Assembly (NCBI GenBank): GCA_004138175.2
Contig: RYFE02000001.1
Coordinates: 186,001-250,000, forward strand
Length of the DNA: 64,000 nt
Reading direction: 5' to 3'
Origin: Chloroflexales bacterium ZM16-3
GTDB taxonomy: Bacteria; Chloroflexota; Chloroflexia; Chloroflexales; Chloroflexaceae
Part shown: one piece after another, positions 1 through 64,000 of the stretch
Position numbering within the stretch: position 1 is the first letter of the stretch
How the letters are laid out: each line of letters begins with the position of its first letter
Notes under the pieces: model-generated
The model's input: only the letters and a program-made list of their open reading frames with translations
Databases searched by the model: none
Told to the model about the DNA's origin: nothing
Position numbers and translations under genes: made by a program

Positions 1-3
1 TCT

Positions 4-936
4 CTAGCCAATCCGCTCGCGCACGGCGGCGATGATCGTCTCGTGCTCGGGGAATCCGCCCTCGCGGTACATCGAGTGGATGAGGTCGCCGTCCACCACC
101 ACATCGAAGGAGCCATCCTGCCAGGGGATCAGCTCGATCGCGGCCAGGTCGTAGACGAAGGCGTTCATCAGGGCCGAGGCCAGGGCCAGAGTCTGCGGCT
201 CGTAGCCGCAGGCCGCGCAGTAGGTGATGCTGACCTTGATCGGATTGCCCGCGCTGCGCTCACGCTTCTGGGGAAGGCCCGCGCGGGCCGGGGCGGCCGG
301 GGCTGGGGGCGCCTCCTTGGGCTGCGCGCCGCCCGACACCACCAGGCGCAGCTCGCGCACCACCTCGCGGTCGGAGGTATGGCGGTTCTCCGCGCGGAAT
401 TCCTGGAACGCCTGCATCAGCCGAAGGCGGGCCGGCTCAGGCAGTTCGCCGAACGCCGTGCCCGGGGCGACATCGGCGAAGGCCGGGTCCTCGGCGTAGA
501 GCTTCGCGCTCATCTGGGCCTGGAGCGCGCTCATGCTCGCCGGGCGCTCGATCCAGTGGCCGATCGGGTTGAAGGACTCGTCGAGGAAGGCGAAGACCGG
601 GATCGAGCGATGCTTGCCCTCCTTGAGGTAGGGCTCGGTCAGATCGAGGTTCTGGTCGCGCAGGAAGATGCGCACGTTCAGCTTGCCGCTGGCCGCCGCC
701 AGGCCATTCAGCACCGGCAGGTTGTTGATCACATCGCCGCACCAGTCCTCGGCCAGCACCAGCACATTCAGCGGCGCTGGCAGGTCCGTGAAGAACTCCA
801 GGTCGTCCCCACCCAAGTCAAGCGACTGCTCGTTGGCCTCAAGCCGCTCGCGGTTGCGGGTCATCTGGGCCTTATATGCCTCGTAGCGCATCCCCTGGGC
901 GAAGCGCTCTGCCGTGATCGTCATCATGCTCTCCAT
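4..936 (-). CDS. Thioredoxin-like / SelT-SelW-type Rdx fusion protein
   Basis: This 310-residue protein joins two redox folds. The N-terminal part (about residues 5-150) resembles the thioredoxin-family proteins with a WCGD active-site segment after a beta strand (VLVLAEDWCGD). An Ala/Pro-rich linker of about 30 residues follows. The C-terminal 75 residues (KVSITYCAACGYEPQ onward) match the Rdx (SelT/SelW/SelH) fold with a CxxC pair, CAAC, in place of the selenocysteine motif. The expected role is thiol-disulfide exchange in the cytosol, since no signal peptide is visible. The partner is unknown. Two in-frame ATGs follow the first at residues 4 and 5, so the true start may be 9-12 bases downstream. 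The domain calls are fairly secure; the function is inferred. Confidence 0.75.
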   Translation of the reverse strand: MESMMTITAERFAQGMRYEAYKAQMTRNRERLEANEQSLDLGGDDLEFFTDLPAPLNVLVLAEDWCGDVINNLPVLNGLAAASGKLNVRIFLRDQNLDLTEPYLKEGKHRSIPVFAFLDESFNPIGHWIERPASMSALQAQMSAKLYAEDPAFADVAPGTAFGELPEPARLRLMQAFQEFRAENRHTSDREVVRELRLVVSGGAQPKEAPPAPAAPARAGLPQKRERSAGNPIKVSITYCAACGYEPQTLALASALMNAFVYDLAAIELIPWQDGSFDVVVDGDLIHSMYREGGFPEHETIIAAVRERIG

Positions 937-986
937 CGCTAAGATTCTTATCTATCTTGCTCAGCATGATGTACTATACCATGATA

Positions 987-1099
987 GGGGAGTCGGGGAT
1001 CAGGAGTCAGGAGTCGGGGATCAGGAGCCGACTCCCGACCCCTGACTCCCGACCCCTGACTCCCGACTCCCGACTCCCGACCCCCAACCCCCAACTCCC
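987..1099. repeat. Heptanucleotide inverted array (GGAGTCG / ACTCCCG type)
   Basis: The left half reads as successive 7-mers such as GGAGTCG, GGGATCA and GGAGTCA. The right half is the complement, ACTCCCG and ACCCCTG repeated, ending in ACCCCCA units. The two halves can pair into a long imperfect hairpin. It lies between trpG/pabA and the thioredoxin/Rdx gene, both on the minus strand. Confidence 0.9.
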
Positions 1100-1101
1100 T
1101 A

Positions 1102-1665
1102 TCACGCCAGAAAGTTCTTGAGCAGATCCTTGCCCGATGTCGTCATGATCGACTCGGGGTGGAACTGCACGCCCTGGACGGGGTGCTCGCGGTGGCGCAT
1201 GCCCATAATCAGGCCGTCGTCCGTCCACGCCGTCACCTCCAGCTCGGCGGGCAGGTCCTCGCGGCGGACGATCAGCGAGTGGTAGCGGGTGGCCGCGAAG
1301 CCGTCGGGCAGGTCGGCGAAGACGCCCTGGCCAGCGTGGCGGATGGGCGAGACCTTGCCGTGCATCACCTGGGGCGCGCGCACCACCGCGCCGCCGTAGG
1401 CCGCGCCCAATGCCTGGTGGCCCAGGCAGACCCCCAGGATGGGCACGCTGGGCGCCAGCTCCTGGATGAGCGTGATGCTGATCCCGGCCTCGTTCGGCGT
1501 ACACGGCCCGGGGCTGATCACGATCCGGTCGGGCCGCATGGCCGCGACCTCGGCCACGCTGATCTGGTCGTTGCGATGCACTTCGACCGTGGCCCCCAGC
1601 TCACAGAGGTACTGGTAGAGGTTGTAGGTGAACGAGTCGTAGTTATCGAGCAGCAGCACGCGCAT
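1102..1665 (-). CDS. trpG/pabA: Anthranilate / aminodeoxychorismate synthase glutamine amidotransferase (component II)
   Basis: This 187-residue class I glutamine amidotransferase has the family's usual full length. It starts [15 protein letters not shown] and carries the nucleophile motif [12 protein letters not shown] (Cys near residue 79) and the His-Glu pair in VQFHPESI near residue 170. It supplies ammonia from glutamine to a chorismate-using partner, TrpE for tryptophan or PabB for folate. Neither partner gene is nearby, so which pathway it serves cannot be decided and it may serve both. A GGGAGGGAG-like ribosome site precedes the ATG. The gene is flanked by a heptamer hairpin downstream and the triple-hairpin element upstream. 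Confidence 0.92.
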
Positions 1666-1679
1666 TGGCTATCTCCCTC

Positions 1680-1789
1680 CCGGCGGGGGCGCGGCGGCGG
1701 CTGCGCCGCCCCCGCATATTTTTTGTTGGGTGTTGGCGGCGAAGCCGCCAACACCCAACAAAACGCGACCTGGGGTTACGCCCCAGGCT
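1680..1789. repeat. Dispersed triple-hairpin element, copy 1
   Basis: Three stem-loops lie in a row: a GC-rich stem around GGCGGCTGCGCCGCC, a long stem TTTTGTTGGGTGTTGGCGGC with a GAA loop and its complement, and a short CCTGGGG/CCCCAGG stem. The same three stems, in inverted orientation and with altered bases, recur at 18091-18205. It fills the gap between cydDC and the trpG-like gene and may also end cyd transcription. Confidence 0.85.
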
Positions 1790-1843
1790 GACCAGCTCTC
1801 TTGGTGGAGCAAGTATAGCGGCGGAGGGCCGGGCTGGCAAGGC

Positions 1844-4800
1844 TCAGCCCAGCGTCAGGATCGCGTCGCCGTCGCGCTGGGCCTCGGGCCGGTGGCTGAT
1901 CAGCAGGGTGGTGCGGCCACGCTGGAGCTCGGCGAGCGCGGCGAGTACCTCGCGCTCGGCCTCGGCATCCAGGTGGGCGGTCGGCTCGTCGAGCAGCAGG
2001 ATGGGCGCGTCCTTCAGCAGGGCGCGGGCGATGGCCAGGCGCTGACGCTCGCCGCCGCTGAGCCGCGCGCCCTGCTCGCCGAGCCATGTATCGTAGCCCT
2101 CGGGCAGCCGGGCCAGCACCTGGTCGAAGCGGGCGCGCTGACAGACTATGTCCAGATCCGCGTCGTCGGCCTCGGGGCGGGCGATCTGTAAATTCTCGCG
2201 CACCGTGCCGCTGAAGAGGTGAGTCTGCTGGGCGACCACGCCAATCATCCGGCGGATGTCCTCGGCCCGGTAGTCCCGCAGGTCGTGCCCGCCGATGCGG
2301 ATCGTGCCGGTGTAGCCATCCCAGAAGCGCAGCAGCAGGCTGGCCAGGGTGCTCTTGCCGGCCCCGCTCGGCCCCATGATCAGCAGCCGCTGGCCGTGCG
2401 CGGCCTGCGCGCTCACCCCGCGCAGCGCTGGCTGTGCCTCTCCTGGGTAGCTGAAGCTCAGGCCATCGAATGCAACGCTGGCGTCCAGCGGCGCAGGCGA
2501 ACACGACGGCTCGCTCGTCACTTGCGGCGGGGTGTCGGCGATGGCGAACAGGCGTCTGGCGGCCGCCAGGCTCAGCTCAAGGCTCTGGAGCGCGGTGGAG
2601 AGCGGGGCCACCGCCTCGAAGCTGGCCACGGCGGTGAGCGCGAGCAGCGCCAGGTAGACGCCGTCGAGCTGGCCGGCGCGCACGAGCGGCACGCCTAGCA
2701 GCAGGGCGGCCGCCGCCGCGAGCTGGCCAAGCAGGCCGACGAGTCCATTCCCTAGGCCGCGCAGGGCAGCCATGCGCTCCTGCGCCTTGGCGAGCGCCTC
2801 GCCCTGGCGGCGCACCTGCGCCAGCAGCGCGCCCTCGGCCCCCAGAGCCAGCAGGTCGGGCAGCCCCTGGATGGCCTCGACCAGGGTGGCCAGCAGCTCG
2901 GCCCGCTGGGCCACGGCCTCTGCGGCGGGCTGACGGCTTAGGTGGCGGATCAGCAGCGGCAGGGCTAGCCCCGCGATCAGCTGGAGCGACAGCACCGCCA
3001 GGGCCACCTGCGGGCTGAAGATTGTCAGCAGCCCGCAGGTCAGCCCGGCCACAAGCATGGTCACCAGGGGCGGGGCCAGCACGCGCAGGTAGAGCTGCTC
3101 CAGCGCCTCGACATCGCCCACCGCGCTGGCCAGCAGGTCGCCGCCCCGGCGGTCGATCAGCCCGGCGGGGGCCAGCGGCTCGACGGCGGCGAAGAACCAG
3201 GCGCGCACGCCTGCCAGCAGCCGGAAGGTGGCCCGGTGCGAGATATAGCGCTCGGCATAGCGCAGCAGCCCGCGGGAGATGCCGAAGAAGCGCACGCCGA
3301 CGATCGGCACGCTCAGCGCGGCGATGCCCGGCATCAGGGCCGCCCGCGCGATCAGGTAGGCCGAGGTGGCCATCAGGCCGACGCTGCTGCCGACGGTGGC
3401 CAGGCCGAGCAGCACCGCCAGGGCGAAGGCCCGCCAGTAGGGCCGCACGAGGGCCAGCAGGTGGGGGAGGGCGGGTGCCGGGGGACTGAAGTCCCCGGCT
3501 AGCGTTTGCGAAGCCCGCGCAGGCGGGCTCCCAAAGCCCGCGCAGGCGGGCTTCGCCGCATGCCAGCCCGCGCCTTCAGTCGCCGGGCGGGGGAGGGCGG
3601 GTGCATCAACCACCCGCCCCTCCTCCAGCCGCGCCACCAAATCCGCGTCGGCGAGCAGCGCGGGGCTGTGGGAGATCACCAGGGCGGTGCGCCCGCGCAG
3701 CAGATGGCGCAGGCCGGCCCGCAGCTCAGCCGCGCTCTGCGGGTCGAGGTGGGCGGTCGGCTCGTCGAGGATGACAACGGGCGCGCCCTTCAGCAGGGCG
3801 CGGGCGATGGCCAGGCGCTGGCGCTGCCCTCCCGAGAGCCGCGCGCCGCCCGCGCCGATCTGGCTCTGGTAGCCATGCGGCAGCCCGGCGATGAAGCTGT
3901 GGGCACCGGCCTCGCGGGCCGCCGACTCTAGCTCGGCGTCGCTGGCCTCGGGGCGGGCCAGGCGCAGGTTCTCGGCCACGCTGCCGGCGAACAGCGCCGG
4001 GTGCTGGCTCACCCAGGCCACCCGCCGTCGCCACGCCGCCGGGTCGATCTCAGCCAGCCGCTCGCCGCCAGCCATAATCTCCCCGGCGTCGGGCGTCAGG
4101 AAGCCCAGCAGCAGCCATGCCAGCGTGGTCTTGCCCGCGCCGTTCGGCCCCGCCATGGCCACCGTCTTCCCCGCCGGGATCACCAGATCCAGCCCGCGCA
4201 AGGCTGGTCGGCGGCCATCCTCGTAGGCGTAGCTCAGGCCGCGAATAGTGATGGTTGGGGGCTGGGGGCTGGGGGCTGGGGGCTGGGGGCTGGGGGCTGG
4301 GGGCTGGGGGCTGGGGGCTGGGGGCTGGGGGTTGGGGGTCGGTGCCCGGACACCAACCCCCAACTCCCAACCCCCAACCCCCAGAATCCTCACCAGCGCC
4401 TCCTTGCCCGCCATCGCCGCGTGGTGGCGCTGGCCGAGTAGGCGCAGGGGCAGGTAGAACTCGGGGGCCAGGATGAGCGCGGTCAGCGCGGGCACGAAGC
4501 CCATGTGGCCGCCGAGCAGGCGCAGCGCGATCTCCACGGCCAGCACCGCCGTGCCCAGGCTGGCGATCAGCTCCAGGGCCAGCGCGGAGAGGAAGGCGAC
4601 CTTCAGCACCTCCAGTGTCACATCGCCGAAGCGCACGCTGATCGCCGCCACCGCCGCCAGCTGCGCGCGGCTGCGCCCGAACAGCTTCAGCGTGGTCAGC
4701 CCCTGGAGCGCGTCGAGGAAGTGCGCGCCCATGTGGCGAAGCTCGCCCCAGCGGCGGGCCGTGTGCTCCTGGGCGTGGGTGCCGATCAGCCACATGAAGA

Positions 4801-5305
4801 GCGGGATCAGCGGCGCGCTGAGCAGCAGCACCAGCCCCGAGAGCGGGTCGAGCGGCAGCACAAAGGCCAGCACGATCAGCGGGGCCAGACCAGCCAGCGT
4901 GAGCTGCGGCAGGTACTGGCTCAGGTACTCGTCGAGCGTCTCGACGCCCTCCACCGCCGTGGTGGCCAGCTCGCCGCTGCGCTCGCCGTCGCTGTAGGCC
5001 GGGCCGAGCGCCAGGATGCGCTCGGCCAGCCGCTCGCGCAGCGCCAGCTTCACCAGGCTCGCCAGGCGCTGCCCGCTGGCCTCGCCCGCCCAGACCAGGG
5101 CGGCGCGCAGGGCGGCCAGCCCGACGAAGCCTGCCAGCTGCGGGCCGACCTCGGCCAGCCCCGCGCCTTCCAGGAAGGCCCGCCCGATCACTGAGGCTAG
5201 CAGGGCGGCCATGCCCACCGCCGCCGCCGCGCCCAGCCCGCCCGCGCCGATGGTGGCCCACAGCCAGCGCCTGGCCCGCCCGTCGGCCAATAGCTCGTTA
5301 GTCAT
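1844..5305 (-). CDS. cydDC: Fused heterodimeric ABC exporter CydDC (thiol/heme export for cytochrome bd assembly)
   Basis: This 1153-residue protein contains two complete ABC exporter halves in CydD-then-CydC order. Each half has about six membrane segments and a nucleotide-binding domain. The first has Walker A GPNGAGKTT and signature LSGGQRQ; the second has GPSGAGKST and LSGGERQ. CydDC exports cysteine/glutathione in Escherichia coli and is needed to mature cytochrome bd, which fits the cydA and cydB genes immediately upstream. Fused cydCD genes are known in actinobacteria. The unusual point is that both inter-domain linkers are built from dispersed DNA repeats: a PQPPAPS heptapeptide tract before the first nucleotide-binding domain, and a segment containing AKPACAGFGS between the halves. 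The frame remains open through both. Confidence 0.92.
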   Translation of the reverse strand: MTNELLADGRARRWLWATIGAGGLGAAAAVGMAALLASVIGRAFLEGAGLAEVGPQLAGFVGLAALRAALVWAGEASGQRLASLVKLALRERLAERILALGPAYSDGERSGELATTAVEGVETLDEYLSQYLPQLTLAGLAPLIVLAFVLPLDPLSGLVLLLSAPLIPLFMWLIGTHAQEHTARRWGELRHMGAHFLDALQGLTTLKLFGRSRAQLAAVAAISVRFGDVTLEVLKVAFLSALALELIASLGTAVLAVEIALRLLGGHMGFVPALTALILAPEFYLPLRLLGQRHHAAMAGKEALVRILGVGGWELGVGVRAPTPNPQPPAPSPQPPAPSPQPPAPSPQPPTITIRGLSYAYEDGRRPALRGLDLVIPAGKTVAMAGPNGAGKTTLAWLLLGFLTPDAGEIMAGGERLAEIDPAAWRRRVAWVSQHPALFAGSVAENLRLARPEASDAELESAAREAGAHSFIAGLPHGYQSQIGAGGARLSGGQRQRLAIARALLKGAPVVILDEPTAHLDPQSAAELRAGLRHLLRGRTALVISHSPALLADADLVARLEEGRVVDAPALPRPATEGAGWHAAKPACAGFGSPPARASQTLAGDFSPPAPALPHLLALVRPYWRAFALAVLLGLATVGSSVGLMATSAYLIARAALMPGIAALSVPIVGVRFFGISRGLLRYAERYISHRATFRLLAGVRAWFFAAVEPLAPAGLIDRRGGDLLASAVGDVEALEQLYLRVLAPPLVTMLVAGLTCGLLTIFSPQVALAVLSLQLIAGLALPLLIRHLSRQPAAEAVAQRAELLATLVEAIQGLPDLLALGAEGALLAQVRRQGEALAKAQERMAALRGLGNGLVGLLGQLAAAAALLLGVPLVRAGQLDGVYLALLALTAVASFEAVAPLSTALQSLELSLAAARRLFAIADTPPQVTSEPSCSPAPLDASVAFDGLSFSYPGEAQPALRGVSAQAAHGQRLLIMGPSGAGKSTLASLLLRFWDGYTGTIRIGGHDLRDYRAEDIRRMIGVVAQQTHLFSGTVRENLQIARPEADDADLDIVCQRARFDQVLARLPEGYDTWLGEQGARLSGGERQRLAIARALLKDAPILLLDEPTAHLDAEAEREVLAALAELQRGRTTLLISHRPEAQRDGDAILTLG
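3472..3592. repeat. Dispersed multi-stem repeat inside cydDC, copy 1
   Basis: Paired GC-rich stems (GGGGACTGAAGTCCCC, AAGCCCGCGCAGGCGGGCTT in two versions, and a tail CTTCAGTCGCCGGGCGG) lie inside the coding frame between the two halves of cydDC. The architecture and tail match the intergenic copy at 46190-46304, but the stem bases differ together. It encodes an Ala/Pro/Gly-rich linker. Confidence 0.8.
4254..4384. repeat. Heptanucleotide inverted array (GGGGGCT type) inside cydDC
   Basis: About eleven copies of GGGGGCT/GGGGGTT are followed by a short spacer and the complement CCCCCAA/CTCCCAA. Because 3 x 7 = 21, the array reads in frame as PQPPAPS heptapeptides on the minus strand, in the linker before the first nucleotide-binding domain of CydDC. 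Confidence 0.92.
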
Positions 5306-5314
5306 ACAACCCTA

Positions 5315-5361
5315 ATGTATCTGTGGTGCCAGCGGCTCTGCCGCTGGCACCACAGATACAT
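5315..5361. terminator. 21-bp perfect hairpin between cydB and cydDC
   Basis: The arms ATGTATCTGTGGTGCCAGCGG and its exact complement are separated by the 5-base loop CTCTG. No T tract follows, so it may be an RNA-processing or mRNA-stability element setting cydAB against cydDC levels rather than a true terminator. Confidence 0.6.
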
Positions 5362-5363
5362 AA

Positions 5364-6377
<1,014 letters not shown>

Positions 6378-6395
6378 AAGAAACTCCTTTGCGCT

Positions 6396-6434
6396 ACCCC
6401 GACTCCCGACTCCCAATTCCCGACTCCCGACTCA
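6396..6434. repeat. Heptanucleotide array (GACTCCC type) between cydA and cydB
   Basis: A single-arm run of five to six units (ACTCCCG, ACTCCCA, ATTCCCG) fills the cydA-cydB gap and reaches the cydA stop codon. It has the same unit as the arrays at 987-1099 and 23376-23418. Confidence 0.85.
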
Positions 6435-7826
6435 GTCACCCGTCGGCGCGGGGCGCATGGACGAGAGCGGCCTGCCGGTCGGCTGCTCGCCGGGCACAGT
6501 GCGGGCGTACTTCAGCATCAGGTAGACCGTCGCGACGATCAGCACGAGGTAGACGAGGCTGAACCCGATCAGCGAGGTCAGCACCATGCCGACGCCCACC
6601 GTCGGCGAGACGGACTGGTCGGTGCGCAGCAGGCCGAAGACGATCCAGGGCTGGCGGCCCATCTCGGTGAAGATCCAGCCGGTGGCGTTGGCCAGGTAGG
6701 GCAGCCCGATGCCGGGGATGAGCAGCCAGAGGAATCGCGGCCAGCGGGTGATCTCATGGTGCAGCACCAGGTAGAGCGCCAGCGCGGCCAGCCCGAGCAT
6801 GGCGAAGCCTGCGCCCACCATGCCCCGGAAGGTCCAGTAGGTGATGAAGACGCTCGGCGTGTAGTTGCCTGGGCCGTACTTCGCCTCGGCCGCAGCCTGT
6901 AGCTCTTTAATGCCCTGGACGGCACCACTGAAGCGATTGTACGAGAGGAAGCTGAGCAAGCCCGGCACCTTGATCGCAAACAGGTCGCGCTGCTGGGGCT
7001 GGCTGGCCACCGTGAACAGCGACATCGCCGCCGGGTCCTCCGTCTCCCAGAGCGCCTCGGCGGCGGCCATCTTCATCGGCTGCACCTTGACCATGTACTG
7101 GGATTGGGCGTGGCCGGCGAGGATCACGCCCACGGTGCCGATGATTGCGGCGATCGAGCCGATCTGGAAGGAGCGGCGGAAGATCTCGGCGCCGGCATCG
7201 CTGAGCGGCCGACGCAGGTGGTAGGCGCTGATCCCCAGCATAAAGAAGGCCGCCGTGCTGAGCGAGGCCATCATCGTGTGCGGCCACTGCACCCAGACGT
7301 GCCCGTTGGTGAGCAGGGCGGCGAAGCTGTCCATCTCGGCGCGCCCGTTGCGGATCACATAGCCAACTGGCTGGTGCATAAATGAGTTGGCCACCAGGAT
7401 CCAGAACGACGAGATCGTCGTGCCGAGCGCCATCAGCCAGATGCTGGTCAGGTGCAGCCCCTTCGAGAGCTTGTCCCAGCCGAAGAGCCAGATACCCAGG
7501 AAGGTGGACTCCAGGAAGAAGGCCATCAGCGCCTCGATCGCCAGCGGCGCGCCGAAGATGTCGCCCACGAAGCGCGAGTAGGCCGACCAGTTCATACCGA
7601 ACTGGAACTCCTGCACGATGCCGGTGGCCACCCCTATCGCAAAGTTGATCAGCAGCAGCTTGCCCCAGAACTTGGTCATGGCCTTGTAGGCTGGGTTGCC
7701 GCTGCGCACATAGATGCTCTCCATCACGGCGACGAGCAGCGAGAGGCCGATCGAGAGCGGCACGAAGAAGAAGTGGTAGACCGTGGTGATCGCGAACTGC
7801 CAGCGGGCGAGCGCGAGCGCATCCAT
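6432..7826 (-). CDS. cydA: Cytochrome bd ubiquinol oxidase subunit I
   Basis: This 464-residue protein has the CydA signature features: an N-terminal heme-ligand region AITTVYHFFFVPLSIG, the QFGMNWSAYSRFVGDIFGAP segment, and GRQPWIVFGLLRT near the heme b558 region. It is shorter than the E. coli protein, consistent with the short Q-loop class of bd oxidases. The start MDALALARWQF is preceded by CTGGAG; the open frame extends 36 residues further upstream but that part is not family-like. It leads the cydA-cydB-cydDC operon. Confidence 0.95.
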   Translation of the reverse strand: MDALALARWQFAITTVYHFFFVPLSIGLSLLVAVMESIYVRSGNPAYKAMTKFWGKLLLINFAIGVATGIVQEFQFGMNWSAYSRFVGDIFGAPLAIEALMAFFLESTFLGIWLFGWDKLSKGLHLTSIWLMALGTTISSFWILVANSFMHQPVGYVIRNGRAEMDSFAALLTNGHVWVQWPHTMMASLSTAAFFMLGISAYHLRRPLSDAGAEIFRRSFQIGSIAAIIGTVGVILAGHAQSQYMVKVQPMKMAAAEALWETEDPAAMSLFTVASQPQQRDLFAIKVPGLLSFLSYNRFSGAVQGIKELQAAAEAKYGPGNYTPSVFITYWTFRGMVGAGFAMLGLAALALYLVLHHEITRWPRFLWLLIPGIGLPYLANATGWIFTEMGRQPWIVFGLLRTDQSVSPTVGVGMVLTSLIGFSLVYLVLIVATVYLMLKYARTVPGEQPTGRPLSSMRPAPTGD

Positions 7827-8234
7827 AGCACACTCCAGGCGACGGCGCGCGCGTCGGCGCGTCGGGCATAGGCGCTTTGCGGCGAAGCCCTGCAAAAAGC
7901 AGGGATTCGGTGGAACTGTAGATCCTGCGAACAACCTTGCGTGACGCTGCCGACTCTAGCAGATGCCAGCAGTGCGCTCAAGTGCTGATCGCTTCACTGT
8001 GGCTTGCATCCGCCTAATATATTAGTCGCTTAAGATGTTGCATTGCTTTATATATCGCATCGTAATAACGTCCGTGGTAATTTTTTGTTCGAGTGGCACA
8101 CAAGAAATGATATGACACCGCCATCCCCAGCCCGCTGTCATCGAATCGTCATGCGCCAGGCGAGGAACTACGAGCCATCGTCGTTACTATAGCTAAGAAG
8201 ACAGTTCGCTCCGATATACCTACGGAGGCTCAGC
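7827..8234. other. Divergent intergenic region between cydA and the amidase gene
   Basis: This 408-base region holds the probable cyd promoter, a small CCCTGC/GCAGGG stem in the cyd leader, and an AT-rich block at about 8015-8095 (TATATTAG, TTTATATATCGC) unlike the GC-rich surroundings. A CGGAGG ribosome site precedes the amidase ATG. No small gene is evident. Confidence 0.5.
7953..7981 (-). promoter_or_regulatory. Candidate sigma-70-type promoter for the cyd operon
   Basis: On the minus strand TTGAGC and TAGAGT are separated by 17 bases, giving a leader of roughly 120 bases before cydA. This is a pattern match only. No redox-regulator site was recognised. Confidence 0.45.
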
Positions 8235-10673
8235 ATGACACCGCACCCGCGCCTTTTCATCCTACCTGTGATCATCTGCTGCCTGATCATCCTCAACCTT
8301 GCGCCCGCGCCCTCGGGTGCCGCCGCCAGCCCTGATGGCCGTCCTGCGCAGGTTGTTCTCGATACGACGCAGCCCGCCGGCACGCCCGGTCTCGCCGCCG
8401 CCGGCTACCTCTCGCCCGTCACCGAGGCGAGCCCCTTCACCCATATGCTGCTGCGCTGGGACGCCGACGAGCCCGCCGAGGGCACCATCGCCGTGGCGGT
8501 GCGGGCCAGCATTGATGGCATTGCCTGGACAGCCTGGGGCGCGGTGGTGGAGGATCACGACCTCTGGCAGTCCGGCGATGGCGAGAGCACCCACTGGGGT
8601 GCCACGGTGTATGCGGGCGAGGGCGCTCGCTTCTGGCAGGCGCGGGCCAGCTTCACCCCCGCGCCCGACGGCCGCATGCCCGCGCTGCGCAGCATCGCTG
8701 TGAACACGGTGGATGGCCGCTTCGGCCCCCAGAACCCCGCGCCCATGGCCTCGCTCGATGCCCTCGGTAAGCCCGGCGTGGTCAGCCGCACCGCTTGGGG
8801 CAACCCAGACGGCCAGGGCAGCCGGGCCGCGCCCGTCCACTACCCGGTGAACCACATGGTCATCCACCACACCGCCGACTCGAACAGCCTGACCGGCAGC
8901 GAGAAGAGCTGGGCCGACCGGGTGCGCGCCGAGTGGGCCTTCCATACCTATACCCGTGGCTGGGGCGACGTGGGCTACAACTACTTGATCGACCCGAACG
9001 GCGTGATCTACGAGGGCCGGGCTGGCGGCGACGATGCCGTGGCTTTCCACGACACCGCCAACTACGGCTCGATGGGCATGTCGATGATCGGCACCTACTC
9101 CAGCCTCAATCCGACCCAGGCCGCCCTGAATAGCTTGGTCGATCTGCTGGCCTGGAAGGCCGATCAGAAGCGCATCGACCCGCTGGGCAGCTCCTACTAC
9201 TACGGCTGCGCCCACTCAATCTACTGCGCGCCCTTCAACCCCGGCGCGGTCGTGCCGAATATCGCAGGCCACCGCCAGGTGACGCCCGGCCACACCACCT
9301 GCCCCGGCGATAGCCTCCAGAACCTGCTGGCCGGCGTCCGCCAGAGCGTCCAGTCCCGCATCAGCGGGGCCGCCGACCCGCCCACAGCGCTGGAGGATAT
9401 AGAGCTGCTGGATGTGCAGTACGACCGTGACACCGTGGCGGCTGGCGAGCTGCTGAAGGTGACGTTCACGGTGCGCAACAGCGGCAGCATCACCATCCAG
9501 ACCCAGGACCCGCAGGCGGGCACGCGGCCTGATGCGGCCGCCAGCTTCGATCTGGCCAACAGCTATGTCTACGACGAGGGCGAGTGCTTCCTGGGAGCCG
9601 CCGGGCAGGGCTACCCGGCCTATCCGAAGGAGTCCGGTCGCTTCCGGGTGGCGCTCGGCACCACGGATCGTGCCCTTGTGTGCGACGGCGATAGCGGCGG
9701 CTACCCATGGCGCTGGGGGCTGAACGGCAGCCTGGCTCCCGGCGAGACCCGCCAGGTGGTGGGCTACCTGCGCTTCCGCGTGCCGGGCAGCCTGACCCTG
9801 CGGGCCGGGGCGCTTCAGGAGTATGTGGGCTACGCGGCGCGCGATGTCTTTCCGAAGACGATCACTGTGACCCCGGAGCGGCTGGCCCCCGCGCCGATCG
9901 GCTATGACTCGCAGCTGCAGCCCTTGGCCTATGTGTACCGCATGGGCGGCGTGCCCGACAATCTGCTGGCCCGCACCCAGAACCCGCTCTCGGTGGTGAA
10001 GGGCGAGCTTGCTGGCAGCTTTGCCTGGGGCGGTGAGACGATCAACTGGGGCCAGGCAGGACCAGTGGCCGGCCTGGACGACGAATTCATCATCGAGCAG
10101 ACCCGAGTCTTCGTCGCGCCGACGGATGGCGTGTACACCTTCGATGCCACCAGCGACGATGGCTCGTGGCTCTGGGTAGATGGCGTGGCGGTGGTGCTGA
10201 ATGCCGGGCTGCACTCATCCACTAGCGTCACCGGGACAATCAGCCTGACGGCGGGACGCCATGTGCTCTCGTTCAAGTACTTTGAGCGCAGCGGCGACGC
10301 GGTTGCTGGCTATAGTGTGAAGCTGCCGGGCGCGGTCGACTTTGGCAGCCTGATCGAAGGGCTTGGTGGGCGTGATGCTGATGTGGACGGCAGCACGGAC
10401 GCAACCTTCCAGCGCCTGCGCGGGCTCACCGTGGCCGCAGATGACCAGGGCGGCAGTGGCGTGACAAAGCTCCAGGTGTCATTTGATGGGGAGCAGTGGC
10501 TCGACGTGCCCGGCGGTGTTTTCACCCTGAGCAGTGTGGTTGACGGCAGCTACACCCTGCGCTACAGGGCGGTGGACGCGGCGGGGAACGAGTCGCCGGT
10601 GCAGACCCTTAGCTTCCGGGTTGAGTCGGTCCAGCAGCAGTGGCAGATCTACCTGCCGGTGGTGGTGCGGTAG
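8235..10673 (+). CDS. Secreted N-acetylmuramoyl-L-alanine amidase (PGRP fold) with PA14 and Ig-like domains
   Basis: This 812-residue protein begins with a signal peptide (hydrophobic to about residue 30). A PGRP/amidase-2 domain spans about residues 175-380, with zinc-type histidines in HMVIHHTADSN and GHRQVTPGHTTCPGD, and the conserved FHTYTRGWGDVGYNYLI segment. A CARDB-like Ig domain (about 395-530), a PA14-like domain (about 560-690, with DDGSWLWVDG) and a final Ig-like domain follow. The end reads QIYLPVVVR. It probably cuts or binds peptidoglycan, its own or that of prey, outside the cell. The downstream gap is a heptamer hairpin. The catalytic-domain call is strong; the target is not known. 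Confidence 0.85.
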   Translation: MTPHPRLFILPVIICCLIILNLAPAPSGAAASPDGRPAQVVLDTTQPAGTPGLAAAGYLSPVTEASPFTHMLLRWDADEPAEGTIAVAVRASIDGIAWTAWGAVVEDHDLWQSGDGESTHWGATVYAGEGARFWQARASFTPAPDGRMPALRSIAVNTVDGRFGPQNPAPMASLDALGKPGVVSRTAWGNPDGQGSRAAPVHYPVNHMVIHHTADSNSLTGSEKSWADRVRAEWAFHTYTRGWGDVGYNYLIDPNGVIYEGRAGGDDAVAFHDTANYGSMGMSMIGTYSSLNPTQAALNSLVDLLAWKADQKRIDPLGSSYYYGCAHSIYCAPFNPGAVVPNIAGHRQVTPGHTTCPGDSLQNLLAGVRQSVQSRISGAADPPTALEDIELLDVQYDRDTVAAGELLKVTFTVRNSGSITIQTQDPQAGTRPDAAASFDLANSYVYDEGECFLGAAGQGYPAYPKESGRFRVALGTTDRALVCDGDSGGYPWRWGLNGSLAPGETRQVVGYLRFRVPGSLTLRAGALQEYVGYAARDVFPKTITVTPERLAPAPIGYDSQLQPLAYVYRMGGVPDNLLARTQNPLSVVKGELAGSFAWGGETINWGQAGPVAGLDDEFIIEQTRVFVAPTDGVYTFDATSDDGSWLWVDGVAVVLNAGLHSSTSVTGTISLTAGRHVLSFKYFERSGDAVAGYSVKLPGAVDFGSLIEGLGGRDADVDGSTDATFQRLRGLTVAADDQGGSGVTKLQVSFDGEQWLDVPGGVFTLSSVVDGSYTLRYRAVDAAGNESPVQTLSFRVESVQQQWQIYLPVVVR

Positions 10674-10675
10674 GG

Positions 10676-10734
10676 TGATTGCAGATTATAGATTGCAGAT
10701 TGCAGATCCAATCTGCAATCTGCAATCTGCAATT
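10676..10734. repeat. Heptanucleotide inverted array (ATTGCAG type)
   Basis: The left arm repeats GATTGCA/GATTATA; the right arm is AATCTGC repeated. The hairpin lies between the convergent amidase and histidine kinase genes and could act as a shared transcription end, though it has no T tract. Confidence 0.9.
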
Positions 10735-10737
10735 CAT

Positions 10738-14619
<3,882 letters not shown>

Positions 14620-14634
14620 AGGGGGTTTACCTGA

Positions 14635-14727
14635 ATATAGCCGATCACCGATAGCCGATGCCTGCGGTGAAACGCTGCGCTGGCCTTACCGGCTATCGGC
14701 TATCGGCTATTGGTTATCGGTTATTAC
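14635..14727. repeat. Heptanucleotide inverted array (GGCTATC type)
   Basis: The left arm carries ATAGCCG/ATCACCG units and the right arm GGCTATC, GGCTATT and GGTTATC units, separated by about 40 bases. It lies between the AmrS-like gene and the histidine kinase, both on the minus strand. Confidence 0.88.
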
Positions 14728-14731
14728 CTGC

Positions 14732-15730
14732 TCAGCGCTGCTTAAAGATCGAGAGCTGAATCTGCGCGTCGTGGCCGCAGCTCTCGCACACCCCGTCTTT
14801 GATCCCGACCATGCGGGCGACCCCGTTGGTGCGGGTGATCAGCGTGGCCTGGCAGCTGGGGCAGCGGGTGGCCTGGTTCGTCTCGGCGGTGTAGATATAG
14901 TGCAGTCCGCTCTCGTGGCCAATGCGCCTAGCCCGCACCACCGAGGATGCTGTCTCGCTGCCGGCGTCGCCGGGGAGCACATGCCAGGGCGTGTGGTCGC
15001 CCAGGGTGGTGACGATCCATGTCGCCAGGTCGCGCAGCTCGTCGGGGCTATCGTTGACGCCGTTGTGGATGCGCGTGCTGACCTCGATATGGCAATGGTA
15101 GCGGGCGTGGGCCTCGGCGATGAGCGCCAGCCCGGCCCGCCAGTCGGGAACCCCGCCCAGCCGCGCGTAGGACGCGTCGCTGAACCCGCGCAGGTCGAAG
15201 CTGATCGCGTCGAGGTAGGGGGCGAGCGACTCAAGCGCCTCGGGGGTGAGCGCACCAGTGGTGACGAGGGCCGTCACCCGGCTGGAGGCCCGGCTGAGCT
15301 GGAGCAGCTCCAGGACATACTCATAGGAGACGGCCGGCTCGCCGTAGGCCCAGATGATCCCCCGGCAAAGGCGCTCCAGAGCGAAGTTTGCCGCCCGCTC
15401 GGCGTCGAGCCGCCGCTGCTTGGTGGGGTCTGTCGGGATGCTGGCGTAGGGGCCGCGCTGCTGGTCGGCTGTTGATGCGTAGCCCCACCCGCCGATCGAG
15501 AGCATGAGCGTGTCGGGGAAGAAGTGCCAGAGCCGGTGATCCTCAACCGGGCCGATGGCGGCGCCGCTGATCAGCCCGAAGCTGAGGAGGGCGATCCCCT
15601 CGTCGGTGGCGGCGCGCACCTGGCAGCGTCCTGTCTCTCCAGGGCGAAGGGCGCAGCGCCACTGGCACGCCGCGCAGTGAAAGGCCCCGTCATCGCTCGG
15701 CGTCATAAGTTCAGCGAGAGGCGTTGTCAT
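14732..15730 (-). CDS. AmrS-like radical-SAM homologue lacking the 4Fe-4S cysteine triad
   Basis: The 332-residue protein follows the AmmeMemoRadiSam enzyme layout. It has an N-terminal CxxCxxxC element (CAACQWRCALRPGETGRC), the GPVEDHRLWHFFPDT segment, the later IIWAYGEPAVSYEY and YLDAISFDLRGFSDASY blocks, and a C-terminal zinc ribbon (CPSC...CESC). At the point where the family has CxxxCxxC, this protein reads GYASTADQQRG, so all three cluster cysteines are gone. It therefore probably cannot do radical-SAM chemistry and may be a binding or regulatory relative. The start at MTTPLAEL follows an AGGAG; the open frame extends 49 residues upstream. No AMMECR1 or MEMO partner is nearby. Confidence 0.75.
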   Translation of the reverse strand: MTTPLAELMTPSDDGAFHCAACQWRCALRPGETGRCQVRAATDEGIALLSFGLISGAAIGPVEDHRLWHFFPDTLMLSIGGWGYASTADQQRGPYASIPTDPTKQRRLDAERAANFALERLCRGIIWAYGEPAVSYEYVLELLQLSRASSRVTALVTTGALTPEALESLAPYLDAISFDLRGFSDASYARLGGVPDWRAGLALIAEAHARYHCHIEVSTRIHNGVNDSPDELRDLATWIVTTLGDHTPWHVLPGDAGSETASSVVRARRIGHESGLHYIYTAETNQATRCPSCQATLITRTNGVARMVGIKDGVCESCGHDAQIQLSIFKQR

Positions 15731-16089
15731 AGATATACATGCTCCTGCGGTCGCGCACAGCCTAGCGTTTTGCGAATCCTTCGGGTATAATGCTGGGGAA
15801 TTTTGGGGGGAAGATAAGGCTTCGGGGGGTGGGGAGCGGGAGTTGGTGCCAGCGCACCTGAGTACCCTGCGCGACACCAGAGGGTCTATGAACCTGAAGC
15901 ATTGTCTAAACCTCCCAAGGCGGCTATGCTCGCCGCCTCCTATCGTGACGAGTGAGATTGTCTGGCTTGAGCCACGAGCATCAGGCGCGGCAGCGTACGA
16001 GCTTCAGTGGCTCAGTGGATTAATTATTCCGCTCAGCACTCTAGTGGGGCTAGTGTAGCACAGCATCCGAACACTGCGCCAAGGATACC
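15731..16089. other. Divergent intergenic region before lepB
   Basis: This 359-base stretch contains a GGGTATAATGC box near 15785 (extended -10 form, same as the tatA promoter box), a GC-rich AAGGCGG...CCGCC stem near 15917-15938, and one copy of a short dispersed element at 15999-16041. No convincing gene was found. Confidence 0.45.
15999..16041 (+). repeat. Short dispersed element (about 43 bp), copy 1
   Basis: It begins CGAGCTTCAGTGGCTCA and ends CGCTCAGCACTC. A copy in inverted orientation lies at 20535-20577. The ends are conserved and the middle 13 bases differ. Confidence 0.6.
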
Positions 16090-16830
16090 ATGGATCAAAC
16101 ACCGCCGCGCCGCCGTATCGGAATCGATTCCTCTGCCCCGAACCCGCCCGACATTCCCGCCGCCGATGGCGCATGGGAGCATATCCCCGACGATCACGCC
16201 GACGAATCTCCCCCAGTCCGAGTCCGCTCTGTTGTCCGCGAGCTTGTCGAGACGGCGATCTTCATCCTGCTGATCTTCTTCATTGTTCGCGGGATCGTCC
16301 AGAATTTTAAGATCGAAGGCTCCAGCATGGAGCCGACGATGCACAGCGGTGAGTATATTCTGGTCAACAAGCTGGTCTACTTCCACTTCGACCTCAACGC
16401 GCCCATGCGGCTGATGCCGGGCCAGGAGAGCCTGCCCCAGAAGATTATCTACCCCTTCCACCAGCCGCGCCGGGGCGATATTGTGGTGTTCGAGTACCCG
16501 CGCGATGTCAGCAAAGACTATATCAAGCGGGTGATCGGCCTGCCCGGCGACACCCTCGACATCAACGATGGCAAGGTCTTTGTGAACGGGGAGGAGCTGA
16601 GCGAGCCCTACCTCGGCGGTGCCGCGACGGCCTGCCTCGGCAGCCGGGTCTGCGGCAATGGCCCCTTCGTCATCCCCGATGGCACGATCTTTGTCATGGG
16701 CGACAACCGCAACAACAGCAGCGACTCGCGCGAGTGGGACTCGCTGCCGCTCGACCGCGTCGTCGGCCAGGCATGGGTGATCTACTACCCTGTTTCGAAC
16801 TGGGGCCTCGTGCCGCACCACGACTATTGA
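16090..16830 (+). CDS. lepB: Signal peptidase I
   Basis: This 246-residue membrane-anchored serine protease removes signal peptides from exported proteins. A cytosolic N-terminal stretch of about 55 residues precedes one membrane segment (ETAIFILLIFFIVRGIV). The catalytic serine is in KIEGSSMEPTMHSGE and the general-base lysine in YIKRVIGLPGD; the conserved MGDNRNNSSDSRE box follows. The order and length fit family S26A. The long N-terminus rich in Pro and acidic residues is not typical of E. coli LepB. A heptamer hairpin lies directly after the stop codon. Confidence 0.95.
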   Translation: MDQTPPRRRIGIDSSAPNPPDIPAADGAWEHIPDDHADESPPVRVRSVVRELVETAIFILLIFFIVRGIVQNFKIEGSSMEPTMHSGEYILVNKLVYFHFDLNAPMRLMPGQESLPQKIIYPFHQPRRGDIVVFEYPRDVSKDYIKRVIGLPGDTLDINDGKVFVNGEELSEPYLGGAATACLGSRVCGNGPFVIPDGTIFVMGDNRNNSSDSREWDSLPLDRVVGQAWVIYYPVSNWGLVPHHDY

Positions 16831-16905
16831 TAGGGCTGAGGGCTGAAGGCTGAAGGCTGAAGGCTCAGCATATTCAGCCCTCAGCCCTCAGCCCTTAGCC
16901 TTTAT
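16831..16905. repeat. Heptanucleotide inverted array (GGCTGAA type)
   Basis: The left arm is GGGCTGA then GGCTGAA repeated; the right arm is TTCAGCC and CTCAGCC repeated, around a short CATA centre. It occupies the whole lepB-GT4 gap and takes the place where a ribosome site for the GT4 gene would be expected. Confidence 0.92.
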
Positions 16906-16907
16906 CT

Positions 16908-18047
16908 ATGCATATTGCCGTCAACGCCCACCTGCTCGCCCACACCAAGTCGTTCCGCCGCGCCGGGATCTCCCACTACGTCGAGCAGACGCTCATTCAG
17001 CTTGGGCAGATCGACCGCTCTAACCGCTACGATATCTACACGACACGTGGCCTCGGTGCCGCCGCCCTTGGCCTACCGGCCAACTTTCGGGTGCGACCGA
17101 GCCTGTTCCACACGATCAACCCGCGTGTGCGCATCCCCTGGGAGCAGCTAGTCGCCCCGACTCTGCTGCGCATCTCCGGTGCCGACGTCTTCCACGGCGT
17201 GCATAGCGTGGTGCCGCTGAGCTGCCCGGTGCCCAGCGTCGTCACCATCCACGACCTGGCCTTTATCCGCTTCTCGCAGACCTTCCGGGCCTATAATCGG
17301 GCCTACCTCGACTTTGCCACCCGCCTGAGCGCCCGCCGTGCCTCCCGCATCCTGGTGGTCTCTGAACATACGAAGCGCGAGGTGGTCGGCCTGCTCGGTG
17401 TGCCCGAGGAGCGGGTTGTGGTGACGCCCAACGCCGCCAGGGACAGCTTCCGCCTCCCCAACCCGGCGGCCCTGGCCGCCTTCCGCGCCCGCCACAGCCT
17501 GCCCGAGCGCTTTGTGCTCTACGTGGGCACCCTGGAGCCGCGCAAGAACCTGACCACCCTGCTCGACGCCTACGCCGAGGTGGCGAAGCGCTTCCCCGAT
17601 GTGCCTCTGCTGGTGGGCGGCGGCAAGGGCTGGCTCTACGACGCGATCTTCAAGCGGCTTGATGCGCTCGGTCTGCGCGACAAGGTGACCTTTGTGGGCT
17701 ACCTCGACGAGGAGGAGCTGCCGCTCTGGTACGCCGCCGCCAGCGTCTTCGCCTTCCCCTCGATCTATGAGGGCTTCGGCATGCCGCCGCTTGAGGCTAT
17801 GGCCTGCGGCACCCCGGTGGTCACATCCAACACATCGAGCCTTCCCGAAGTGGTCGGCGACGCCGGCATCATGGTCGACCCGCGCAGCGCCGAGGCGCTG
17901 GCCGACGCCCTCTCCCGCGTGCTGGGCGACCGCGAGTTGCACGCCGATCTCTCCGCGCGCGGCCTGCGGCAGGCCGCCACCTTTACCTGGTGCACCACCG
18001 CCGAGCGCACGCTGCGGGCGTATGAGGCTGCCGTGGGAGGATTATAG
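16908..18047 (+). CDS. Glycosyltransferase family 4 (mannosyltransferase-like)
   Basis: This 379-residue GT-B enzyme has an N-terminal acceptor domain (MHIAVNAHLLAHTKSFRRAG) and a C-terminal nucleotide-sugar domain. The C-terminal half carries LYVGTLEPRKNL, the FVGYLDEEELPLWYAAA block and the donor-site EGFGMPPLEAMACGTPVV motif with its two glutamates. It probably transfers a hexose from an NDP- or GDP-sugar to a lipid or polysaccharide acceptor at the membrane. No other polysaccharide genes are adjacent. No Shine-Dalgarno is visible because the heptamer array reaches to three bases from the ATG. Confidence 0.9.
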   Translation: MHIAVNAHLLAHTKSFRRAGISHYVEQTLIQLGQIDRSNRYDIYTTRGLGAAALGLPANFRVRPSLFHTINPRVRIPWEQLVAPTLLRISGADVFHGVHSVVPLSCPVPSVVTIHDLAFIRFSQTFRAYNRAYLDFATRLSARRASRILVVSEHTKREVVGLLGVPEERVVVTPNAARDSFRLPNPAALAAFRARHSLPERFVLYVGTLEPRKNLTTLLDAYAEVAKRFPDVPLLVGGGKGWLYDAIFKRLDALGLRDKVTFVGYLDEEELPLWYAAASVFAFPSIYEGFGMPPLEAMACGTPVVTSNTSSLPEVVGDAGIMVDPRSAEALADALSRVLGDRELHADLSARGLRQAATFTWCTTAERTLRAYEAAVGGL

Positions 18048-18090
18048 AGCGGGTGAGACGCTCTCTATAACCCCATGGCTGTTGCAACGT

Positions 18091-18205
18091 CCTGGGGCTT
18101 CGCCCCAGACCCGGTTTTTTGTTGGGTTTGGGCGGCGGAGCCGCCCAAACCCAACAAAAAAGTTCTGCGGGGGCGGCGCAGCCGCCCCCGCACCCCCACC
18201 GGGAG
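18091..18205. repeat. Dispersed triple-hairpin element, copy 2
   Basis: The three stems are CCTGGGGCTTCGCCCCAG, a long TTTTTTGTTGGGTTTGGGCGGC arm pair with a GGAG-type centre, and GCGGGGGCGGCGCAGCCGCCCCCGC. It is the inverted relative of the element at 1680-1789. It fills most of the gap between the GT4 gene and the tatA promoter. Confidence 0.85.
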
Positions 18206-18223
18206 CTATAACTCTCCCTCCTG

Positions 18224-18251
18224 TTGACACCCCCTCTCGCTAGGGTATAAT
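18224..18251 (+). promoter_or_regulatory. Sigma-70-type promoter for tatA
   Basis: TTGACA and TATAAT, both perfect consensus, are separated by 16 bases with a GGG before the -10 box. Transcription would start near 18258, about 88 bases before the tatA ATG. Confidence 0.75.
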
Positions 18252-18345
18252 GCTTGTAGAAGTTCTCAGCGGGGTTTTCCGCGAGTGTGTAAACGACAAT
18301 ATCGAGCGGTCGTGCGCCGCGCCTGATAACAAAAGGAGATACGTC

Positions 18346-18528
18346 ATGTTTGGTCTAGGCGTGCCAGAGCTCCTGATCATCCTCGTGATTGTGATCGCAG
18401 TCTTCGGCGCGGGCCGGATCGCCGGCATTGGCGGCGCCCTCGGCGGCAGCATCCGCGAGTTTAAGAAGGCCGTAAAGGACGACGACTTCCCGAAGACTGA
18501 TGATGTCAAGGGTGAGACGAAGGCGTAA
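18346..18528 (+). CDS. tatA: Sec-independent protein translocase TatA/TatE-like subunit
   Basis: This 60-residue protein has the standard TatA form: a short periplasmic start, one membrane helix ([19 protein letters not shown]), a glycine hinge, then an amphipathic helix ([16 protein letters not shown]) and an acidic tail. It would help form the channel for folded twin-arginine substrates. The start is set by AAAAGGAG eight bases upstream. No tatC is in the window. A consensus promoter precedes it and a rho-independent terminator follows, so it is probably transcribed alone. Confidence 0.93.
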
Positions 18529-19914
<1,386 letters not shown>

Positions 19915-19927
19915 GGGTAGAAGATTA

Positions 19928-19972
19928 GGGGCCAAGGGACAGCGTGCAAGCGCTGTTCCTTGGCCCCTTTTT
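19928..19972 (+). terminator. Rho-independent terminator after obgE
   Basis: GGGGCCAAGGGACAGCG pairs with CGCTGTTCCTTGGCCCC around a short loop, followed by TTTTT. Confidence 0.93.
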
Positions 19973-20067
19973 CGCTTTAAGGTCTGGTATACTGTAGTGG
20001 GAGCCTTGTCTTTTAATTATTTGTGATGTTGTTCACATATTTGAACGACACGGAAAGCATAGACGAG

Positions 20068-20535
20068 ATGCAAGCCCGTGAGATCATGACCCGGAGCGTG
20101 ATCAGCATCCGTGAGGATGCGAGGGTTGAGGAAGCGGCGCGGCTGCTGGCGCGCAATCGGATCAGTGGACTGCCGGTGGTGAATGCTGATGGCTCGCTGG
20201 TGGGGCTGATCACTGAGCACGACCTGATCGCCAAGCAGGGGCGCACGGTGGCCGATCTGATGAGCCGTGGGGTGATCAGCGTGAGCGCTGACACCGACCT
20301 GGACCAGGTGCAGCACCTGCTGACGAACCAGCGCATCCGGCGCGTGCCGGTGGTGGAGCACGGCAAGGTGGTGGGCATCCTGAGCCGCTCGGATCTGGTG
20401 CGCCAGATCGCGATGCGCTGGGTCTGCGATGTCTGCGGCGAGATCGTGCGCAGCCTAGATCCGCCGTCGAAGTGTCCGCTCTGCGGTGCCGAAGAGAGCG
20501 CATTTGCGCACGATGTGGTGCAGCCAGGGATGTGA
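20068..20535 (+). CDS. CBS-pair protein with C-terminal zinc ribbon
   Basis: The roughly 155-residue protein has two CBS repeats (EIMTRSVISIREDARVEEAA onward, and DLMSRGVISVSADTDLDQV onward) and then a four-cysteine ribbon, CDVCGE...CPLCGAEE. CBS pairs bind adenosyl ligands such as AMP, ATP or SAM, and the ribbon resembles rubrerythrin/rubredoxin-like zinc sites, so it is a likely energy- or redox-linked regulator. The start at MQAREIM is the family-like one; GTG/ATG codons at 20023 and 20026 would add about 14 residues. It precedes the pyruvate dehydrogenase genes by about 75 bases and may be expressed with them. Confidence 0.8.
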   Translation: MQAREIMTRSVISIREDARVEEAARLLARNRISGLPVVNADGSLVGLITEHDLIAKQGRTVADLMSRGVISVSADTDLDQVQHLLTNQRIRRVPVVEHGKVVGILSRSDLVRQIAMRWVCDVCGEIVRSLDPPSKCPLCGAEESAFAHDVVQPGM

Positions 20536-20577
20536 GCACTGAGCGAGATGATCCGGCCGTTGAGCCACTGAAGCTCG
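20535..20577 (-). repeat. Short dispersed element (about 43 bp), copy 2
   Basis: The minus strand begins CGAGCTTCAGTGGCTCA and ends CGCTCAGTGCTC, matching the copy at 15999-16041. It overlaps the end of the CBS gene and lies before the pdhA ribosome site. Confidence 0.6.
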
Positions 20578-20610
20578 CGCCCGCCGGTGAGCATGCATAA
20601 GGAGACGTAC

Positions 20611-21678
20611 ATGGCGAAGGTTGAGGAAGCCGTGCGGGCCGCCCTTGAGGACGAGGATGTTGGGACGCTACGGCACTACTACTACCAGATGCTGTTGCTG
20701 CGCCGCTTCGAGGAGCGCACCAGCGAGATGTATGTGAAGGCGAAGATCGGCGGCTACTGCCACTTGAACCTTGGTGAGGAGGCCACGATTGTCGGCCTGA
20801 TGGCTGCCCTCACCCCCGACGACTATATCTTTACGAACTATCGTGAGCACGGCTATATTATCGCCCGTGGCGTGGAGCCCGGCCCGGTGATGGCCGAGCT
20901 CTTCGGTAAGGAGACGGGCGTGTCCGGCGGGCGCGGCGGCTCGATGCACCTGTTCGACCGCGCGCGGGGCTTTATGGGCGGCTACGCGATTGTCGGCGGG
21001 CAGGTGCCCCTGGCGGTGGGCGCGGCCTACGCCCTGAAGTACCAGGAGAAGCCCGGTGTTGTGGTGGCCCAGATGGGCGATGCCACCACCAATATCGGTG
21101 CCTTCTACGAGTCGCTGAACCTTGCCAAGCTCTGGCGGCTGCCCATCCTCTTCTTTATCGTCAATAACGGCTACGGCATGGGCACCTCGGTGGAGAATGG
21201 CTCCTCGGAGCCGGACCTCTACAAGAAGGGCGGCTCCTTCCGCATCCACGGCGAGCGTGTGGACGGCACCGATATCCTGGCCGTGCGCGACACGGTGCGC
21301 CGCCTGCGCCAGAAGGCCGAGCAGGAGGGCGAGCCTGCCATCCTCGACATCACCTCCTTCCGCTTTCGCGGCCACTCGGTGATCGACGCCGACCGTTACC
21401 GCGATGCGGACGCCGTCCGCCGCAGCCGCGAGGCATTCGACCCGGTGCGCAACTTCGCCACGATCCTCCTCGACCACGGGTTCGCCGACGACTCTTTCCT
21501 TAAAGAGACGGCCGAGCTGGTGGATCACGAGGTACAGGAGGCGATCGACTTCGCCAACGGCAGCCCCGAGCCGAAGTTCGAGGATCTCTACACCTACATG
21601 TACGCCACCCCGGTGCCCAATATCCCCGGCCCCGAGGATGCGATCCGCGAGGTGAAGATCAACCGAGGAGAAGTTTAA
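20611..21678 (+). CDS. pdhA: Pyruvate dehydrogenase E1 component, alpha subunit
   Basis: This 355-residue thiamine-diphosphate enzyme subunit has the E1-alpha hallmarks: HYYYQMLLLRRFEERTSEMY, the GGRGGSMHLFDRARGFMGGYAIVGGQ segment, the TPP motif MGDATTNIGAFYESLNLAKLW...NNGYGMGT, and the phosphorylation-loop region SFRFRGHSVIDADRYR. It decarboxylates pyruvate and passes acetyl to E2. The TPP motif begins GDA rather than the usual GDG. AAGGAG precedes the ATG. It leads the E1-alpha, E1-beta, E2 operon. Confidence 0.95.
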   Translation: MAKVEEAVRAALEDEDVGTLRHYYYQMLLLRRFEERTSEMYVKAKIGGYCHLNLGEEATIVGLMAALTPDDYIFTNYREHGYIIARGVEPGPVMAELFGKETGVSGGRGGSMHLFDRARGFMGGYAIVGGQVPLAVGAAYALKYQEKPGVVVAQMGDATTNIGAFYESLNLAKLWRLPILFFIVNNGYGMGTSVENGSSEPDLYKKGGSFRIHGERVDGTDILAVRDTVRRLRQKAEQEGEPAILDITSFRFRGHSVIDADRYRDADAVRRSREAFDPVRNFATILLDHGFADDSFLKETAELVDHEVQEAIDFANGSPEPKFEDLYTYMYATPVPNIPGPEDAIREVKINRGEV

Positions 21679-21738
21679 TGTTGAATGCTGAATGTTGAAT
21701 GCTGGCATTCAACATTCAACATTCAACATTCAGCATTG
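21676..21738. repeat. Heptanucleotide inverted array (ATTCAAC type)
   Basis: The left arm TGTTGAA/TGCTGAA pairs with the right arm of ATTCAAC units ending ATTCAGC. It starts at the pdhA stop codon and fills the gap to pdhB, within an operon. Confidence 0.92.
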
Positions 21739-21752
21739 GGAGCGTAGCGACC

Positions 21753-22736
21753 ATGCCTGTTATTACATACCGCCAGGCGCTTAACGACACGCTCGGCGAG
21801 GAGCTCTCCCGCGACCCGAACGTCCTGCTGATGGGCGAGGAGATCGGGCTCTTCCAGGGCTCGTACCGGATCACCGATGGTCTGCTTGAGGAGTTCGGCC
21901 CGCGCCGGGTGGTCGATACGCCGATCGCCGAAGAGGGCTTCGTCGGCCTGGCCATCGGCTCGGCGATGCTTGGACTGCGCCCGGTGGTCGAGATCATGAC
22001 GATCAACTTCATCCTGGTCGCGATTGACCAGGTGGTGAACCACGCCTCGAAGATCCACTATATGTTTGGGGGCCAGGTGCGCGTGCCCATGGTTATCCGC
22101 ACGCCCTCCGGCGGCACCGGCCAACTCGCGGCCACCCACTCGCAGAGCTTCGAGAACTGGTTCGCCTATTGTCCCGGCCTGAAGGTGGTGGCCCCGGCCA
22201 CCCCCTACGACGCCAAGGGCCTGCTGCGCGCTGCCATCCGCGACGATGACCCGGTGATCTTTGTCGAGAGCCTGGCCCTCTATGATACGAAGGGCGAGGT
22301 GCCCGAGGACGATGACTACGTGGTGCCGATTGGCATGGCAGAGGTCAAGCGCCAGGGCAGCGATGTGACGGTGATATCCTACTCGCGCATGACGGCCGTG
22401 GCTATGCAGGTGGCCCAGCGTATGGAGCAGGAGGGCATCAGCGTCGAGGTGGTTGACCTGCGCAGCCTGCGCCCGCTCGACCGCCCGACGATCATCGAGT
22501 CGGTGAAGAAGACGAACCGCGCCGTGGTGATCGCCGAGGACTGGTACTCGTACGGCATCACCGCCGAGATCGCCGCGACCATCCAGGAGCAGGCATTCGA
22601 CTACCTGGACGCGCCGGTGCAGCGGGTGGCCGGCCTGGAGGTGCCGCTGCCCTACGCGAAGGATCTCTCGGCGGCCTCTAAGCCAAGTGCTAATAGCCTC
22701 GCGTACGCCATCTATAAGGTGCTGGGGAAGAAGTAG
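21753..22736 (+). CDS. pdhB: Pyruvate dehydrogenase E1 component, beta subunit
   Basis: This 327-residue partner of PdhA begins MPVITYRQALNDTLGEEL and carries the transketolase-like motifs VLLMGEEIGLFQGSYRIT, DTPIAEEGFVGLAIGSAMLGLRPVVEIMT and the C-terminal VVIAEDWYSYGITAEIAATI. Together the alpha and beta chains form the heterotetrameric E1. The start is chosen at the family N-terminus, after GGGAG; the open frame upstream is heptamer repeat. It lies between two heptamer hairpins in the same operon. Confidence 0.95.
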   Translation: MPVITYRQALNDTLGEELSRDPNVLLMGEEIGLFQGSYRITDGLLEEFGPRRVVDTPIAEEGFVGLAIGSAMLGLRPVVEIMTINFILVAIDQVVNHASKIHYMFGGQVRVPMVIRTPSGGTGQLAATHSQSFENWFAYCPGLKVVAPATPYDAKGLLRAAIRDDDPVIFVESLALYDTKGEVPEDDDYVVPIGMAEVKRQGSDVTVISYSRMTAVAMQVAQRMEQEGISVEVVDLRSLRPLDRPTIIESVKKTNRAVVIAEDWYSYGITAEIAATIQEQAFDYLDAPVQRVAGLEVPLPYAKDLSAASKPSANSLAYAIYKVLGKK

Positions 22737-22782
22737 TGTTGAGTGCTCAAACACACTCAACACTCAACACTCAGCACTCGAA
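22736..22782. repeat. Heptanucleotide inverted array (CTCAACA type)
   Basis: GTGTTGAGTGCTCAAAC is followed by ACTCAAC repeated and ACTCAGC. It lies between pdhB and the E2 gene, just upstream of AGGAG. Confidence 0.9.
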
Positions 22783-22795
22783 ATAGGAGTATCCT

Positions 22796-24109
22796 ATGGC
22801 AGAAGTAACCATGCCCCGGCTCTCCGATACGATGTCGGAGGGGACGGTCGGGCGCTGGCTGAAGAAGGTCGGCGAGGCGGTGGCGGTGGGTGAGATCATC
22901 GCCGAGATCGAGACCGATAAGGCCACGATGGAGCTTGAGTCGTTTGACGCGGGCACCCTCCAGAAGATTGTCATTCCCGAGGGGAAGATGGTGCCGATCG
23001 GCGAGGTGATTGCCTATATTGGCGAGGGCGTCCTTCCCGCCGAGGCTGCGCCCGCGCCTGCAGCTGCCGCGCCTGCGGCTGCCCCGGCTGCGGCTGCCCC
23101 GCCTGTCCCGGTCGCCAATGGCACTGAAGACGCTCGGGTGAAGGCATCGCCCCTGGCGAAGCGGATCGCCAACGATCTCGGCGTCGATCTGCGTCAGGTG
23201 GAGGGTAGCGGCCCCGGCGGCCGGATCGTTAAAGAAGATGTCGAGGCAGTCGCCGCCGGCAAGCCGCGCCCGGCCCCCGCGCCCGCGCCCGCCCCGGTAG
23301 CCCCGGCAGCCCCGGCAGCCCCGACAGCCCCAGCAGCCCCGGCAACCCCGGCAGCCCCGGCAGACGCCTCACAGGTGACTCCCGACTCCCGACTCCCGAC
23401 TCCCGACTCCCGATTCCCAGCCCCCACCGTCACGCCGATGTCGCGCATGCGCAAGGCGATCGCTCGGGCCATGAATGACAGCAAGCCCGGCGTGCCGCAC
23501 ATCTACGTCACCATGGAGATCGACATGGACGCGGCGATGGCCCTGCGCGAGCAGATCGTCGCCAGCGGCACCAAGGTCTCGGTGAACGACCTGGTGGTGA
23601 AGGCGGCGGCCAAGGTTCTGCGGGCCGTGCCTGCGGTGAACGCCAGCTACGCGGCGGGCGAGGACGGCCAGCCAGCCATCGCCCGCCACCCGGCGGTGCA
23701 TGTGAGCGTGGCCGTGGCCCTGCCCGACGGTCTGGTGGCCCCGGTGGTGCGCGACGCCGACAAGAAGAGCGTCGGCACAATCAGCGCCGAGATCCGCGAT
23801 ATGGCCGCCCGTGCCCGCGACGGCAAGATCAAGCCGAATGAGCTCGACGGGGCGACCTTCCAGGTGACAAACCTCGGCATGTTCGGCGTGGTCGAGTTTG
23901 GCTCGATCATCACCGTGCCCCAGGCGGCCTCGCTGGCCGTGGGCGCGGTGCGCAAGGTGCCGGTGGTGCGCGGCGACCAGATCGTGATTGGCCAGGTGAT
24001 GAACGTCACCATCAGCGTTGACCACCGGGTCGTGGACGGGGCCGTGGCGGCCGAGTACCTCAAGGAGCTGAAGGCGCTGCTTGAGGCTCCGATGAGCATC
24101 CTGATTTAG
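22796..24109 (+). CDS. pdhC: Dihydrolipoamide acetyltransferase (E2) of the pyruvate dehydrogenase complex
   Basis: This 437-residue protein has one lipoyl domain (residues 1-78, lipoylated lysine in IETDKATMEL), an Ala/Pro linker, a peripheral-subunit-binding domain (about 115-150, ASPLAKRIANDLGVDLRQVEGSG), a second linker, and a catalytic core ending with the active-site ISVDHRVVDGA. It takes acetyl from E1 and passes it to CoA. Part of the second linker (PDSRLPTPDSRFPAP) is translated from a GACTCCC heptamer array, which could lengthen or shorten by 7-residue steps. No E3 gene is adjacent. Confidence 0.94.
   Translation: MAEVTMPRLSDTMSEGTVGRWLKKVGEAVAVGEIIAEIETDKATMELESFDAGTLQKIVIPEGKMVPIGEVIAYIGEGVLPAEAAPAPAAAAPAAAPAAAAPPVPVANGTEDARVKASPLAKRIANDLGVDLRQVEGSGPGGRIVKEDVEAVAAGKPRPAPAPAPAPVAPAAPAAPTAPAAPATPAAPADASQVTPDSRLPTPDSRFPAPTVTPMSRMRKAIARAMNDSKPGVPHIYVTMEIDMDAAMALREQIVASGTKVSVNDLVVKAAAKVLRAVPAVNASYAAGEDGQPAIARHPAVHVSVAVALPDGLVAPVVRDADKKSVGTISAEIRDMAARARDGKIKPNELDGATFQVTNLGMFGVVEFGSIITVPQAASLAVGAVRKVPVVRGDQIVIGQVMNVTISVDHRVVDGAVAAEYLKELKALLEAPMSILI
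23376..23418 (+). repeat. Heptanucleotide array (GACTCCC type) inside the E2 gene
   Basis: Five to six consecutive GACTCCC/GATTCCC units lie in the second linker of the acetyltransferase gene and read in frame as PDSRLPT-like heptapeptides. Only one arm is present. Confidence 0.9.
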
Positions 24110-24813
24110 GAGCCGGAAGCTCTCACACCCAGCCCGCGCAGCAGTGCGCGGGCCTCGTGCTCGTACAGGGCGGCGACATCGCCAATGATCGGCTGGAGGT
24201 GGCTGTCGAGCTCTAGTCCGACCAGGCCGTGGCCGATCGCCCAGCAGCGCAGCGTGGCGATCAGGACGGGCATGGGCATCTGCTCGCTGGTGTCCTGCAT
24301 CCATGCGGCGGTGTGCGCTGTAATGCTCGGGGGCAATGGCAGATCTGCCAGCCCAGCGTCTAGACGGCCCTGCGCAGCGGCGATGCCGAAGAGCTCGCCG
24401 AAGACCGAGAGGGTCGCCCTGGCCTCGGGCGCGGTGATGTCGGCTGGGCCAACGTAGCCAGGGATGGGTGTGCCGAAGAGCAGGGCGTACTCGGCGGGGT
24501 GGGCGACGGCCCAGGAGCGGTAGGCGAGCATCGCGGATAGCAGGCGCTCGGCCACATCTGTATCGGCCATACGCTCGCCCTCGGCGCGCAGGGATGCGCC
24601 CATCGCCCGGTAGGCGTCCACGATCAGGTCGGTGATCAGGGCGTCGCGGTTGGCGTAGTAGTAGTAGATCGCCGCCGAGCTGAGGCCCATCTCGCTGGCA
24701 ACGGCGCGCAGCGAGAGCGCCGCCGCGCCGTCGCGGGCCATATGGGCGCGGGCGGTGTCCTTGATCTCATCGCGGATGGCCGCGTGCTGGCGAGCGCGTC
24801 GCTCCTGCTTCAT
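24106..24813 (-). CDS. TetR/AcrR-family transcriptional regulator
   Basis: This 235-residue protein has an N-terminal helix-turn-helix (residues 12-62; LSLRAVASEMGLSSAAIYYYYANRDAL) and a C-terminal ligand/dimer domain of the WHG type (YRSWAVAHPAEYALLFGTPIPGY). Its stop codon overlaps the E2 stop codon by two bases on the opposite strand. It lies 50 bases downstream of the epimerase-like gene on the same strand, whose promoter contains a tetO-like palindrome. The natural inference is that it represses that gene and itself. The ligand is unknown. Confidence 0.88.
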   Translation of the reverse strand: MKQERRARQHAAIRDEIKDTARAHMARDGAAALSLRAVASEMGLSSAAIYYYYANRDALITDLIVDAYRAMGASLRAEGERMADTDVAERLLSAMLAYRSWAVAHPAEYALLFGTPIPGYVGPADITAPEARATLSVFGELFGIAAAQGRLDAGLADLPLPPSITAHTAAWMQDTSEQMPMPVLIATLRCWAIGHGLVGLELDSHLQPIIGDVAALYEHEARALLRGLGVRASGS

Positions 24814-24863
24814 ACGTATCGCTTCCGGGGATAGGTTGGGGGTCTGCGGCCCTAACTATATCA

Positions 24864-25820
24864 CTATGCGGCGGCGGGCTGGGCGGCGCGGTGGGCGCGG
24901 TACCAGGCCAGGGTGCGGCGGATGCCATCGGCGAGCGGAGTCGGTTGCTGGCCGAAGGCCGCCTCGCAGCGTGAGCTGTCGATGATGAAGGGGCGCTCGA
25001 ACTCGTACATCATCTCGACCGTCTCGCGGGCCTCGGGGATAAACAGGCCGCCGATGACCATCATCATGCGGCCCATGCCGCTCATCTTTGGCTCAACCCC
25101 AAGCTCCTGGTAGATCATTGTGATCAGCTCGCGCTGGGTGAGCGGCGCGGCGCTGGGTATGTGCCAGTGCTGGCCGAGCGCATCCTCGCGCTCGCCGAGG
25201 ATGGCCAGAGTCTCGCCGAAGTCGCCGATGTAGGTGTAGCTGTGGGGCAGGTCCAGGCGGCCGGTGGCCTGGGCGGCCTTGCCTGACAGGGCGGGCAGGA
25301 ATACCCGCTCGCCCAGGGACGAGCCAAGCACGCCGGGGCCGTAGAAGTCGGAGCCGCGCGCGGAGGCGGTGCGCAGCCGCCCGCTGCGGTGGGCCTCGGC
25401 CACCTGCTCGGCCATCTGGGCGCGCACCTGGCCCTTGCGGGTGTGGGCCGCGTAGGGCAGATCCTCGTGGATGGGGCCGTCCACCTGGCCGTACATGTAC
25501 AGGTTCTCGGCCACGATCAGCTTCGCGCCGGCGGCGGCCGCCCCCGCGATGATCGCCGTCTGGAGCGGCGGGAACTTGGCGACCCACTCGGCGTAGCCCG
25601 GCTGGGCGCACTGGTAGACGGCGGCCGCGCCTTCGGCAACAGCCTGCACGCTCGCCTGGTCGTACAGGTCAGCCTGCACGACCTCTGCGCCCGCCGGGGC
25701 TTCGGCCTTCCCACTGCGGTTGATTATGCGCACGGTGTGGCCTCGGCGCAGCAGCGCCTCGGCGGTTGCTATTCCCAGCGGGCCGCTGCCGAGCACGACG
25801 TGGATCTCTTGAGTGATCAT
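24864..25820 (-). CDS. NAD-dependent epimerase/dehydratase-family oxidoreductase
   Basis: This 318-residue extended short-chain dehydrogenase starts MITQEIHVVLGSGPLGIA, a Rossmann nucleotide-binding loop, followed by RIINRSGKAEAP. An ENLYMYG segment supplies the YxxxK-region tyrosine equivalent, and LDLPHSYTYIGDFGETLAILG is typical of the family. The substrate is unknown; relatives act on nucleotide sugars or small aldehydes and ketones. AGGAAGG lies upstream of the ATG. The promoter overlaps a CTATCAGTGATAG operator and a TetR gene follows, so expression is probably induced by a ligand of that repressor. Confidence 0.85.
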   Translation of the reverse strand: MITQEIHVVLGSGPLGIATAEALLRRGHTVRIINRSGKAEAPAGAEVVQADLYDQASVQAVAEGAAAVYQCAQPGYAEWVAKFPPLQTAIIAGAAAAGAKLIVAENLYMYGQVDGPIHEDLPYAAHTRKGQVRAQMAEQVAEAHRSGRLRTASARGSDFYGPGVLGSSLGERVFLPALSGKAAQATGRLDLPHSYTYIGDFGETLAILGEREDALGQHWHIPSAAPLTQRELITMIYQELGVEPKMSGMGRMMMVIGGLFIPEARETVEMMYEFERPFIIDSSRCEAAFGQQPTPLADGIRRTLAWYRAHRAAQPAAA

Positions 25821-25840
25821 TAGTTTGCCTTCCTGTTTTT

Positions 25841-25898
25841 CTATCGCTGATAAGAATTCTCTATAGCGATATTCTATCAGTGATAGAAATTTTGTCAA
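25841..25898 (-). promoter_or_regulatory. TetR-type promoter-operator of the epimerase-like gene
   Basis: On the minus strand a perfect TTGACA (25893-25898) and TAGAAT (25871-25876) are 16 bases apart. The palindrome CTATCAGTGATAG at 25874-25886 overlaps the -10 box and equals the core of the Tn10 tetO operator. A second, near-perfect site CTATCGCTGATAA lies at 25841-25853, 33 bases away centre to centre. Confidence 0.8.
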
Positions 25899-25998
25899 TA
25901 GGCAAGTGGAAGATCTGACGCTCCCCTCACGAGATCTGACCGTGCTACAATGCGCCCTGCTATATGCGCGGCCGGGCTGGCGGGCGAGGGGATAGAGC

Positions 25999-26838
25999 GT
26001 GCAATTTGACATAACTAGCATGGAGATCGACCCATCGCTCGCCGACCCGCTGGATCTGGCCGGGCGGGCGGATCTGCTCGACGAGTTGGATCTGTTGCTG
26101 GCTGGCCATCGGTCGCCGCCCACAGATCTGCTGCGGCGAGCGGAGGCGCTGCGCGCGCGCGTCGAGGCGATTGACTCGGCCCTGGCCGACGATCTGCGCG
26201 GGCGGATCGTCGCCGGGGCGCTCCCTCCCGCCGGGCTGCGGGCTGAGCTGCGCCGCTATGTGACAGGCTCTGCCGATGGTGGGCGCGATCGTGACGACCA
26301 GTACGACAGCCTGGATCTGCTGCTCGGCCGCGCGCTAGGTCTCGCCGCGCCCGCTGGACAGATCGCCGAGTTGCCGCCAGGCATGGTGGCCTACCAGCCC
26401 ACCCCGGCCCGCTGGCTGCTCGATCTGCCTGAGCGGGCCGGGATCACGCCGATGGACACCTTTGTGGACATCGGCGCGGGTTTGGGCCAGGTGGCTATTC
26501 TGGCGGCCCTGCTCAGCGGGGCGCGTGCCATCGGCATCGAGATCGAGCCGGCCTATGTGGCGGTGGCCCGCCGCAGCGCCGATCTGCTCGGCCTCGGGCA
26601 TGTGAGCTTCCGCTGCGAGGATGTGCTGTCCGCCGACCTGAGCGCGGGCACGGTGTTCTACCTCTACACGCCGCTGGTCGGGGAGTTGCTCGGCCAGCTG
26701 CTCGCACGCCTGCGGCGCGAGGCCGCCGCCCGTCCGATCCGTGTCTGCGCATACGGGCCGTGCGTGCCGGTTATTGTGGCGCAGGATTGGCTCAGGCAAG
26801 CGGCGCGCTGCGGGCCAATGATCATTTTGACGACCTGA
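25999..26838 (+). CDS. SAM-dependent methyltransferase (class I)
   Basis: This 279-residue protein has a helical N-terminal half and a Rossmann methyltransferase core with the SAM motif FVDIGAGLGQVAILAALLSG (about residue 155), the acidic GIEIEPAYVAVARR loop and a YLYTPL segment after strand 4. The layout resembles DOT1-like or small-molecule methyltransferases. The substrate is not evident. The chosen start is GTG with GAGGGGA upstream; an ATG seven codons in is possible. It is transcribed away from the TetR-regulated gene. A direct repeat of AGATCTGAC, 21 bases apart, lies at 25911 and 25932 upstream. Confidence 0.8.
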   Translation: MQFDITSMEIDPSLADPLDLAGRADLLDELDLLLAGHRSPPTDLLRRAEALRARVEAIDSALADDLRGRIVAGALPPAGLRAELRRYVTGSADGGRDRDDQYDSLDLLLGRALGLAAPAGQIAELPPGMVAYQPTPARWLLDLPERAGITPMDTFVDIGAGLGQVAILAALLSGARAIGIEIEPAYVAVARRSADLLGLGHVSFRCEDVLSADLSAGTVFYLYTPLVGELLGQLLARLRREAAARPIRVCAYGPCVPVIVAQDWLRQAARCGPMIILTT

Positions 26839-26894
26839 TGCGTTCTATGTGACCACGCAACGAAAGCCATTCATAGATCATACGAGGCTATCCT

Positions 26895-27659
26895 ATGACT
26901 GTCAGCTTCATTCCCGCCCCGCTCGACGAGATCGTCGAGTCCGTCCGCGCCCACGTGGCCTCGCTGTCGTCGCCGTTCGAGTCGTTCCTTGAGGATCACA
27001 TCCTGGCCTCGAATCACTACCGGATCGTGATCGACGGTGCGGAGGCGGGGTTCTGCTCGATCCACGGCGAGAGCCTGATCACGCAGTTTGCCCTGGTGCC
27101 CGCCCAGCGCCGCCACGGCCAGACGGCCTTCTGGGGCGTTCGGCGGCTGGAGAGCGTTCAGGCCGCTTTTGTGCCCACCAGCGACGAGCTGTTCTTGTCC
27201 CACGCCATCGACGACTGCCGACAGATCGACCGCCAGGCATACTTCTTTCAGGCGCTCACCGACTCGCCCGCTCCGGCGGCGGATATCTGCCTGCGCCATG
27301 CCGATATGGCTGACCTGCCGCTGATCCGCGCTGGATCGGGCAGCTTCTTCGATGCCCTGGAGTCGAATCTGGAGCAGGGAAAACTTTACATAACAGAGAA
27401 ATCAGGGGAATGCGTGGGCTTCGGGATCATCGAGCGCAGCACGCTCTATGCGGATGTGGCCAGCGTGGGGATGTACACGTGTGAGGAGGTGCGGCGCACG
27501 GGGGTGGGCACCGCCACGATCAGCGCGCTGATCGCGGAGTGTCGGCGGGCCGGGCTGCGGCCGGTGGCGGGCTGCTGGTACTACAACCACCGCTCGAAGC
27601 AGACCCTTGAGGCGGCGGGGATGTATACGCACACCCGGCTGCTGCGGGTGAGCTACTGA
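26895..27659 (+). CDS. GNAT-family N-acetyltransferase
   Basis: This 254-residue protein has a C-terminal GNAT domain (about residues 130-250) with GECVGFGIIERSTLYAD, the acetyl-CoA pyrophosphate loop region RRTGVGTATISALI and YYNHRSKQTLEAAGMY. The N-terminal 130 residues look like a second, degenerate GNAT-like half (VIDGAEAGFCSIHGESLITQFAL). It probably acetylates a small amine; the target is unknown. It follows the methyltransferase by about 55 bases on the same strand and may share its transcript. Confidence 0.8.
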   Translation: MTVSFIPAPLDEIVESVRAHVASLSSPFESFLEDHILASNHYRIVIDGAEAGFCSIHGESLITQFALVPAQRRHGQTAFWGVRRLESVQAAFVPTSDELFLSHAIDDCRQIDRQAYFFQALTDSPAPAADICLRHADMADLPLIRAGSGSFFDALESNLEQGKLYITEKSGECVGFGIIERSTLYADVASVGMYTCEEVRRTGVGTATISALIAECRRAGLRPVAGCWYYNHRSKQTLEAAGMYTHTRLLRVSY

Positions 27660-27660
27660 G

Positions 27661-27718
27661 AATTGTAGATTGCAGATTGTAGATTGTGATCCGGGTCAAT
27701 CTGCAATCTGCAATCTAC
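27661..27718. repeat. Heptanucleotide inverted array (ATTGCAG type)
   Basis: GATTGTA/GATTGCA units pair with AATCTGC units across a short CCGGGT centre. The right arm runs into the end of the ureohydrolase gene, where it encodes the last residues and the stop codon. Confidence 0.9.
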
Positions 27719-28640
27719 TGAGGAAGCTCCAGATCGCGACGGCGGCGAGGCGGGCGGTGCGCCCGTCGATATCGTAGGTCGGGTTGAGCTCGCTGACCTC
27801 TAGCAGGCGGCTGCGCGGCTCGGCCCCGGCCAGCTCGGCTAGCAGGCAGAGCTCCTCGCCGCTCATACCGAGCGGGTTGGGCGCGCTCACGCCGGGGGCG
27901 TCGGCGGCCCGCACCACGTCCATGTCCAGCCCCCAGAAGACGCTGGCCGCCTGCGTCTCCAGGATCTCGGCAACGAGGGCGGCCAGACCGGCGGCGCGGG
28001 CATGGCGCAGGCTGAAGGCGCGGGCGCCGCGCTCGGCCAGGTAGCGCCCGTAGGCCGCCGAGTTGGCGAAGGGCTGCCCCCCCAGCTCGATGAAGCGCTC
28101 TGGCGCGACGTGGCCGCCCTCCAGGATCTGGCGATAGGGCGTGCCGCTGTTGCGCGGCGTGTCGGCGCGCACATCGTAGTGGGCGTCCACATTGATCGCC
28201 AGCGCCGGGCCAGCGGCGTCGGCCATGCCCGCGCAGTCGGGGAAGCTGATGTCGTTGCCGCCGCCGAGGACGATCAGGGTCTTGCCGTCGGCGATCACCT
28301 GGCGCACCAGCGCACGGTGCAGGTCGTGGGTGGCCTCAAGATCCGGCTGGATCTGCGTGTCGCCCAGGTCGAAGAGGCGCAGCCCCTCCAGTCCAGCCAC
28401 ACCGAGCTTGTAGAGGGCGGCGCGGATGGCGGCCGGGCCGTCGGCTGCTCCGGGGCGGCCACGGTTGCGGCGCACGCCCTCGTCCTGTGGGCAGCCGAGG
28501 ATGACCACCTGGGCGGCGGGGTAGTCGGCTGGGGCGAATGTCGCCAGCTCGCCGAGCCGGGGGTCGTTCGGGTCATCGCGGCGGTAGCGCAGGGCGGGGT
28601 CAGGGCGTGCGGTGGCGGCGAACAGCTCTGTCACATCCAT
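27696..28640 (-). CDS. Arginase/agmatinase/formiminoglutamase-family hydrolase with altered metal site
   Basis: This 314-residue protein has the ureohydrolase fold, with IVLGGGNDISFPD, INVDAHYDVR and a later WGLDMDVV. In canonical members the first motif is GGxH, giving a manganese ligand. Here the histidine is asparagine, and the third motif also departs from SxDxDxxDP. It may therefore use another metal arrangement or substrate; formiminoglutamase-like proteins are the closest in feel. The final QIAD and the stop codon are encoded by a heptamer array. It follows the DUF4129 gene by three bases. Confidence 0.75.
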   Translation of the reverse strand: MDVTELFAATARPDPALRYRRDDPNDPRLGELATFAPADYPAAQVVILGCPQDEGVRRNRGRPGAADGPAAIRAALYKLGVAGLEGLRLFDLGDTQIQPDLEATHDLHRALVRQVIADGKTLIVLGGGNDISFPDCAGMADAAGPALAINVDAHYDVRADTPRNSGTPYRQILEGGHVAPERFIELGGQPFANSAAYGRYLAERGARAFSLRHARAAGLAALVAEILETQAASVFWGLDMDVVRAADAPGVSAPNPLGMSGEELCLLAELAGAEPRSRLLEVSELNPTYDIDGRTARLAAVAIWSFLSRLQIAD

Positions 28641-28643
28641 ACA

Positions 28644-29984
28644 TCACCTGTCGTCCAACGAATCGAGCGCCCGCTCGGCACCCTCGGCGTCGGCGAGGGC
28701 GACCCCGGCGGGGTTGTAGCGGGCGCGCTCGTAGGCGGCGGTGAGGGCTGCCACAGCCTGGGGTGCCTCGACGGCGGCGGCGAGCTCGGCAGGGGTCTGG
28801 GCTGGGGCGCGGGTCAGATCGCGGGCCTCCAGGCGCAGCAGAAAGCGCACATAGGCCCGGCGCACCCTGGTGGCCGGGTCATCATCACGCAGGGCGGCCA
28901 AGGCGGCCTGGAGCCCCACCAGGTGGCGGGCGAAGGGGTTGCGCAGCCGGCCCAGCAGGTCGCGCAGGTCGCTGGCGAGGCTGGCGGCCACGCCGAGCGA
29001 CTCACGCTCCTCGTCCTCGGCCCTGGCGCGCTGGCTGCGCCTGCGCAGCAGCAGGATCGCGGCGATGATGATCACCAGCGGGATGAGGGCCATCAGGAAG
29101 GTCGCGCCATCGGCGAGGCGGGTGACCGTCTCGAACATGCCCTGGTCGTTGCCCCCGCTCGTCACCTGCTCGGGCTGCGGCATCAGGTTCTGGAGCAGGC
29201 TGATGCGGGCGAAGATCGCGCGCAGCAGGTAGGCCAGCGGCTCGCCGAGGAAAGTGATGAGCAGGTAGGCGATCAGGCCGCCGACAAGTGCGAAGGGCAC
29301 GATCAGCAGGCGCAGCAGGTTCTGGGCGGCCTCCATGGTTGCGCCGCCGCCGAGCAGGGCCACGGCCAGCACCCCGATGAGCACCACGGCAACGATCGCG
29401 ATGACCAGGCTGATCAGCCAGCGCCAGCCGAGGCGCTTCTCGCGGCTGGCGGGGTCATCCTCGGCGTGGGTGAGGGCCAGGGCGAGCAGGCCGAGGCTGA
29501 TGAAGCCGACGATATGGGCCATCGCGGGGGCGCTGCCGAGGGGCGTGCCAAGCCCGAGGATGGGGCCGATCAGCAGCGCGACTACCATAACAGCCGCGCC
29601 CCTGCCGAAGATGGCGCTCACGCTGAGGCTATCGCGGGTGGCGACGCGGGTGCCGCGCCAGTAGAGGAAGAGCGCGATCAGGGTGAGGGTGTAGGCTAGG
29701 CCGAGTCCATTGCTGCCGGGGAGGAAGGCGGCCAGTCCGGCGAGCGGCCCGCCGAACTGGCGGGCCAGCACCAGCAGCACAGCCAGCGCGGCGCCCACGG
29801 CGAGGGCAGTGCGCTCCATGCGCGGCGGCAGCCGCAGGCTGATGGTATCTGCGGCGACGCCGAGGGCGACCACGAGCAGCAGGAAGGGCCAGGGCAGGTC
29901 GAAGCTCGTCAGCGCCAGGATCGGCAGGCTGACCAGGGTCGTCTCCAGGGAGGCCAGCGTGAGCAGCGTGAGCAGCCGGGCCAT
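28644..29984 (-). CDS. Membrane protein with C-terminal DUF4129-like domain
   Basis: This 446-residue protein has about ten to eleven hydrophobic segments across its first 330 residues, then a soluble tail with a DUF4129-type pattern (RRAYVRFLLRLEARDLTRAPAQTPAEL ... ALTAAYERARYNP). Such domains often accompany transglutaminase-like or DUF58/MoxR genes, but none of these is present here. The function is unknown. It lies between rpmG upstream and the ureohydrolase gene downstream, the latter almost overlapping, which suggests a shared transcript. Confidence 0.7.
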   Translation of the reverse strand: MARLLTLLTLASLETTLVSLPILALTSFDLPWPFLLLVVALGVAADTISLRLPPRMERTALAVGAALAVLLVLARQFGGPLAGLAAFLPGSNGLGLAYTLTLIALFLYWRGTRVATRDSLSVSAIFGRGAAVMVVALLIGPILGLGTPLGSAPAMAHIVGFISLGLLALALTHAEDDPASREKRLGWRWLISLVIAIVAVVLIGVLAVALLGGGATMEAAQNLLRLLIVPFALVGGLIAYLLITFLGEPLAYLLRAIFARISLLQNLMPQPEQVTSGGNDQGMFETVTRLADGATFLMALIPLVIIIAAILLLRRRSQRARAEDEERESLGVAASLASDLRDLLGRLRNPFARHLVGLQAALAALRDDDPATRVRRAYVRFLLRLEARDLTRAPAQTPAELAAAVEAPQAVAALTAAYERARYNPAGVALADAEGAERALDSLDDR

Positions 29985-29998
29985 AGGCCCTCACAGCA

Positions 29999-30035
29999 TA
30001 GCAATGCGCCGTGGCATCGCCACGGCGCATTGCTA
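29999..30035. terminator. 17-bp perfect hairpin after rpmG
   Basis: TAGCAATGCGCCGTGGC and its complement flank an ATC loop, 14 bases beyond the rpmG stop. No T tract follows on the minus strand. Confidence 0.6.
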
Positions 30036-30048
30036 TAAGAAGCGCAGT

Positions 30049-30213
30049 TTACTTCGTCTCGCGGTAGGAGACATGTCGGCGAACGATCGGGTCGTACTTC
30101 TTCAGCTCAAGGCGGCTCGGGTCGTTGCGGCGGTTCTTCATGGTGGTGTAGGTGTGGCCGCTCTCGGAGCTCTTAAGCTTGATCACGATGCGGTTGCCCT
30201 TTTTGCTGGCCAT
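30049..30213 (-). CDS. rpmG: 50S ribosomal protein L33
   Basis: The gene encodes 54 residues beginning [20 protein letters not shown], with [21 protein letters not shown] and ending [10 protein letters not shown]. This is a full L33 of the class without zinc-binding cysteines. It is a component of the large ribosomal subunit. It was too short for an ordinary ORF cut-off. A promoter with TTGTCT and TACAAT at 17-base spacing lies upstream, and a perfect hairpin follows it. Confidence 0.95.
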
Positions 30214-30276
30214 ATGGGTCTGTCCTCGCTGCTGGTTTATCGCGTCAAAATTGCGCCCGAGGGCGCACTGGTGCCT

Positions 30277-30305
30277 ATTGTAGCATAGGCGGGCTGATCA
30301 GACAA
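30277..30305 (-). promoter_or_regulatory. Candidate promoter for rpmG
   Basis: On the minus strand TTGTCT and TACAAT are separated by 17 bases, about 64 bases before the rpmG ATG. A GCGCCCTCGGGCGC stem lies in the leader. Confidence 0.55.
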
Positions 30306-30334
30306 GTAGGGCCAACGCATAGGCAGAGGGTACC

Positions 30335-32896
30335 CTACAGCTGCACCCTGAGCAGCTTGAGCGGCTTGCCGAGGAATGCGCGGATGTGGCGGCGGGTGCG
30401 CTCGGGCGACTCAAACTGCGGCCAGTGTCCGGCCCGCGCCAGCACCTGAAGGTCGGTGCCGGCCAGCAGGTCGTCCACCAGGCTGGCGTCGCGCAGGGGC
30501 ACGGTGTTATCCTCCATGCCCCAGATCACCAGCGAGGGCGTGGTGACGAGCGCGAGCTTATCGCTCAGGTCGTTGTCGCGCATGGCCCAGAAGCACTCGG
30601 CGCGCACCCGGCCCTGGCCAGGGCGGCGCGCGTCGGCCCGCAGGCGCGCGTAGTCATCCGCCTTGATCACCGTGCGGTCCGCGAACGAGGCCGGCCGCAT
30701 AAGCCGGTCGGTTACGCTCAGCATGTATGGCTCTAGGAGCGCCACGACCCGGCTGGCAATCGGGAAGCGCTCCAGCATTGTGATCGGCGAGATAAAGGTG
30801 TTGATCCAGAACGACAGGTTCCCGCTGATCGTCGGGCAGATCAGCACCATGCGCTCGACCAGCGGCGTGTGGCGCAGGGCCATCGTCACGCTGATCATGC
30901 CGCCCATCGAGTGGCCCACCAGCACCACCTGCTGCCCCGGGCTGATCTCTTTGATCAGCTCGGCCAGCAGGTCGACATATGCCTCGATGGTGGCCCGCTG
31001 GCGCAGCGGCGGCGACTCGCCGTAGCCCGGCAGATCCACTGCCACACAGTGGCTGCGCTCGCTGAGCAGCGTCAGCAGGGGCGACATGGCGTACCAGCTG
31101 CTCGACCAGCCGTGGATGAGCAGGATTGTCTGGCGGTTAGGTGGCCCCTGCTCGCGAACGTGGATCTCCTGGCCGCCAATGGTGTAGACCTTCTTCTGAA
31201 GCTCGCTGCCCTTGTCGCGGCGCTGCTGAGCGGCGCTTGGCGCAGAATCGGCGGACTCGGCGGTCGCCGCCGTCCCACGGATCTGGCGCGCGCGCTCCTG
31301 GAGCTGGCCGAAGTAGCTCGACTGGGTGATCTGCTCGACCTCGCGCTGCTTCTTCACCAGGTCGATCTCGATCCGCAGCTCGCTGATCTCCTGGCGCAGC
31401 TTCTGCTCGCGAGTGTAGGCCGCCAGGGCGGCGGCGGCCAGCGTGCCGAGCGACTGGAGCATCTGCGCGGAGAACTCGTCGAAGGCGATCACCTTACTGT
31501 CCTCGTCCTGGGCATTAAGCAGCTGGAGCACCCCGGTCACTCGGCCGAAGCCATCCTTGAGCGGGATGTTGATCATCGAGGTGGAGCGGTAGCCGGTGCG
31601 CGTGTCGAAGTCGTGCGTGCCCGAGAAGTCATAGTCCTCAGTATCGTAGGCGTCGATAATATTGATCGTTGTGCCGGTGAGCGCTGCGTTGGCCACCACA
31701 TAGTTATGTTGGGGCGCGCCGGTCTGCTCATCGTAGAGGCGCAGGGGCGGGAAGGGGATATCCTTGCCGCTGGCGCCGCCCATGGCGATGTCCAGCGAGC
31801 GGGTGCGCACGATCATAAAGCGCAGCCGGTCATCCTCGGTGCGCAGGTAGAGCGTGGCCCCGTCGGCGTTGCAGAGCTGCTGGGCCTCGGTGACGATCCG
31901 CTCAAGCAGCTGGTTAAAGTCCTTCTCGACAGAGAGGGCCACGCCGATCGGGATGACGATATGCAACAGGTCGTCGGCGCGGCGCTTCTCGTGTTCGATC
32001 CGCTTGAGGTACTGTGCCTCCATATCGCGCACGTGGTGCTTGAAGAGGCATGCCCCGATGCGCGCCTTGAGCAGCACTGAGTCGTAGGGCTTTGGCAGGT
32101 AGTCGTCGGCACCGAGATCGATCGCCTGGACGATGCTGGTCATATCGTCGAGGGCCGAGAGCACGATCACCGGCACCCGGCGCAGATCAGGGTCGGACTG
32201 GATCTCGCGCAGTACGGCGTAGCCGTCCATCTCCGGCATCATAATATCGAGCAGCACGAGGTCGAAGGGCGTGGCCCGCATCGCATTCAGGGCGGGCCGC
32301 CCGTCGGCGGCCTGGGTGACACGGTAGCCCAGGCGCTCCAGCCGACGCGAGAGCATATCGCGGTTCATGGCGTTATCATCGACCAGCAGCAGGTGCCCGC
32401 TGAGCTGCTCTAACTCGGTGGCGTCGCTATTTGCGGGGGCGTCAGTGGGAGGGGGTGCGTCGGAGGGGAGAAGCGTGCCAGATGAGAGCTGATCGAGCTG
32501 GCCGGCTGCCACGGCGATCTTGCGCAGGTCGGCCGCAAACTGCGGGCGCTGCTCGCCCTCGGCGACGGCGATCAGCTCTGCGCAGACGGTGTTGATCTCG
32601 TTCAGGTAGGGGGCGATCCGGCTATGCAAGGTGAGCAGGTCGGAATCGCGCACGGCGACGCCACTCCCAGACAGGATCTCGGTGATGGCGGCCAGGATGT
32701 TTCGCCCCGCAGCCACGACGTGCTGGAGTGCGTCGTAGCGGGCGGGCAACTCAATGTCAGACGCCTCCTCCAGCAGCATCTCGCTAAAGCCGATGATATG
32801 GTTCACCGGCGTGCGCAGCTCGTGGCGGATGGTCTGCATCGCCATGCCCTGATGCGCTGCGCCGGGGTGATTTTGTGCGTTCACCTGCCGCTCCAT
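30335..32896 (-). CDS. HisKA-REC-GAF-alpha/beta hydrolase fusion
   Basis: This 853-residue protein has a rare domain order. A HisKA-like H-box (TIRHELRTPVNHIIGFSEM, about residue 25) is not followed by an ATPase domain. A receiver spans about 165-290, with LLVDDNAMNRD, phospho-acceptor in LVLLDIMMPEMDG and KPYDS. A GAF domain spans about 310-490 (DFNQLLERIVTEAQQLCNADGATLYL), followed by a coiled coil. The C-terminal 270 residues are an alpha/beta hydrolase with HGWSSSWYAM, nucleophile GHSMGG, acid WGMEDNTVP and histidine RAGHWPQF. It looks like a response regulator whose output is an esterase or lipase activity. No signal peptide is seen, so it is probably cytosolic. The substrate is unknown. 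Confidence 0.85.
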   Translation of the reverse strand: MERQVNAQNHPGAAHQGMAMQTIRHELRTPVNHIIGFSEMLLEEASDIELPARYDALQHVVAAGRNILAAITEILSGSGVAVRDSDLLTLHSRIAPYLNEINTVCAELIAVAEGEQRPQFAADLRKIAVAAGQLDQLSSGTLLPSDAPPPTDAPANSDATELEQLSGHLLLVDDNAMNRDMLSRRLERLGYRVTQAADGRPALNAMRATPFDLVLLDIMMPEMDGYAVLREIQSDPDLRRVPVIVLSALDDMTSIVQAIDLGADDYLPKPYDSVLLKARIGACLFKHHVRDMEAQYLKRIEHEKRRADDLLHIVIPIGVALSVEKDFNQLLERIVTEAQQLCNADGATLYLRTEDDRLRFMIVRTRSLDIAMGGASGKDIPFPPLRLYDEQTGAPQHNYVVANAALTGTTINIIDAYDTEDYDFSGTHDFDTRTGYRSTSMINIPLKDGFGRVTGVLQLLNAQDEDSKVIAFDEFSAQMLQSLGTLAAAALAAYTREQKLRQEISELRIEIDLVKKQREVEQITQSSYFGQLQERARQIRGTAATAESADSAPSAAQQRRDKGSELQKKVYTIGGQEIHVREQGPPNRQTILLIHGWSSSWYAMSPLLTLLSERSHCVAVDLPGYGESPPLRQRATIEAYVDLLAELIKEISPGQQVVLVGHSMGGMISVTMALRHTPLVERMVLICPTISGNLSFWINTFISPITMLERFPIASRVVALLEPYMLSVTDRLMRPASFADRTVIKADDYARLRADARRPGQGRVRAECFWAMRDNDLSDKLALVTTPSLVIWGMEDNTVPLRDASLVDDLLAGTDLQVLARAGHWPQFESPERTRRHIRAFLGKPLKLLRVQL

Positions 32897-32979
32897 CGCC
32901 AGCCCCCCCGTATGTAGGCTTCTCTATAGTGCCTAATAAACGGGCGGGGGGATTTCTTTCTCGATATCACTGCCGGTTT

Positions 32980-33618
32980 TTACCCCCGCCGCGCTACCTT
33001 CAATGGAGAGGGGGCTGGGGTGAGGGCGTGGGTCGGCAGCAGCAGCAGAGCCACGCCGAGCAGCGTGGTGAGCGTGGCGGCCACCCAGAAGACATATGCC
33101 TCGGGCACGGCGAGGGTCAGCGGCGGGAAGAAGCCGAGCCCGTAGTCCACAAAGACCGACAGGGCGAACCAGCCGATCACGGCGAGGCGCAGCGGGGTGG
33201 CCAGCGGGCCGATCCGGGTGGCCAGCAGCACGCCCTCGGCCGTCAGGCCCATGTGCGAGACGAAGAGCATCAGCTCAAGCGGAAACTCGGGGTCGGCGAA
33301 GCCCACCACGCTCCAGTGCTTCAGCCAGAACATGAGCGTCCAGATCCCGTACTTGATGCAGCTGAAGGCGGCGAACGCCGTGAACCAGCTCCTGTCCCGT
33401 CCGTAGCGCAGCAGCAGGAAGGCCACTGTGCCCCACAGCGCCGCCTCGGGGCAGTCGGGGATGAAGGGCCACGCCCACAGCGGCGAGGCCAGCAGCTGCG
33501 GCCCATACCAGACCACCCCGCCCCAGATCACGCCCACGGCGTTGGTGATCATACATGCCCAGAAGATCAGCGGGTTCTTCGTGATCAGCCCGTACACCCA
33601 ATCGATCAGACGCAGCAT
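32980..33618 (-). CDS. DUF1405-family integral membrane protein
   Basis: This 212-residue protein has about six membrane segments and family-like segments WVYGLITKNPLIFWACMITNAVG, FIPDCPEAALWGTVAFLLL and FSCIKYGIWTLMFW. DUF1405 proteins are uncharacterised; Bacillus YpjA is a member. The start at MLRLIDW is chosen at the first family-like residue, while the upstream frame is heptamer repeat. The C-terminal THALTPAPSPLKVARRG looks like translated dispersed repeat rather than conserved sequence. Confidence 0.78.
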   Translation of the reverse strand: MLRLIDWVYGLITKNPLIFWACMITNAVGVIWGGVVWYGPQLLASPLWAWPFIPDCPEAALWGTVAFLLLRYGRDRSWFTAFAAFSCIKYGIWTLMFWLKHWSVVGFADPEFPLELMLFVSHMGLTAEGVLLATRIGPLATPLRLAVIGWFALSVFVDYGLGFFPPLTLAVPEAYVFWVAATLTTLLGVALLLLPTHALTPAPSPLKVARRG

Positions 33619-33630
33619 CCATGTCTCCAG

Positions 33631-33682
33631 TGTTAAGTGTTGAGTGTTGAGTGGACCCACTCAACACTCAACACTAAAAACT
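33631..33682. repeat. Heptanucleotide inverted array (CTCAACA type)
   Basis: AGTGTTG/AGTGTTA units pair with ACTCAAC units around GTGGACCCAC. It has the same unit as 22736-22782 and lies between the DUF1405 and acyltransferase genes. Confidence 0.9.
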
Positions 33683-34215
33683 CAGCGCCGCAGGCGCTGT
33701 ATCGGCACCCCGCCCACAAATGCCCCTGTCGGCACATCGCGGTTCACCAGGCTCATGGCCGAGACGGTGGCCCCATCGCCGATGACCACGCCGGGGAGGA
33801 TGGTACAGTTGGCGCCAATCGTCACCCCCTGGCCGATGACCACCGGGCCGCGTCGCCACTCGCCTCTGGTGAACTCATGGCAGAGGATGGTTGTGTTATA
33901 GCCGACCACGCAGTCCTCGCCGATGGTCACATCTTGCGGGAAGAAGATATCGAGCATGACCATCAGGGCCACGCTGGCGTGGTGGCCGACCTGCGCGCCG
34001 ATGGCGCGGTAGATCGCGTTCTTCAGCGGGATGAATGGTGTGTAGCGGGCCACCTGGATGAGCAGCGCGTTGCGGATCACCTGTAGGTAGCCGCCGGTGA
34101 GCTGCGGCCAGTACCACAGGGCGTTGTGCGGCCCCGGCGATGGCGCGATGTGCAGGCGGGCCTTGCGCGCCGCGCTGGTGCCCAGCCCGTCGGTGCGCGT
34201 CTCAGTCAGCTCCAT
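33682..34215 (-). CDS. Left-handed beta-helix acyltransferase
   Basis: This 177-residue protein carries hexapeptide-repeat rungs (VTIGEDCVVGYNTTILCHEF, VVIGQGVTIGANCTILPGVVIGDGATVSAMSLV) typical of the LbH transferases that move acetyl or other acyl groups from CoA to sugars or amino acids. The N-terminal 60 residues include PGPHNALWYWPQ. The catalytic histidine is probably that in LCHEF. The start MELTET is preceded by AGGAAGAG. The acceptor is not known. It sits upstream of the DUF1405 gene on the minus strand. Confidence 0.82.
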   Translation of the reverse strand: MELTETRTDGLGTSAARKARLHIAPSPGPHNALWYWPQLTGGYLQVIRNALLIQVARYTPFIPLKNAIYRAIGAQVGHHASVALMVMLDIFFPQDVTIGEDCVVGYNTTILCHEFTRGEWRRGPVVIGQGVTIGANCTILPGVVIGDGATVSAMSLVNRDVPTGAFVGGVPIQRLRR

Positions 34216-34305
34216 GGCTCTTCCTAGTAGGGCGCGTCTCTGCGCATAGTGTAGCATATTCCGCCCGTGGCATGGCTGTGGTATGCTTTGTTCTACGACC
34301 GACGA

Positions 34306-34346
34306 CGGTGCTCGATGGTCGATGGTCGTTGGTCATTCGTCAATCG
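34306..34346. repeat. Heptanucleotide array (GGTCGAT type)
   Basis: Degenerate 7-mers GATGGTC, GATGGTC, GTTGGTC, ATTCGTC run in one arm, directly upstream of the adenosyltransferase ribosome site. Confidence 0.75.
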
Positions 34347-34355
34347 AGGAGCACA

Positions 34356-34907
34356 ATGAAAATCTACACGAAGACTGGTGACGCCGGTGAGACTGGGCTG
34401 TGGGGCGGGCAGCGGGTGAGCAAGGATGCGCTGCGCGTTCACGCGTACGGCACGGTGGATGAGTGCAATGCGGCGATCGGGGTGGCTCGGGCCAGCGGGC
34501 TGGACGCTGGGATCGACGAACTGCTCGGCCAGGTGCAGAACCAGCTGTTTGTGGTCGGCGCGGACCTGGCCACCCCCGGAGAGAGCGGCGCGAACATCCC
34601 ACGGGTAGGCCCGACCGAGATCGGCTTTCTGGAGGCGCAGATTGACGCCCTGGAGTCCGAGATGGAGCCGCTCAAGCAGTTTATTCTGCCAGGCGGCACC
34701 CTGGCCGCGTCCCACCTGCACCTGGCCCGCACCACCTGCCGACGGGCTGAGCGCTGGGCGGTGAGCCTGGCCAACGAGGAGGCGATCAGCCCCGATGTGC
34801 TGATGTACCTCAACCGCCTCTCCGACTTCCTCTTCGTGGCCGCCCGCTCCGCCAACGCCCGTGCGAACACCCCCGACGTGCCCTGGGTCAGCCCACGACT
34901 GGGCTAG
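34356..34907 (+). CDS. pduO: PduO-type ATP:cob(I)alamin adenosyltransferase
   Basis: This 183-residue enzyme transfers the adenosyl group of ATP to cob(I)alamin to make coenzyme B12. It starts MKIYTKTGDAGETGLWGGQRV, the ATP-binding N-terminus of the PduO family, and has the conserved GTVDECNAAIGVARA, HLARTTCRRAERW and YLNRLSDFLFVAAR helices. CGAGGAGC precedes the ATG. No other cobalamin genes are near. A heptamer array lies on both sides. Confidence 0.94.
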   Translation: MKIYTKTGDAGETGLWGGQRVSKDALRVHAYGTVDECNAAIGVARASGLDAGIDELLGQVQNQLFVVGADLATPGESGANIPRVGPTEIGFLEAQIDALESEMEPLKQFILPGGTLAASHLHLARTTCRRAERWAVSLANEEAISPDVLMYLNRLSDFLFVAARSANARANTPDVPWVSPRLG

Positions 34908-34915
34908 CTCGCCCT

Positions 34916-34986
34916 AAAGACGAACGGCAAAGGACGAACGACCAACGACGAAGGTATCTCGTCGTTGGTCGTTCGTCCTTTGTCGT
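34916..34986. repeat. Heptanucleotide inverted array (GGTCGTT type)
   Basis: GACGAAC/GGCAAAG/GACGAAC/GACCAAC units pair with GTCGTTG/GTCGTTC/GTCCTTT on the other arm around a GGTATC centre. It lies just after the adenosyltransferase gene and could end its transcript. Confidence 0.9.
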
Positions 34987-35078
34987 AGCGAAGATGCCAC
35001 TAAATCCCTCGCTCTGCGTATATGATGGAGGAGAACGCAATCATCGCCAAGGAATGATCGAAAGGAGCGTCACCGCCA

Positions 35079-36074
35079 ATGACCGCCACAACCCTGGGCA
35101 TCATCGCCGGTTTTATCGGATGGTTCCTCGTCCGCTACATCCTGCTCAGCTTCTACACCCTGAATCAGAATGAGCGCGCGGTTAAGACGGTCTTCGGGCG
35201 CGCCGAGCGCATGCCCGCCTCGGCCAGCAGCGAGGACCCCTTCGCCGAGTACCTGCACCCCGAGGAGCGCGACCGCTATGTCTACCCGCAGCTGCGGGTT
35301 ATTCAGCCCGGCGGCCCCTACTTCAAGTGGCCATGGGAGAAGATCTACAAGGTCTCGGTGGCCACCCAGACGGTGAATATGGCCTTGGATCTTGAGGACC
35401 CGCGGGCGAACAATGGCGGCACCTTCCTGGAGGCCGTCACCAAGGATCAGCTCAACGTCGGGCTGAAGGGCCAGATCCGCTACCGCGTCTCGGAGCGCCA
35501 CCTCTACGCCTACCTGTTCGGCGTGAAGAGCCCGATCGTGCATGTGATGGGCTACTTCATCTCCATCCTGCGCGAGCGGATCGCCAACTTCGAGGCGCCG
35601 CCCAGCACGGCGATCGGGCTGGCCTCGCAGCCGACCGACGCCAGCGCGGTCTCGGGGGTCTCGATCAATGACCTGCGCAAGAACCTGCGCGACCTGAACG
35701 AGCACATGGACCGCGAGAGCCTCTCGTCGCCGGCGCGCTACGGGATCATCCTCGACGCCTCGCTGATCACCGAGATCGACGCGCCGACCGAGGTCGAGTC
35801 GGCCATGGCGGCGATCAACACGGCCCACAACCAGGTCTCGTCGGACATCAGCCTGGCCCAGGCATCGGCCGACCAGAAGATCGTCCAGTCGAAGCGGGCG
35901 GTGGAGATCGAGACGCTGAAGGCCCAGGCCGAGGTGGAGCCGCTGAAGGCTCAGGCCGAGCAGCTGCGCGCCCTGCGCCAGAGCGGCCCGGGCGCACTGG
36001 CCTCGTACGTGCGCAACGTGCGCCTGAACCTGTTCCGCCAGGCCGAGCGCGTGATCATGGAGGTGGAGAAATGA
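35079..36074 (+). CDS. SPFH/Band-7 (stomatin-prohibitin) protein, first of a pair
   Basis: This 331-residue protein has one N-terminal membrane segment (TLGIIAGFIGWFLVRYILLSF), then an SPFH domain (about residues 30-230: YTLNQNERAVKTVFGR, RVIQPGGPYFKWPWEKIYKVSV, LNVGLKGQIRYRV), and a charged coiled coil (EIETLKAQAEVEPLKAQAEQ). SPFH proteins form ring-like cages on membrane microdomains and often control membrane proteases. It overlaps the next gene by four bases (ATGA), so the two are co-translated and may form a hetero-oligomer like HflK-HflC. Confidence 0.85.
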   Translation: MTATTLGIIAGFIGWFLVRYILLSFYTLNQNERAVKTVFGRAERMPASASSEDPFAEYLHPEERDRYVYPQLRVIQPGGPYFKWPWEKIYKVSVATQTVNMALDLEDPRANNGGTFLEAVTKDQLNVGLKGQIRYRVSERHLYAYLFGVKSPIVHVMGYFISILRERIANFEAPPSTAIGLASQPTDASAVSGVSINDLRKNLRDLNEHMDRESLSSPARYGIILDASLITEIDAPTEVESAMAAINTAHNQVSSDISLAQASADQKIVQSKRAVEIETLKAQAEVEPLKAQAEQLRALRQSGPGALASYVRNVRLNLFRQAERVIMEVEK

Positions 36075-36964
36075 CAGCGATCATCCAGTTCGTCATGGCC
36101 GCAGGCATCACCTTCATGGTCTCGTTCGTGATGGTGCCGCTGTTGATCGGGATCGGCCAGGTCTTTGGCATCTACACCATCGTGCGCGAGGGCACCTGCC
36201 ACGTCTACACGCTGTTCGGCAACGTGGTCGCGGTGATCCCCGAGCCGGGGCTGCACATCCTGCCGTCGAAGATGGGCCTGTCGGCCCTGATCATCAACTT
36301 CTTCGGCAAGCGCTATGTCCTCGACATGCGGCTCGGCCAGCTCTACCTGCGCAGCCAGCCGGTGAACTCCGAGGAGGGCGCGCCGATGGGCATCGGTGCC
36401 TGGTACGAGATGAAGATTAGCGATCCGGTGGCCTACCTGTTTAAGAACGCCGACCCGCAGGGCTCGCTGGCGGCCAATGTCAGCAACGCGGTGGTGCGCA
36501 CCCTCAGCAACCTGCCCCTCGGCGAGATGCTGGAGAACCGCCACTCGATGAGCCGCTCCGTGCGCGCCGAGGTCTCGCCCAAGTCGAACGAGTGGGGCTA
36601 CCAGCTCGGCTCGGTCTACATCCGCAAGGTCCACTTCCGCGACGTGGGCATGATCCGCCAGATTGAGGCCAAGGTGGTGAACAGGCTGCGCCAGGTGACC
36701 TCGGCGATCAAGCAGGACGGGGCGAACCAGGTGAGCATCATCACCAGCACCGCCGAGCGCCAGGCGGCGATCGAGTTCGCCAAGGCGCTGGCCATCCGCC
36801 CGCAGATCCTGGGCCAGGCTCTCAACACGATCGGCGCCGACAAGGAGGTCTCCGATACGCTGTTCGCCATCCTGGAGATGCAGAACATCACCGAGAGCGG
36901 CGCGAAGGTGACGTTTGTGCCTGCAGGCAAGGAGCTGATGACTCAGCTGCTAGCCGCCGAGTAG
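36071..36964 (+). CDS. SPFH/Band-7 protein, second of a pair
   Basis: This 297-residue protein begins with a membrane segment (FVMAAGITFMVSFVMVPLLIG), followed by an SPFH domain (GIYTIVREGTCHVYTLFG, PGLHILPSK, MGIGAWYEMKISDPVAYLF). The C-terminal helices include VNRLRQVTSAIKQDGANQVSIITSTAERQAA. It is more diverged from flotillin/stomatin than its neighbour and lacks a proline-rich tail. The start overlaps the preceding stop. The pairing suggests a two-subunit membrane scaffold; no protease gene is next to it. Confidence 0.8.
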   Translation: MTAIIQFVMAAGITFMVSFVMVPLLIGIGQVFGIYTIVREGTCHVYTLFGNVVAVIPEPGLHILPSKMGLSALIINFFGKRYVLDMRLGQLYLRSQPVNSEEGAPMGIGAWYEMKISDPVAYLFKNADPQGSLAANVSNAVVRTLSNLPLGEMLENRHSMSRSVRAEVSPKSNEWGYQLGSVYIRKVHFRDVGMIRQIEAKVVNRLRQVTSAIKQDGANQVSIITSTAERQAAIEFAKALAIRPQILGQALNTIGADKEVSDTLFAILEMQNITESGAKVTFVPAGKELMTQLLAAE

Positions 36965-37000
36965 TCGGCGAGCGGGCGGTGATGTGAGCTGTGCAAGGGA

Positions 37001-37062
37001 AAGCTGAAAGCTGAGAACCGCGCTAGATTCTGCTCGGTCTCAGCTTTCAGCTTTTAGCTTTT
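37001..37062. repeat. Heptanucleotide inverted array (GCTTTCA type)
   Basis: GAAAGCT/GAAAGCT/GAGAACC units and TCAGCTT/TCAGCTT/TTAGCTT units flank a central TAGATTCTGC. It comes after the second SPFH gene; a T-rich end follows the right arm. Confidence 0.88.
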
Positions 37063-37109
37063 TCCCCCGACCCTTCGAACTCTAGAATCGCAATCCGTAA
37101 AACTCGCCC

Positions 37110-37184
37110 TGTCACGCTGAGCGAAGCGAAGCGTCCCGGTGTCACTATTGCCCGCCGGGACGCTTCGCTTCGCTCAGCGTGACA
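37110..37184. repeat. 30-bp perfect inverted repeat (TGTCACGCTGAGCG type)
   Basis: The arms start TGTCACGCTGAGCGAAGCGA and are exact complements over 30 bases, around a 15-base centre. Similar GTCACGCTGAGCGAAG-type hairpins are, from memory, dispersed in many bacterial genomes. It lies upstream of the hpd gene. Confidence 0.85.
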
Positions 37185-37241
37185 TGTGTGGTAGGGTGAC
37201 TTTTGCGTACTGCCTAGAATCTTATGCCGAAGGAGACGATA

Positions 37242-38345
37242 ATGATGTCCCATACCCAGGACCCGCTCGACCTCTTCGGGATCGACTATCTTGAGTTTTA
37301 CGTGAGCAACGCCCGTCAGGCGGCCCACTTCTATCGCAGCACCCTCGGCATGGCCCCGGTGGCCTACGCCGGCCTGGAGACGGGGCTGCGCGACCGTACC
37401 AGCTATGTGCTTGAGCGGCGTCACGTGCGATTTCTGCTCACCGCGCCGAACCTTCCTGGCCACCCGGTCGGCGACCATATCGCCCGCCACGGCGATGGGG
37501 TGCGAGATATTGCCCTGCGCGTGCGCGACGCTGCTGCGGCCTACCATGCGGCCCTGCGCAACGGGGCGCAGGGTGTGCTGGAGCCGACGACCACAGAGGA
37601 TTCCCACGGTCGAATTGTCAAGGCGACCATCGCCGCCTACGGCGACACTGTTCATAGCTTCATCGAGCGGGATGGCTACAGGGGGCCGTTTATGCCCGGC
37701 TTCCGCGCGATCACCGAGCGCCCGCCGGTGCCAGAAACCGGCATCGCCGCGATTGACCATATCGTCGGCAATGTTGAGCTGGGCCATATGGAGGAGTGGG
37801 TCGACTACTACCGCGATGTGCTGGGGTTTAGGCAGATGATCCACTTCGACGATAAGGACATCTCGACCGAGTACAGCGCCCTGATGAGCAAGGTGATGCA
37901 GAACGGCAGCGGCAAGATCAAGTTCCCGATCAACGAGCCGGCCGGCGGGCGCAAGAAGAGCCAGATCGCGGAGTTTTTGGAGTACTACGGCGGCCCCGGC
38001 GTGCAGCATATCGCCTTGTCCACCGGCGACATTTGCGCCACGGTGGACACCCTGCGCGACGCCGGTATTCCCTTCATCAGCGTGCCGCCGAGCTACTACG
38101 ACGACCTTGAGGGCCGGGTGGGCCGCATTGACGAGAGCCGGGCCGCCCTGGAGGAGCGCAGTATCCTGGTGGATCGCGACGAGGAGGGCTATCTGCTCCA
38201 GATCTTCAGCCAGCCGCTCCAGGATCGGCCGACTCTCTTCATCGAGATCATCCAGCGCAAGGGCAGCCGGGGCTTTGGCAAGGGCAACTTCCGCGCGCTC
38301 TTCGAGTCGATTGAGCGCGAGCAGGAGAAGCGGGGGAATCTATAA
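37242..38345 (+). CDS. hpd: 4-hydroxyphenylpyruvate dioxygenase
   Basis: This 367-residue non-heme iron enzyme converts 4-hydroxyphenylpyruvate to homogentisate in tyrosine breakdown, or toward tocopherol-type quinones. It has two vicinal-oxygen-chelate halves. The iron ligands are His in AIDHIVGNV, His in GVQHIALST and Glu in LFIEIIQRKG, and the C-terminal GFGKGNFRALFESIEREQ helix gates the active site. AAGGAG lies seven bases before the first of two adjacent ATGs. No homogentisate dioxygenase gene is present, so its pathway role here is open. Confidence 0.95.
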   Translation: MMSHTQDPLDLFGIDYLEFYVSNARQAAHFYRSTLGMAPVAYAGLETGLRDRTSYVLERRHVRFLLTAPNLPGHPVGDHIARHGDGVRDIALRVRDAAAAYHAALRNGAQGVLEPTTTEDSHGRIVKATIAAYGDTVHSFIERDGYRGPFMPGFRAITERPPVPETGIAAIDHIVGNVELGHMEEWVDYYRDVLGFRQMIHFDDKDISTEYSALMSKVMQNGSGKIKFPINEPAGGRKKSQIAEFLEYYGGPGVQHIALSTGDICATVDTLRDAGIPFISVPPSYYDDLEGRVGRIDESRAALEERSILVDRDEEGYLLQIFSQPLQDRPTLFIEIIQRKGSRGFGKGNFRALFESIEREQEKRGNL

Positions 38346-38384
38346 ATCGGCGATGCGAGCATCTGCTCGCATTGCCGATTTATA
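38341..38384. terminator. 21-bp hairpin at the hpd stop codon
   Basis: TATAAATCGGCGATGCGAGCA pairs with TGCTCGCATTGCCGATTTATA, with one G-T wobble and a 2-base loop. The left arm includes the hpd stop codon. No T tract follows. Confidence 0.6.
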
Positions 38385-38495
38385 GACTACAAGGAGGGCT
38401 GCGGCGCGGGCCTGATCCGCTTTGCTAGGGCGCTCCCGCCACCTACCAGGGCGATGATCATAGAAGCTGTTGGTAGGGGAAGTAGAAAGAGATCT

Positions 38496-39236
38496 CTACG
38501 GCTGATGCTCCTGCCCCTGCCCTCCATCTCCGGCGGCGATCCGTGCCATGGCCGCGTGGCACTCATCTGCCGTAATCGTCCCCCAGTCCCGCACGTACCA
38601 GCCCTCGCCACCCTCGTTGCTCAAGGTCGTCTGGAGACATAGCCTGCCGCCATCAAAGATCATCTCGTCGATGCCGTAGCGCACGCCGGTCTCGCCGGGC
38701 GCGGCGTAGTCCCCGACCACACGCATGTCACGGAGCGCGCCGATCTTCAGCGGGTCGGGGTCGGGCCGGTGCTGCGCTGAGTATACGAGGGCGACGTGTT
38801 CAGAGACCTCGATGATCGCGTCGCTGCCCTCTGCGGCCCGGTAGAGCACCACGGCCGCACCGAGGTCTCTGGCCTCCATAGCGGCGACCCATTTGCGATG
38901 CACATCGCCCACGGGCATGCCATAGGTTGAGAAGGGAACCCATGTGTCATCGGTGGGCGACTGCGTCGGCCCGGTGAAGGTTGACTCGGGGGCGGCAGTG
39001 GGGCGTGGCGCGGCGGTGGGGCGTGGCGCGGCGGTGGGCGCGATGGTCGGCTCCGCCGCCGTCTCCGTCCCTGCGAGGGATAAAGGGGGCTGGAGGTCGT
39101 CCCTGGGCGGGGCGGCGAGCAGCGCGCCAAAGAAGAAGACGTTGACGGCCACATAGAGAACGGCGGCGATGACAACGGCGGCGGCTAGGGCGAGGAGCCC
39201 CACATACCAAGGCTGGCGGGCGGGTCGGGCGTTCAT
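38496..39236 (-). CDS. Membrane-anchored extracytoplasmic protein of unknown function
   Basis: This 246-residue protein has one membrane segment near the start (YVGLLALAAAVVIAAVLYVAV), then an Ala/Pro/Thr linker with tandem TAAPRPTAAPRPTAAP, then a globular domain (about residues 95-230: HRKWVAAMEARDLGAAVVLYR ... LQTTLSNEGGEGWYVRDWG). The domain has the feel of an NTF2/SnoaL-like fold but no family was recognised. AGGGAG precedes the ATG. The linker and anchor place it outside the cell. Confidence 0.6.
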   Translation of the reverse strand: MNARPARQPWYVGLLALAAAVVIAAVLYVAVNVFFFGALLAAPPRDDLQPPLSLAGTETAAEPTIAPTAAPRPTAAPRPTAAPESTFTGPTQSPTDDTWVPFSTYGMPVGDVHRKWVAAMEARDLGAAVVLYRAAEGSDAIIEVSEHVALVYSAQHRPDPDPLKIGALRDMRVVGDYAAPGETGVRYGIDEMIFDGGRLCLQTTLSNEGGEGWYVRDWGTITADECHAAMARIAAGDGGQGQEHQP

Positions 39237-39628
39237 AGTCGTCTCCCTCTCTGCGGCGTGGATGCAGCATATGCAATTGGTGGCGCTGCATATATACCGT
39301 GAGAGGTGGCGAAAGGGTGTGCGGCTAGCATGCACCAGGCGGCAACGGCAAGCCAGACAGAGAAGCGGGCCGGAGAGTATCTCCCCGGCCCGCCTCTACG
39401 TCTCAGCGCCTCAGTCTCTCCGTGCTTTAGAAGCAGCCCTCCCCGGTGCAGACCGTGTCGGCGGGCGGGGCGACGGTGGTATTGATGCTGTCGGCGCTGC
39501 TGCCGATGCGCCCTCGCCCTACGCCACGAATTCCCAATCACCGCCGAGTGGATCTACCTCAACACCGCGACCTAGGGGCCGACGTTCGGATACCGCCGCA
39601 TCTGCTGATCGTGGTGCCGTTTGTGCCA
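39237..39628. other. Gene-poor region with a gene-end remnant
   Basis: This 392-base stretch holds the duplicated end of the downstream secreted-protein gene (see 39365-39453). To its right, on the minus strand, is a short open piece ending GGDWEFVA that overlaps the membrane glycosyltransferase end and looks like gene debris. No complete gene is seen. Confidence 0.5.
39365..39453 (-). pseudogene. Remnant duplicate of the 3' end and terminator of the gene at 40909-41958
   Basis: On the minus strand it encodes VCTGEGCF and a stop in the same frame as the end of the secreted-protein gene, then the same hairpin (GCGGGCCGG arms). Nearly every base matches 40847-40936 except around the stop codon. 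Upstream the frame continues briefly as SADSINTTVAPPADT and then loses similarity. Confidence 0.8.
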
Positions 39629-40759
39629 CTATCTTATTTCCTGTGTGACAGAGAGTTGCGTGGGCTTCCAGGTGAGGAAAAAGCTGAGTCCCCAGGCGAC
39701 CACGGCGAGCCAGACGGTGTTCCAGAGTGATGGGACGTGGGGGATTGCGAGGTTGTGCTCGCTGCCGAGGAGGAAGATCGTAGCGGCGCAGGTGTAGAGC
39801 CAATAGAGGCCTGTCCTGCGGATGCTCCCAATGATCACCGGGAGGATGAAGTACTGCTCTCCGATGCCGTAGATGAGGCCCAGTAGCACGACAACACTCA
39901 GCTCGACGGCCTGCGTCAATGGCATGCGCAGCTGATAGCGGGCCAGGAGCGGCAACGCGGCCATGACTAAGTAGAAGATCGGCCGACTTAGGTAGCCTGG
40001 TAGGAGAATGCTCAGGCCATACAGGCTATTCTGGCTGTCGTAGGCGATTACATTCGAGAAGATGCCGTTGGCACCTGCGTTGAGGTAGGGACCAAAGCTG
40101 AGGGCAAACAGGCTCAGCGCGGCGACTAGCAGGATTTCAGCCTGGCGTCGCGTGGGCGTCAGGTAGATGAAGATCATCCACACGGTGAAGAGGGTGTTGT
40201 GCTTGATCAGGAGAGCGAGGACTCCAAGGAGTAGGATGGCTGGTAGCGGAGGATTAGGCCGGCGCAGGCCGATCCATACGGCGAGCAAGATCGGCAGCAT
40301 GGCCAGATTCTCAAATTGGCCGTGGTAGCCGACGATCAGGATCGTTACGGGGTTGATCAGGTAGGCGGTAAAGGCAGGCCAGGGCCGCCTCGCGCCTAGC
40401 TGGACGCTGATCATGCCGATTATTAGCGCATTGAGCAGATCCACGCAGGTGAGAAAGGTGCGCACAACGGCGGCGAGGGGGATGTGGGCAGCGTCGGCGA
40501 TTGTTGCGCAGAAGAGAAGGCAGTAGGCCCAGAGTGGGCTATAGTTATAGCGGCTTGTCTCAGCATAAATATTTCCACCGCGCTGCATAATGTTGGCGAC
40601 GATCTGGTAGCTGACTTGATCGAAGTTCCCTGTGGTGTTCCATGCTAGGGCTAGATGTAGGCTGATGCCGACCAGAGCTGTGCCGATCAGGAACGGTGTT
40701 TGATTGAGTATGGCCTTGCCCCAAAATGTTCGCTGATGGGTCTGCTTTTGCATGTTCAT
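39629..40759 (-). CDS. GT-C-type membrane glycosyltransferase
   Basis: This 376-residue protein has about ten to eleven membrane segments. Features of the GT-C/DUF2029 mannosyltransferase group include a loop with NTTGNFDQVSYQIVANIM, SRYNYSPLWAYCLL, and GYHGQFENLAMLPILLAVW followed by LLIKHNTLFTVW. It would move a sugar from a polyprenyl phosphate carrier outside the membrane. Its codon use is clearly more AT-rich than its neighbours, and it is bracketed by a direct repeat, so it may be acquired. No ribosome site is visible upstream, where a GATGTAG heptamer array lies. Confidence 0.75.
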   Translation of the reverse strand: MNMQKQTHQRTFWGKAILNQTPFLIGTALVGISLHLALAWNTTGNFDQVSYQIVANIMQRGGNIYAETSRYNYSPLWAYCLLFCATIADAAHIPLAAVVRTFLTCVDLLNALIIGMISVQLGARRPWPAFTAYLINPVTILIVGYHGQFENLAMLPILLAVWIGLRRPNPPLPAILLLGVLALLIKHNTLFTVWMIFIYLTPTRRQAEILLVAALSLFALSFGPYLNAGANGIFSNVIAYDSQNSLYGLSILLPGYLSRPIFYLVMAALPLLARYQLRMPLTQAVELSVVVLLGLIYGIGEQYFILPVIIGSIRRTGLYWLYTCAATIFLLGSEHNLAIPHVPSLWNTVWLAVVAWGLSFFLTWKPTQLSVTQEIR

Positions 40760-40761
40760 GT

Positions 40762-40801
40762 GGGTAGGTGTGTAGGATGTAGAGATGTAGAGATGTAGGA
40801 T
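40762..40801. repeat. Heptanucleotide array (GATGTAG type)
   Basis: GTAGGTG, TGTAGGA, TGTAGAG, ATGTAGA-type units run in one arm just upstream of the membrane glycosyltransferase start. Confidence 0.75.
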
Positions 40802-40846
40802 CAGGGTTGCTGAGATATCATAAATGATGTTGATTACGAATAAAAT

Positions 40847-40936
40847 GCGGGCCGGAGAGTATCTCCCCGGCCCGCCTCTACGTCTCAGCGCCTCAGTGCC
40901 TCAGTGATCTAGAAGCAGCCCTCCCCGGTGCAGACA
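40847..40936 (-). repeat. Direct repeat copy 2: 3' end of the secreted-protein gene plus terminator hairpin
   Basis: The GCGGGCCGGGGAG / CTCTCCGGCCCGC hairpin followed by ATTTTATTC on the minus strand is a plausible terminator for the gene at 40909-41958. The whole block, including the last codons, is repeated at 39365-39453. Confidence 0.8.
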
Positions 40937-41958
40937 CCGTCGGATGCGGGCACCGGCGTGTCGAGGGGGGCGTCGCCGGGGCCGGGCTGGAGCGTGTAGT
41001 TGGCCACCGCACGCACGCCGCTCATATTGCCGTAGGCCGTGTAGCTGCGCTGGCCCACCGGCTCCTGCTCGCTCAGGTAGAGCACCGCGCTGAAGGTGCC
41101 GTCGGCATCGGCCGTCACATCGCCGATCCAGCGGGTCGAGTAGTCGGGCAGCGTCACCCAGACGGTGACGATCTCTTTGGGCTTGAAGCCGGCACCGATA
41201 AAGGCGGCGAAGCTGCGCTGGGTGTCGGGGCTTGGGCCGATGTTCAGCGTGGCCACACCGCTGGCGACGGTCAGGTCGTCCACGCTGACATCAAACTCGG
41301 CGATGCCGTTGGCCCCGCTGCGCAGGCCGCGGCCAGTGAAGGCGTAGTGGCCCACCGGCACGCCGGTGACATAGAGCACATACTCCATGCTGCCGGCGGG
41401 GCCGGCGGAGACGCGCCCCAGGTCGGCCACGCTGTTGTCGGGGTAGCGGATCCATGCGGCCACATCCTCGCCGCCCCAGTAGCCGCTGCCCCGGAAGACG
41501 AAGTAGGAACCCTGCGAGTCCTTACCGGGCTCGGCAGTGATCGTCACACCGGCGGAGGTGCCGGGGGCCGCGCCGATGCCGACACTGATGTCGGCGTAGA
41601 CCTCGCGGCCACTCTCCTTGCCGTGGGCGGTGTAGGTGTACTTGCCGGTGGGCGTGAAGGTGGCCCCTAGGAAGTCGGGCAGGTAGGGGTAGTTGAAGCT
41701 GCCGTCGCCGTTGGCGACGATCTCGGCCACCCCATAGACCTGGAAGTCGGGGTAGGTGATCCAGACGGCGACGGTCTCGCCGGGCGAGAAGCCCTGGCCG
41801 ACCAGGGTGACGGTGTCATTCTGACGGGGGGCGGCGGGGCTGGCGCTGAGGATGGCCGAGCTCGCCAGCGACGACCAGCTCCACAGGCCGAGCAGTGCGG
41901 CGATGGCCAGGGTGAATCCGCCCACCAGGAGTCGGCGCGCTCTTGTGTGCTGCAACAT
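40909..41958 (-). CDS. Secreted protein with three IPT/TIG-like beta repeats
   Basis: This 349-residue protein has a signal peptide or N-terminal anchor (LLVGGFTLAIAALLGLWSWSSLASS) and then three similar units of about 100 residues. Each unit includes an F/G-rich strand and a phrase of the form ETVAVWITYPD, EDVAAWIRYPD or EIVTVWVTLPD, followed by a DGxF/Y strand. The fold is probably Ig-like. It ends with the cysteine pair DGVCTGEGCF, which may form a disulfide. GGGAGGGAG precedes the ATG. Its function is unknown. The last codons and terminator are duplicated beyond the neighbouring gene. Confidence 0.72.
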   Translation of the reverse strand: MLQHTRARRLLVGGFTLAIAALLGLWSWSSLASSAILSASPAAPRQNDTVTLVGQGFSPGETVAVWITYPDFQVYGVAEIVANGDGSFNYPYLPDFLGATFTPTGKYTYTAHGKESGREVYADISVGIGAAPGTSAGVTITAEPGKDSQGSYFVFRGSGYWGGEDVAAWIRYPDNSVADLGRVSAGPAGSMEYVLYVTGVPVGHYAFTGRGLRSGANGIAEFDVSVDDLTVASGVATLNIGPSPDTQRSFAAFIGAGFKPKEIVTVWVTLPDYSTRWIGDVTADADGTFSAVLYLSEQEPVGQRSYTAYGNMSGVRAVANYTLQPGPGDAPLDTPVPASDGVCTGEGCF

Positions 41959-42188
41959 AGTTTTTCTCCCTCCCATTAAAGCGTAGCGTGCGCGATCATC
42001 GCGCCTGACATAAGGCTACACCAGAGGGCGCGGGAGGCCCAGATCCACAGGTAACTATTGGATGACAGGAGCCTTACTGGAGCCTTACAGAGCTGGAATG
42101 ATAGTGACGTTATCATCGCACCCTACGATATGTGGTATCATACCGCCCGGCTGAGGGCCGCCACGTTCGCGGAAGGACTCACCTTGAT

Positions 42189-43340
42189 ATGGACAAACAT
42201 CTGACTCGTGCCTGCTCGCTCCTGCTGCTCCTCGCCGCCCTGGCCGGGTGCGCGAACAGAGTCGTCACCTCGGGGCCTGCGCAGGCTGTCGCCACTGCGG
42301 TGCCTGCGACGAGCGCCGCGCTTGCGACCCCGGTTCCGACCCTGCCCCCCACCGCTGCCCCATCCACCGCCACGCCTGAGCCGCCTACGGCCACGCCTGA
42401 GCCGCCCACGGCCACGCCTGAGCCAATCACCGGCGACCTGGCCCTTCCCAGAGGTAGCCTGACCCAGCGGCCCTTCGCCGTGATGCTCGACAACCATCCC
42501 GACGCCTATCCACAGTCAGGTATGAGCGGGGCCGTGATCGTCTTCGAGGCCCTGGCCGAGTTCGGGATTACCCGCTACATGGCCGTCTTCGCACCCGGCA
42601 TCTCGCCCGAGCTGAGCGAGATCGGCCCGGTGCGCAGCGCCCGACCCTACTATGTGGAGTGGGCCAAGGGCCTGCGCGCCATCTACACCCATGCTGGCGG
42701 CTCGCCCGAGGGCCTGTTGCTCGCTGAGAACGCGATCGAGATTATCAATAACGATGCGCTCAGGGGCGTCTCTGGCCCCTACTTTCGCCGCAGCGGCGAG
42801 CGTCTTGCACCCCACAACCTCTACACCGATAGCGCCAATATCGCCGCCTTCGCCGCCAGCCGCAGCGTCGAGACGCCCGACCTAAGCGAGATCGGCTTCA
42901 TCCTCAAGCCCGAGGCTCCCGCCGACCAGCGGTCAGCCAGCCAGCGCCTTAGCTACTTCTTCATCTACCGCGAGGCGTATGTGGGCTGGAGCTATGACCC
43001 ATCCAGCAATAACTATCTCTACTTCCGGGGCGCGAAGCCCGATATCGACCGGAGCACCGGCCAGCAGCTCCGCTTTAAGAATGTGGTTGTCATGGAGGTG
43101 CCCGAGGCGCCCATCCCCGGCGACCCGAAGGGTCGCATTGAGCAGCAGGTGCTCGGAGAGGGCAATGCGCGCATCTTCCGCGACGGGACAATGATCGAGG
43201 CCACATGGCACAAAGATGCCGGCTTCGCGCAGCTCCGCTTCTACGCGGCAGACGGATCAGAGGTTCCCATGAACCCCGGTCCAGTCTGGATTGCTGCCAT
43301 CCCGTTCATGGACAACCTAACCGTAGAAGGGGGATCATGA
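42189..43340 (+). CDS. DUF3048 (YerB-like) lipoprotein
   Basis: This 383-residue protein has a lipoprotein signal with lipobox LAALAGC, then a Thr/Pro linker with three PPTATPE units, and a DUF3048 domain (RPFAVMLDNHPDAYPQSGMSGAVIVFEALAEFGITRYMAVF, SEIGPVRSARPYYVEWAKG, THAGGSPEGLL). The domain is widespread in secreted Firmicutes and Chloroflexota proteins and has no proven biochemical role. GGAAGGA precedes the start; the open frame extends 19 codons upstream without family similarity. It overlaps the next gene by four bases. Confidence 0.85.
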   Translation: MDKHLTRACSLLLLLAALAGCANRVVTSGPAQAVATAVPATSAALATPVPTLPPTAAPSTATPEPPTATPEPPTATPEPITGDLALPRGSLTQRPFAVMLDNHPDAYPQSGMSGAVIVFEALAEFGITRYMAVFAPGISPELSEIGPVRSARPYYVEWAKGLRAIYTHAGGSPEGLLLAENAIEIINNDALRGVSGPYFRRSGERLAPHNLYTDSANIAAFAASRSVETPDLSEIGFILKPEAPADQRSASQRLSYFFIYREAYVGWSYDPSSNNYLYFRGAKPDIDRSTGQQLRFKNVVVMEVPEAPIPGDPKGRIEQQVLGEGNARIFRDGTMIEATWHKDAGFAQLRFYAADGSEVPMNPGPVWIAAIPFMDNLTVEGGS

Positions 43341-44680
43341 TAGAAGGCAAATTACGTCATTTTCTTGCGGCCGCCATCCTTATGTTGATGGCGGCCAGCG
43401 TCGCGCAGGTGCGCGCCGCACCAGCCCACCAGGAGCTGGCTCCCACCTACCGCATCTTCGCCACGCGCGAGGGTCTGGTGGGTCACACCACGGCCAACGG
43501 CCACGTCATCCAGCCCCGCGACCGCTTCGTCGCCCTCCCCTCCTGGACTGTTCTCTCCCCCAAGGGTACCAGCCAGTACGCCGTGCGCCTGACCTACAAC
43601 GGGCGCAGCGTGGTCGTGCCTGTCTGGGATGTTGGCCCCTGGAACACCAAGGATAACTACTGGGACGCGAACCGCCGCTACGGCGACCTGCCGGTCGGCC
43701 GACCGATGGCTCACGCCGCCTACTTCGACGACTATAACGGCGGGCGCGACGAGAGCGGTCGCATGGTTCGTGACCCGAACGGGATCGATATCGCCGACGG
43801 AGCCTTCTGGGACGACCTGGGGATGAGCCGCAGCGACTATGTGCTGGTCACATTTCTCTGGCTCGGTGCAGACCCCGGCCCCGGCAATGCGGTGCCGATC
43901 GACCCGCCCCCGCCCGGCGCATCCGCCCCGGCCGCGAAGGCTGTTGAGGTCGAGTCGGGGGCCACCGCCGTAGATAACGGCGCGAATGGCTACAGCGCCA
44001 GCGGGCCGCACTGGGATCAGGCCGCATGTGGGATGGGCGGTAGCTCGGACTACACGCTCTCCACGAGTGACCCGGCGAAGGGTACGAGCGCGGCCTCCTG
44101 GGCACCGCAGCTCTCCGCCGCCGGCTTCTACGAGCTGCGGGCCTACGTGCCCGAGTGCGGCGGGCCGACCGCCACGCGATCAGCCCGCTACCGGGTCAGC
44201 CACGATGGTGCGACAACCGATGTGGTGATCGACCAGCAGGCCAACGCCGGGCAGTGGGCATCTCTGGGTACCTTCCACTTTGGCGGCGACACCAACGGCC
44301 AGCCAAGGGTGGATCTGGGTGACGTGACGGGCGACGCGAGCCGGGCGGTGCGCTTTGACGCCATGGCCTGGGCACCGCGCACGGACACGACCCCGCCCAA
44401 CGGTACGGTGACGGCGATCGCCCGCAAGGACAACGGCTACCAGATCAGCTGGGGCGGCACGGACGACATGAGCGGCATCGCCACCTACGATGTGCAGGTG
44501 CGTCAGCTGCCTAAGGGCGGCTGGACGGACTGGAAGCAGGGGGTGGCGGACACCGGCGCATGGTTTGGCCCCGATGAAGGCAAGCAGTTCGCCTTCCGCG
44601 TGCGCGCCCGCGACTGGGCCAGCAACCTGGAGCCGTGGCCCGAGGGCGCGGATATGGATACGACGCAGGCAGCGCCGTAG
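43337..44680 (+). CDS. Secreted protein with RlpA-like barrel, golvesin-like and fibronectin-like domains
   Basis: This 447-residue protein has a signal peptide (FLAAAILMLMAASVAQVRA), a double-psi-beta-barrel-like region (about 35-185: HVIQPRDRFVALPSWTVLSPKG, VVPVWDVGPWNTKDNYW), a golvesin/CBM-like beta-sandwich (about 205-360: YELRAYVPECGG, RYRVSHDGATTDVVIDQQANAGQWASLG), and a C-terminal fibronectin-III-like domain. The RlpA-like part suggests action on cell-wall glycan or a related polymer. It starts inside the stop of the DUF3048 gene (ATGA), so the two are translationally coupled and probably work together outside the cell. Confidence 0.72.
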   Translation: MIEGKLRHFLAAAILMLMAASVAQVRAAPAHQELAPTYRIFATREGLVGHTTANGHVIQPRDRFVALPSWTVLSPKGTSQYAVRLTYNGRSVVVPVWDVGPWNTKDNYWDANRRYGDLPVGRPMAHAAYFDDYNGGRDESGRMVRDPNGIDIADGAFWDDLGMSRSDYVLVTFLWLGADPGPGNAVPIDPPPPGASAPAAKAVEVESGATAVDNGANGYSASGPHWDQAACGMGGSSDYTLSTSDPAKGTSAASWAPQLSAAGFYELRAYVPECGGPTATRSARYRVSHDGATTDVVIDQQANAGQWASLGTFHFGGDTNGQPRVDLGDVTGDASRAVRFDAMAWAPRTDTTPPNGTVTAIARKDNGYQISWGGTDDMSGIATYDVQVRQLPKGGWTDWKQGVADTGAWFGPDEGKQFAFRVRARDWASNLEPWPEGADMDTTQAAP

Positions 44681-44683
44681 GGG

Positions 44684-44820
44684 ACAGCGAACAGGGCACA
44701 GGGAACAGGCCGTGTGCCTACGTCGGCGCTGTAAATGGCCGGGGCGAAACGCAATTCGTTTCGCCCCGGCCATTTGCTGTTTACCGCGCCCTGTCCCCTG
44801 TCCCCTATCCCCTGTCTCCT
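44684..44820. repeat. Heptanucleotide inverted array (CTGTCCC type) enclosing a 19-bp perfect hairpin
   Basis: Outer arms of ACAGGGC/ACAGGGA and CTGTCCC/CTATCCC units surround a perfect inner stem AAATGGCCGGGGCGAAACG with loop CAATT at 44733-44775. It lies between convergent genes and probably ends both transcripts. Confidence 0.85.
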
Positions 44821-44821
44821 A

Positions 44822-46021
44822 CTACTTATCCGCCAACGCAGCCACTCCGGGGAGCACCTTGCCCTCCAGAAGCTCCAGAGATGCGCCGCCGCCGGTGGAG
44901 ACGTGGGACATCTTATCGGCGAGGCCAGCCTGCTCAATGGCGGCCACCGAGTCTCCGCCGCCGATAATGGTGATCGCCCCGAGGGCCGATGCGTCGGCCA
45001 TGGCCGTGGCGACGGCGAAGGTGCCCTTGGCGAAGGGCTCCATCTCGAACACGCCCATCGGCCCGTTCCAGATCACCGTCTTCGCACCCCGCACCTCAGC
45101 GGCGTAGATCTTGGCCGTCTCCGGGCCAATGTCGAGGATGCGCCAGCCGGCGGGCACCGCGTCCACGCTTACCGTCTGGGTGTTCGCGCTGGCGCTGAAG
45201 GCGTCGGCGATCACCGCATCGACAGGAAGAATCAGGCGGGCACCGGCGGTCTCAGCCTTGGCGATCAGGCCGCGGGCGATATCAATGCTCTCCGGCTCGA
45301 TGAGCGAGTCGCCCATGTTCTTGCCCTGGGCGAGCAGGAAGGTGTTGGCCATGCCGCCGCCGATCAGCAGGGCATTGACCTTGCCGAGCAGGTTGTCGAT
45401 CACGCCGATCTTGTCGCTGATCTTCGCACCGCCGATGATCGTCACGAAGGGGCGCGCGGGGTCCTCCAGGGCACCGCCGATGAAGGCCAGCTCCTTCTCC
45501 AGCAGAAAGCCAGCCACACCGGGCAGGTGATGGGCCACCCCCTCGGTGCTGGCATTGGCCCGGTGGGCCGCGCCGAAGGCGTCATTCACGAACACGTCGC
45601 CCAGCTTCGCCAGCTCGGCCGCCATCTCGGGATCGTTCTTCTCCTCGCGCGGGTCGAAGCGGGTGTTCTCCAGCATCAGCACCTGACCCGGCCCCACCGA
45701 CTCGGCGGCGGCCTCGGCGGCTGGCCCGGTGATCGCCTCGGTCTTCTTCACCTCGCTTGCCTCGGGGAGCAGCTCAAAGAGCCGCTCGACCACCGGGCGC
45801 ATACTGTACTTGGGGTTGACCTTGCCCTTCGGACGGCCGAGGTGCGACATCAGCACCACTCCGGCGCCGTGATCGATCAGGTAGCGGATGGTAGGCAGCG
45901 CCGCCCGGATGCGTGTGTCGTCCGTGATGGCCCCGGTGTCGTCCTGCGGCACATTGAAATCTACACGCACCAGTGCGCGCTTCCCAGCCCACTCGACGTC
46001 GCGGATTGTCTTCTTTGCCAT
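44822..46021 (-). CDS. pgk: Phosphoglycerate kinase
   Basis: This 399-residue glycolytic enzyme transfers phosphate from 1,3-bisphosphoglycerate to ADP. It carries the family motifs [11 protein letters not shown] near the start, the arginine-rich [15 protein letters not shown], the [15 protein letters not shown] block, [15 protein letters not shown], and the C-terminal [42 protein letters not shown] precedes the ATG. No gap or other glycolytic gene is adjacent. Confidence 0.97.
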
Positions 46022-46073
46022 AGGGATCTCTCCTCATATCGGCATTATCCCGTTCCCGGCCTATTGTAGCACA

Positions 46074-46137
46074 GTGGGGGCTGGGGGCTGGGGGCTGGGG
46101 GCTGGGGGCTGGGGGTTGGGGTTGGGGGTTGGGGATG
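46074..46137. repeat. Heptanucleotide array (GGGGGCT type)
   Basis: Five to six GGGGGCT units then GGGGGTT units run in one arm. The same unit forms the array inside cydDC at 4254-4384. It lies upstream of pgk in a gap of 302 bases that otherwise holds only the element at 46190-46304. Confidence 0.9.
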
Positions 46138-46189
46138 TGCAGATTCGTTAGATGGCAATAGCGCAGAAGGAACCATCTCACTCTGCGCG

Positions 46190-46304
46190 TGCCCGGCCCG
46201 TAAACGGGCGGGCTCTTGTTCGACAAAGGCCGCCTGCGCGGCCTCAGGCAGGCCGCGCAGGCGGCCTTCGCAGAACGTAGCCCGCGGCTTCAGCCGCCGG
46301 GCGG
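46190..46304. repeat. Dispersed multi-stem repeat, copy 2
   Basis: CCCGGCCCGTAAACGGGCGGG, a long AAGGCCGCCTGCGCGGCC / GGCCGCGCAGGCGGCCTT stem, and the tail CGGCTTCAGCCGCCGGGCGG appear in the same order as in the cydDC copy at 3472-3592, with different but still pairing stem bases. Confidence 0.8.
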
Positions 46305-46323
46305 TACTGTGCGTTTTGCCATC

Positions 46324-46566
46324 CTACCCGATCATATCCTCGGGGTATGCTGGGGGCGGCACGGGTAGCTCGCTGAGCCCGGCCGAGATGGCGGCCTCAA
46401 TCCGCCGCTTCAGATCCCAGACATGCTCTAGCTCGCGGTTAATCGCCTGTAGGCGCGGGTGCTCCTGCTCATCCACCTGGCTATCCGCGTAGATCTGAAG
46501 GCGTTCCTCTTCGCGCGCCGCGATAATTGTATGCGCTGCGGCCAGTTGCTCTTTGAGCGTAGACAT
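46324..46566 (-). CDS. Small DUF2630-like protein
   Basis: This 80-residue protein begins MSTLKEQLAAAHTIIAAREEER and continues with EHPRLQAINRELEHVWDLKRRIEAA, a mostly helical, charged sequence resembling DUF2630 proteins (EEHxL ... RLxxLExxLDQCWDLLRQRRA). A GAGGAG precedes the ATG. The C-terminus is a short Pro-rich tail, LPVPPPAYPEDMIG. DUF2630 has no known function. The open frame continues 36 codons upstream without supporting features. The 284 bases upstream contain no other gene that I recognise. Confidence 0.6.
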   Translation of the reverse strand: MSTLKEQLAAAHTIIAAREEERLQIYADSQVDEQEHPRLQAINRELEHVWDLKRRIEAAISAGLSELPVPPPAYPEDMIG

Positions 46567-46850
46567 GGGGGTCTCCTCAGTAGATGTCTCTTGTCTGCGC
46601 GACCCGGTCATTCGCCCCAGGCGAGCCGCTTGCGGGGCCGCACCGCGATCAGGTTTCGACCCCAGGCCGGTCAAGCGCTTGCTCGGTCGGTTCGCTCACA
46701 GGATGCTCCAGGCGTTTATGGGATCTTGGTCGTATCTTAACACGCCCATAGGCTGGGGACAATGCGCATCTGGTATACCGACAGGGCTGATGTAGCTCTC
46801 GTGGAGCTTGGCTCCAGACTCCCACCGGGAATGGCCAGGAGGATCGCACG

Positions 46851-47558
46851 GTGAAAAAGATGCTCAGCACAGCAGATATTCATATTCACACCACCTACAG
46901 CGATGGGGTGGCCACGCCGACGCAGGTGCTGGCGTACGCTGCGGCACACACGGATCTGCGGGTGATCGCGATCACCGACCACGATGCGATCAGCGGCGCT
47001 CTGGAGGCCCGCGACCTCGCTGGCGAGTTTGGGCTTGAGGTGATCGTGGGCGAGGAGGTCTCGACGCGCGAGGGGCACCTGCTGGCGCTGTTTATCGAGG
47101 AGGAGCTGCCAGCAGGCCGCCCGGCGGTCGAGACGGTGGCGGCCATCCATGCGCAGGGCGGGATCTGTGTGGCCCCGCACCCCTTCGGCATGCTGGTGCC
47201 CTCGGTGGGTCGCTGCGGCCCGCTGCGGCGCAAGGTTGGCCTGGATCGCGGCTGGCCGGTGGACGCCATCGAGAGCTTTAACGCCAGTCTCTGGCTGCCC
47301 CTCAATAATCGGGCGGCGGCCAGCTACGCCGCCCGCCACGGAATCCCCGCCCTCGGCGGGAGCGACGCCCACCACCTGGAGACGATCGGGCGCGGCTACA
47401 CTCACTTCCCCGGCCGCAGCGCCGCCGACCTGCGCCGGGCTATCCTGGCGGGCGAGACGATGGCATGCGGGCGCCCGTGGTTCTGGGGGCCGCGTCTGCT
47501 GACAGCGTGGCTCTCGGTGCGTCTGGGCGGCGCACCTGACCTGCCTGTGACGGCCTAG
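46851..47558 (+). CDS. PHP-domain metal-dependent phosphoesterase
   Basis: This 235-residue protein has the PHP metal-site motifs: DIHIHTTYSDG near the start, ITDHDAISGA (about residue 45), a glutamate in VGEEVST, CVAPHPFG (about 105) and GGSDAHH (about 165). Relatives hydrolyse phosphoesters such as histidinol phosphate or 3',5'-bisphosphonucleotides; the substrate here is not known. The start is GTG with AGGAGG eight bases upstream. Its last 119 bases overlap a convergent gene on the other strand. Confidence 0.88.
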   Translation: MKKMLSTADIHIHTTYSDGVATPTQVLAYAAAHTDLRVIAITDHDAISGALEARDLAGEFGLEVIVGEEVSTREGHLLALFIEEELPAGRPAVETVAAIHAQGGICVAPHPFGMLVPSVGRCGPLRRKVGLDRGWPVDAIESFNASLWLPLNNRAAASYAARHGIPALGGSDAHHLETIGRGYTHFPGRSAADLRRAILAGETMACGRPWFWGPRLLTAWLSVRLGGAPDLPVTA

Positions 47559-49536
47559 GCTTTGGCTGCGCCCACTCGCTGATCGACGGGCCAGACTCGA
47601 AGAAGATCGAGGGCAGCAGGTTTAGCCGCTGGCTCAGCCACGGGAGTGCGGTCGTCATCAGCATCGTACCGGCCTGCCCCAGCGGGCTGCTTGTGCCCGG
47701 TCGCCTTGGGGGCGCGGCGCGCAGCCGACGCACGGCGGCGCAGGTGGCCCTGGCTTGCACCCAGATCCGCCACGGTGCATGCCCCAGCACGAGGGCGAAG
47801 CGCTCTAGCTCGGCGACCTCCAAAGGCGGCAGGTCGCTCCGCCCAGCCCATGTGGCATGGTGGGCGCTCAGGGTTGTCAGCGCCCGGCGGGATGCCGCTC
47901 GTAGCGCGGCGCGAGTCGGGCGATCGGCACGCCAGGCCGCGCCCATCAGCGGCAGCATCAGGGCGCGGGCGGCGTGAGATATCTCCAGGGCGCTCGCCAG
48001 GTAGCGGGCGCTATCCACAAGCTGCGTGGCCCGCTCGTCGCCCTGCGGCGCCAGCTCGGCCAGCCGTCGGGCGTGGGCCTCGGCCCGCGCCGCCGCATCC
48101 CCTGCCGCACGGATCGCGCCCTCGACATCGCCCACAGCGTCGGCCAGATAGGCCCAGATCGGCAGGGCTGAGGTCGGGCGCATCCACCAGACCCAGAGCA
48201 GCGGCGAGAGGTGGATTCCTCCCAGTGACTCCACCGCGCCCGGCAGCCGCCCCATATACCAGCCTCGCTCGATCAGCTCCGCTGAGTCCATGTAGAGGTC
48301 GGTCAGCGCTTCACTCCAGGGGTCAGGGGTCAGGAGACGGGAGTCGGGGGGGGATGTGGGCAGTTTGCTAAGGTGTCCGCGAATGCTCTCTCGCTGCCGG
48401 AGGCTCACGTCCTCCGGCCCCCGACTCCTGCCCTCCGACTCCTGCCCTCCCAGCCAGCCCCGCACAAAGGCATCGGCGTCCAGCTCAACATCCTGGGCTA
48501 GGGCGGCGGTGAGCGCGCTGCTGAGCTCGGTCCACAGGCTCCAGCCGCCTTCGCCGAGGGCGGCCCGGCCGCCGCCCCAGCCGCCGGTGGCGTTCCACGC
48601 CCAGATCCCGGCGCATTGCGGGTCGGCGGCGGCGCGGGCCAGGGCGGCGCGGTGCAGCTCGGACACCGAGCTTGGCACCATGCCGAACAGCTCGTACTCG
48701 CGGCGGTTCTGTAGCTCGACGATCTGGCGCGGGCCGGGCAGGCCGAGGGTCGGGTTGTGCGGCATCAGCCGGAAGAAGTCGGCCGGGCCGTGCTTCACCG
48801 AGGCCAGCAGGTTTGGTGAGCTGAGGCCGCCGAACACCTCGGCGTAGCGCTCCGGCGAGCAGATCAAGTCACCTAGCTCGCCGATGCCCACGCTCCAGGT
48901 GCGAACAATCAGGCGGCGGCTGTGACGCTCGCAGACGGGCAGCAGCGTCTCGATCAGGGCGCGCATAGCTGAAGGGCTGGTGTAGAGCATATGTCCGCAG
49001 TAGTCGCCGCCCTGGTTGTGGGCACCGCCGGCCTCGCCCACGCGCACCACCAGCCCGGCGACCTCGGGCATTGTGGTGAGCAGCTCGCTCATGGCCAGGC
49101 GGTTCAGCTCGGCCAGGCGCGGGCTGTCGGCGCGCAGCTCGCCCACGGCCAGGCGCAGCGGCGGGGTGCTCCACTGCATGTCGGTGGTCACATAGACCTC
49201 CATCCCCAGGGTGGCGGCGCGGGCGAACAGGCGGCCAAAGGCGGCGCGGTAGGCTAGGGCGCGCAGGCGGAAGGGGCTGTCGGCGGTGTAGACCGGCCAT
49301 GGCGCACCGTCGAATGTTACCAGGTGGGCCATGTTGTCGATGACCACGCCGGTGTAGCCCTGGGCGCGCAGGGCCTCCAGGTGCGCGCAGGCCCGCTCCA
49401 CCCCCACATCGAGCTGCCCCTGGTCAACATATGGCGCTGTGGGGAGGTCGATCTGCGTAAAGGGGAAGGAAGACCAGTTGCGGAAGGGCTTGCGCGGGTC
49501 GTAGAACGGCCCGCTCATATCGGCGAGTCGGATCAT
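47440..49536 (-). CDS. Large glycoside-hydrolase-like protein (TIM-barrel, unassigned family)
   Basis: This 698-residue protein starts MIRLADMSGPFYDPRKPFRNW. The first 370 residues look like a TIM barrel with GYTGVVIDNMAHLVTF, EVYVTTDMQWSTPP, a possible catalytic glutamate in LVVRVGEAGGAHNQ, and GIWAWNATGGWGGG, reminiscent of alpha-glucuronidase-type hydrolases. The C-terminal half is helical. No signal peptide is seen. A segment around PTSPPDSRLLTPDP comes from heptamer arrays inside the coding region. The last 40 codons overlap the PHP gene on the other strand and are Arg/Pro-rich, so the true protein may have lost its natural stop codon. Confidence 0.6.
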   Translation of the reverse strand: MIRLADMSGPFYDPRKPFRNWSSFPFTQIDLPTAPYVDQGQLDVGVERACAHLEALRAQGYTGVVIDNMAHLVTFDGAPWPVYTADSPFRLRALAYRAAFGRLFARAATLGMEVYVTTDMQWSTPPLRLAVGELRADSPRLAELNRLAMSELLTTMPEVAGLVVRVGEAGGAHNQGGDYCGHMLYTSPSAMRALIETLLPVCERHSRRLIVRTWSVGIGELGDLICSPERYAEVFGGLSSPNLLASVKHGPADFFRLMPHNPTLGLPGPRQIVELQNRREYELFGMVPSSVSELHRAALARAAADPQCAGIWAWNATGGWGGGRAALGEGGWSLWTELSSALTAALAQDVELDADAFVRGWLGGQESEGRSRGPEDVSLRQRESIRGHLSKLPTSPPDSRLLTPDPWSEALTDLYMDSAELIERGWYMGRLPGAVESLGGIHLSPLLWVWWMRPTSALPIWAYLADAVGDVEGAIRAAGDAAARAEAHARRLAELAPQGDERATQLVDSARYLASALEISHAARALMLPLMGAAWRADRPTRAALRAASRRALTTLSAHHATWAGRSDLPPLEVAELERFALVLGHAPWRIWVQARATCAAVRRLRAAPPRRPGTSSPLGQAGTMLMTTALPWLSQRLNLLPSIFFESGPSISEWAQPKPRPSQAGQVRRPDAPRATLSADAAPRTTGARMPSSRPPG
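48315..48452. repeat. Heptanucleotide arrays (GGAGTCG / ACTCCTG type) inside the glycosidase-like gene
   Basis: GGGGTCA, GGGGTCA, GGAGACG, GGAGTCG units at 48318-48350 face GACTCCT, GCCCTCC, GACTCCT, GCCCTCC units at 48421-48450. The two are complementary and lie within an open reading frame that stays intact. Confidence 0.75.
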
Positions 49537-49719
49537 TGAATTTGTCCTGACACACGGTATGTTAAGTGCATGTGAAGAGTTCGTTAAGCGATCATTGTAG
49601 CACGGGAATCGCACGAAAGCGGCGACAGCGTGATGGTGACGCACGCGGCACCGGGCGCTGCGCCCGGTGCGTCTGCCTCCGCCGACGGTGGGGCCATCTG
49701 CCCATTTGGTGATCCGGGC

Positions 49720-49770
49720 TTGACATGTGTAACGCGGCGCGTTATACTCAGGCTGTGACGCAGCGCGTTA
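49720..49770 (+). promoter_or_regulatory. Promoter with two palindromic operators upstream of the small phasin-like gene
   Basis: TTGACA (49720-49725) and TATACT (49743-49748) are 17 bases apart. A perfect 15-base palindrome, TAACGCGGCGCGTTA, covers the spacer and the start of the -10 box (49730-49744), and a near copy, TGACGCAGCGCGTTA, lies at 49756-49770. The layout suggests repression by a dimeric regulator. No regulator gene is adjacent. Confidence 0.75.
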
Positions 49771-49805
49771 TCTGTCAGGTGACATCGCACATAAGGAGTC
49801 CTACA

Positions 49806-50105
49806 ATGGCAACCGAAACGATTAAGAGCGAACCAGTACAGCCCACGGACGAAAGCCCTGAGATGATCAAAGTGATCGAGGCCAATATCAACGAAGCTCA
49901 GAAGACAGTTGTCCAGGCCGGCGGCACGCTGTTCGCCTGGCTGAGCAAGCTGCCATTGGCGAGCCTCGGCCTGGTCGGGATGATCGGCGATGAGGCCAAG
50001 GCTGTCATGAACAAGTTCTATCTGAACAAGCTCATTGAGCGCGGCGAGGCCGTCCAGAAGGACACTGAAGCGTGGATGAAGGAAATGCAGGAGCGCTTCC
50101 GCTAG
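49806..50105 (+). CDS. Small helical phasin-like protein
   Basis: This 99-residue protein (MATETIKSEPVQPTDESPEM) has an acidic start and then amphipathic helices, including VIEANINEAQKTVVQAGGTLFAWLSKLP, a short hydrophobic stretch LASLGLVGMIGDEAK, and a charged C-terminal helix ending EMQERFR. The look is that of phasin or granule-coat proteins, but no family motif is certain. AAGGAG precedes the ATG. A strong operator-bearing promoter and a terminator frame it as a separately regulated single gene. Confidence 0.6.
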   Translation: MATETIKSEPVQPTDESPEMIKVIEANINEAQKTVVQAGGTLFAWLSKLPLASLGLVGMIGDEAKAVMNKFYLNKLIERGEAVQKDTEAWMKEMQERFR

Positions 50106-50133
50106 AAGCGACCGCAGGCTTAGCAACGAACGG

Positions 50134-50166
50134 AACGGATCAGGCACTGCCTGATCCGTTCTGTTT
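50134..50166 (+). terminator. Rho-independent-type terminator
   Basis: AACGGATCAGGCA pairs with TGCCTGATCCGTT, followed by CTGTTTGT. It ends the phasin-like gene. Confidence 0.75.
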
Positions 50167-50267
50167 GTCGTTCTTGTCGGAGATATCGTCCGACAGAAGG
50201 TGTTCGCCCCAGCGCGTGGTGTGTGCTGGTTGATGCCTGAACGCCTAGCGAGCGGTATGATCCAGCC

Positions 50268-51023
50268 TCAAAGCAGCCCGATCGCGAAGGCGGCGACAAG
50301 CAGCGCCGCGCCGATGGCCAGGCCACTGAAGAGGTAGAGTCCATAGGTGCGCAGGCGGGTGCTGTTCAGCAGGGCGCGCTCGTCGCGGTGGCTAATGATG
50401 AAGTGGCGGCCACGGTTGACCGGGTGGCGCATCAGCACCGGCTCGCCGCCGTCGTCGGCTAATGTGGCCAGCACATAGACCCGGTTGCCGAGCGGCAGGG
50501 CGCGCTCCTCGCGCCAGATCTGCCGCTCCACATTCACCTCGCCGCCGGTGTAGGACTCGAAGCGGGCCACCGTCTCCAGCAGGTCGATCTGGGCACCGGC
50601 GGTATCTACGGTGATCCGGCCGCTGGCATCGCGCACATAGAAGCGCGGCACCCGGTTGTCATGCACATCGAATGTGTGGCCGATGTTGCGCTGGCCGCGC
50701 TGGTGGGTCAGGCTATGCTGGCGATCCGCCCCAAGGGGGGCGCTATAGCCGAGCCGCTCCTTATCCTCCGTCACCGTGTAGTCGTAGGCCAGGCAGAGCG
50801 CCTCGCTGTAGGGCGCGCGCAGGGGCATGTCGCACTCGGATGTACCCACCACCTCGACGAGCTGCCCAAGGTGCCCCACGCGGTGCCGGGCGATCACCTC
50901 GGCCACGCTCAGGGTCTCGGTCTCTTTGATCGCGATGATGCTGCCCTCGCCGCGCCACGCGAAGATGGCGGCGATGATGCCGGCGAGCGCGAGGATTGAG
51001 GCGACGGCGAGAAGAATTGCCAT
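50268..51023 (-). CDS. GIDE-domain membrane protein
   Basis: This 251-residue protein has two membrane segments, one at the start (ILLAVASILALAGIIAAIFAW) and one at the end (LYLFSGLAIGAALLVAAFAIGLL). The domain between resembles the GIDE domain of E3 ligases such as MUL1 (GQLVEVVGTSECDMPLRAPYSEALCLAYDYTV ... FYVRDASGRITVDTAGAQIDL). Bacterial versions lack a RING finger, and their role is unknown. The ATG is preceded not by a ribosome site but by degenerate TTGAGCG/TTGAGTG heptamers. It is divergent from the next gene. Confidence 0.75.
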   Translation of the reverse strand: MAILLAVASILALAGIIAAIFAWRGEGSIIAIKETETLSVAEVIARHRVGHLGQLVEVVGTSECDMPLRAPYSEALCLAYDYTVTEDKERLGYSAPLGADRQHSLTHQRGQRNIGHTFDVHDNRVPRFYVRDASGRITVDTAGAQIDLLETVARFESYTGGEVNVERQIWREERALPLGNRVYVLATLADDGGEPVLMRHPVNRGRHFIISHRDERALLNSTRLRTYGLYLFSGLAIGAALLVAAFAIGLL

Positions 51024-51212
51024 GTTGAGTGCTGGGTCTTGATCGTTGAGCGTTGAGCTTAGTGTAAGCTGCGAGCATATCAAGAGCACAACCGAGGTGC
51101 GGTCTTTCATCCCCAGGTAATGAGCATGTAACGCAGGCGCGGGAAAACCCCGGCTAGAGTAGATAGAATTGCGACAACGTATGTCGCAGGCGTGTAGAAG
51201 CGAGGAAGAGCG

Positions 51213-51602
51213 ATGAGGACAGTGCTGGGGAAAGTCGGCTACGTGCTGGCCAATATGGTCGTGATGGTGATCCTGCATGGCAACAGCAAGCAATTCTGGC
51301 CCAAGATTCCCTATCTGAGCCTGAAGAATGAGAGCACTGGCGAGCACGCGCGGCTGCTCTTCAACACGCTGGCGGTGGTGACGGTGTTCCAGGCGCTATT
51401 CGGGCGGCTCCCGCGCGAGCGCTGGATGGCCCGTGGTGCGGTGCTCGCGGCCATGCCGGCCACCCTGCCGGTGGTGATCTTTATTGGCCAGAATGTGCTG
51501 CGCCTGAAAGGCCAGGCCGCTGAGACCTATAACCTCTCGATGGTGCCGATCCTGCCGATTGCGGCCATGGTGGCCGAGGATAAGATCGCCGCCCGCGCAT
51601 AA
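51213..51602 (+). CDS. Small integral membrane protein, unknown
   Basis: This 129-residue protein has three to four hydrophobic segments (KVGYVLANMVVMVILHG, LLFNTLAVVTVFQALFG, RGAVLAAMPATLPVVIFIG, and a weaker LSMVPILPIAAMVA). A charged loop carries KNESTGEHAR. I do not recognise the family. AGGAAGAG precedes the ATG. The gene runs toward ilvA and shares a long bidirectional terminator with it. The 190 bases to the divergent GIDE gene should hold promoters for both, but no convincing boxes were found. Confidence 0.6.
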   Translation: MRTVLGKVGYVLANMVVMVILHGNSKQFWPKIPYLSLKNESTGEHARLLFNTLAVVTVFQALFGRLPRERWMARGAVLAAMPATLPVVIFIGQNVLRLKGQAAETYNLSMVPILPIAAMVAEDKIAARA

Positions 51603-51617
51603 GCCGCTCACCAAGCC

Positions 51618-51678
51618 AAGGTAAGGGCGCAACAGGAGGGGCGCAACGTGCTGCGCCCCTCCTGTTGCGCCCTTACCT

Positions 51679-51679
<1 letters not shown>
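51618..51679. terminator. 28-bp bidirectional terminator
   Basis: The arms beginning AAGGTAAGGGCGCAACAGGA are perfect complements over 28 bases around a 6-base loop (ACGTGC). It lies between convergent genes and its right arm touches the ilvA stop codon. Confidence 0.85.
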
Positions 51680-53190
<1,511 letters not shown>

Positions 53191-53238
53191 GGAAGATCCT
53201 TAATGATGGGCGATGGAACGGCACAGCGTGATGCGCCC

Positions 53239-53706
53239 CTACATCGGCACAGGTGGAGCGGTACGAACAATCTCCATCCACTTCTCGGTGTCGCTGATCG
53301 GGGTGAAGCCGAACTTCGCATAGAGCCCGTGGGCGTCGCGGGTGGCTAGCATAAAGCGCCGCAGCCCGCGTAGGTCGGGGTGGTCGGCCACGGCACTGAT
53401 CAGCCAGGTGCCCAGGCTATGGCCCTGATACTTCTCCAGCACAAACACATCGCAGAGATAGGCGAAGGTGGTGAAGTCCGTGATCACACGGGCCAGGCCG
53501 ATCTGTATGCTGCGGCCGTGGTAGAGCCCAAAGCAAAGGGAGTGGGCCAGCGAGCGGGCCACCTGCTCGCGGCTGCGCCCGGCGGCCCAGTAGGAGCGCG
53601 TCAGATACCCGTGGATCACGTCCAGATCAAGCCGTGCCGGGTCGGTGCTGATGCTGAAGCCGTCTTCGAGTAGTTCATAAGGCGGCAGGTTATCGGTGGT
53701 GGGCAT
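53239..53706 (-). CDS. GNAT-family N-acetyltransferase
   Basis: This 155-residue single-domain GNAT protein has ARVITDFTTFAYLCDVFVLEKYQGHSLGTWLISAV, where the V-x-x-x-Y-x-G-x-x-x-G-x-x-L pattern forms the acetyl-CoA loop, then MLATRDAHGLYAKFGFTPI. It resembles the small YitI/YjdJ-like family of acetyltransferases. The substrate is unknown. The chosen start is MPTTDNLP; the longer frame adds 18 residues. It lies 49 bases upstream of ilvA and may be transcribed with it. Confidence 0.85.
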   Translation of the reverse strand: MPTTDNLPPYELLEDGFSISTDPARLDLDVIHGYLTRSYWAAGRSREQVARSLAHSLCFGLYHGRSIQIGLARVITDFTTFAYLCDVFVLEKYQGHSLGTWLISAVADHPDLRGLRRFMLATRDAHGLYAKFGFTPISDTEKWMEIVRTAPPVPM

Positions 53707-53762
53707 AGGGCAGGCTCGCCTATAGTCATACGTTGTCCACAATGCGTCAGATGGTATCATAA

Positions 53763-53967
53763 GATTGCAGATTGCAGATTGCAGATTGTCAGAACGCAGA
53801 ACACAGAACGCAGATGCAGGCTAGTGGTTCGCCACACTGGTTATACGGGATGCCCGATGGGAGGGGCTCGGGGAGGGCTTGTCCCTCCCCGAAAACACAC
53901 CCCGCATCATCACTGTGGCGCGCTACTAGGCCCAATCTGCAATCTGCAATTTGCAATCTACAATCGC
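53763..53967. repeat. Heptanucleotide arrays (ATTGCAG / AATCTGC type) with long spacer
   Basis: GATTGCA units (53763-53790), then degenerate CAGAACG/CAGAACA units, a spacer of about 120 bases with a GGGGAGGGCTTGTCCCTCCCC stem, and finally CAATCTG/CAATTTG units (53935-53967). The right arm ends about 30 bases before the next gene start. Confidence 0.85.
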
Positions 53968-54000
53968 AACAGGCCGCGCGGCGGCGAGAGTGAGGCAGGG

Positions 54001-54795
54001 GTGCGGCGATTTATCGGGCTGATCCTGATCGTGACGGGCGTCTTCGGGCTGGCGATCAGCGCCGTCGGCCTGCTCGCAGTCTGGCAGGGCACGGCGATGG
54101 CCGTCGCGGCGGCCGAGCGGGAGCTCGCCGCCCTCGACCAGGCCCTGCTGACCACCGACGACGGGCTGGCTGTCGCCGACGGATCGCTTGTCGACGCGCG
54201 GGCCTCCCTGACCTCGCTGGCGGCAACCATCGGCGGGGCCACTCAGACCATCACCGACACCCTGCCAGTGCTGGACAACATCGGCGGGCTGGCTGGCGAT
54301 GAGCTGCCGAAGACGGTGCGCTCGACCCAGGCGGCCCTCGGGTCGGCCCAGGAGACGGCGCGGGTGGTCGACAGCGTGCTCGGGACGATCAGCGGCTTCG
54401 GGCTGATCAGTTCGGCCACCTACAACCCGAAGGTGCCGCTGGGCGACTCTATCGGCCAGGTCTCGGCCAGCCTCAACACGCTGCCTGGCTCGCTGGAGAA
54501 GGTTGCCACGGGGGTGGGCGCGGCCCGCACGAACCTCGGCCAGCTGAATAAAGACCTCGGGGCGGTGGCGACGGGGATCGACGGGGTGCGGGTGAATCTC
54601 GATCAGGCGGCGGGGGTGGTGACACAGTACCGGGGCATCGTGGGCGACCTGCGGGCGCAGGTGGCGGCGATCCGTGCGGCGGCCCCGACCTGGATCGACA
54701 TGGCTGGGCTCGGCGTGGGGCTGCTGCTTATCTGGCTGGCCCTGGCCCAGCTGGCGATCTTCGCACAGGGCTTCGAGATGCTGCGGCGCAAGTGA
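54001..54795 (+). CDS. Membrane protein with long helical extracytoplasmic region
   Basis: This 264-residue protein has one membrane segment at each end (FIGLILIVTGVFGLAISAVGLLAVW and MAGLGVGLLLIWLALAQLAIF). Between them lies a helical region of about 200 residues rich in small, polar residues, with heptad-like stretches such as GTAMAVAAAERELAALDQALL and VATGVGAARTNLGQLNKDLGAVATGIDGVR. The pattern is like the sensing part of chemoreceptors, without a signalling tail. The start is a GTG with GAGG upstream, taken as the first codon outside repeat DNA. The function is unknown. Confidence 0.6.
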   Translation: MRRFIGLILIVTGVFGLAISAVGLLAVWQGTAMAVAAAERELAALDQALLTTDDGLAVADGSLVDARASLTSLAATIGGATQTITDTLPVLDNIGGLAGDELPKTVRSTQAALGSAQETARVVDSVLGTISGFGLISSATYNPKVPLGDSIGQVSASLNTLPGSLEKVATGVGAARTNLGQLNKDLGAVATGIDGVRVNLDQAAGVVTQYRGIVGDLRAQVAAIRAAAPTWIDMAGLGVGLLLIWLALAQLAIFAQGFEMLRRK

Positions 54796-54806
54796 GGATG
54801 TGATCT

Positions 54807-55274
54807 ATGGACATCGAGGATCAAGTGACGCCCGCGCAGTGGCGGGTGTTGCGGCAGGGGCCGTGGGCGGCGGGGTGCTATGTGGCGACGTCGGTTGGCG
54901 GGAAGGTGCAGCAGGTGCGCGAGCTGCTGGCCCTGGGGGAGGCGCTACGCCAGGAGCTTGAGTGCGAGGGCAAGGGCGATCTGGTGGGGGCAGTGGCGGC
55001 GGCAGTGCTTGGCGATTCCTACGCAGATCTGGAGCCCGGCCTGAGCCCCGACAACCGGCCTGCTCTGCTACAGGCGGTGGCGGCGGCCGGGGCGGCGGCG
55101 GCGGGCCTGCCGGGCGGCGAGATCTACCGGCGCTGGCTGGTTGGCCTGGCCCGCGCCGTGGCCGAGGCCGAGTCGGACGGCGGATTCCTGGGCTTCGGCG
55201 CCGAGGCCATGCACGCCGCCGAGCAGGCAGCCCTGGCCGAGATCGCCGAGGCGCTGGGGCTGCTGGGGGTGTAG
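54807..55274 (+). CDS. Ala-rich soluble protein, unknown
   Basis: This 155-residue protein starts MDIEDQVTPAQWRVLRQGPW, then a helical stretch with GCYVATSVGGKVQQVREL and an Ala/Gly-rich middle (AVAAAGAAAAGLPGGE). It ends in a helix, AMHAAEQAALAEIAEALGLLG. I do not recognise a family. GAGGAT precedes the ATG, 11 bases after the previous stop, so it is probably co-transcribed with the membrane protein upstream. Confidence 0.5.
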   Translation: MDIEDQVTPAQWRVLRQGPWAAGCYVATSVGGKVQQVRELLALGEALRQELECEGKGDLVGAVAAAVLGDSYADLEPGLSPDNRPALLQAVAAAGAAAAGLPGGEIYRRWLVGLARAVAEAESDGGFLGFGAEAMHAAEQAALAEIAEALGLLGV

Positions 55275-55281
55275 GCTGTGT

Positions 55282-55710
55282 CTATCGCCCTAAGTAGACG
55301 ACCAGCAGCGTAACCACGAAGAAGCCGATCGACACGCTGAAGAGCTGGTACCAGCGGCGGTACATCGCGGGCGAGCATGGGTAGCTGATCGGACGAATCC
55401 ACAGGAAGATAAAGCCTATCGTCGCAACGAACTGCGCGATGAAGAGGCCTATCTTCAGCAGCACCCAGCTATTCCAGCCAATGTAGAACTGCGCGAGGGC
55501 GATCCCAGACACAAGTAATCCGATGAACACAACATCGACGAGTTTCACCTCGCGGCGGATGTAGGAGCGCAGCAATTCGCCCTCGGCGGCGGCGGCGGCG
55601 GGGTTCGTCAGCCGGCCCTCTAGCGTCCGCACAACTAGCAGCGATGCGACGATGGCACCCATCCATAAGGCGAAGCAGGTGACGTGGATCATGAGCAGGA
55701 CGTGGTACAT
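55282..55710 (-). CDS. Four-helix membrane protein (CopD/DUF2269-like)
   Basis: This 142-residue protein has four membrane segments (MIHVTCFALWMGAIVASLLVV, LVDVVFIGLLVSGIALAQFYIG, LKIGLFIAQFVATIGFIFLWI, LFSVSIGFFVVTLLVVYL). The HVxxxxxWxG start resembles CopD-like and DUF2269 proteins that may carry heme or copper. No metal-binding partner gene is near. GAGAGA lies upstream of the ATG. It is convergent with the preceding gene with only seven bases between. Confidence 0.6.
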   Translation of the reverse strand: MYHVLLMIHVTCFALWMGAIVASLLVVRTLEGRLTNPAAAAAEGELLRSYIRREVKLVDVVFIGLLVSGIALAQFYIGWNSWVLLKIGLFIAQFVATIGFIFLWIRPISYPCSPAMYRRWYQLFSVSIGFFVVTLLVVYLGR

Positions 55711-55862
55711 TGATCTCTCTCATGTGAAGCAGTCTGTGTGCGATAAGTGCTAGTCTACTCGCAGCCGCCGCGCTGTTGAGCGCACATCTGGCGACACGAG
55801 GCGAAAAGGCAACAACCGAGCGAGCAGGTTCAAGGCGCTGAGTCGCTACGGACTTGCCGATA

Positions 55863-55890
55863 TTGACGATCCCAACTATATTTGTAGAGT
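55863..55890 (+). promoter_or_regulatory. Candidate promoter for efp
   Basis: TTGACG and TAGAGT are separated by 16 bases, about 124 bases before the efp ATG. The rest of the 303-base gap (55711-56013) contains short GC stems but no gene. Confidence 0.45.
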
Positions 55891-56013
55891 CCGGTGCATG
55901 TTCGACAGCTCGGTTCAGCCGGTTTGCCTCGCGGCATTCTGAGCGGGGAGCTTGCCTCTCCTCGTAAGGCAGAAGATAAAGAGCACATTACGTACAAGGA
56001 GTATTGACAACCA

Positions 56014-56583
56014 ATGGCTTCAGGAACAACGACCGATTTGCGCACAGGGATCGTGCTGCGCTACAACAATGATCTATACCAGGTAGTCGAGTTTCAGCAC
56101 GTGGCGCCGGGCAACTGGCGGGCCTTCGTGCGCCTGAAGCTGAAGAATCTCAACAACGGCAAGGTGATCGAGGATCGCGTGCGCGCCGGCTCGGACATCG
56201 AGATCGTGCGTATCGAGCGGCGCACCATGCAGTTCCTCTACCGCGAGGGCAACGACTTCATCTTTATGAACAATGAGACCTTCGACCAGATCCAGGTCAG
56301 TGAGGCGGCTGTGGGCGATGGCGCGCGCTTCCTCAAAGAGAATGAGACTGCCGATCTGGTCTATGACGATGAGCGCGAGGTGTTGCTTGGCGTCGAGCTG
56401 CCGATCTTTGTGAATCTGGCTGTCACCGAGACGACGATCGCCGTCCGTGGCGACACGGCCACCAACGTGACTAAGGCGGCCACTCTGGAGACGGGCGCGG
56501 TGATCCAGGTGCCTGGCTTCGTGAACGAGGGCGATGTGCTGAAGATCGACACGCGCACGGGCTCCTATATCGAGCGAGTGTAG
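56014..56583 (+). CDS. efp: Translation elongation factor P
   Basis: This 189-residue protein has the three beta-barrel domains of EF-P and relieves ribosome stalling at polyproline. It starts MASGTTTDLRTGIVLRYNND, with EFQHVAPGNWRAFVRLKLKN for the tip loop and VTKAATLETGAVIQVPGFVNEGDVLKIDTRTGSYIERV at the end. At the tip, where E. coli has the modified lysine in PGKG, this protein has PGNW, so asparagine is in that position and the usual lysyl modification is not possible. AAGGAG lies 11 bases upstream of the ATG. Confidence 0.95.
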   Translation: MASGTTTDLRTGIVLRYNNDLYQVVEFQHVAPGNWRAFVRLKLKNLNNGKVIEDRVRAGSDIEIVRIERRTMQFLYREGNDFIFMNNETFDQIQVSEAAVGDGARFLKENETADLVYDDEREVLLGVELPIFVNLAVTETTIAVRGDTATNVTKAATLETGAVIQVPGFVNEGDVLKIDTRTGSYIERV

Positions 56584-56590
56584 TTTTCAT

Positions 56591-56637
56591 ATATTTGGTT
56601 GAAATTGCCAGCGAAGCTGGCAATTTCAACCAAATAT
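56591..56637. terminator. 22-bp perfect hairpin after efp
   Basis: ATATTTGGTTGAAATTGCCAGC and its complement surround a GAA loop. The downstream side is AT-rich without a clear T tract. It lies between convergent genes. Confidence 0.75.
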
Positions 56638-56661
56638 TATGAGGGATTATAGGGCGCAGCC

Positions 56662-58035
56662 CTACCGCACCGTTTGCGGCGCGAGGGGCAACGCCAGCGA
56701 CTCAAGCATCTGCGCGCGCGCCCCTAGCGGCTCCAGCCGCACCCCGCCATCCTCTGGGTAGTAGGCGAACACGGCCCGCTCGAAGTACTGCATCACGCGC
56801 ATCCCCCCGTCGGCAGCGCGGCCGGTGAACTCCTCGGAGATCGGCAGGCCGAACACATCAACGCCCCCGCCGCGCTGCCAGAAGTCCAGAAACGCCTCCT
56901 TAATCCCGTGGCCGGTCTGGGCGAAGAAGAGCGGCGCGCCTGCCGGGTCGCCTGGGGCCAGGGCCACGCGCCCGCCGAAGGCCAGGGACTCGGCGGCAGC
57001 CCGCCCCAGCGGCGCGGGCTGCACGTAGTAGGGCGTGTCTGCCTGATCGTCGCGCAGCTCGATCACCGCGTTGGCGAAAGCCTGGGTGATCCCGCCGCTA
57101 TCATCGCGGGCGGGGGCCAGGGGCGGGCCGAATCGCTCGCGCCCGCCGAGCGCCCGCCAGTAGCGGTAGATCGTCGCCGGAACCGCTACCCCATCCACCG
57201 CGCCAGCATCCGGCGTGGGCAGGGTATCCTCGGCCTGGGACAGCACCGCCTGGAGCCCGGCCAGGTTCTGCGCGTACTCGCTATCGTCGCCCGTCACCAG
57301 CTCAGGCGTGATCGCGGCGATGCCCAGGCTGCCCGCCCAGTCGTTCATCCCCCCGGTAATGTTGTAGCTCGGCCAGTAGCGGCTGTACTCGTAGCCCGCC
57401 CCAGCCGCATATGCCTGGGCCATAGTGATCGAGGGCGCGTGCTCGCAGAAGGCCGGGAAGACGAGCCCGGCGTTCGAGTGGATGAAGATCGCGCCCGAGG
57501 CGTCGAGCAGGAAAGCGCGGATGAGCCGAACCTCCGTCTGCGAGTCGGGGTAGGGGCCGCCGGTGTCCGAGACAATCCCACGCGCGCCCTGCACGGTGGG
57601 GCTCCAGTCATTCTCGGCGCAGGTGTCGAGGTCGGTGTTCATATTGCGGTTCAGGTCAACCCCCACGCCATCGAAGCGCGTCCCGATCTCCAGTCCATCG
57701 GGGTTGATTGTGGGGATGAGGTAGAGCCGCACGCCGGGGGGCACCGCCTCGGGGCTGGCCCGGAAGTGGTCGATTAGCTGGAGGGTGAGGCGGTAGGTGT
57801 TGGCCTCGGGGCCGCCGTGGGTGTCGCCCACCACCACCAGCTTGCGCGGGCCATCGCCCACCTGCACCACCTGGATGGGCCGCCCCTGGCCCGAGAGGCC
57901 GAGGGTGAACTCGCGCAGCGTGGGCTGGGCGCGGGCAACAGGGGCGAGGGCTGTGCCACCAAGGAGTACGAGGATCACGAGGGCGAGCGCGAGATGGCCA
58001 ATCTGCAATCTACAACCTACAATCTGCAATCGCAC
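56662..58035 (-). CDS. Secreted M14-family zinc carboxypeptidase
   Basis: This 457-residue protein has a signal peptide (LALALVILVLLGGTALAPVARA) and an M14 domain to about residue 260: zinc motif GDTHGGPEAN, then DLNRNMNTD with the substrate-binding arginine, IFIHSNAGLV with the third zinc ligand and ITPELVTGDD with the catalytic glutamate. The C-terminal 200 residues form a separate beta-rich domain (WRALGGRERFGPPLAPA, VDVFGLPISEEF). The GTG start overlaps the stop of the upstream TerB gene (TAGTG). The first 13 residues, MRLQIVGCRLQIG, are encoded by a heptamer array. Confidence 0.82.
   Translation of the reverse strand: MRLQIVGCRLQIGHLALALVILVLLGGTALAPVARAQPTLREFTLGLSGQGRPIQVVQVGDGPRKLVVVGDTHGGPEANTYRLTLQLIDHFRASPEAVPPGVRLYLIPTINPDGLEIGTRFDGVGVDLNRNMNTDLDTCAENDWSPTVQGARGIVSDTGGPYPDSQTEVRLIRAFLLDASGAIFIHSNAGLVFPAFCEHAPSITMAQAYAAGAGYEYSRYWPSYNITGGMNDWAGSLGIAAITPELVTGDDSEYAQNLAGLQAVLSQAEDTLPTPDAGAVDGVAVPATIYRYWRALGGRERFGPPLAPARDDSGGITQAFANAVIELRDDQADTPYYVQPAPLGRAAAESLAFGGRVALAPGDPAGAPLFFAQTGHGIKEAFLDFWQRGGGVDVFGLPISEEFTGRAADGGMRVMQYFERAVFAYYPEDGGVRLEPLGARAQMLESLALPLAPQTVR
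58000..58032. repeat. Heptanucleotide array (AATCTGC type) at the start of the M14 gene
   Basis: Units AATCTGC, AATCTAC, AACCTAC, AATCTGC run in one arm. On the minus strand they encode the residues just before the signal-peptide core. Confidence 0.88.
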
Positions 58036-58955
58036 TACGCCCCCCTGGCCCGGCGTTTGGCGGCCACAAAGTGGTCGTGGGTCAGATTAATGCTGGCGGT
58101 GATCCGGCTGATCTCGGCGCTCTCATCGCTAGAGATCTCGCCGTCGGCGGCGGCCACGGCGAAGAGGGCGTCGATGAAACGGGAGCGCTCCTCGATGCTG
58201 GCCGCATCGGCGAACTCCTTGGTGAGCCGGAAGTAGTCGAGGTCGGCGGCCGACTCGGCCAGGGCCACCTCGGCCACCAGAGCGGCTCGCGCGTGGCTAA
58301 TGCCCCAGCCGGACTCTAGCGAATCTACTATACGCGCGAACTCAGTCTCGGTCACGACATTGTCCACGCGGGCGACGCGGGCGAGCAGACCGCCTGCCAG
58401 GGCCAGGGTGTGGGCCTCGTCGGCGGGGATGCCCAGGTCGTCCTCGGGCGTATTGCCGAGGCGTTGGCGCACCGCATAGTAGATCCGGTTGTTCAGAAAC
58501 TCCTCAAGGTACTGCTCGCGGTTCGGCCCCCTGGAGCGGATGGAGCCGCGCAGCAGGCGACCGATCTGGGCGAGCAGGCCGAGGTCTACCCGCTCCAGGG
58601 CGGCATGGATCTGGTCGGCCACAGCCCGCTCCTCGCCGGTGATCACCCGGTCGGCGCGGAGTACCTGGTCGAGGGCGGCCAGGGCCAGCGCCCGGTCGCC
58701 GGGGCCACGCAGGGCGGTCGCCAGATCATCTACCAGGCGCACGCGCTCCTCAGCCTCCACGGGCGAGTGCAGGTAGATCTCCAGCTCGGCCCACTCGTTG
58801 GCGGTGAGGGCCATCTCGCCGGAGCCGCCGGTCTGCCCGAGCTCGGCCAGGATATTCTTGAGGCTGTTCACCTCATCGCTGGCTAGGTGTCCGTCGGCCC
58901 AGGCGGCGGCGATGATGACTTTGGCGAGCGCCATCGTCAGGGGGTTCTTGGGCAT
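58035..58955 (-). CDS. Protein with two TerB-like domains
   Basis: This 306-residue, all-helical protein has an N-terminal TerB-like domain (LAKVIIAAAWADGHLASDEVNSLKNILAEL) and a C-terminal one (FIDALFAVAAADGEISSDESAEISRITASINLTHDHF). Both have the AxADGxxxxxE pattern with acidic residues that may bind metal. TerB proteins are linked to tellurite resistance and membrane stress, but no other ter genes are near. GAGGAA precedes the start. Its stop overlaps the start of the M14 peptidase gene, so the two are co-expressed. Confidence 0.8.
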   Translation of the reverse strand: MPKNPLTMALAKVIIAAAWADGHLASDEVNSLKNILAELGQTGGSGEMALTANEWAELEIYLHSPVEAEERVRLVDDLATALRGPGDRALALAALDQVLRADRVITGEERAVADQIHAALERVDLGLLAQIGRLLRGSIRSRGPNREQYLEEFLNNRIYYAVRQRLGNTPEDDLGIPADEAHTLALAGGLLARVARVDNVVTETEFARIVDSLESGWGISHARAALVAEVALAESAADLDYFRLTKEFADAASIEERSRFIDALFAVAAADGEISSDESAEISRITASINLTHDHFVAAKRRARGA

Positions 58956-59099
58956 TCCGGGATTCCTCTTCAACGACCGACTGCCATCAGGGGTGCCGCG
59001 CTCTGCTGGCGCATATTGAATTTCCAGGTCATCGGTGCTATTGTACACGGTAACATAGATCACGCAGTTGCGGCGATGGAGCCACCCCGAGCGATGAAA

Positions 59100-59128
59100 G
59101 CTTGCCCCGTGCGGGGCGGGCTTTTTTT
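59100..59128 (+). terminator. Orphan terminator in a divergent region
   Basis: GCTTGCCCCG and CGGGGCGGGC form a stem, followed by seven T residues. It reads on the plus strand, yet no plus-strand gene lies before it; it precedes the zinc-ribbon gene by about 33 bases. It may end a small RNA or act as a leader attenuator. Confidence 0.7.
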
Positions 59129-59160
59129 GTGTACCAACAAACATAACGAGGAGGGGTGCC

Positions 59161-59364
59161 ATGAGCAAAGAGAAGACACCGAAGCAGGCATGGATCTGCC
59201 CGAGCTGCGGGAAGCAGCTGTCCATCGAGGGCGATCTGCTGCGCTGCGCGGAGCACGGCGAGTTCTTCCGCTACGGCCCGCGCCTGCTGGTGCGCGTGCC
59301 CAGCAAGGACGCGGCAGCCGCGCTCATGCCCTGGCAGACGATGCAGGAGAAGGCGGTTGGGTAG
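59161..59364 (+). CDS. Small zinc-ribbon protein
   Basis: This 67-residue protein has one metal-binding set, WICPSCGKQLSIEGDLLRCAEHGEFFRYG, with cysteines and a histidine in a CxxC...CxxH arrangement typical of a zinc ribbon. The rest is short and basic. A good ribosome site (GAGGAGG) precedes the ATG. An orphan terminator lies just upstream, so its transcript may be controlled in the leader. The partner is unknown. Confidence 0.78.
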   Translation: MSKEKTPKQAWICPSCGKQLSIEGDLLRCAEHGEFFRYGPRLLVRVPSKDAAAALMPWQTMQEKAVG

Positions 59365-59372
59365 GCTCATGG

Positions 59373-59402
59373 CGTAGGGGCGCATCGCGATGCGCCCCTA
59401 CG
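59373..59402. terminator. 15-bp perfect palindromic hairpin
   Basis: CGTAGGGGCGCATCG is followed directly by its complement CGATGCGCCCCTACG. It lies between the convergent zinc-ribbon and TPM-cassette genes. Confidence 0.65.
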
Positions 59403-59411
59403 GAGCGATCA

Positions 59412-61220
59412 TTACCACCCGCCCCCGCTGCTGCCGCCGCCGAAGGAGCCCCCGCTGCTGCCGCCGCCGAAGGAGCCTCCGCTAAACCCACCGCCACCCC
59501 AGCCGCCGCCGCCAGAACTACCCCCGCTGCCGCCGCCCGACCAGCCGCCGCTGCCGCCCCAGCCGCCGTGGCGCCTGCCGCTGCTCAAAATCTCGCCGAC
59601 GACCATGCCGCCGATGAAGTCGCCCACACCGCCGCCGCCGCCGCCACCCCGGTTGGCGTGGCTGCGCAGCTCGCGGGAGACATCGCGGGCCTCGCTGGTG
59701 ATCGCGCGGGCGATGCTGAGGGTCTTGGTAAGCTGGCCCTCGCCGCTGATCGGCAGGCGGATCTGGTCGAAGCTGCGCCGGGCGGCCTGGAGCCGCTGGC
59801 TAAGGCCGCGACTGCCGGGAACCTGTCGGCCATAGCTGGCGTAGAGCCCTTCGGCCTCCTGAAGCGCCGTGCGGGCCTTGGTCAGCTCGTCATTCAGGTC
59901 GCTGCGCAGCTGCTCAAGGCGCTGCACATCGTTGTAGGCTACCTGGTAGATCTTAGCGCTCTCCTCCTGAAGCTTGCGGTAGGTGGCGGCGCTCTTGCTG
60001 AGGGCGGCGCTGCGCTGGCCCTCCTCTAGCTCGTCGGCCTGTCGGCGCACCGCCTGGGCTTGGTCGAGGATGCCGCGCAGATCTGCGATCGCCTTCACGC
60101 TCCCCGGCTGGAGGTCGTCGCGGTGGAGTCCAGCGAACTTAATGATCTTGGTCGTTTCGGACTCGGCGAGCTGGCGGGCCTCGTCGGCCTGCTGGCGCAG
60201 CTTCTCCATGGCCTCGGCCTCGCTGCGGGCACCAGCCAGAGCCGCATCGGCCAGCTGATCGGACTCCTGGGCGTCGCGCACCAGGGTCAGCCAGTTCGGC
60301 TTAGGGTTGTTGGCCTCGGCCTGGGCCTGGCCGAGCAGTTCCTGGGCGCGCTGGAGCTTGGCCTCGGGGTCTTTGCCAACATCGGGGTCGTTCCCGCGCA
60401 CAAACTCCCAGCCGGCGACAATGCTGCGCTGGGCCTCGTCCATGATGGCCCGGGCCGTATCGCGGGCCTGCTCCAGGTCGCGCAGGCGCGCGGTGATCGC
60501 ATCGATGAGCTCGTGGACGAAGGCCAACTCATGGGTGGCGGCGTCAAGATCCTCTTTGGCCTCGTGGAACTCCTGAGCATCCATCGTGTTGCGCGCCCTG
60601 GCGCTCTCCCAGTGCCCGTGGGCGCGGCTGGCGGCGGCCTCGGCCTCGCTGCCGTTGCCACGTATGTCGCTCCAGGTGGCCTCGGCGAACTCATCCACCA
60701 TGTCGAAGGCGCGTCGGCCCTCGGCGATCAGATCGGCCGCCTTCAGGCCAGCCGCCTCGACGACGCCCAGCCGCTCGTCGTTCTGCGCGTGCAGGATCGC
60801 CAGCCCGGAGCCGTTAGATACCGCCTCATCAAGCATCGTCTGGGCGGCCTGAAGCTTCACCGCCGCCGCCGGGGGGCCGCCGGACTGGAGGGCGCGGCCG
60901 GCATCTGTGAGCACGGTGCGGGCACCGTCGAGGGCGCTCTGGCAGACATCCATGCGGTAGCCCTCGGCGGCGAGGCGCACCGCATCGCTGCGGGCCTGGA
61001 CGATCCCGGCGCGGATGGTGGCGTAGCGGTCAAGGGTGGCGATCAGGTTGGCTGCGGTCTCCGACGCCGCCTGGGCGGTCGCGATGGCGCTGCGGGCATC
61101 GTGCCCCTCAAGCGCTCGCTCGGCCTGGGAAACCTGCTGCTGGGCCGGGCCGAGGGCCGCCGTGTGGTCGGCGATCTCCTTGCCCAAGCTTAGCAGCCGG
61201 TCGGCGGCGTCGGCTAGGAT
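59412..61220 (-). CDS. C-terminal part of the TPM-domain protein, in the -1 frame
   Basis: This 602-codon frame has no good start of its own. It is reached from the upstream TPM frame by a -1 slip at an A7 tract (61220-61226). It reads ILADAADRLLSLGKEIADH at the join, then about 480 residues of charged coiled coil (for example DEARQLAESETTKIIKFAGLHRDDL), and finally a Gly/Ser/Trp-rich tail (GGGSSGGSFGGGSSGGGW). Such tails are typical of TPM (YgcG-like) proteins, which supports the two frames being one gene. Alternatives are a sequencing or real one-base indel. Confidence 0.75.
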   Translation of the reverse strand: MLADAADRLLSLGKEIADHTAALGPAQQQVSQAERALEGHDARSAIATAQAASETAANLIATLDRYATIRAGIVQARSDAVRLAAEGYRMDVCQSALDGARTVLTDAGRALQSGGPPAAAVKLQAAQTMLDEAVSNGSGLAILHAQNDERLGVVEAAGLKAADLIAEGRRAFDMVDEFAEATWSDIRGNGSEAEAAASRAHGHWESARARNTMDAQEFHEAKEDLDAATHELAFVHELIDAITARLRDLEQARDTARAIMDEAQRSIVAGWEFVRGNDPDVGKDPEAKLQRAQELLGQAQAEANNPKPNWLTLVRDAQESDQLADAALAGARSEAEAMEKLRQQADEARQLAESETTKIIKFAGLHRDDLQPGSVKAIADLRGILDQAQAVRRQADELEEGQRSAALSKSAATYRKLQEESAKIYQVAYNDVQRLEQLRSDLNDELTKARTALQEAEGLYASYGRQVPGSRGLSQRLQAARRSFDQIRLPISGEGQLTKTLSIARAITSEARDVSRELRSHANRGGGGGGGVGDFIGGMVVGEILSSGRRHGGWGGSGGWSGGGSGGSSGGGGWGGGGFSGGSFGGGSSGGSFGGGSSGGGW

Positions 61221-62191
61221 TTTTTTGCGCGGGCGATCTCCTCTGGGGCCTGGCGGGCCAGGTCGTCTAGCTCGGCGCGGATCTGCTCGACGGCGACCAG
61301 ATCAGTGGCTACGGCCTGGGCCTGATCGCGTATTTGGTTGTAGGCGGCGGCGCTGGCATTGACTTGGGCGATCTGGGGCTTCTCGTAGCGCTCCAGCTGC
61401 TCGCCCACATCGTCGAAGCCGGTCTGAACCTTTACGAAGCGGGCCTGGGCCGCTGCCTGAGCCACGCGCAGCCGCTCGACATCCGCAGGCGCGTAGGAGA
61501 CCCGGTCGTATTGGGCCTTCTCCTCGGAGTTGCGGAAGCGCTGGCCGAGGCTGGTGATCAGCGCGGCCGCGCCATCCTTGGCTTCCTTAAGCTGCCGCTC
61601 GGCCTCGGCCTTTGTCTTGGCCTTGCGGCGGCGGCTGGCGTAGATCGCGCCCCCGGCGATGGCCGCAGCCGCCGCGAGACCGCCCGCCGCGAGCGGCGTG
61701 GTATCGACATTCAGGCTGCCGTTCGGCGAGGGCGGGCTGACAATCGCCTGCTCGATCGCGCCGAGTGCGCTAGTGAAGGCACCTGTGTAGTTGCCGCTAG
61801 AGAGGCCGGAGTTGAGATCGTTCTCGCGAATCAGGTTGCGGTTATCATTGACGGCGAGTGCCTCGTTCCAGTCATCACCATTGCCAATGACGCTGTATCG
61901 CTCGTCCAGCGCCACGTAGATCGCGATCATCTTTGTACGGTAGAGACCATCTCTGAGCAGGCCGTCCTCAGTCAGGCGGTTGGTGAAGTCGCTCTCGCCG
62001 CCACTTTGCACGAGGTAGACGGCCACCTCAGCGCCGCGATTGAGCAAGGGCTGGGCGGCGCGCTGCACCGCAGCGCGATCAAGCTTGCCGCCCGGATCGG
62101 TAATCACGAGTTGGCCCTGGGCGAGGGCCGGCGCGGCCAGCAGCAGCAGGAGCGCTACTGCAGCCGCTAGTCGGAGGATGGAGCGGATCAT
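61214..62191 (-). CDS. TPM-domain membrane protein, N-terminal part (ends at a slippery site)
   Basis: This 325-residue frame starts with a signal peptide (RLAAAVALLLLLAAPALAQ), a TPM domain (about 20-150: QGQLVITDPGGKLDRAAVQRAAQ, EVAVYLVQSGG), a membrane segment (LAAGGLAAAAAIAGGAIYASRRRKAK) and cytosolic coiled coil. It stops at PEEIARAKKS just after the tract. The zero-frame codons at the site are GCA AAA AAA, forming the slippery A AAA AAA, with GAGGAG 11 bases upstream. GGAGGG precedes the start codon. TPM proteins act in membrane protein quality control and in photosystem repair. Confidence 0.82.
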   Translation of the reverse strand: MIRSILRLAAAVALLLLLAAPALAQGQLVITDPGGKLDRAAVQRAAQPLLNRGAEVAVYLVQSGGESDFTNRLTEDGLLRDGLYRTKMIAIYVALDERYSVIGNGDDWNEALAVNDNRNLIRENDLNSGLSSGNYTGAFTSALGAIEQAIVSPPSPNGSLNVDTTPLAAGGLAAAAAIAGGAIYASRRRKAKTKAEAERQLKEAKDGAAALITSLGQRFRNSEEKAQYDRVSYAPADVERLRVAQAAAQARFVKVQTGFDDVGEQLERYEKPQIAQVNASAAAYNQIRDQAQAVATDLVAVEQIRAELDDLARQAPEEIARAKKS

Positions 62192-62243
62192 ATTCCCTCC
62201 AAAATTCAGTGTTGAGGACTGAGCTCTCATACGCAACATGCAA

Positions 62244-63167
62244 TTATGGTGCCGGTGGGGCAGAGAGATCAAGCGCGCTGTCGGGGGCAGTAATGCCAAC
62301 ATCGGTGTCGAAGTCGAACATGTGCATCATCAAGACGAAGCTGAAGGGCAGCGGCGTCTCGCCCGGGGTCGTCCCAGCGAAGGTTAGGCTCACCTGATGC
62401 AGGTAGCCATCCTCGCAGACCCAGAGGTCGGAACCGACGCTATCGACGTGCTCAGGGGCTGTGTCAACCGGCATGCCGCTGTCGCTCAGGCTCTTCAGGA
62501 CAGCCAGGGAGACGGCGCGGTCGCCGCTGAAGCGCTGGCAGGTTTGGCTGTCGATCTGCTCCTGGCCGGCTGGCGTAAATCCGGCGGGGTCAACGCCGCT
62601 CTGGGCGACGAGGGCGAGCAGGCCGGCGGGGTAGAGCGGCGGAGTGGCCATAACCGACCGGGCTTGGGGCAGGCGGTACCAGGAATCCTGGGTCGCGCCG
62701 ATCACCGAAATAGGGCCGTGGATGTAGTTCTGCCCGGCGACGTGTACCACCTGGATGCCGCGAGGCGAGCTGCTGCCGTAGAGGGCGGTGACGAAGCCAG
62801 TGAGCGCAAATCGGTAGTCGGCGCCAGAGAATGCGCCCTTCATGCCCATGATCTCGGCGGGGGCCTGCGAGCTCCCGAGGGTGATCGCCCCAACCGCCCC
62901 GTTGCCGCTCATTGTCACATCGACCATGTAGCTCTGGGCGATGGAGGCAGCCTGCACTCCAGCCAGCAGATCCGCCGATGCCGCCGATGTATCGGAGCTG
63001 CCGGTTGCTGTGGCGATGGCCGTCGGCGGGGGGGTGGCCGTCGGCGGGGGGGTGGCCGTCGGCGGGGGGGTGGCCGTCGGCGGGGGGGTGGCCGTCGGCG
63101 GGGGGGCGACGGGGCCGCAGGCGGCGAGGAGCAGGGCGAGCAGGATGATAGGCGCTAGTCGGTGCAT
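62244..63167 (-). CDS. LppX/LprG-like lipoprotein
   Basis: This 307-residue protein has a lipoprotein signal with lipobox LLAAC, then five copies of a six-residue PPPTAT unit encoded by an 18-base tandem repeat (about 63020-63105). A globular domain of about 230 residues follows, with ASIAQSYMVDVTMSGNGAV, KGAFSGADYRFALTGFV and LWVCEDGYLHQVSLTFAG. The last part resembles the LolA/LppX-type half-barrel that binds lipids. The repeat could change length by slippage. No ribosome site is obvious upstream. The role is inferred only from the fold. Confidence 0.7.
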   Translation of the reverse strand: MHRLAPIILLALLLAACGPVAPPPTATPPPTATPPPTATPPPTATPPPTAIATATGSSDTSAASADLLAGVQAASIAQSYMVDVTMSGNGAVGAITLGSSQAPAEIMGMKGAFSGADYRFALTGFVTALYGSSSPRGIQVVHVAGQNYIHGPISVIGATQDSWYRLPQARSVMATPPLYPAGLLALVAQSGVDPAGFTPAGQEQIDSQTCQRFSGDRAVSLAVLKSLSDSGMPVDTAPEHVDSVGSDLWVCEDGYLHQVSLTFAGTTPGETPLPFSFVLMMHMFDFDTDVGITAPDSALDLSAPPAP

Positions 63168-63333
63168 CTGGAGGTGTCTCAGCTATAGCAGGTTTAGGTT
63201 AGGAGGCTGTAGCGGGATTATATCATGCGAGGATGGGCGAGGAGGCTCACAAGTACGTATCCGGTAGTTGCGTATAGCACATCGCTGCGGTATGATACGT
63301 CAAAGGTCGCGGCAAAGGAAAGGCAGGTCGGAC

Positions 63334-63519
63334 ATGGATCTCTGGGTCATGATTGGCATCGTCGTCTTCGTGATGATCGGGCAGGCCGCTCTCTGGTCGT
63401 GGGTGCTGATCGAGCGCCAGCGGAAGATCCCTGACGTGAAGATCCTCAACTGGGATGAGCTGGTCGTCGAGGCGCGGAAGATCGCCGACAACTACTACAA
63501 GGCGATGGGACGACAATAG
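63334..63519 (+). CDS. Small single-pass membrane protein, unknown
   Basis: This 61-residue protein begins MDLWVMIGIVVFVMIGQAALWSW, one membrane segment, followed by the charged soluble part LIERQRKIPDVKILNWDELVVEARKIADNYYKAMGRQ. I do not recognise a family. The ribosome site is weak (GGAAAGGC). A terminator follows, so it is a single-gene transcript. The in-frame extension upstream adds 22 residues without features. Confidence 0.55.
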   Translation: MDLWVMIGIVVFVMIGQAALWSWVLIERQRKIPDVKILNWDELVVEARKIADNYYKAMGRQ

Positions 63520-63529
63520 CAGCGAATGT

Positions 63530-63560
63530 AATGAAGCGAAAGCACTGCTTTCGCTTCATT
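63530..63560. terminator. 14-bp perfect hairpin with T-rich tail
   Basis: AATGAAGCGAAAGC pairs with GCTTTCGCTTCATT around ACT, followed by CATTTTATTC. It lies between convergent genes. Confidence 0.85.
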
Positions 63561-63568
63561 CATTTTAT

Positions 63569-63937
63569 TCACTCTGAGGCGTCGGTCGGGTGAAGCTGGA
63601 GTTCGCGCAGGAACATGAGGAAGGTTCGCGCCTGCTTCTTGTGGTCGGGGCTCAGGCCGTCGTAGAGGGTGACGAACGCATCGCGGTCGCGCGTCTCACT
63701 GGTGAACTTATACTCGTCGCGCCCAGCCGCCTCATTGATCAGGTCGATGGCAGTAGTGCGCAGGTGGATCGCCAGCGCTTCCAGTTCGGTGATCCGCACC
63801 CCCGTCTGCCCCGACTCCACTCCAGAGATGTATGATCCGCTGACGCCGATCTTCCCGCCCAGATCCGTCTGGGTCAGCCGGTCGCGCTGGCGCTTGCGCT
63901 TGATCACCTCGCCGATTCGCTCATTCAGGTTCGCCAT
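63569..63937 (-). CDS. XRE-family helix-turn-helix regulator
   Basis: This 122-residue protein has an XRE/Cro DNA-binding domain (about residues 5-68) with RLTQTDLGGKIGVSGSYISGVESGQTGVRITELEALAIHL. The C-terminal part (KFTSETRDRDAFVTLYDGLSPDHKKQARTFLMFL) may be a dimer region. AGGAGG lies just before the ATG. Its target is unknown. The gene nearest its start is outside the window, so the operon cannot be read. Confidence 0.85.
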   Translation of the reverse strand: MANLNERIGEVIKRKRQRDRLTQTDLGGKIGVSGSYISGVESGQTGVRITELEALAIHLRTTAIDLINEAAGRDEYKFTSETRDRDAFVTLYDGLSPDHKKQARTFLMFLRELQLHPTDASE

Positions 63938-63959
63938 AACACCTCCTCACACCTCTCAG

Positions 63960-63980
63960 CAAATCTGCAATCTGCAATTG
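63960..63980. repeat. Heptanucleotide array (AATCTGC type), partial
   Basis: Two to three AATCTGC units lie just beyond the XRE gene start, near the window edge. A paired arm may lie outside the window. Confidence 0.65.
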
Positions 63981-64000
63981 TATGCCGCTACGCCCCCGCC

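Follow-up and report, generated by a model that had tools for sequence, protein, structure and literature searches.

A Chloroflexales response regulator with a predicted alpha/beta-hydrolase output

A gene of Chloroflexales bacterium ZM16-3 codes for a protein in which a HisKA-like helical domain, a receiver, a GAF domain, a coiled coil and an alpha/beta-hydrolase are joined in one chain (Table 1; positions refer to the window, i.e., the whole stretch of 64,000 nucleotides that was analyzed). The protein is read here, with moderate confidence, as a cytoplasmic response regulator whose effector would be a serine alpha/beta-hydrolase gated by both phosphorylation and a GAF ligand; the fusion would probably be an enzyme switched directly by the cell and not through gene control. 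The majority of response regulators have as their target either DNA or the turnover of cyclic nucleotides and cyclic dinucleotides. The textbook receiver-controlled hydrolase is CheB, a single chain in which a receiver controls a Ser-His-Asp methylesterase and phosphorylation acts on the enzyme, not on DNA. If the proposed reading is true, a second, unrelated serine hydrolase would be placed under receiver and GAF control, which would constitute a new output class and provide a simple assay for the passage of signals across a GAF domain and a coiled coil. The control of a serine hydrolase by a receiver (CheB) is already known, as are GAF-controlled enzymes; what appears to be new is the use of this hydrolase family as output and the H-box–receiver–GAF order, neither of which was found described in the open-access papers searched. 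Nor was a description of a receiver-GAF-hydrolase chain found in these papers.

Table 1. Features of the fusion gene and its upstream region (window positions; aa, residues of the fusion protein).
Feature	Position	Strand	Remarks
Whole fusion gene	30335..32896	(-)	853 aa: HisKA-like helix domain, receiver, GAF, coiled coil, alpha/beta-hydrolase
HisKA-like N-terminal domain, aa 18-142	32471..32845	(-)	Pfam HisKA borderline; modeled as single-chain four-helix bundle
His25 of H-box	32822..32824	(-)	Kept in 12/12 aligned orthologues with the domain in frame
Receiver domain, aa 168-285	32042..32395	(-)	Pfam Response_reg aa 170-280, E 5e-28
Asp217, predicted phospho-acceptor	32246..32248	(-)	Invariant, 14/14
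GAF domain, aa 326-491	31424..31921	(-)	Pfam GAF, E 4e-11
Coiled coil, aa 496-545	31262..31411	(-)	Conserved tail EITxSxYFxxLQxxAxxLR; modeled as long helix
Variable linker, aa 546-570	31187..31261	(-)	Lowest identity of the parts
Alpha/beta-hydrolase domain with helical cap, aa 571-850	30347..31186	(-)	Pfam Abhydrolase
Ser663, nucleophile (GHSMGG)	30908..30910	(-)	Invariant, 14/14
Asp796, triad acid (GMEDNTVP)	30509..30511	(-)	Invariant, 14/14
His824, triad base (AGHWP)	30425..30427	(-)	Invariant, 14/14
CGTTY motif	32938..32942	(-)	46 nt upstream of the ATG
DUF1405 membrane protein, homologue of B. subtilis LhaT/YpjA	32980..33660	(-)	PF07187, 122.9 bits
Hexapeptide-repeat acetyltransferase, best family YvoF-like	33682..34257	(-)	NF058585, 190 bits, below the cut-off of 300

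The open reading frame is exact, running in a single frame from an ATG start through all 853 residues. A search of family genomes has recovered orthologues in 14 of 41 genomes, which belong to seven genera and show 54-87% identity. Twelve of them, from as many independent assemblies, include H-box domain and hydrolase in one uninterrupted frame and measure 844-896 residues. The domain list and order proposed in the first-pass annotation are borne out both by Pfam matches and by this conservation. The predicted phospho-acceptor Asp217 is invariant among the 14 orthologues, and so is the full Ser-Asp-His triad, which had also been recognized from the start. One genome, G021, carries the H-box region directly upstream of the rest of the protein but in a different frame, with a single visible frameshift (L156, L259; G021:C690), to be attributed either to a frameshift or to an error of the draft assembly. 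This copy is what would speak for the gene being a frame error or a chimera that fuses a response regulator gene to a hydrolase gene, a danger acknowledged in the first-pass annotation; set against the continuous frame and the low dN/dS of the 12 independent assemblies, the probability of such an artifact is practically nil, and the orthologues rule it out. No plasmid record covering 80% of the fusion protein was found that would indicate spread by mobile elements. The architecture, which had been put forward as belonging to no described system, has so far been found in one bacterial family among the matches listed, and no description of its function was found in the papers searched; it has not been met as a widespread arrangement of known function. 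A divergent version of the fusion may exist elsewhere; the scan of genome contigs comprised at least 80 loci.

The selection acting on the fusion has been estimated from six orthologue pairs, and dN/dS is well below 1 in every domain. The values range between 0.05 and 0.12 for the hydrolase, 0.05 and 0.34 for the receiver, 0.08 and 0.25 for the GAF domain, and 0.11 and 0.33 for the H-box domain; in most comparisons no other part is conserved as strongly as the hydrolase. The linker, the least identical of all parts, has the highest dN/dS in most of the six pairs. A different kind of evidence comes from the orthologue L019 (L019:1492-3714), in which the H-box domain is missing and the acidic pair of the receiver is replaced by Ala-Ala, while the triad is kept. 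This protein is likely, from its residues, to be a pseudo-receiver hydrolase. Because the triad persists there after the loss of both the H-box domain and the acidic pair, the phospho-input seems to be dispensable within the family and the enzyme to be the function that is retained. It was also considered that the H-box domain might be missing in two orthologues; this was rejected, since it is absent in L019 only, the G021 copy lying upstream in another frame.

The N-terminal domain contains the H-box sequence MQTIRHELRTPVNH, with His25 at the phospho-acceptor position, followed by a variable residue (E, D, G, or S). Its Pfam HisKA match (aa 20-73) scores 26.8 bits vs. a cut-off of 26.9. When modeled alone, residues 10-146 form a single-chain four-helix bundle (pLDDT 88.6, pTM 0.82), for which a fold search returned generic four-helix bundles only and Pfam no Hpt match. 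The H-box hairpin is similar to those of histidine kinases from the same genomes, and therefore the domain was probably acquired from a kinase whose ATPase was lost; its role is probably in phosphotransfer or as a dimer module. Pfam finds no HATPase domain anywhere in the 853 residues, in agreement with what had been noticed from the letters alone, and for this reason the protein is not filed as a kinase. The receiver retains all the key residues, i.e., Asp173, Asp174, Asp217, Ser247, and Lys269; Lys269 is kept in 13 of the 14 orthologues, and the pair Asp173/Asp174 in nearly all. No cognate kinase adjoins the fusion gene. The same window encodes, at 10738-14619, a hybrid histidine kinase (MASE11-PAS-PAS-HisKA-HATPase-receiver-HPt), which is a candidate phosphodonor.

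Regarding the GAF domain, its nearest solved relatives are those of CyaB2 (E 4e-11), PDE5A (E 3e-8), and PDE2A (E 2e-5), and by sequence kinship it is of the cyclic-nucleotide-GAF type (PDE/CyaB). The NKFDE motif is absent from it, Asn461 being followed by Ala462 and no F-x3-D-E being present. Its core is strongly conserved across the orthologues and under purifying selection; in the full-length model, which is good for the N-terminal domain, the receiver and the hydrolase core, the GAF domain is poor (mean pLDDT 64.7). Class III cyclase matches occur in at least 10 reading frames of the host genome, and cyclic-nucleotide signaling is therefore plausible in this bacterium. In other members of the phylum, HAMP sensors and GAF sensors end in the same tail as this coiled coil. 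In other Chloroflexota the GAF-coil module exists without the hydrolase, in HAMP-GAF-coil proteins whose genes lie a few genes away from that of a class III cyclase, and some receiver-GAF proteins (e.g., L185) bear a C-terminal extension that by eye looks like a PP2C-type phosphatase. This recurrence of the GAF-coil part with other outputs indicates that the sensor half is a common module, on which the hydrolase is a new output.

The C-terminal domain matches Pfam Abhydrolase_6 and Abhydrolase_1 at aa 590-834 (E 2e-30), with 107.5 and 99.4 bits vs. a cut-off of 26. Its nearest solved relatives by sequence are the HsaD-type C-C hydrolases, and the nearest folds are those of the phospholipase A PlaF, the C-C hydrolases, Cif, and ABHD6. 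CheB_methylest gave no match in the fusion protein up to E 0.01, and every match of the domain to the curated NCBIfam families is far below cut-off, so that it is a member of none of them. The neighboring genes, together with the nearest solved relatives, weakly favor a lipid or carboxyl ester as substrate; nothing favors lactonase activity, which the first-pass annotation had listed beside esterase and lipase.

The same hydrolase is found under other sensors. The paralogue L002 of the host genome (G000:C40:319120-319956) consists of a hydrolase about 60% identical to that of the fusion, with the same triad, followed by a C-terminal cyclic-nucleotide-binding (CNB) domain. This form is present in most of the Chloroflexales genomes searched, and no described function was found for it. 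A further hydrolase-CNB fusion was observed at L158:8115-9518. In a phylum-wide sample, the hydrolase family occurs in 33 of 400 genomes, all but one from the same order, and mostly as the CNB fusion. Another example is given by genomes of the Herpetosiphon type (f2), in which a solo hydrolase of 284 residues is also encoded, 24 bp downstream of a HAMP sensor; this sensor itself lacks a catalytic output, and its last helix ends in the tail VDEIVDSEFFRNLQEKAREARQ, matching the coil of the fusion protein. In the tree the CNB-fused hydrolases form one clade (100/98), outside which the receiver-GAF fusions fall together with the solo copies. The receiver-GAF fusion, the CNB fusion and the HAMP-linked solo copy thus represent one hydrolase under three kinds of sensor, and the CNB paralogue allows two ways of controlling the same enzyme to be compared as they occur in nature. 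The Herpetosiphon-type cluster (L164:3042-9237; L165, L166) includes, in addition to the HAMP-coil sensor and the solo hydrolase, a small conserved protein, two MinD-like ATPases, a TLC-type transporter, and a GNAT protein; in L230-L232, a class III cyclase and a sensor of the HAMP-GAF-coil type likewise have a MinD-like gene and a small protein of similar kind in their vicinity. The MinD-like ATPase was rejected as a part of the system, given that the host copy, 70% identical, is not near such a hydrolase or sensor.

These sequences are naturally read as those of a signal-controlled hydrolase, because of the strong conservation of the hydrolase, the domain order, the missing ATPase, the conserved triad and the existence of a paralogue on a cyclic-nucleotide sensor. 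According to the proposed mechanism, a separate histidine kinase or phosphorelay would phosphorylate Asp217, or His25 and then Asp217, and a ligand would bind to the GAF domain. In a dimer, both signals would be transmitted along the helices and the coil as far as the cap or the active site of the hydrolase, whose rate would change on their arrival. More tentatively, the substrate might be an ester, either short or carried by a lipid, that has to do with membrane or lipoprotein acylation, as suggested by the YvoF-like and LhaT-like genes that precede the fusion and by the resemblance of the hydrolase to PlaF, ABHD6, and the C-C hydrolases. A wider proposal, rather unlikely as a whole, is that the Chloroflexales would possess a dedicated signaling hydrolase, placed under receiver/GAF, cyclic-nucleotide, and HAMP-coil sensors and acting on an ester of a membrane lipid, by which two-component and cyclic-nucleotide signals would control membrane lipid or lipoprotein acylation directly and without transcription.

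Parallels with known systems are partial. The fusion resembles CheB in having a receiver over a serine hydrolase within one chain, although its hydrolase belongs to another family, an H-box and a GAF domain are added, and receiver and enzyme are far apart and connected via a coiled coil. As in the GAF-controlled CyaB1/CyaB2 cyclases and the mammalian PDE2/PDE5, a GAF domain of the same type is linked by a helix to a C-terminal enzyme; on the other hand, the enzyme is a different one and NKFDE is not conserved. HsaD/BphD, PlaF, and ABHD6, which among solved hydrolases come closest in sequence or in fold, are about 20-25% identical and none of them has regulatory domains. The paralogue L002 is of the same subfamily, but its regulator is the C-terminal CNB domain, it falls in the separate clade, and the CNB form is near universal in the order. 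Finally, the RsbQ-RsbP modules also combine an alpha/beta-hydrolase with a coiled coil and a sensory domain, whereas in them the hydrolase is a protein of its own that acts upstream and the sensory domain is PAS, in place of a GAF domain with the hydrolase at the effector end (PMC3183031).

This last likeness suggests an alternative in which the hydrolase would be an input, as in RsbQ/RsbP or KAI2/D14: it would make or capture the GAF ligand, and the signal would exit via the receiver or the H-box. RsbQ-type hydrolases do form sensing modules with PAS domains via a coiled coil, from adjacent genes and with varied outputs (PMC3183031), and the solo hydrolase of Herpetosiphon type likewise follows a sensor without catalytic output. 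In the fusion, however, the hydrolase stands past the coil at the C-terminal effector end; the paralogue is attached to a CNB regulator of the classical ligand-binding kind, for which no hydrolase is required; RsbQ is not among the best 60 solved relatives of the domain; and once the receiver pocket is lost, as in L019, the hydrolase is the sole obvious output left. An input role is therefore judged unlikely. Quite improbable is a housekeeping hydrolase tethered to an adaptor, with the sensor half serving localization or oligomerization and no change in activity. The variable residue that follows His25, a glutamate in part of the orthologues, the dead receiver pocket of one orthologue and the existence of solo hydrolases in the same branch (L038 and the Herpetosiphon type) would agree with it, but it would not account for the constancy of Asp217 and of the other receiver residues, for the purifying selection on the GAF core, or for the repeated and independent links to sensors. 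A signal-controlled output enzyme thus remains the preferred reading.

The gene neighborhood bears on the substrate. In 10 of 13 testable genomes the DUF1405 gene is directly upstream of the fusion gene on the same strand (G037 could not be tested because of a contig end, and G017, G021, and G029 lack the adjacency), and among 30 loci that were examined, 28 have DUF1405 and the acetyltransferase as a pair, whether the fusion is present or not. The pair is near universal in the family and occurs without the fusion in many relatives. In B. subtilis, LhaT and YvoF carry out lipoprotein acetylation via acetylated heptaprenylglycerol (PMC12345273), and the adjacency of the fusion to relatives of both hints at a lipid ester substrate. 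PcrB (PF01884), the enzyme for the carrier lipid in Bacillus, is missing from the host genome, in which control families were detected; it is possible that the pair without PcrB constitutes a route of lipoprotein acetylation with another carrier lipid. From this context a more specific alternative can be drawn, in which the fusion would be a signal-controlled deacetylase of a lipid acetyl carrier: the YvoF-like enzyme would load acetyl onto a membrane lipid, the LhaT-like protein would use it outside the cell, and the fusion would remove the acetyl group inside in response to signals, setting the degree of lipoprotein N-acetylation. The frequent adjacency, the proof of the pathway in B. subtilis (PMC12345273) and the folds of PlaF and ABHD6 are consistent with this proposal. 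Nevertheless, it is of doubtful probability, given the absence of PcrB, the scores of both neighbors below the NCBIfam cut-offs for the Bacillus enzymes (62.5 bits vs. 255 for the DUF1405 protein with NF052528), the many relatives with the pair alone, the three fusion genomes without adjacency, and an upstream motif belonging to the fusion gene itself. In any case, the link raises the question of whether signaling regulates extracellular acetylation.

This motif, CGTTY, is located 31-52 nt upstream of the start in 11 of 13 orthologues, and within 35-60 nt in 10 of the 13, compared with 3.5% of random 30-nt stretches. It also precedes one fusion orthologue that lacks the upstream pair. Being conserved even there, it could be a promoter or regulator site of the fusion gene's own; together with the absence of PcrB and the occurrence of the pair without the fusion in many relatives, it suggests that the operon link may be loose. 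An RNA hairpin before the start codon was also considered and was rejected, since it is not conserved between species. Elsewhere in the window (1844-7934), the genes for cytochrome bd subunits I and II lie beside one for a single chain of 1153 residues with two ABC transporter halves, probably a fused CydD-CydC.
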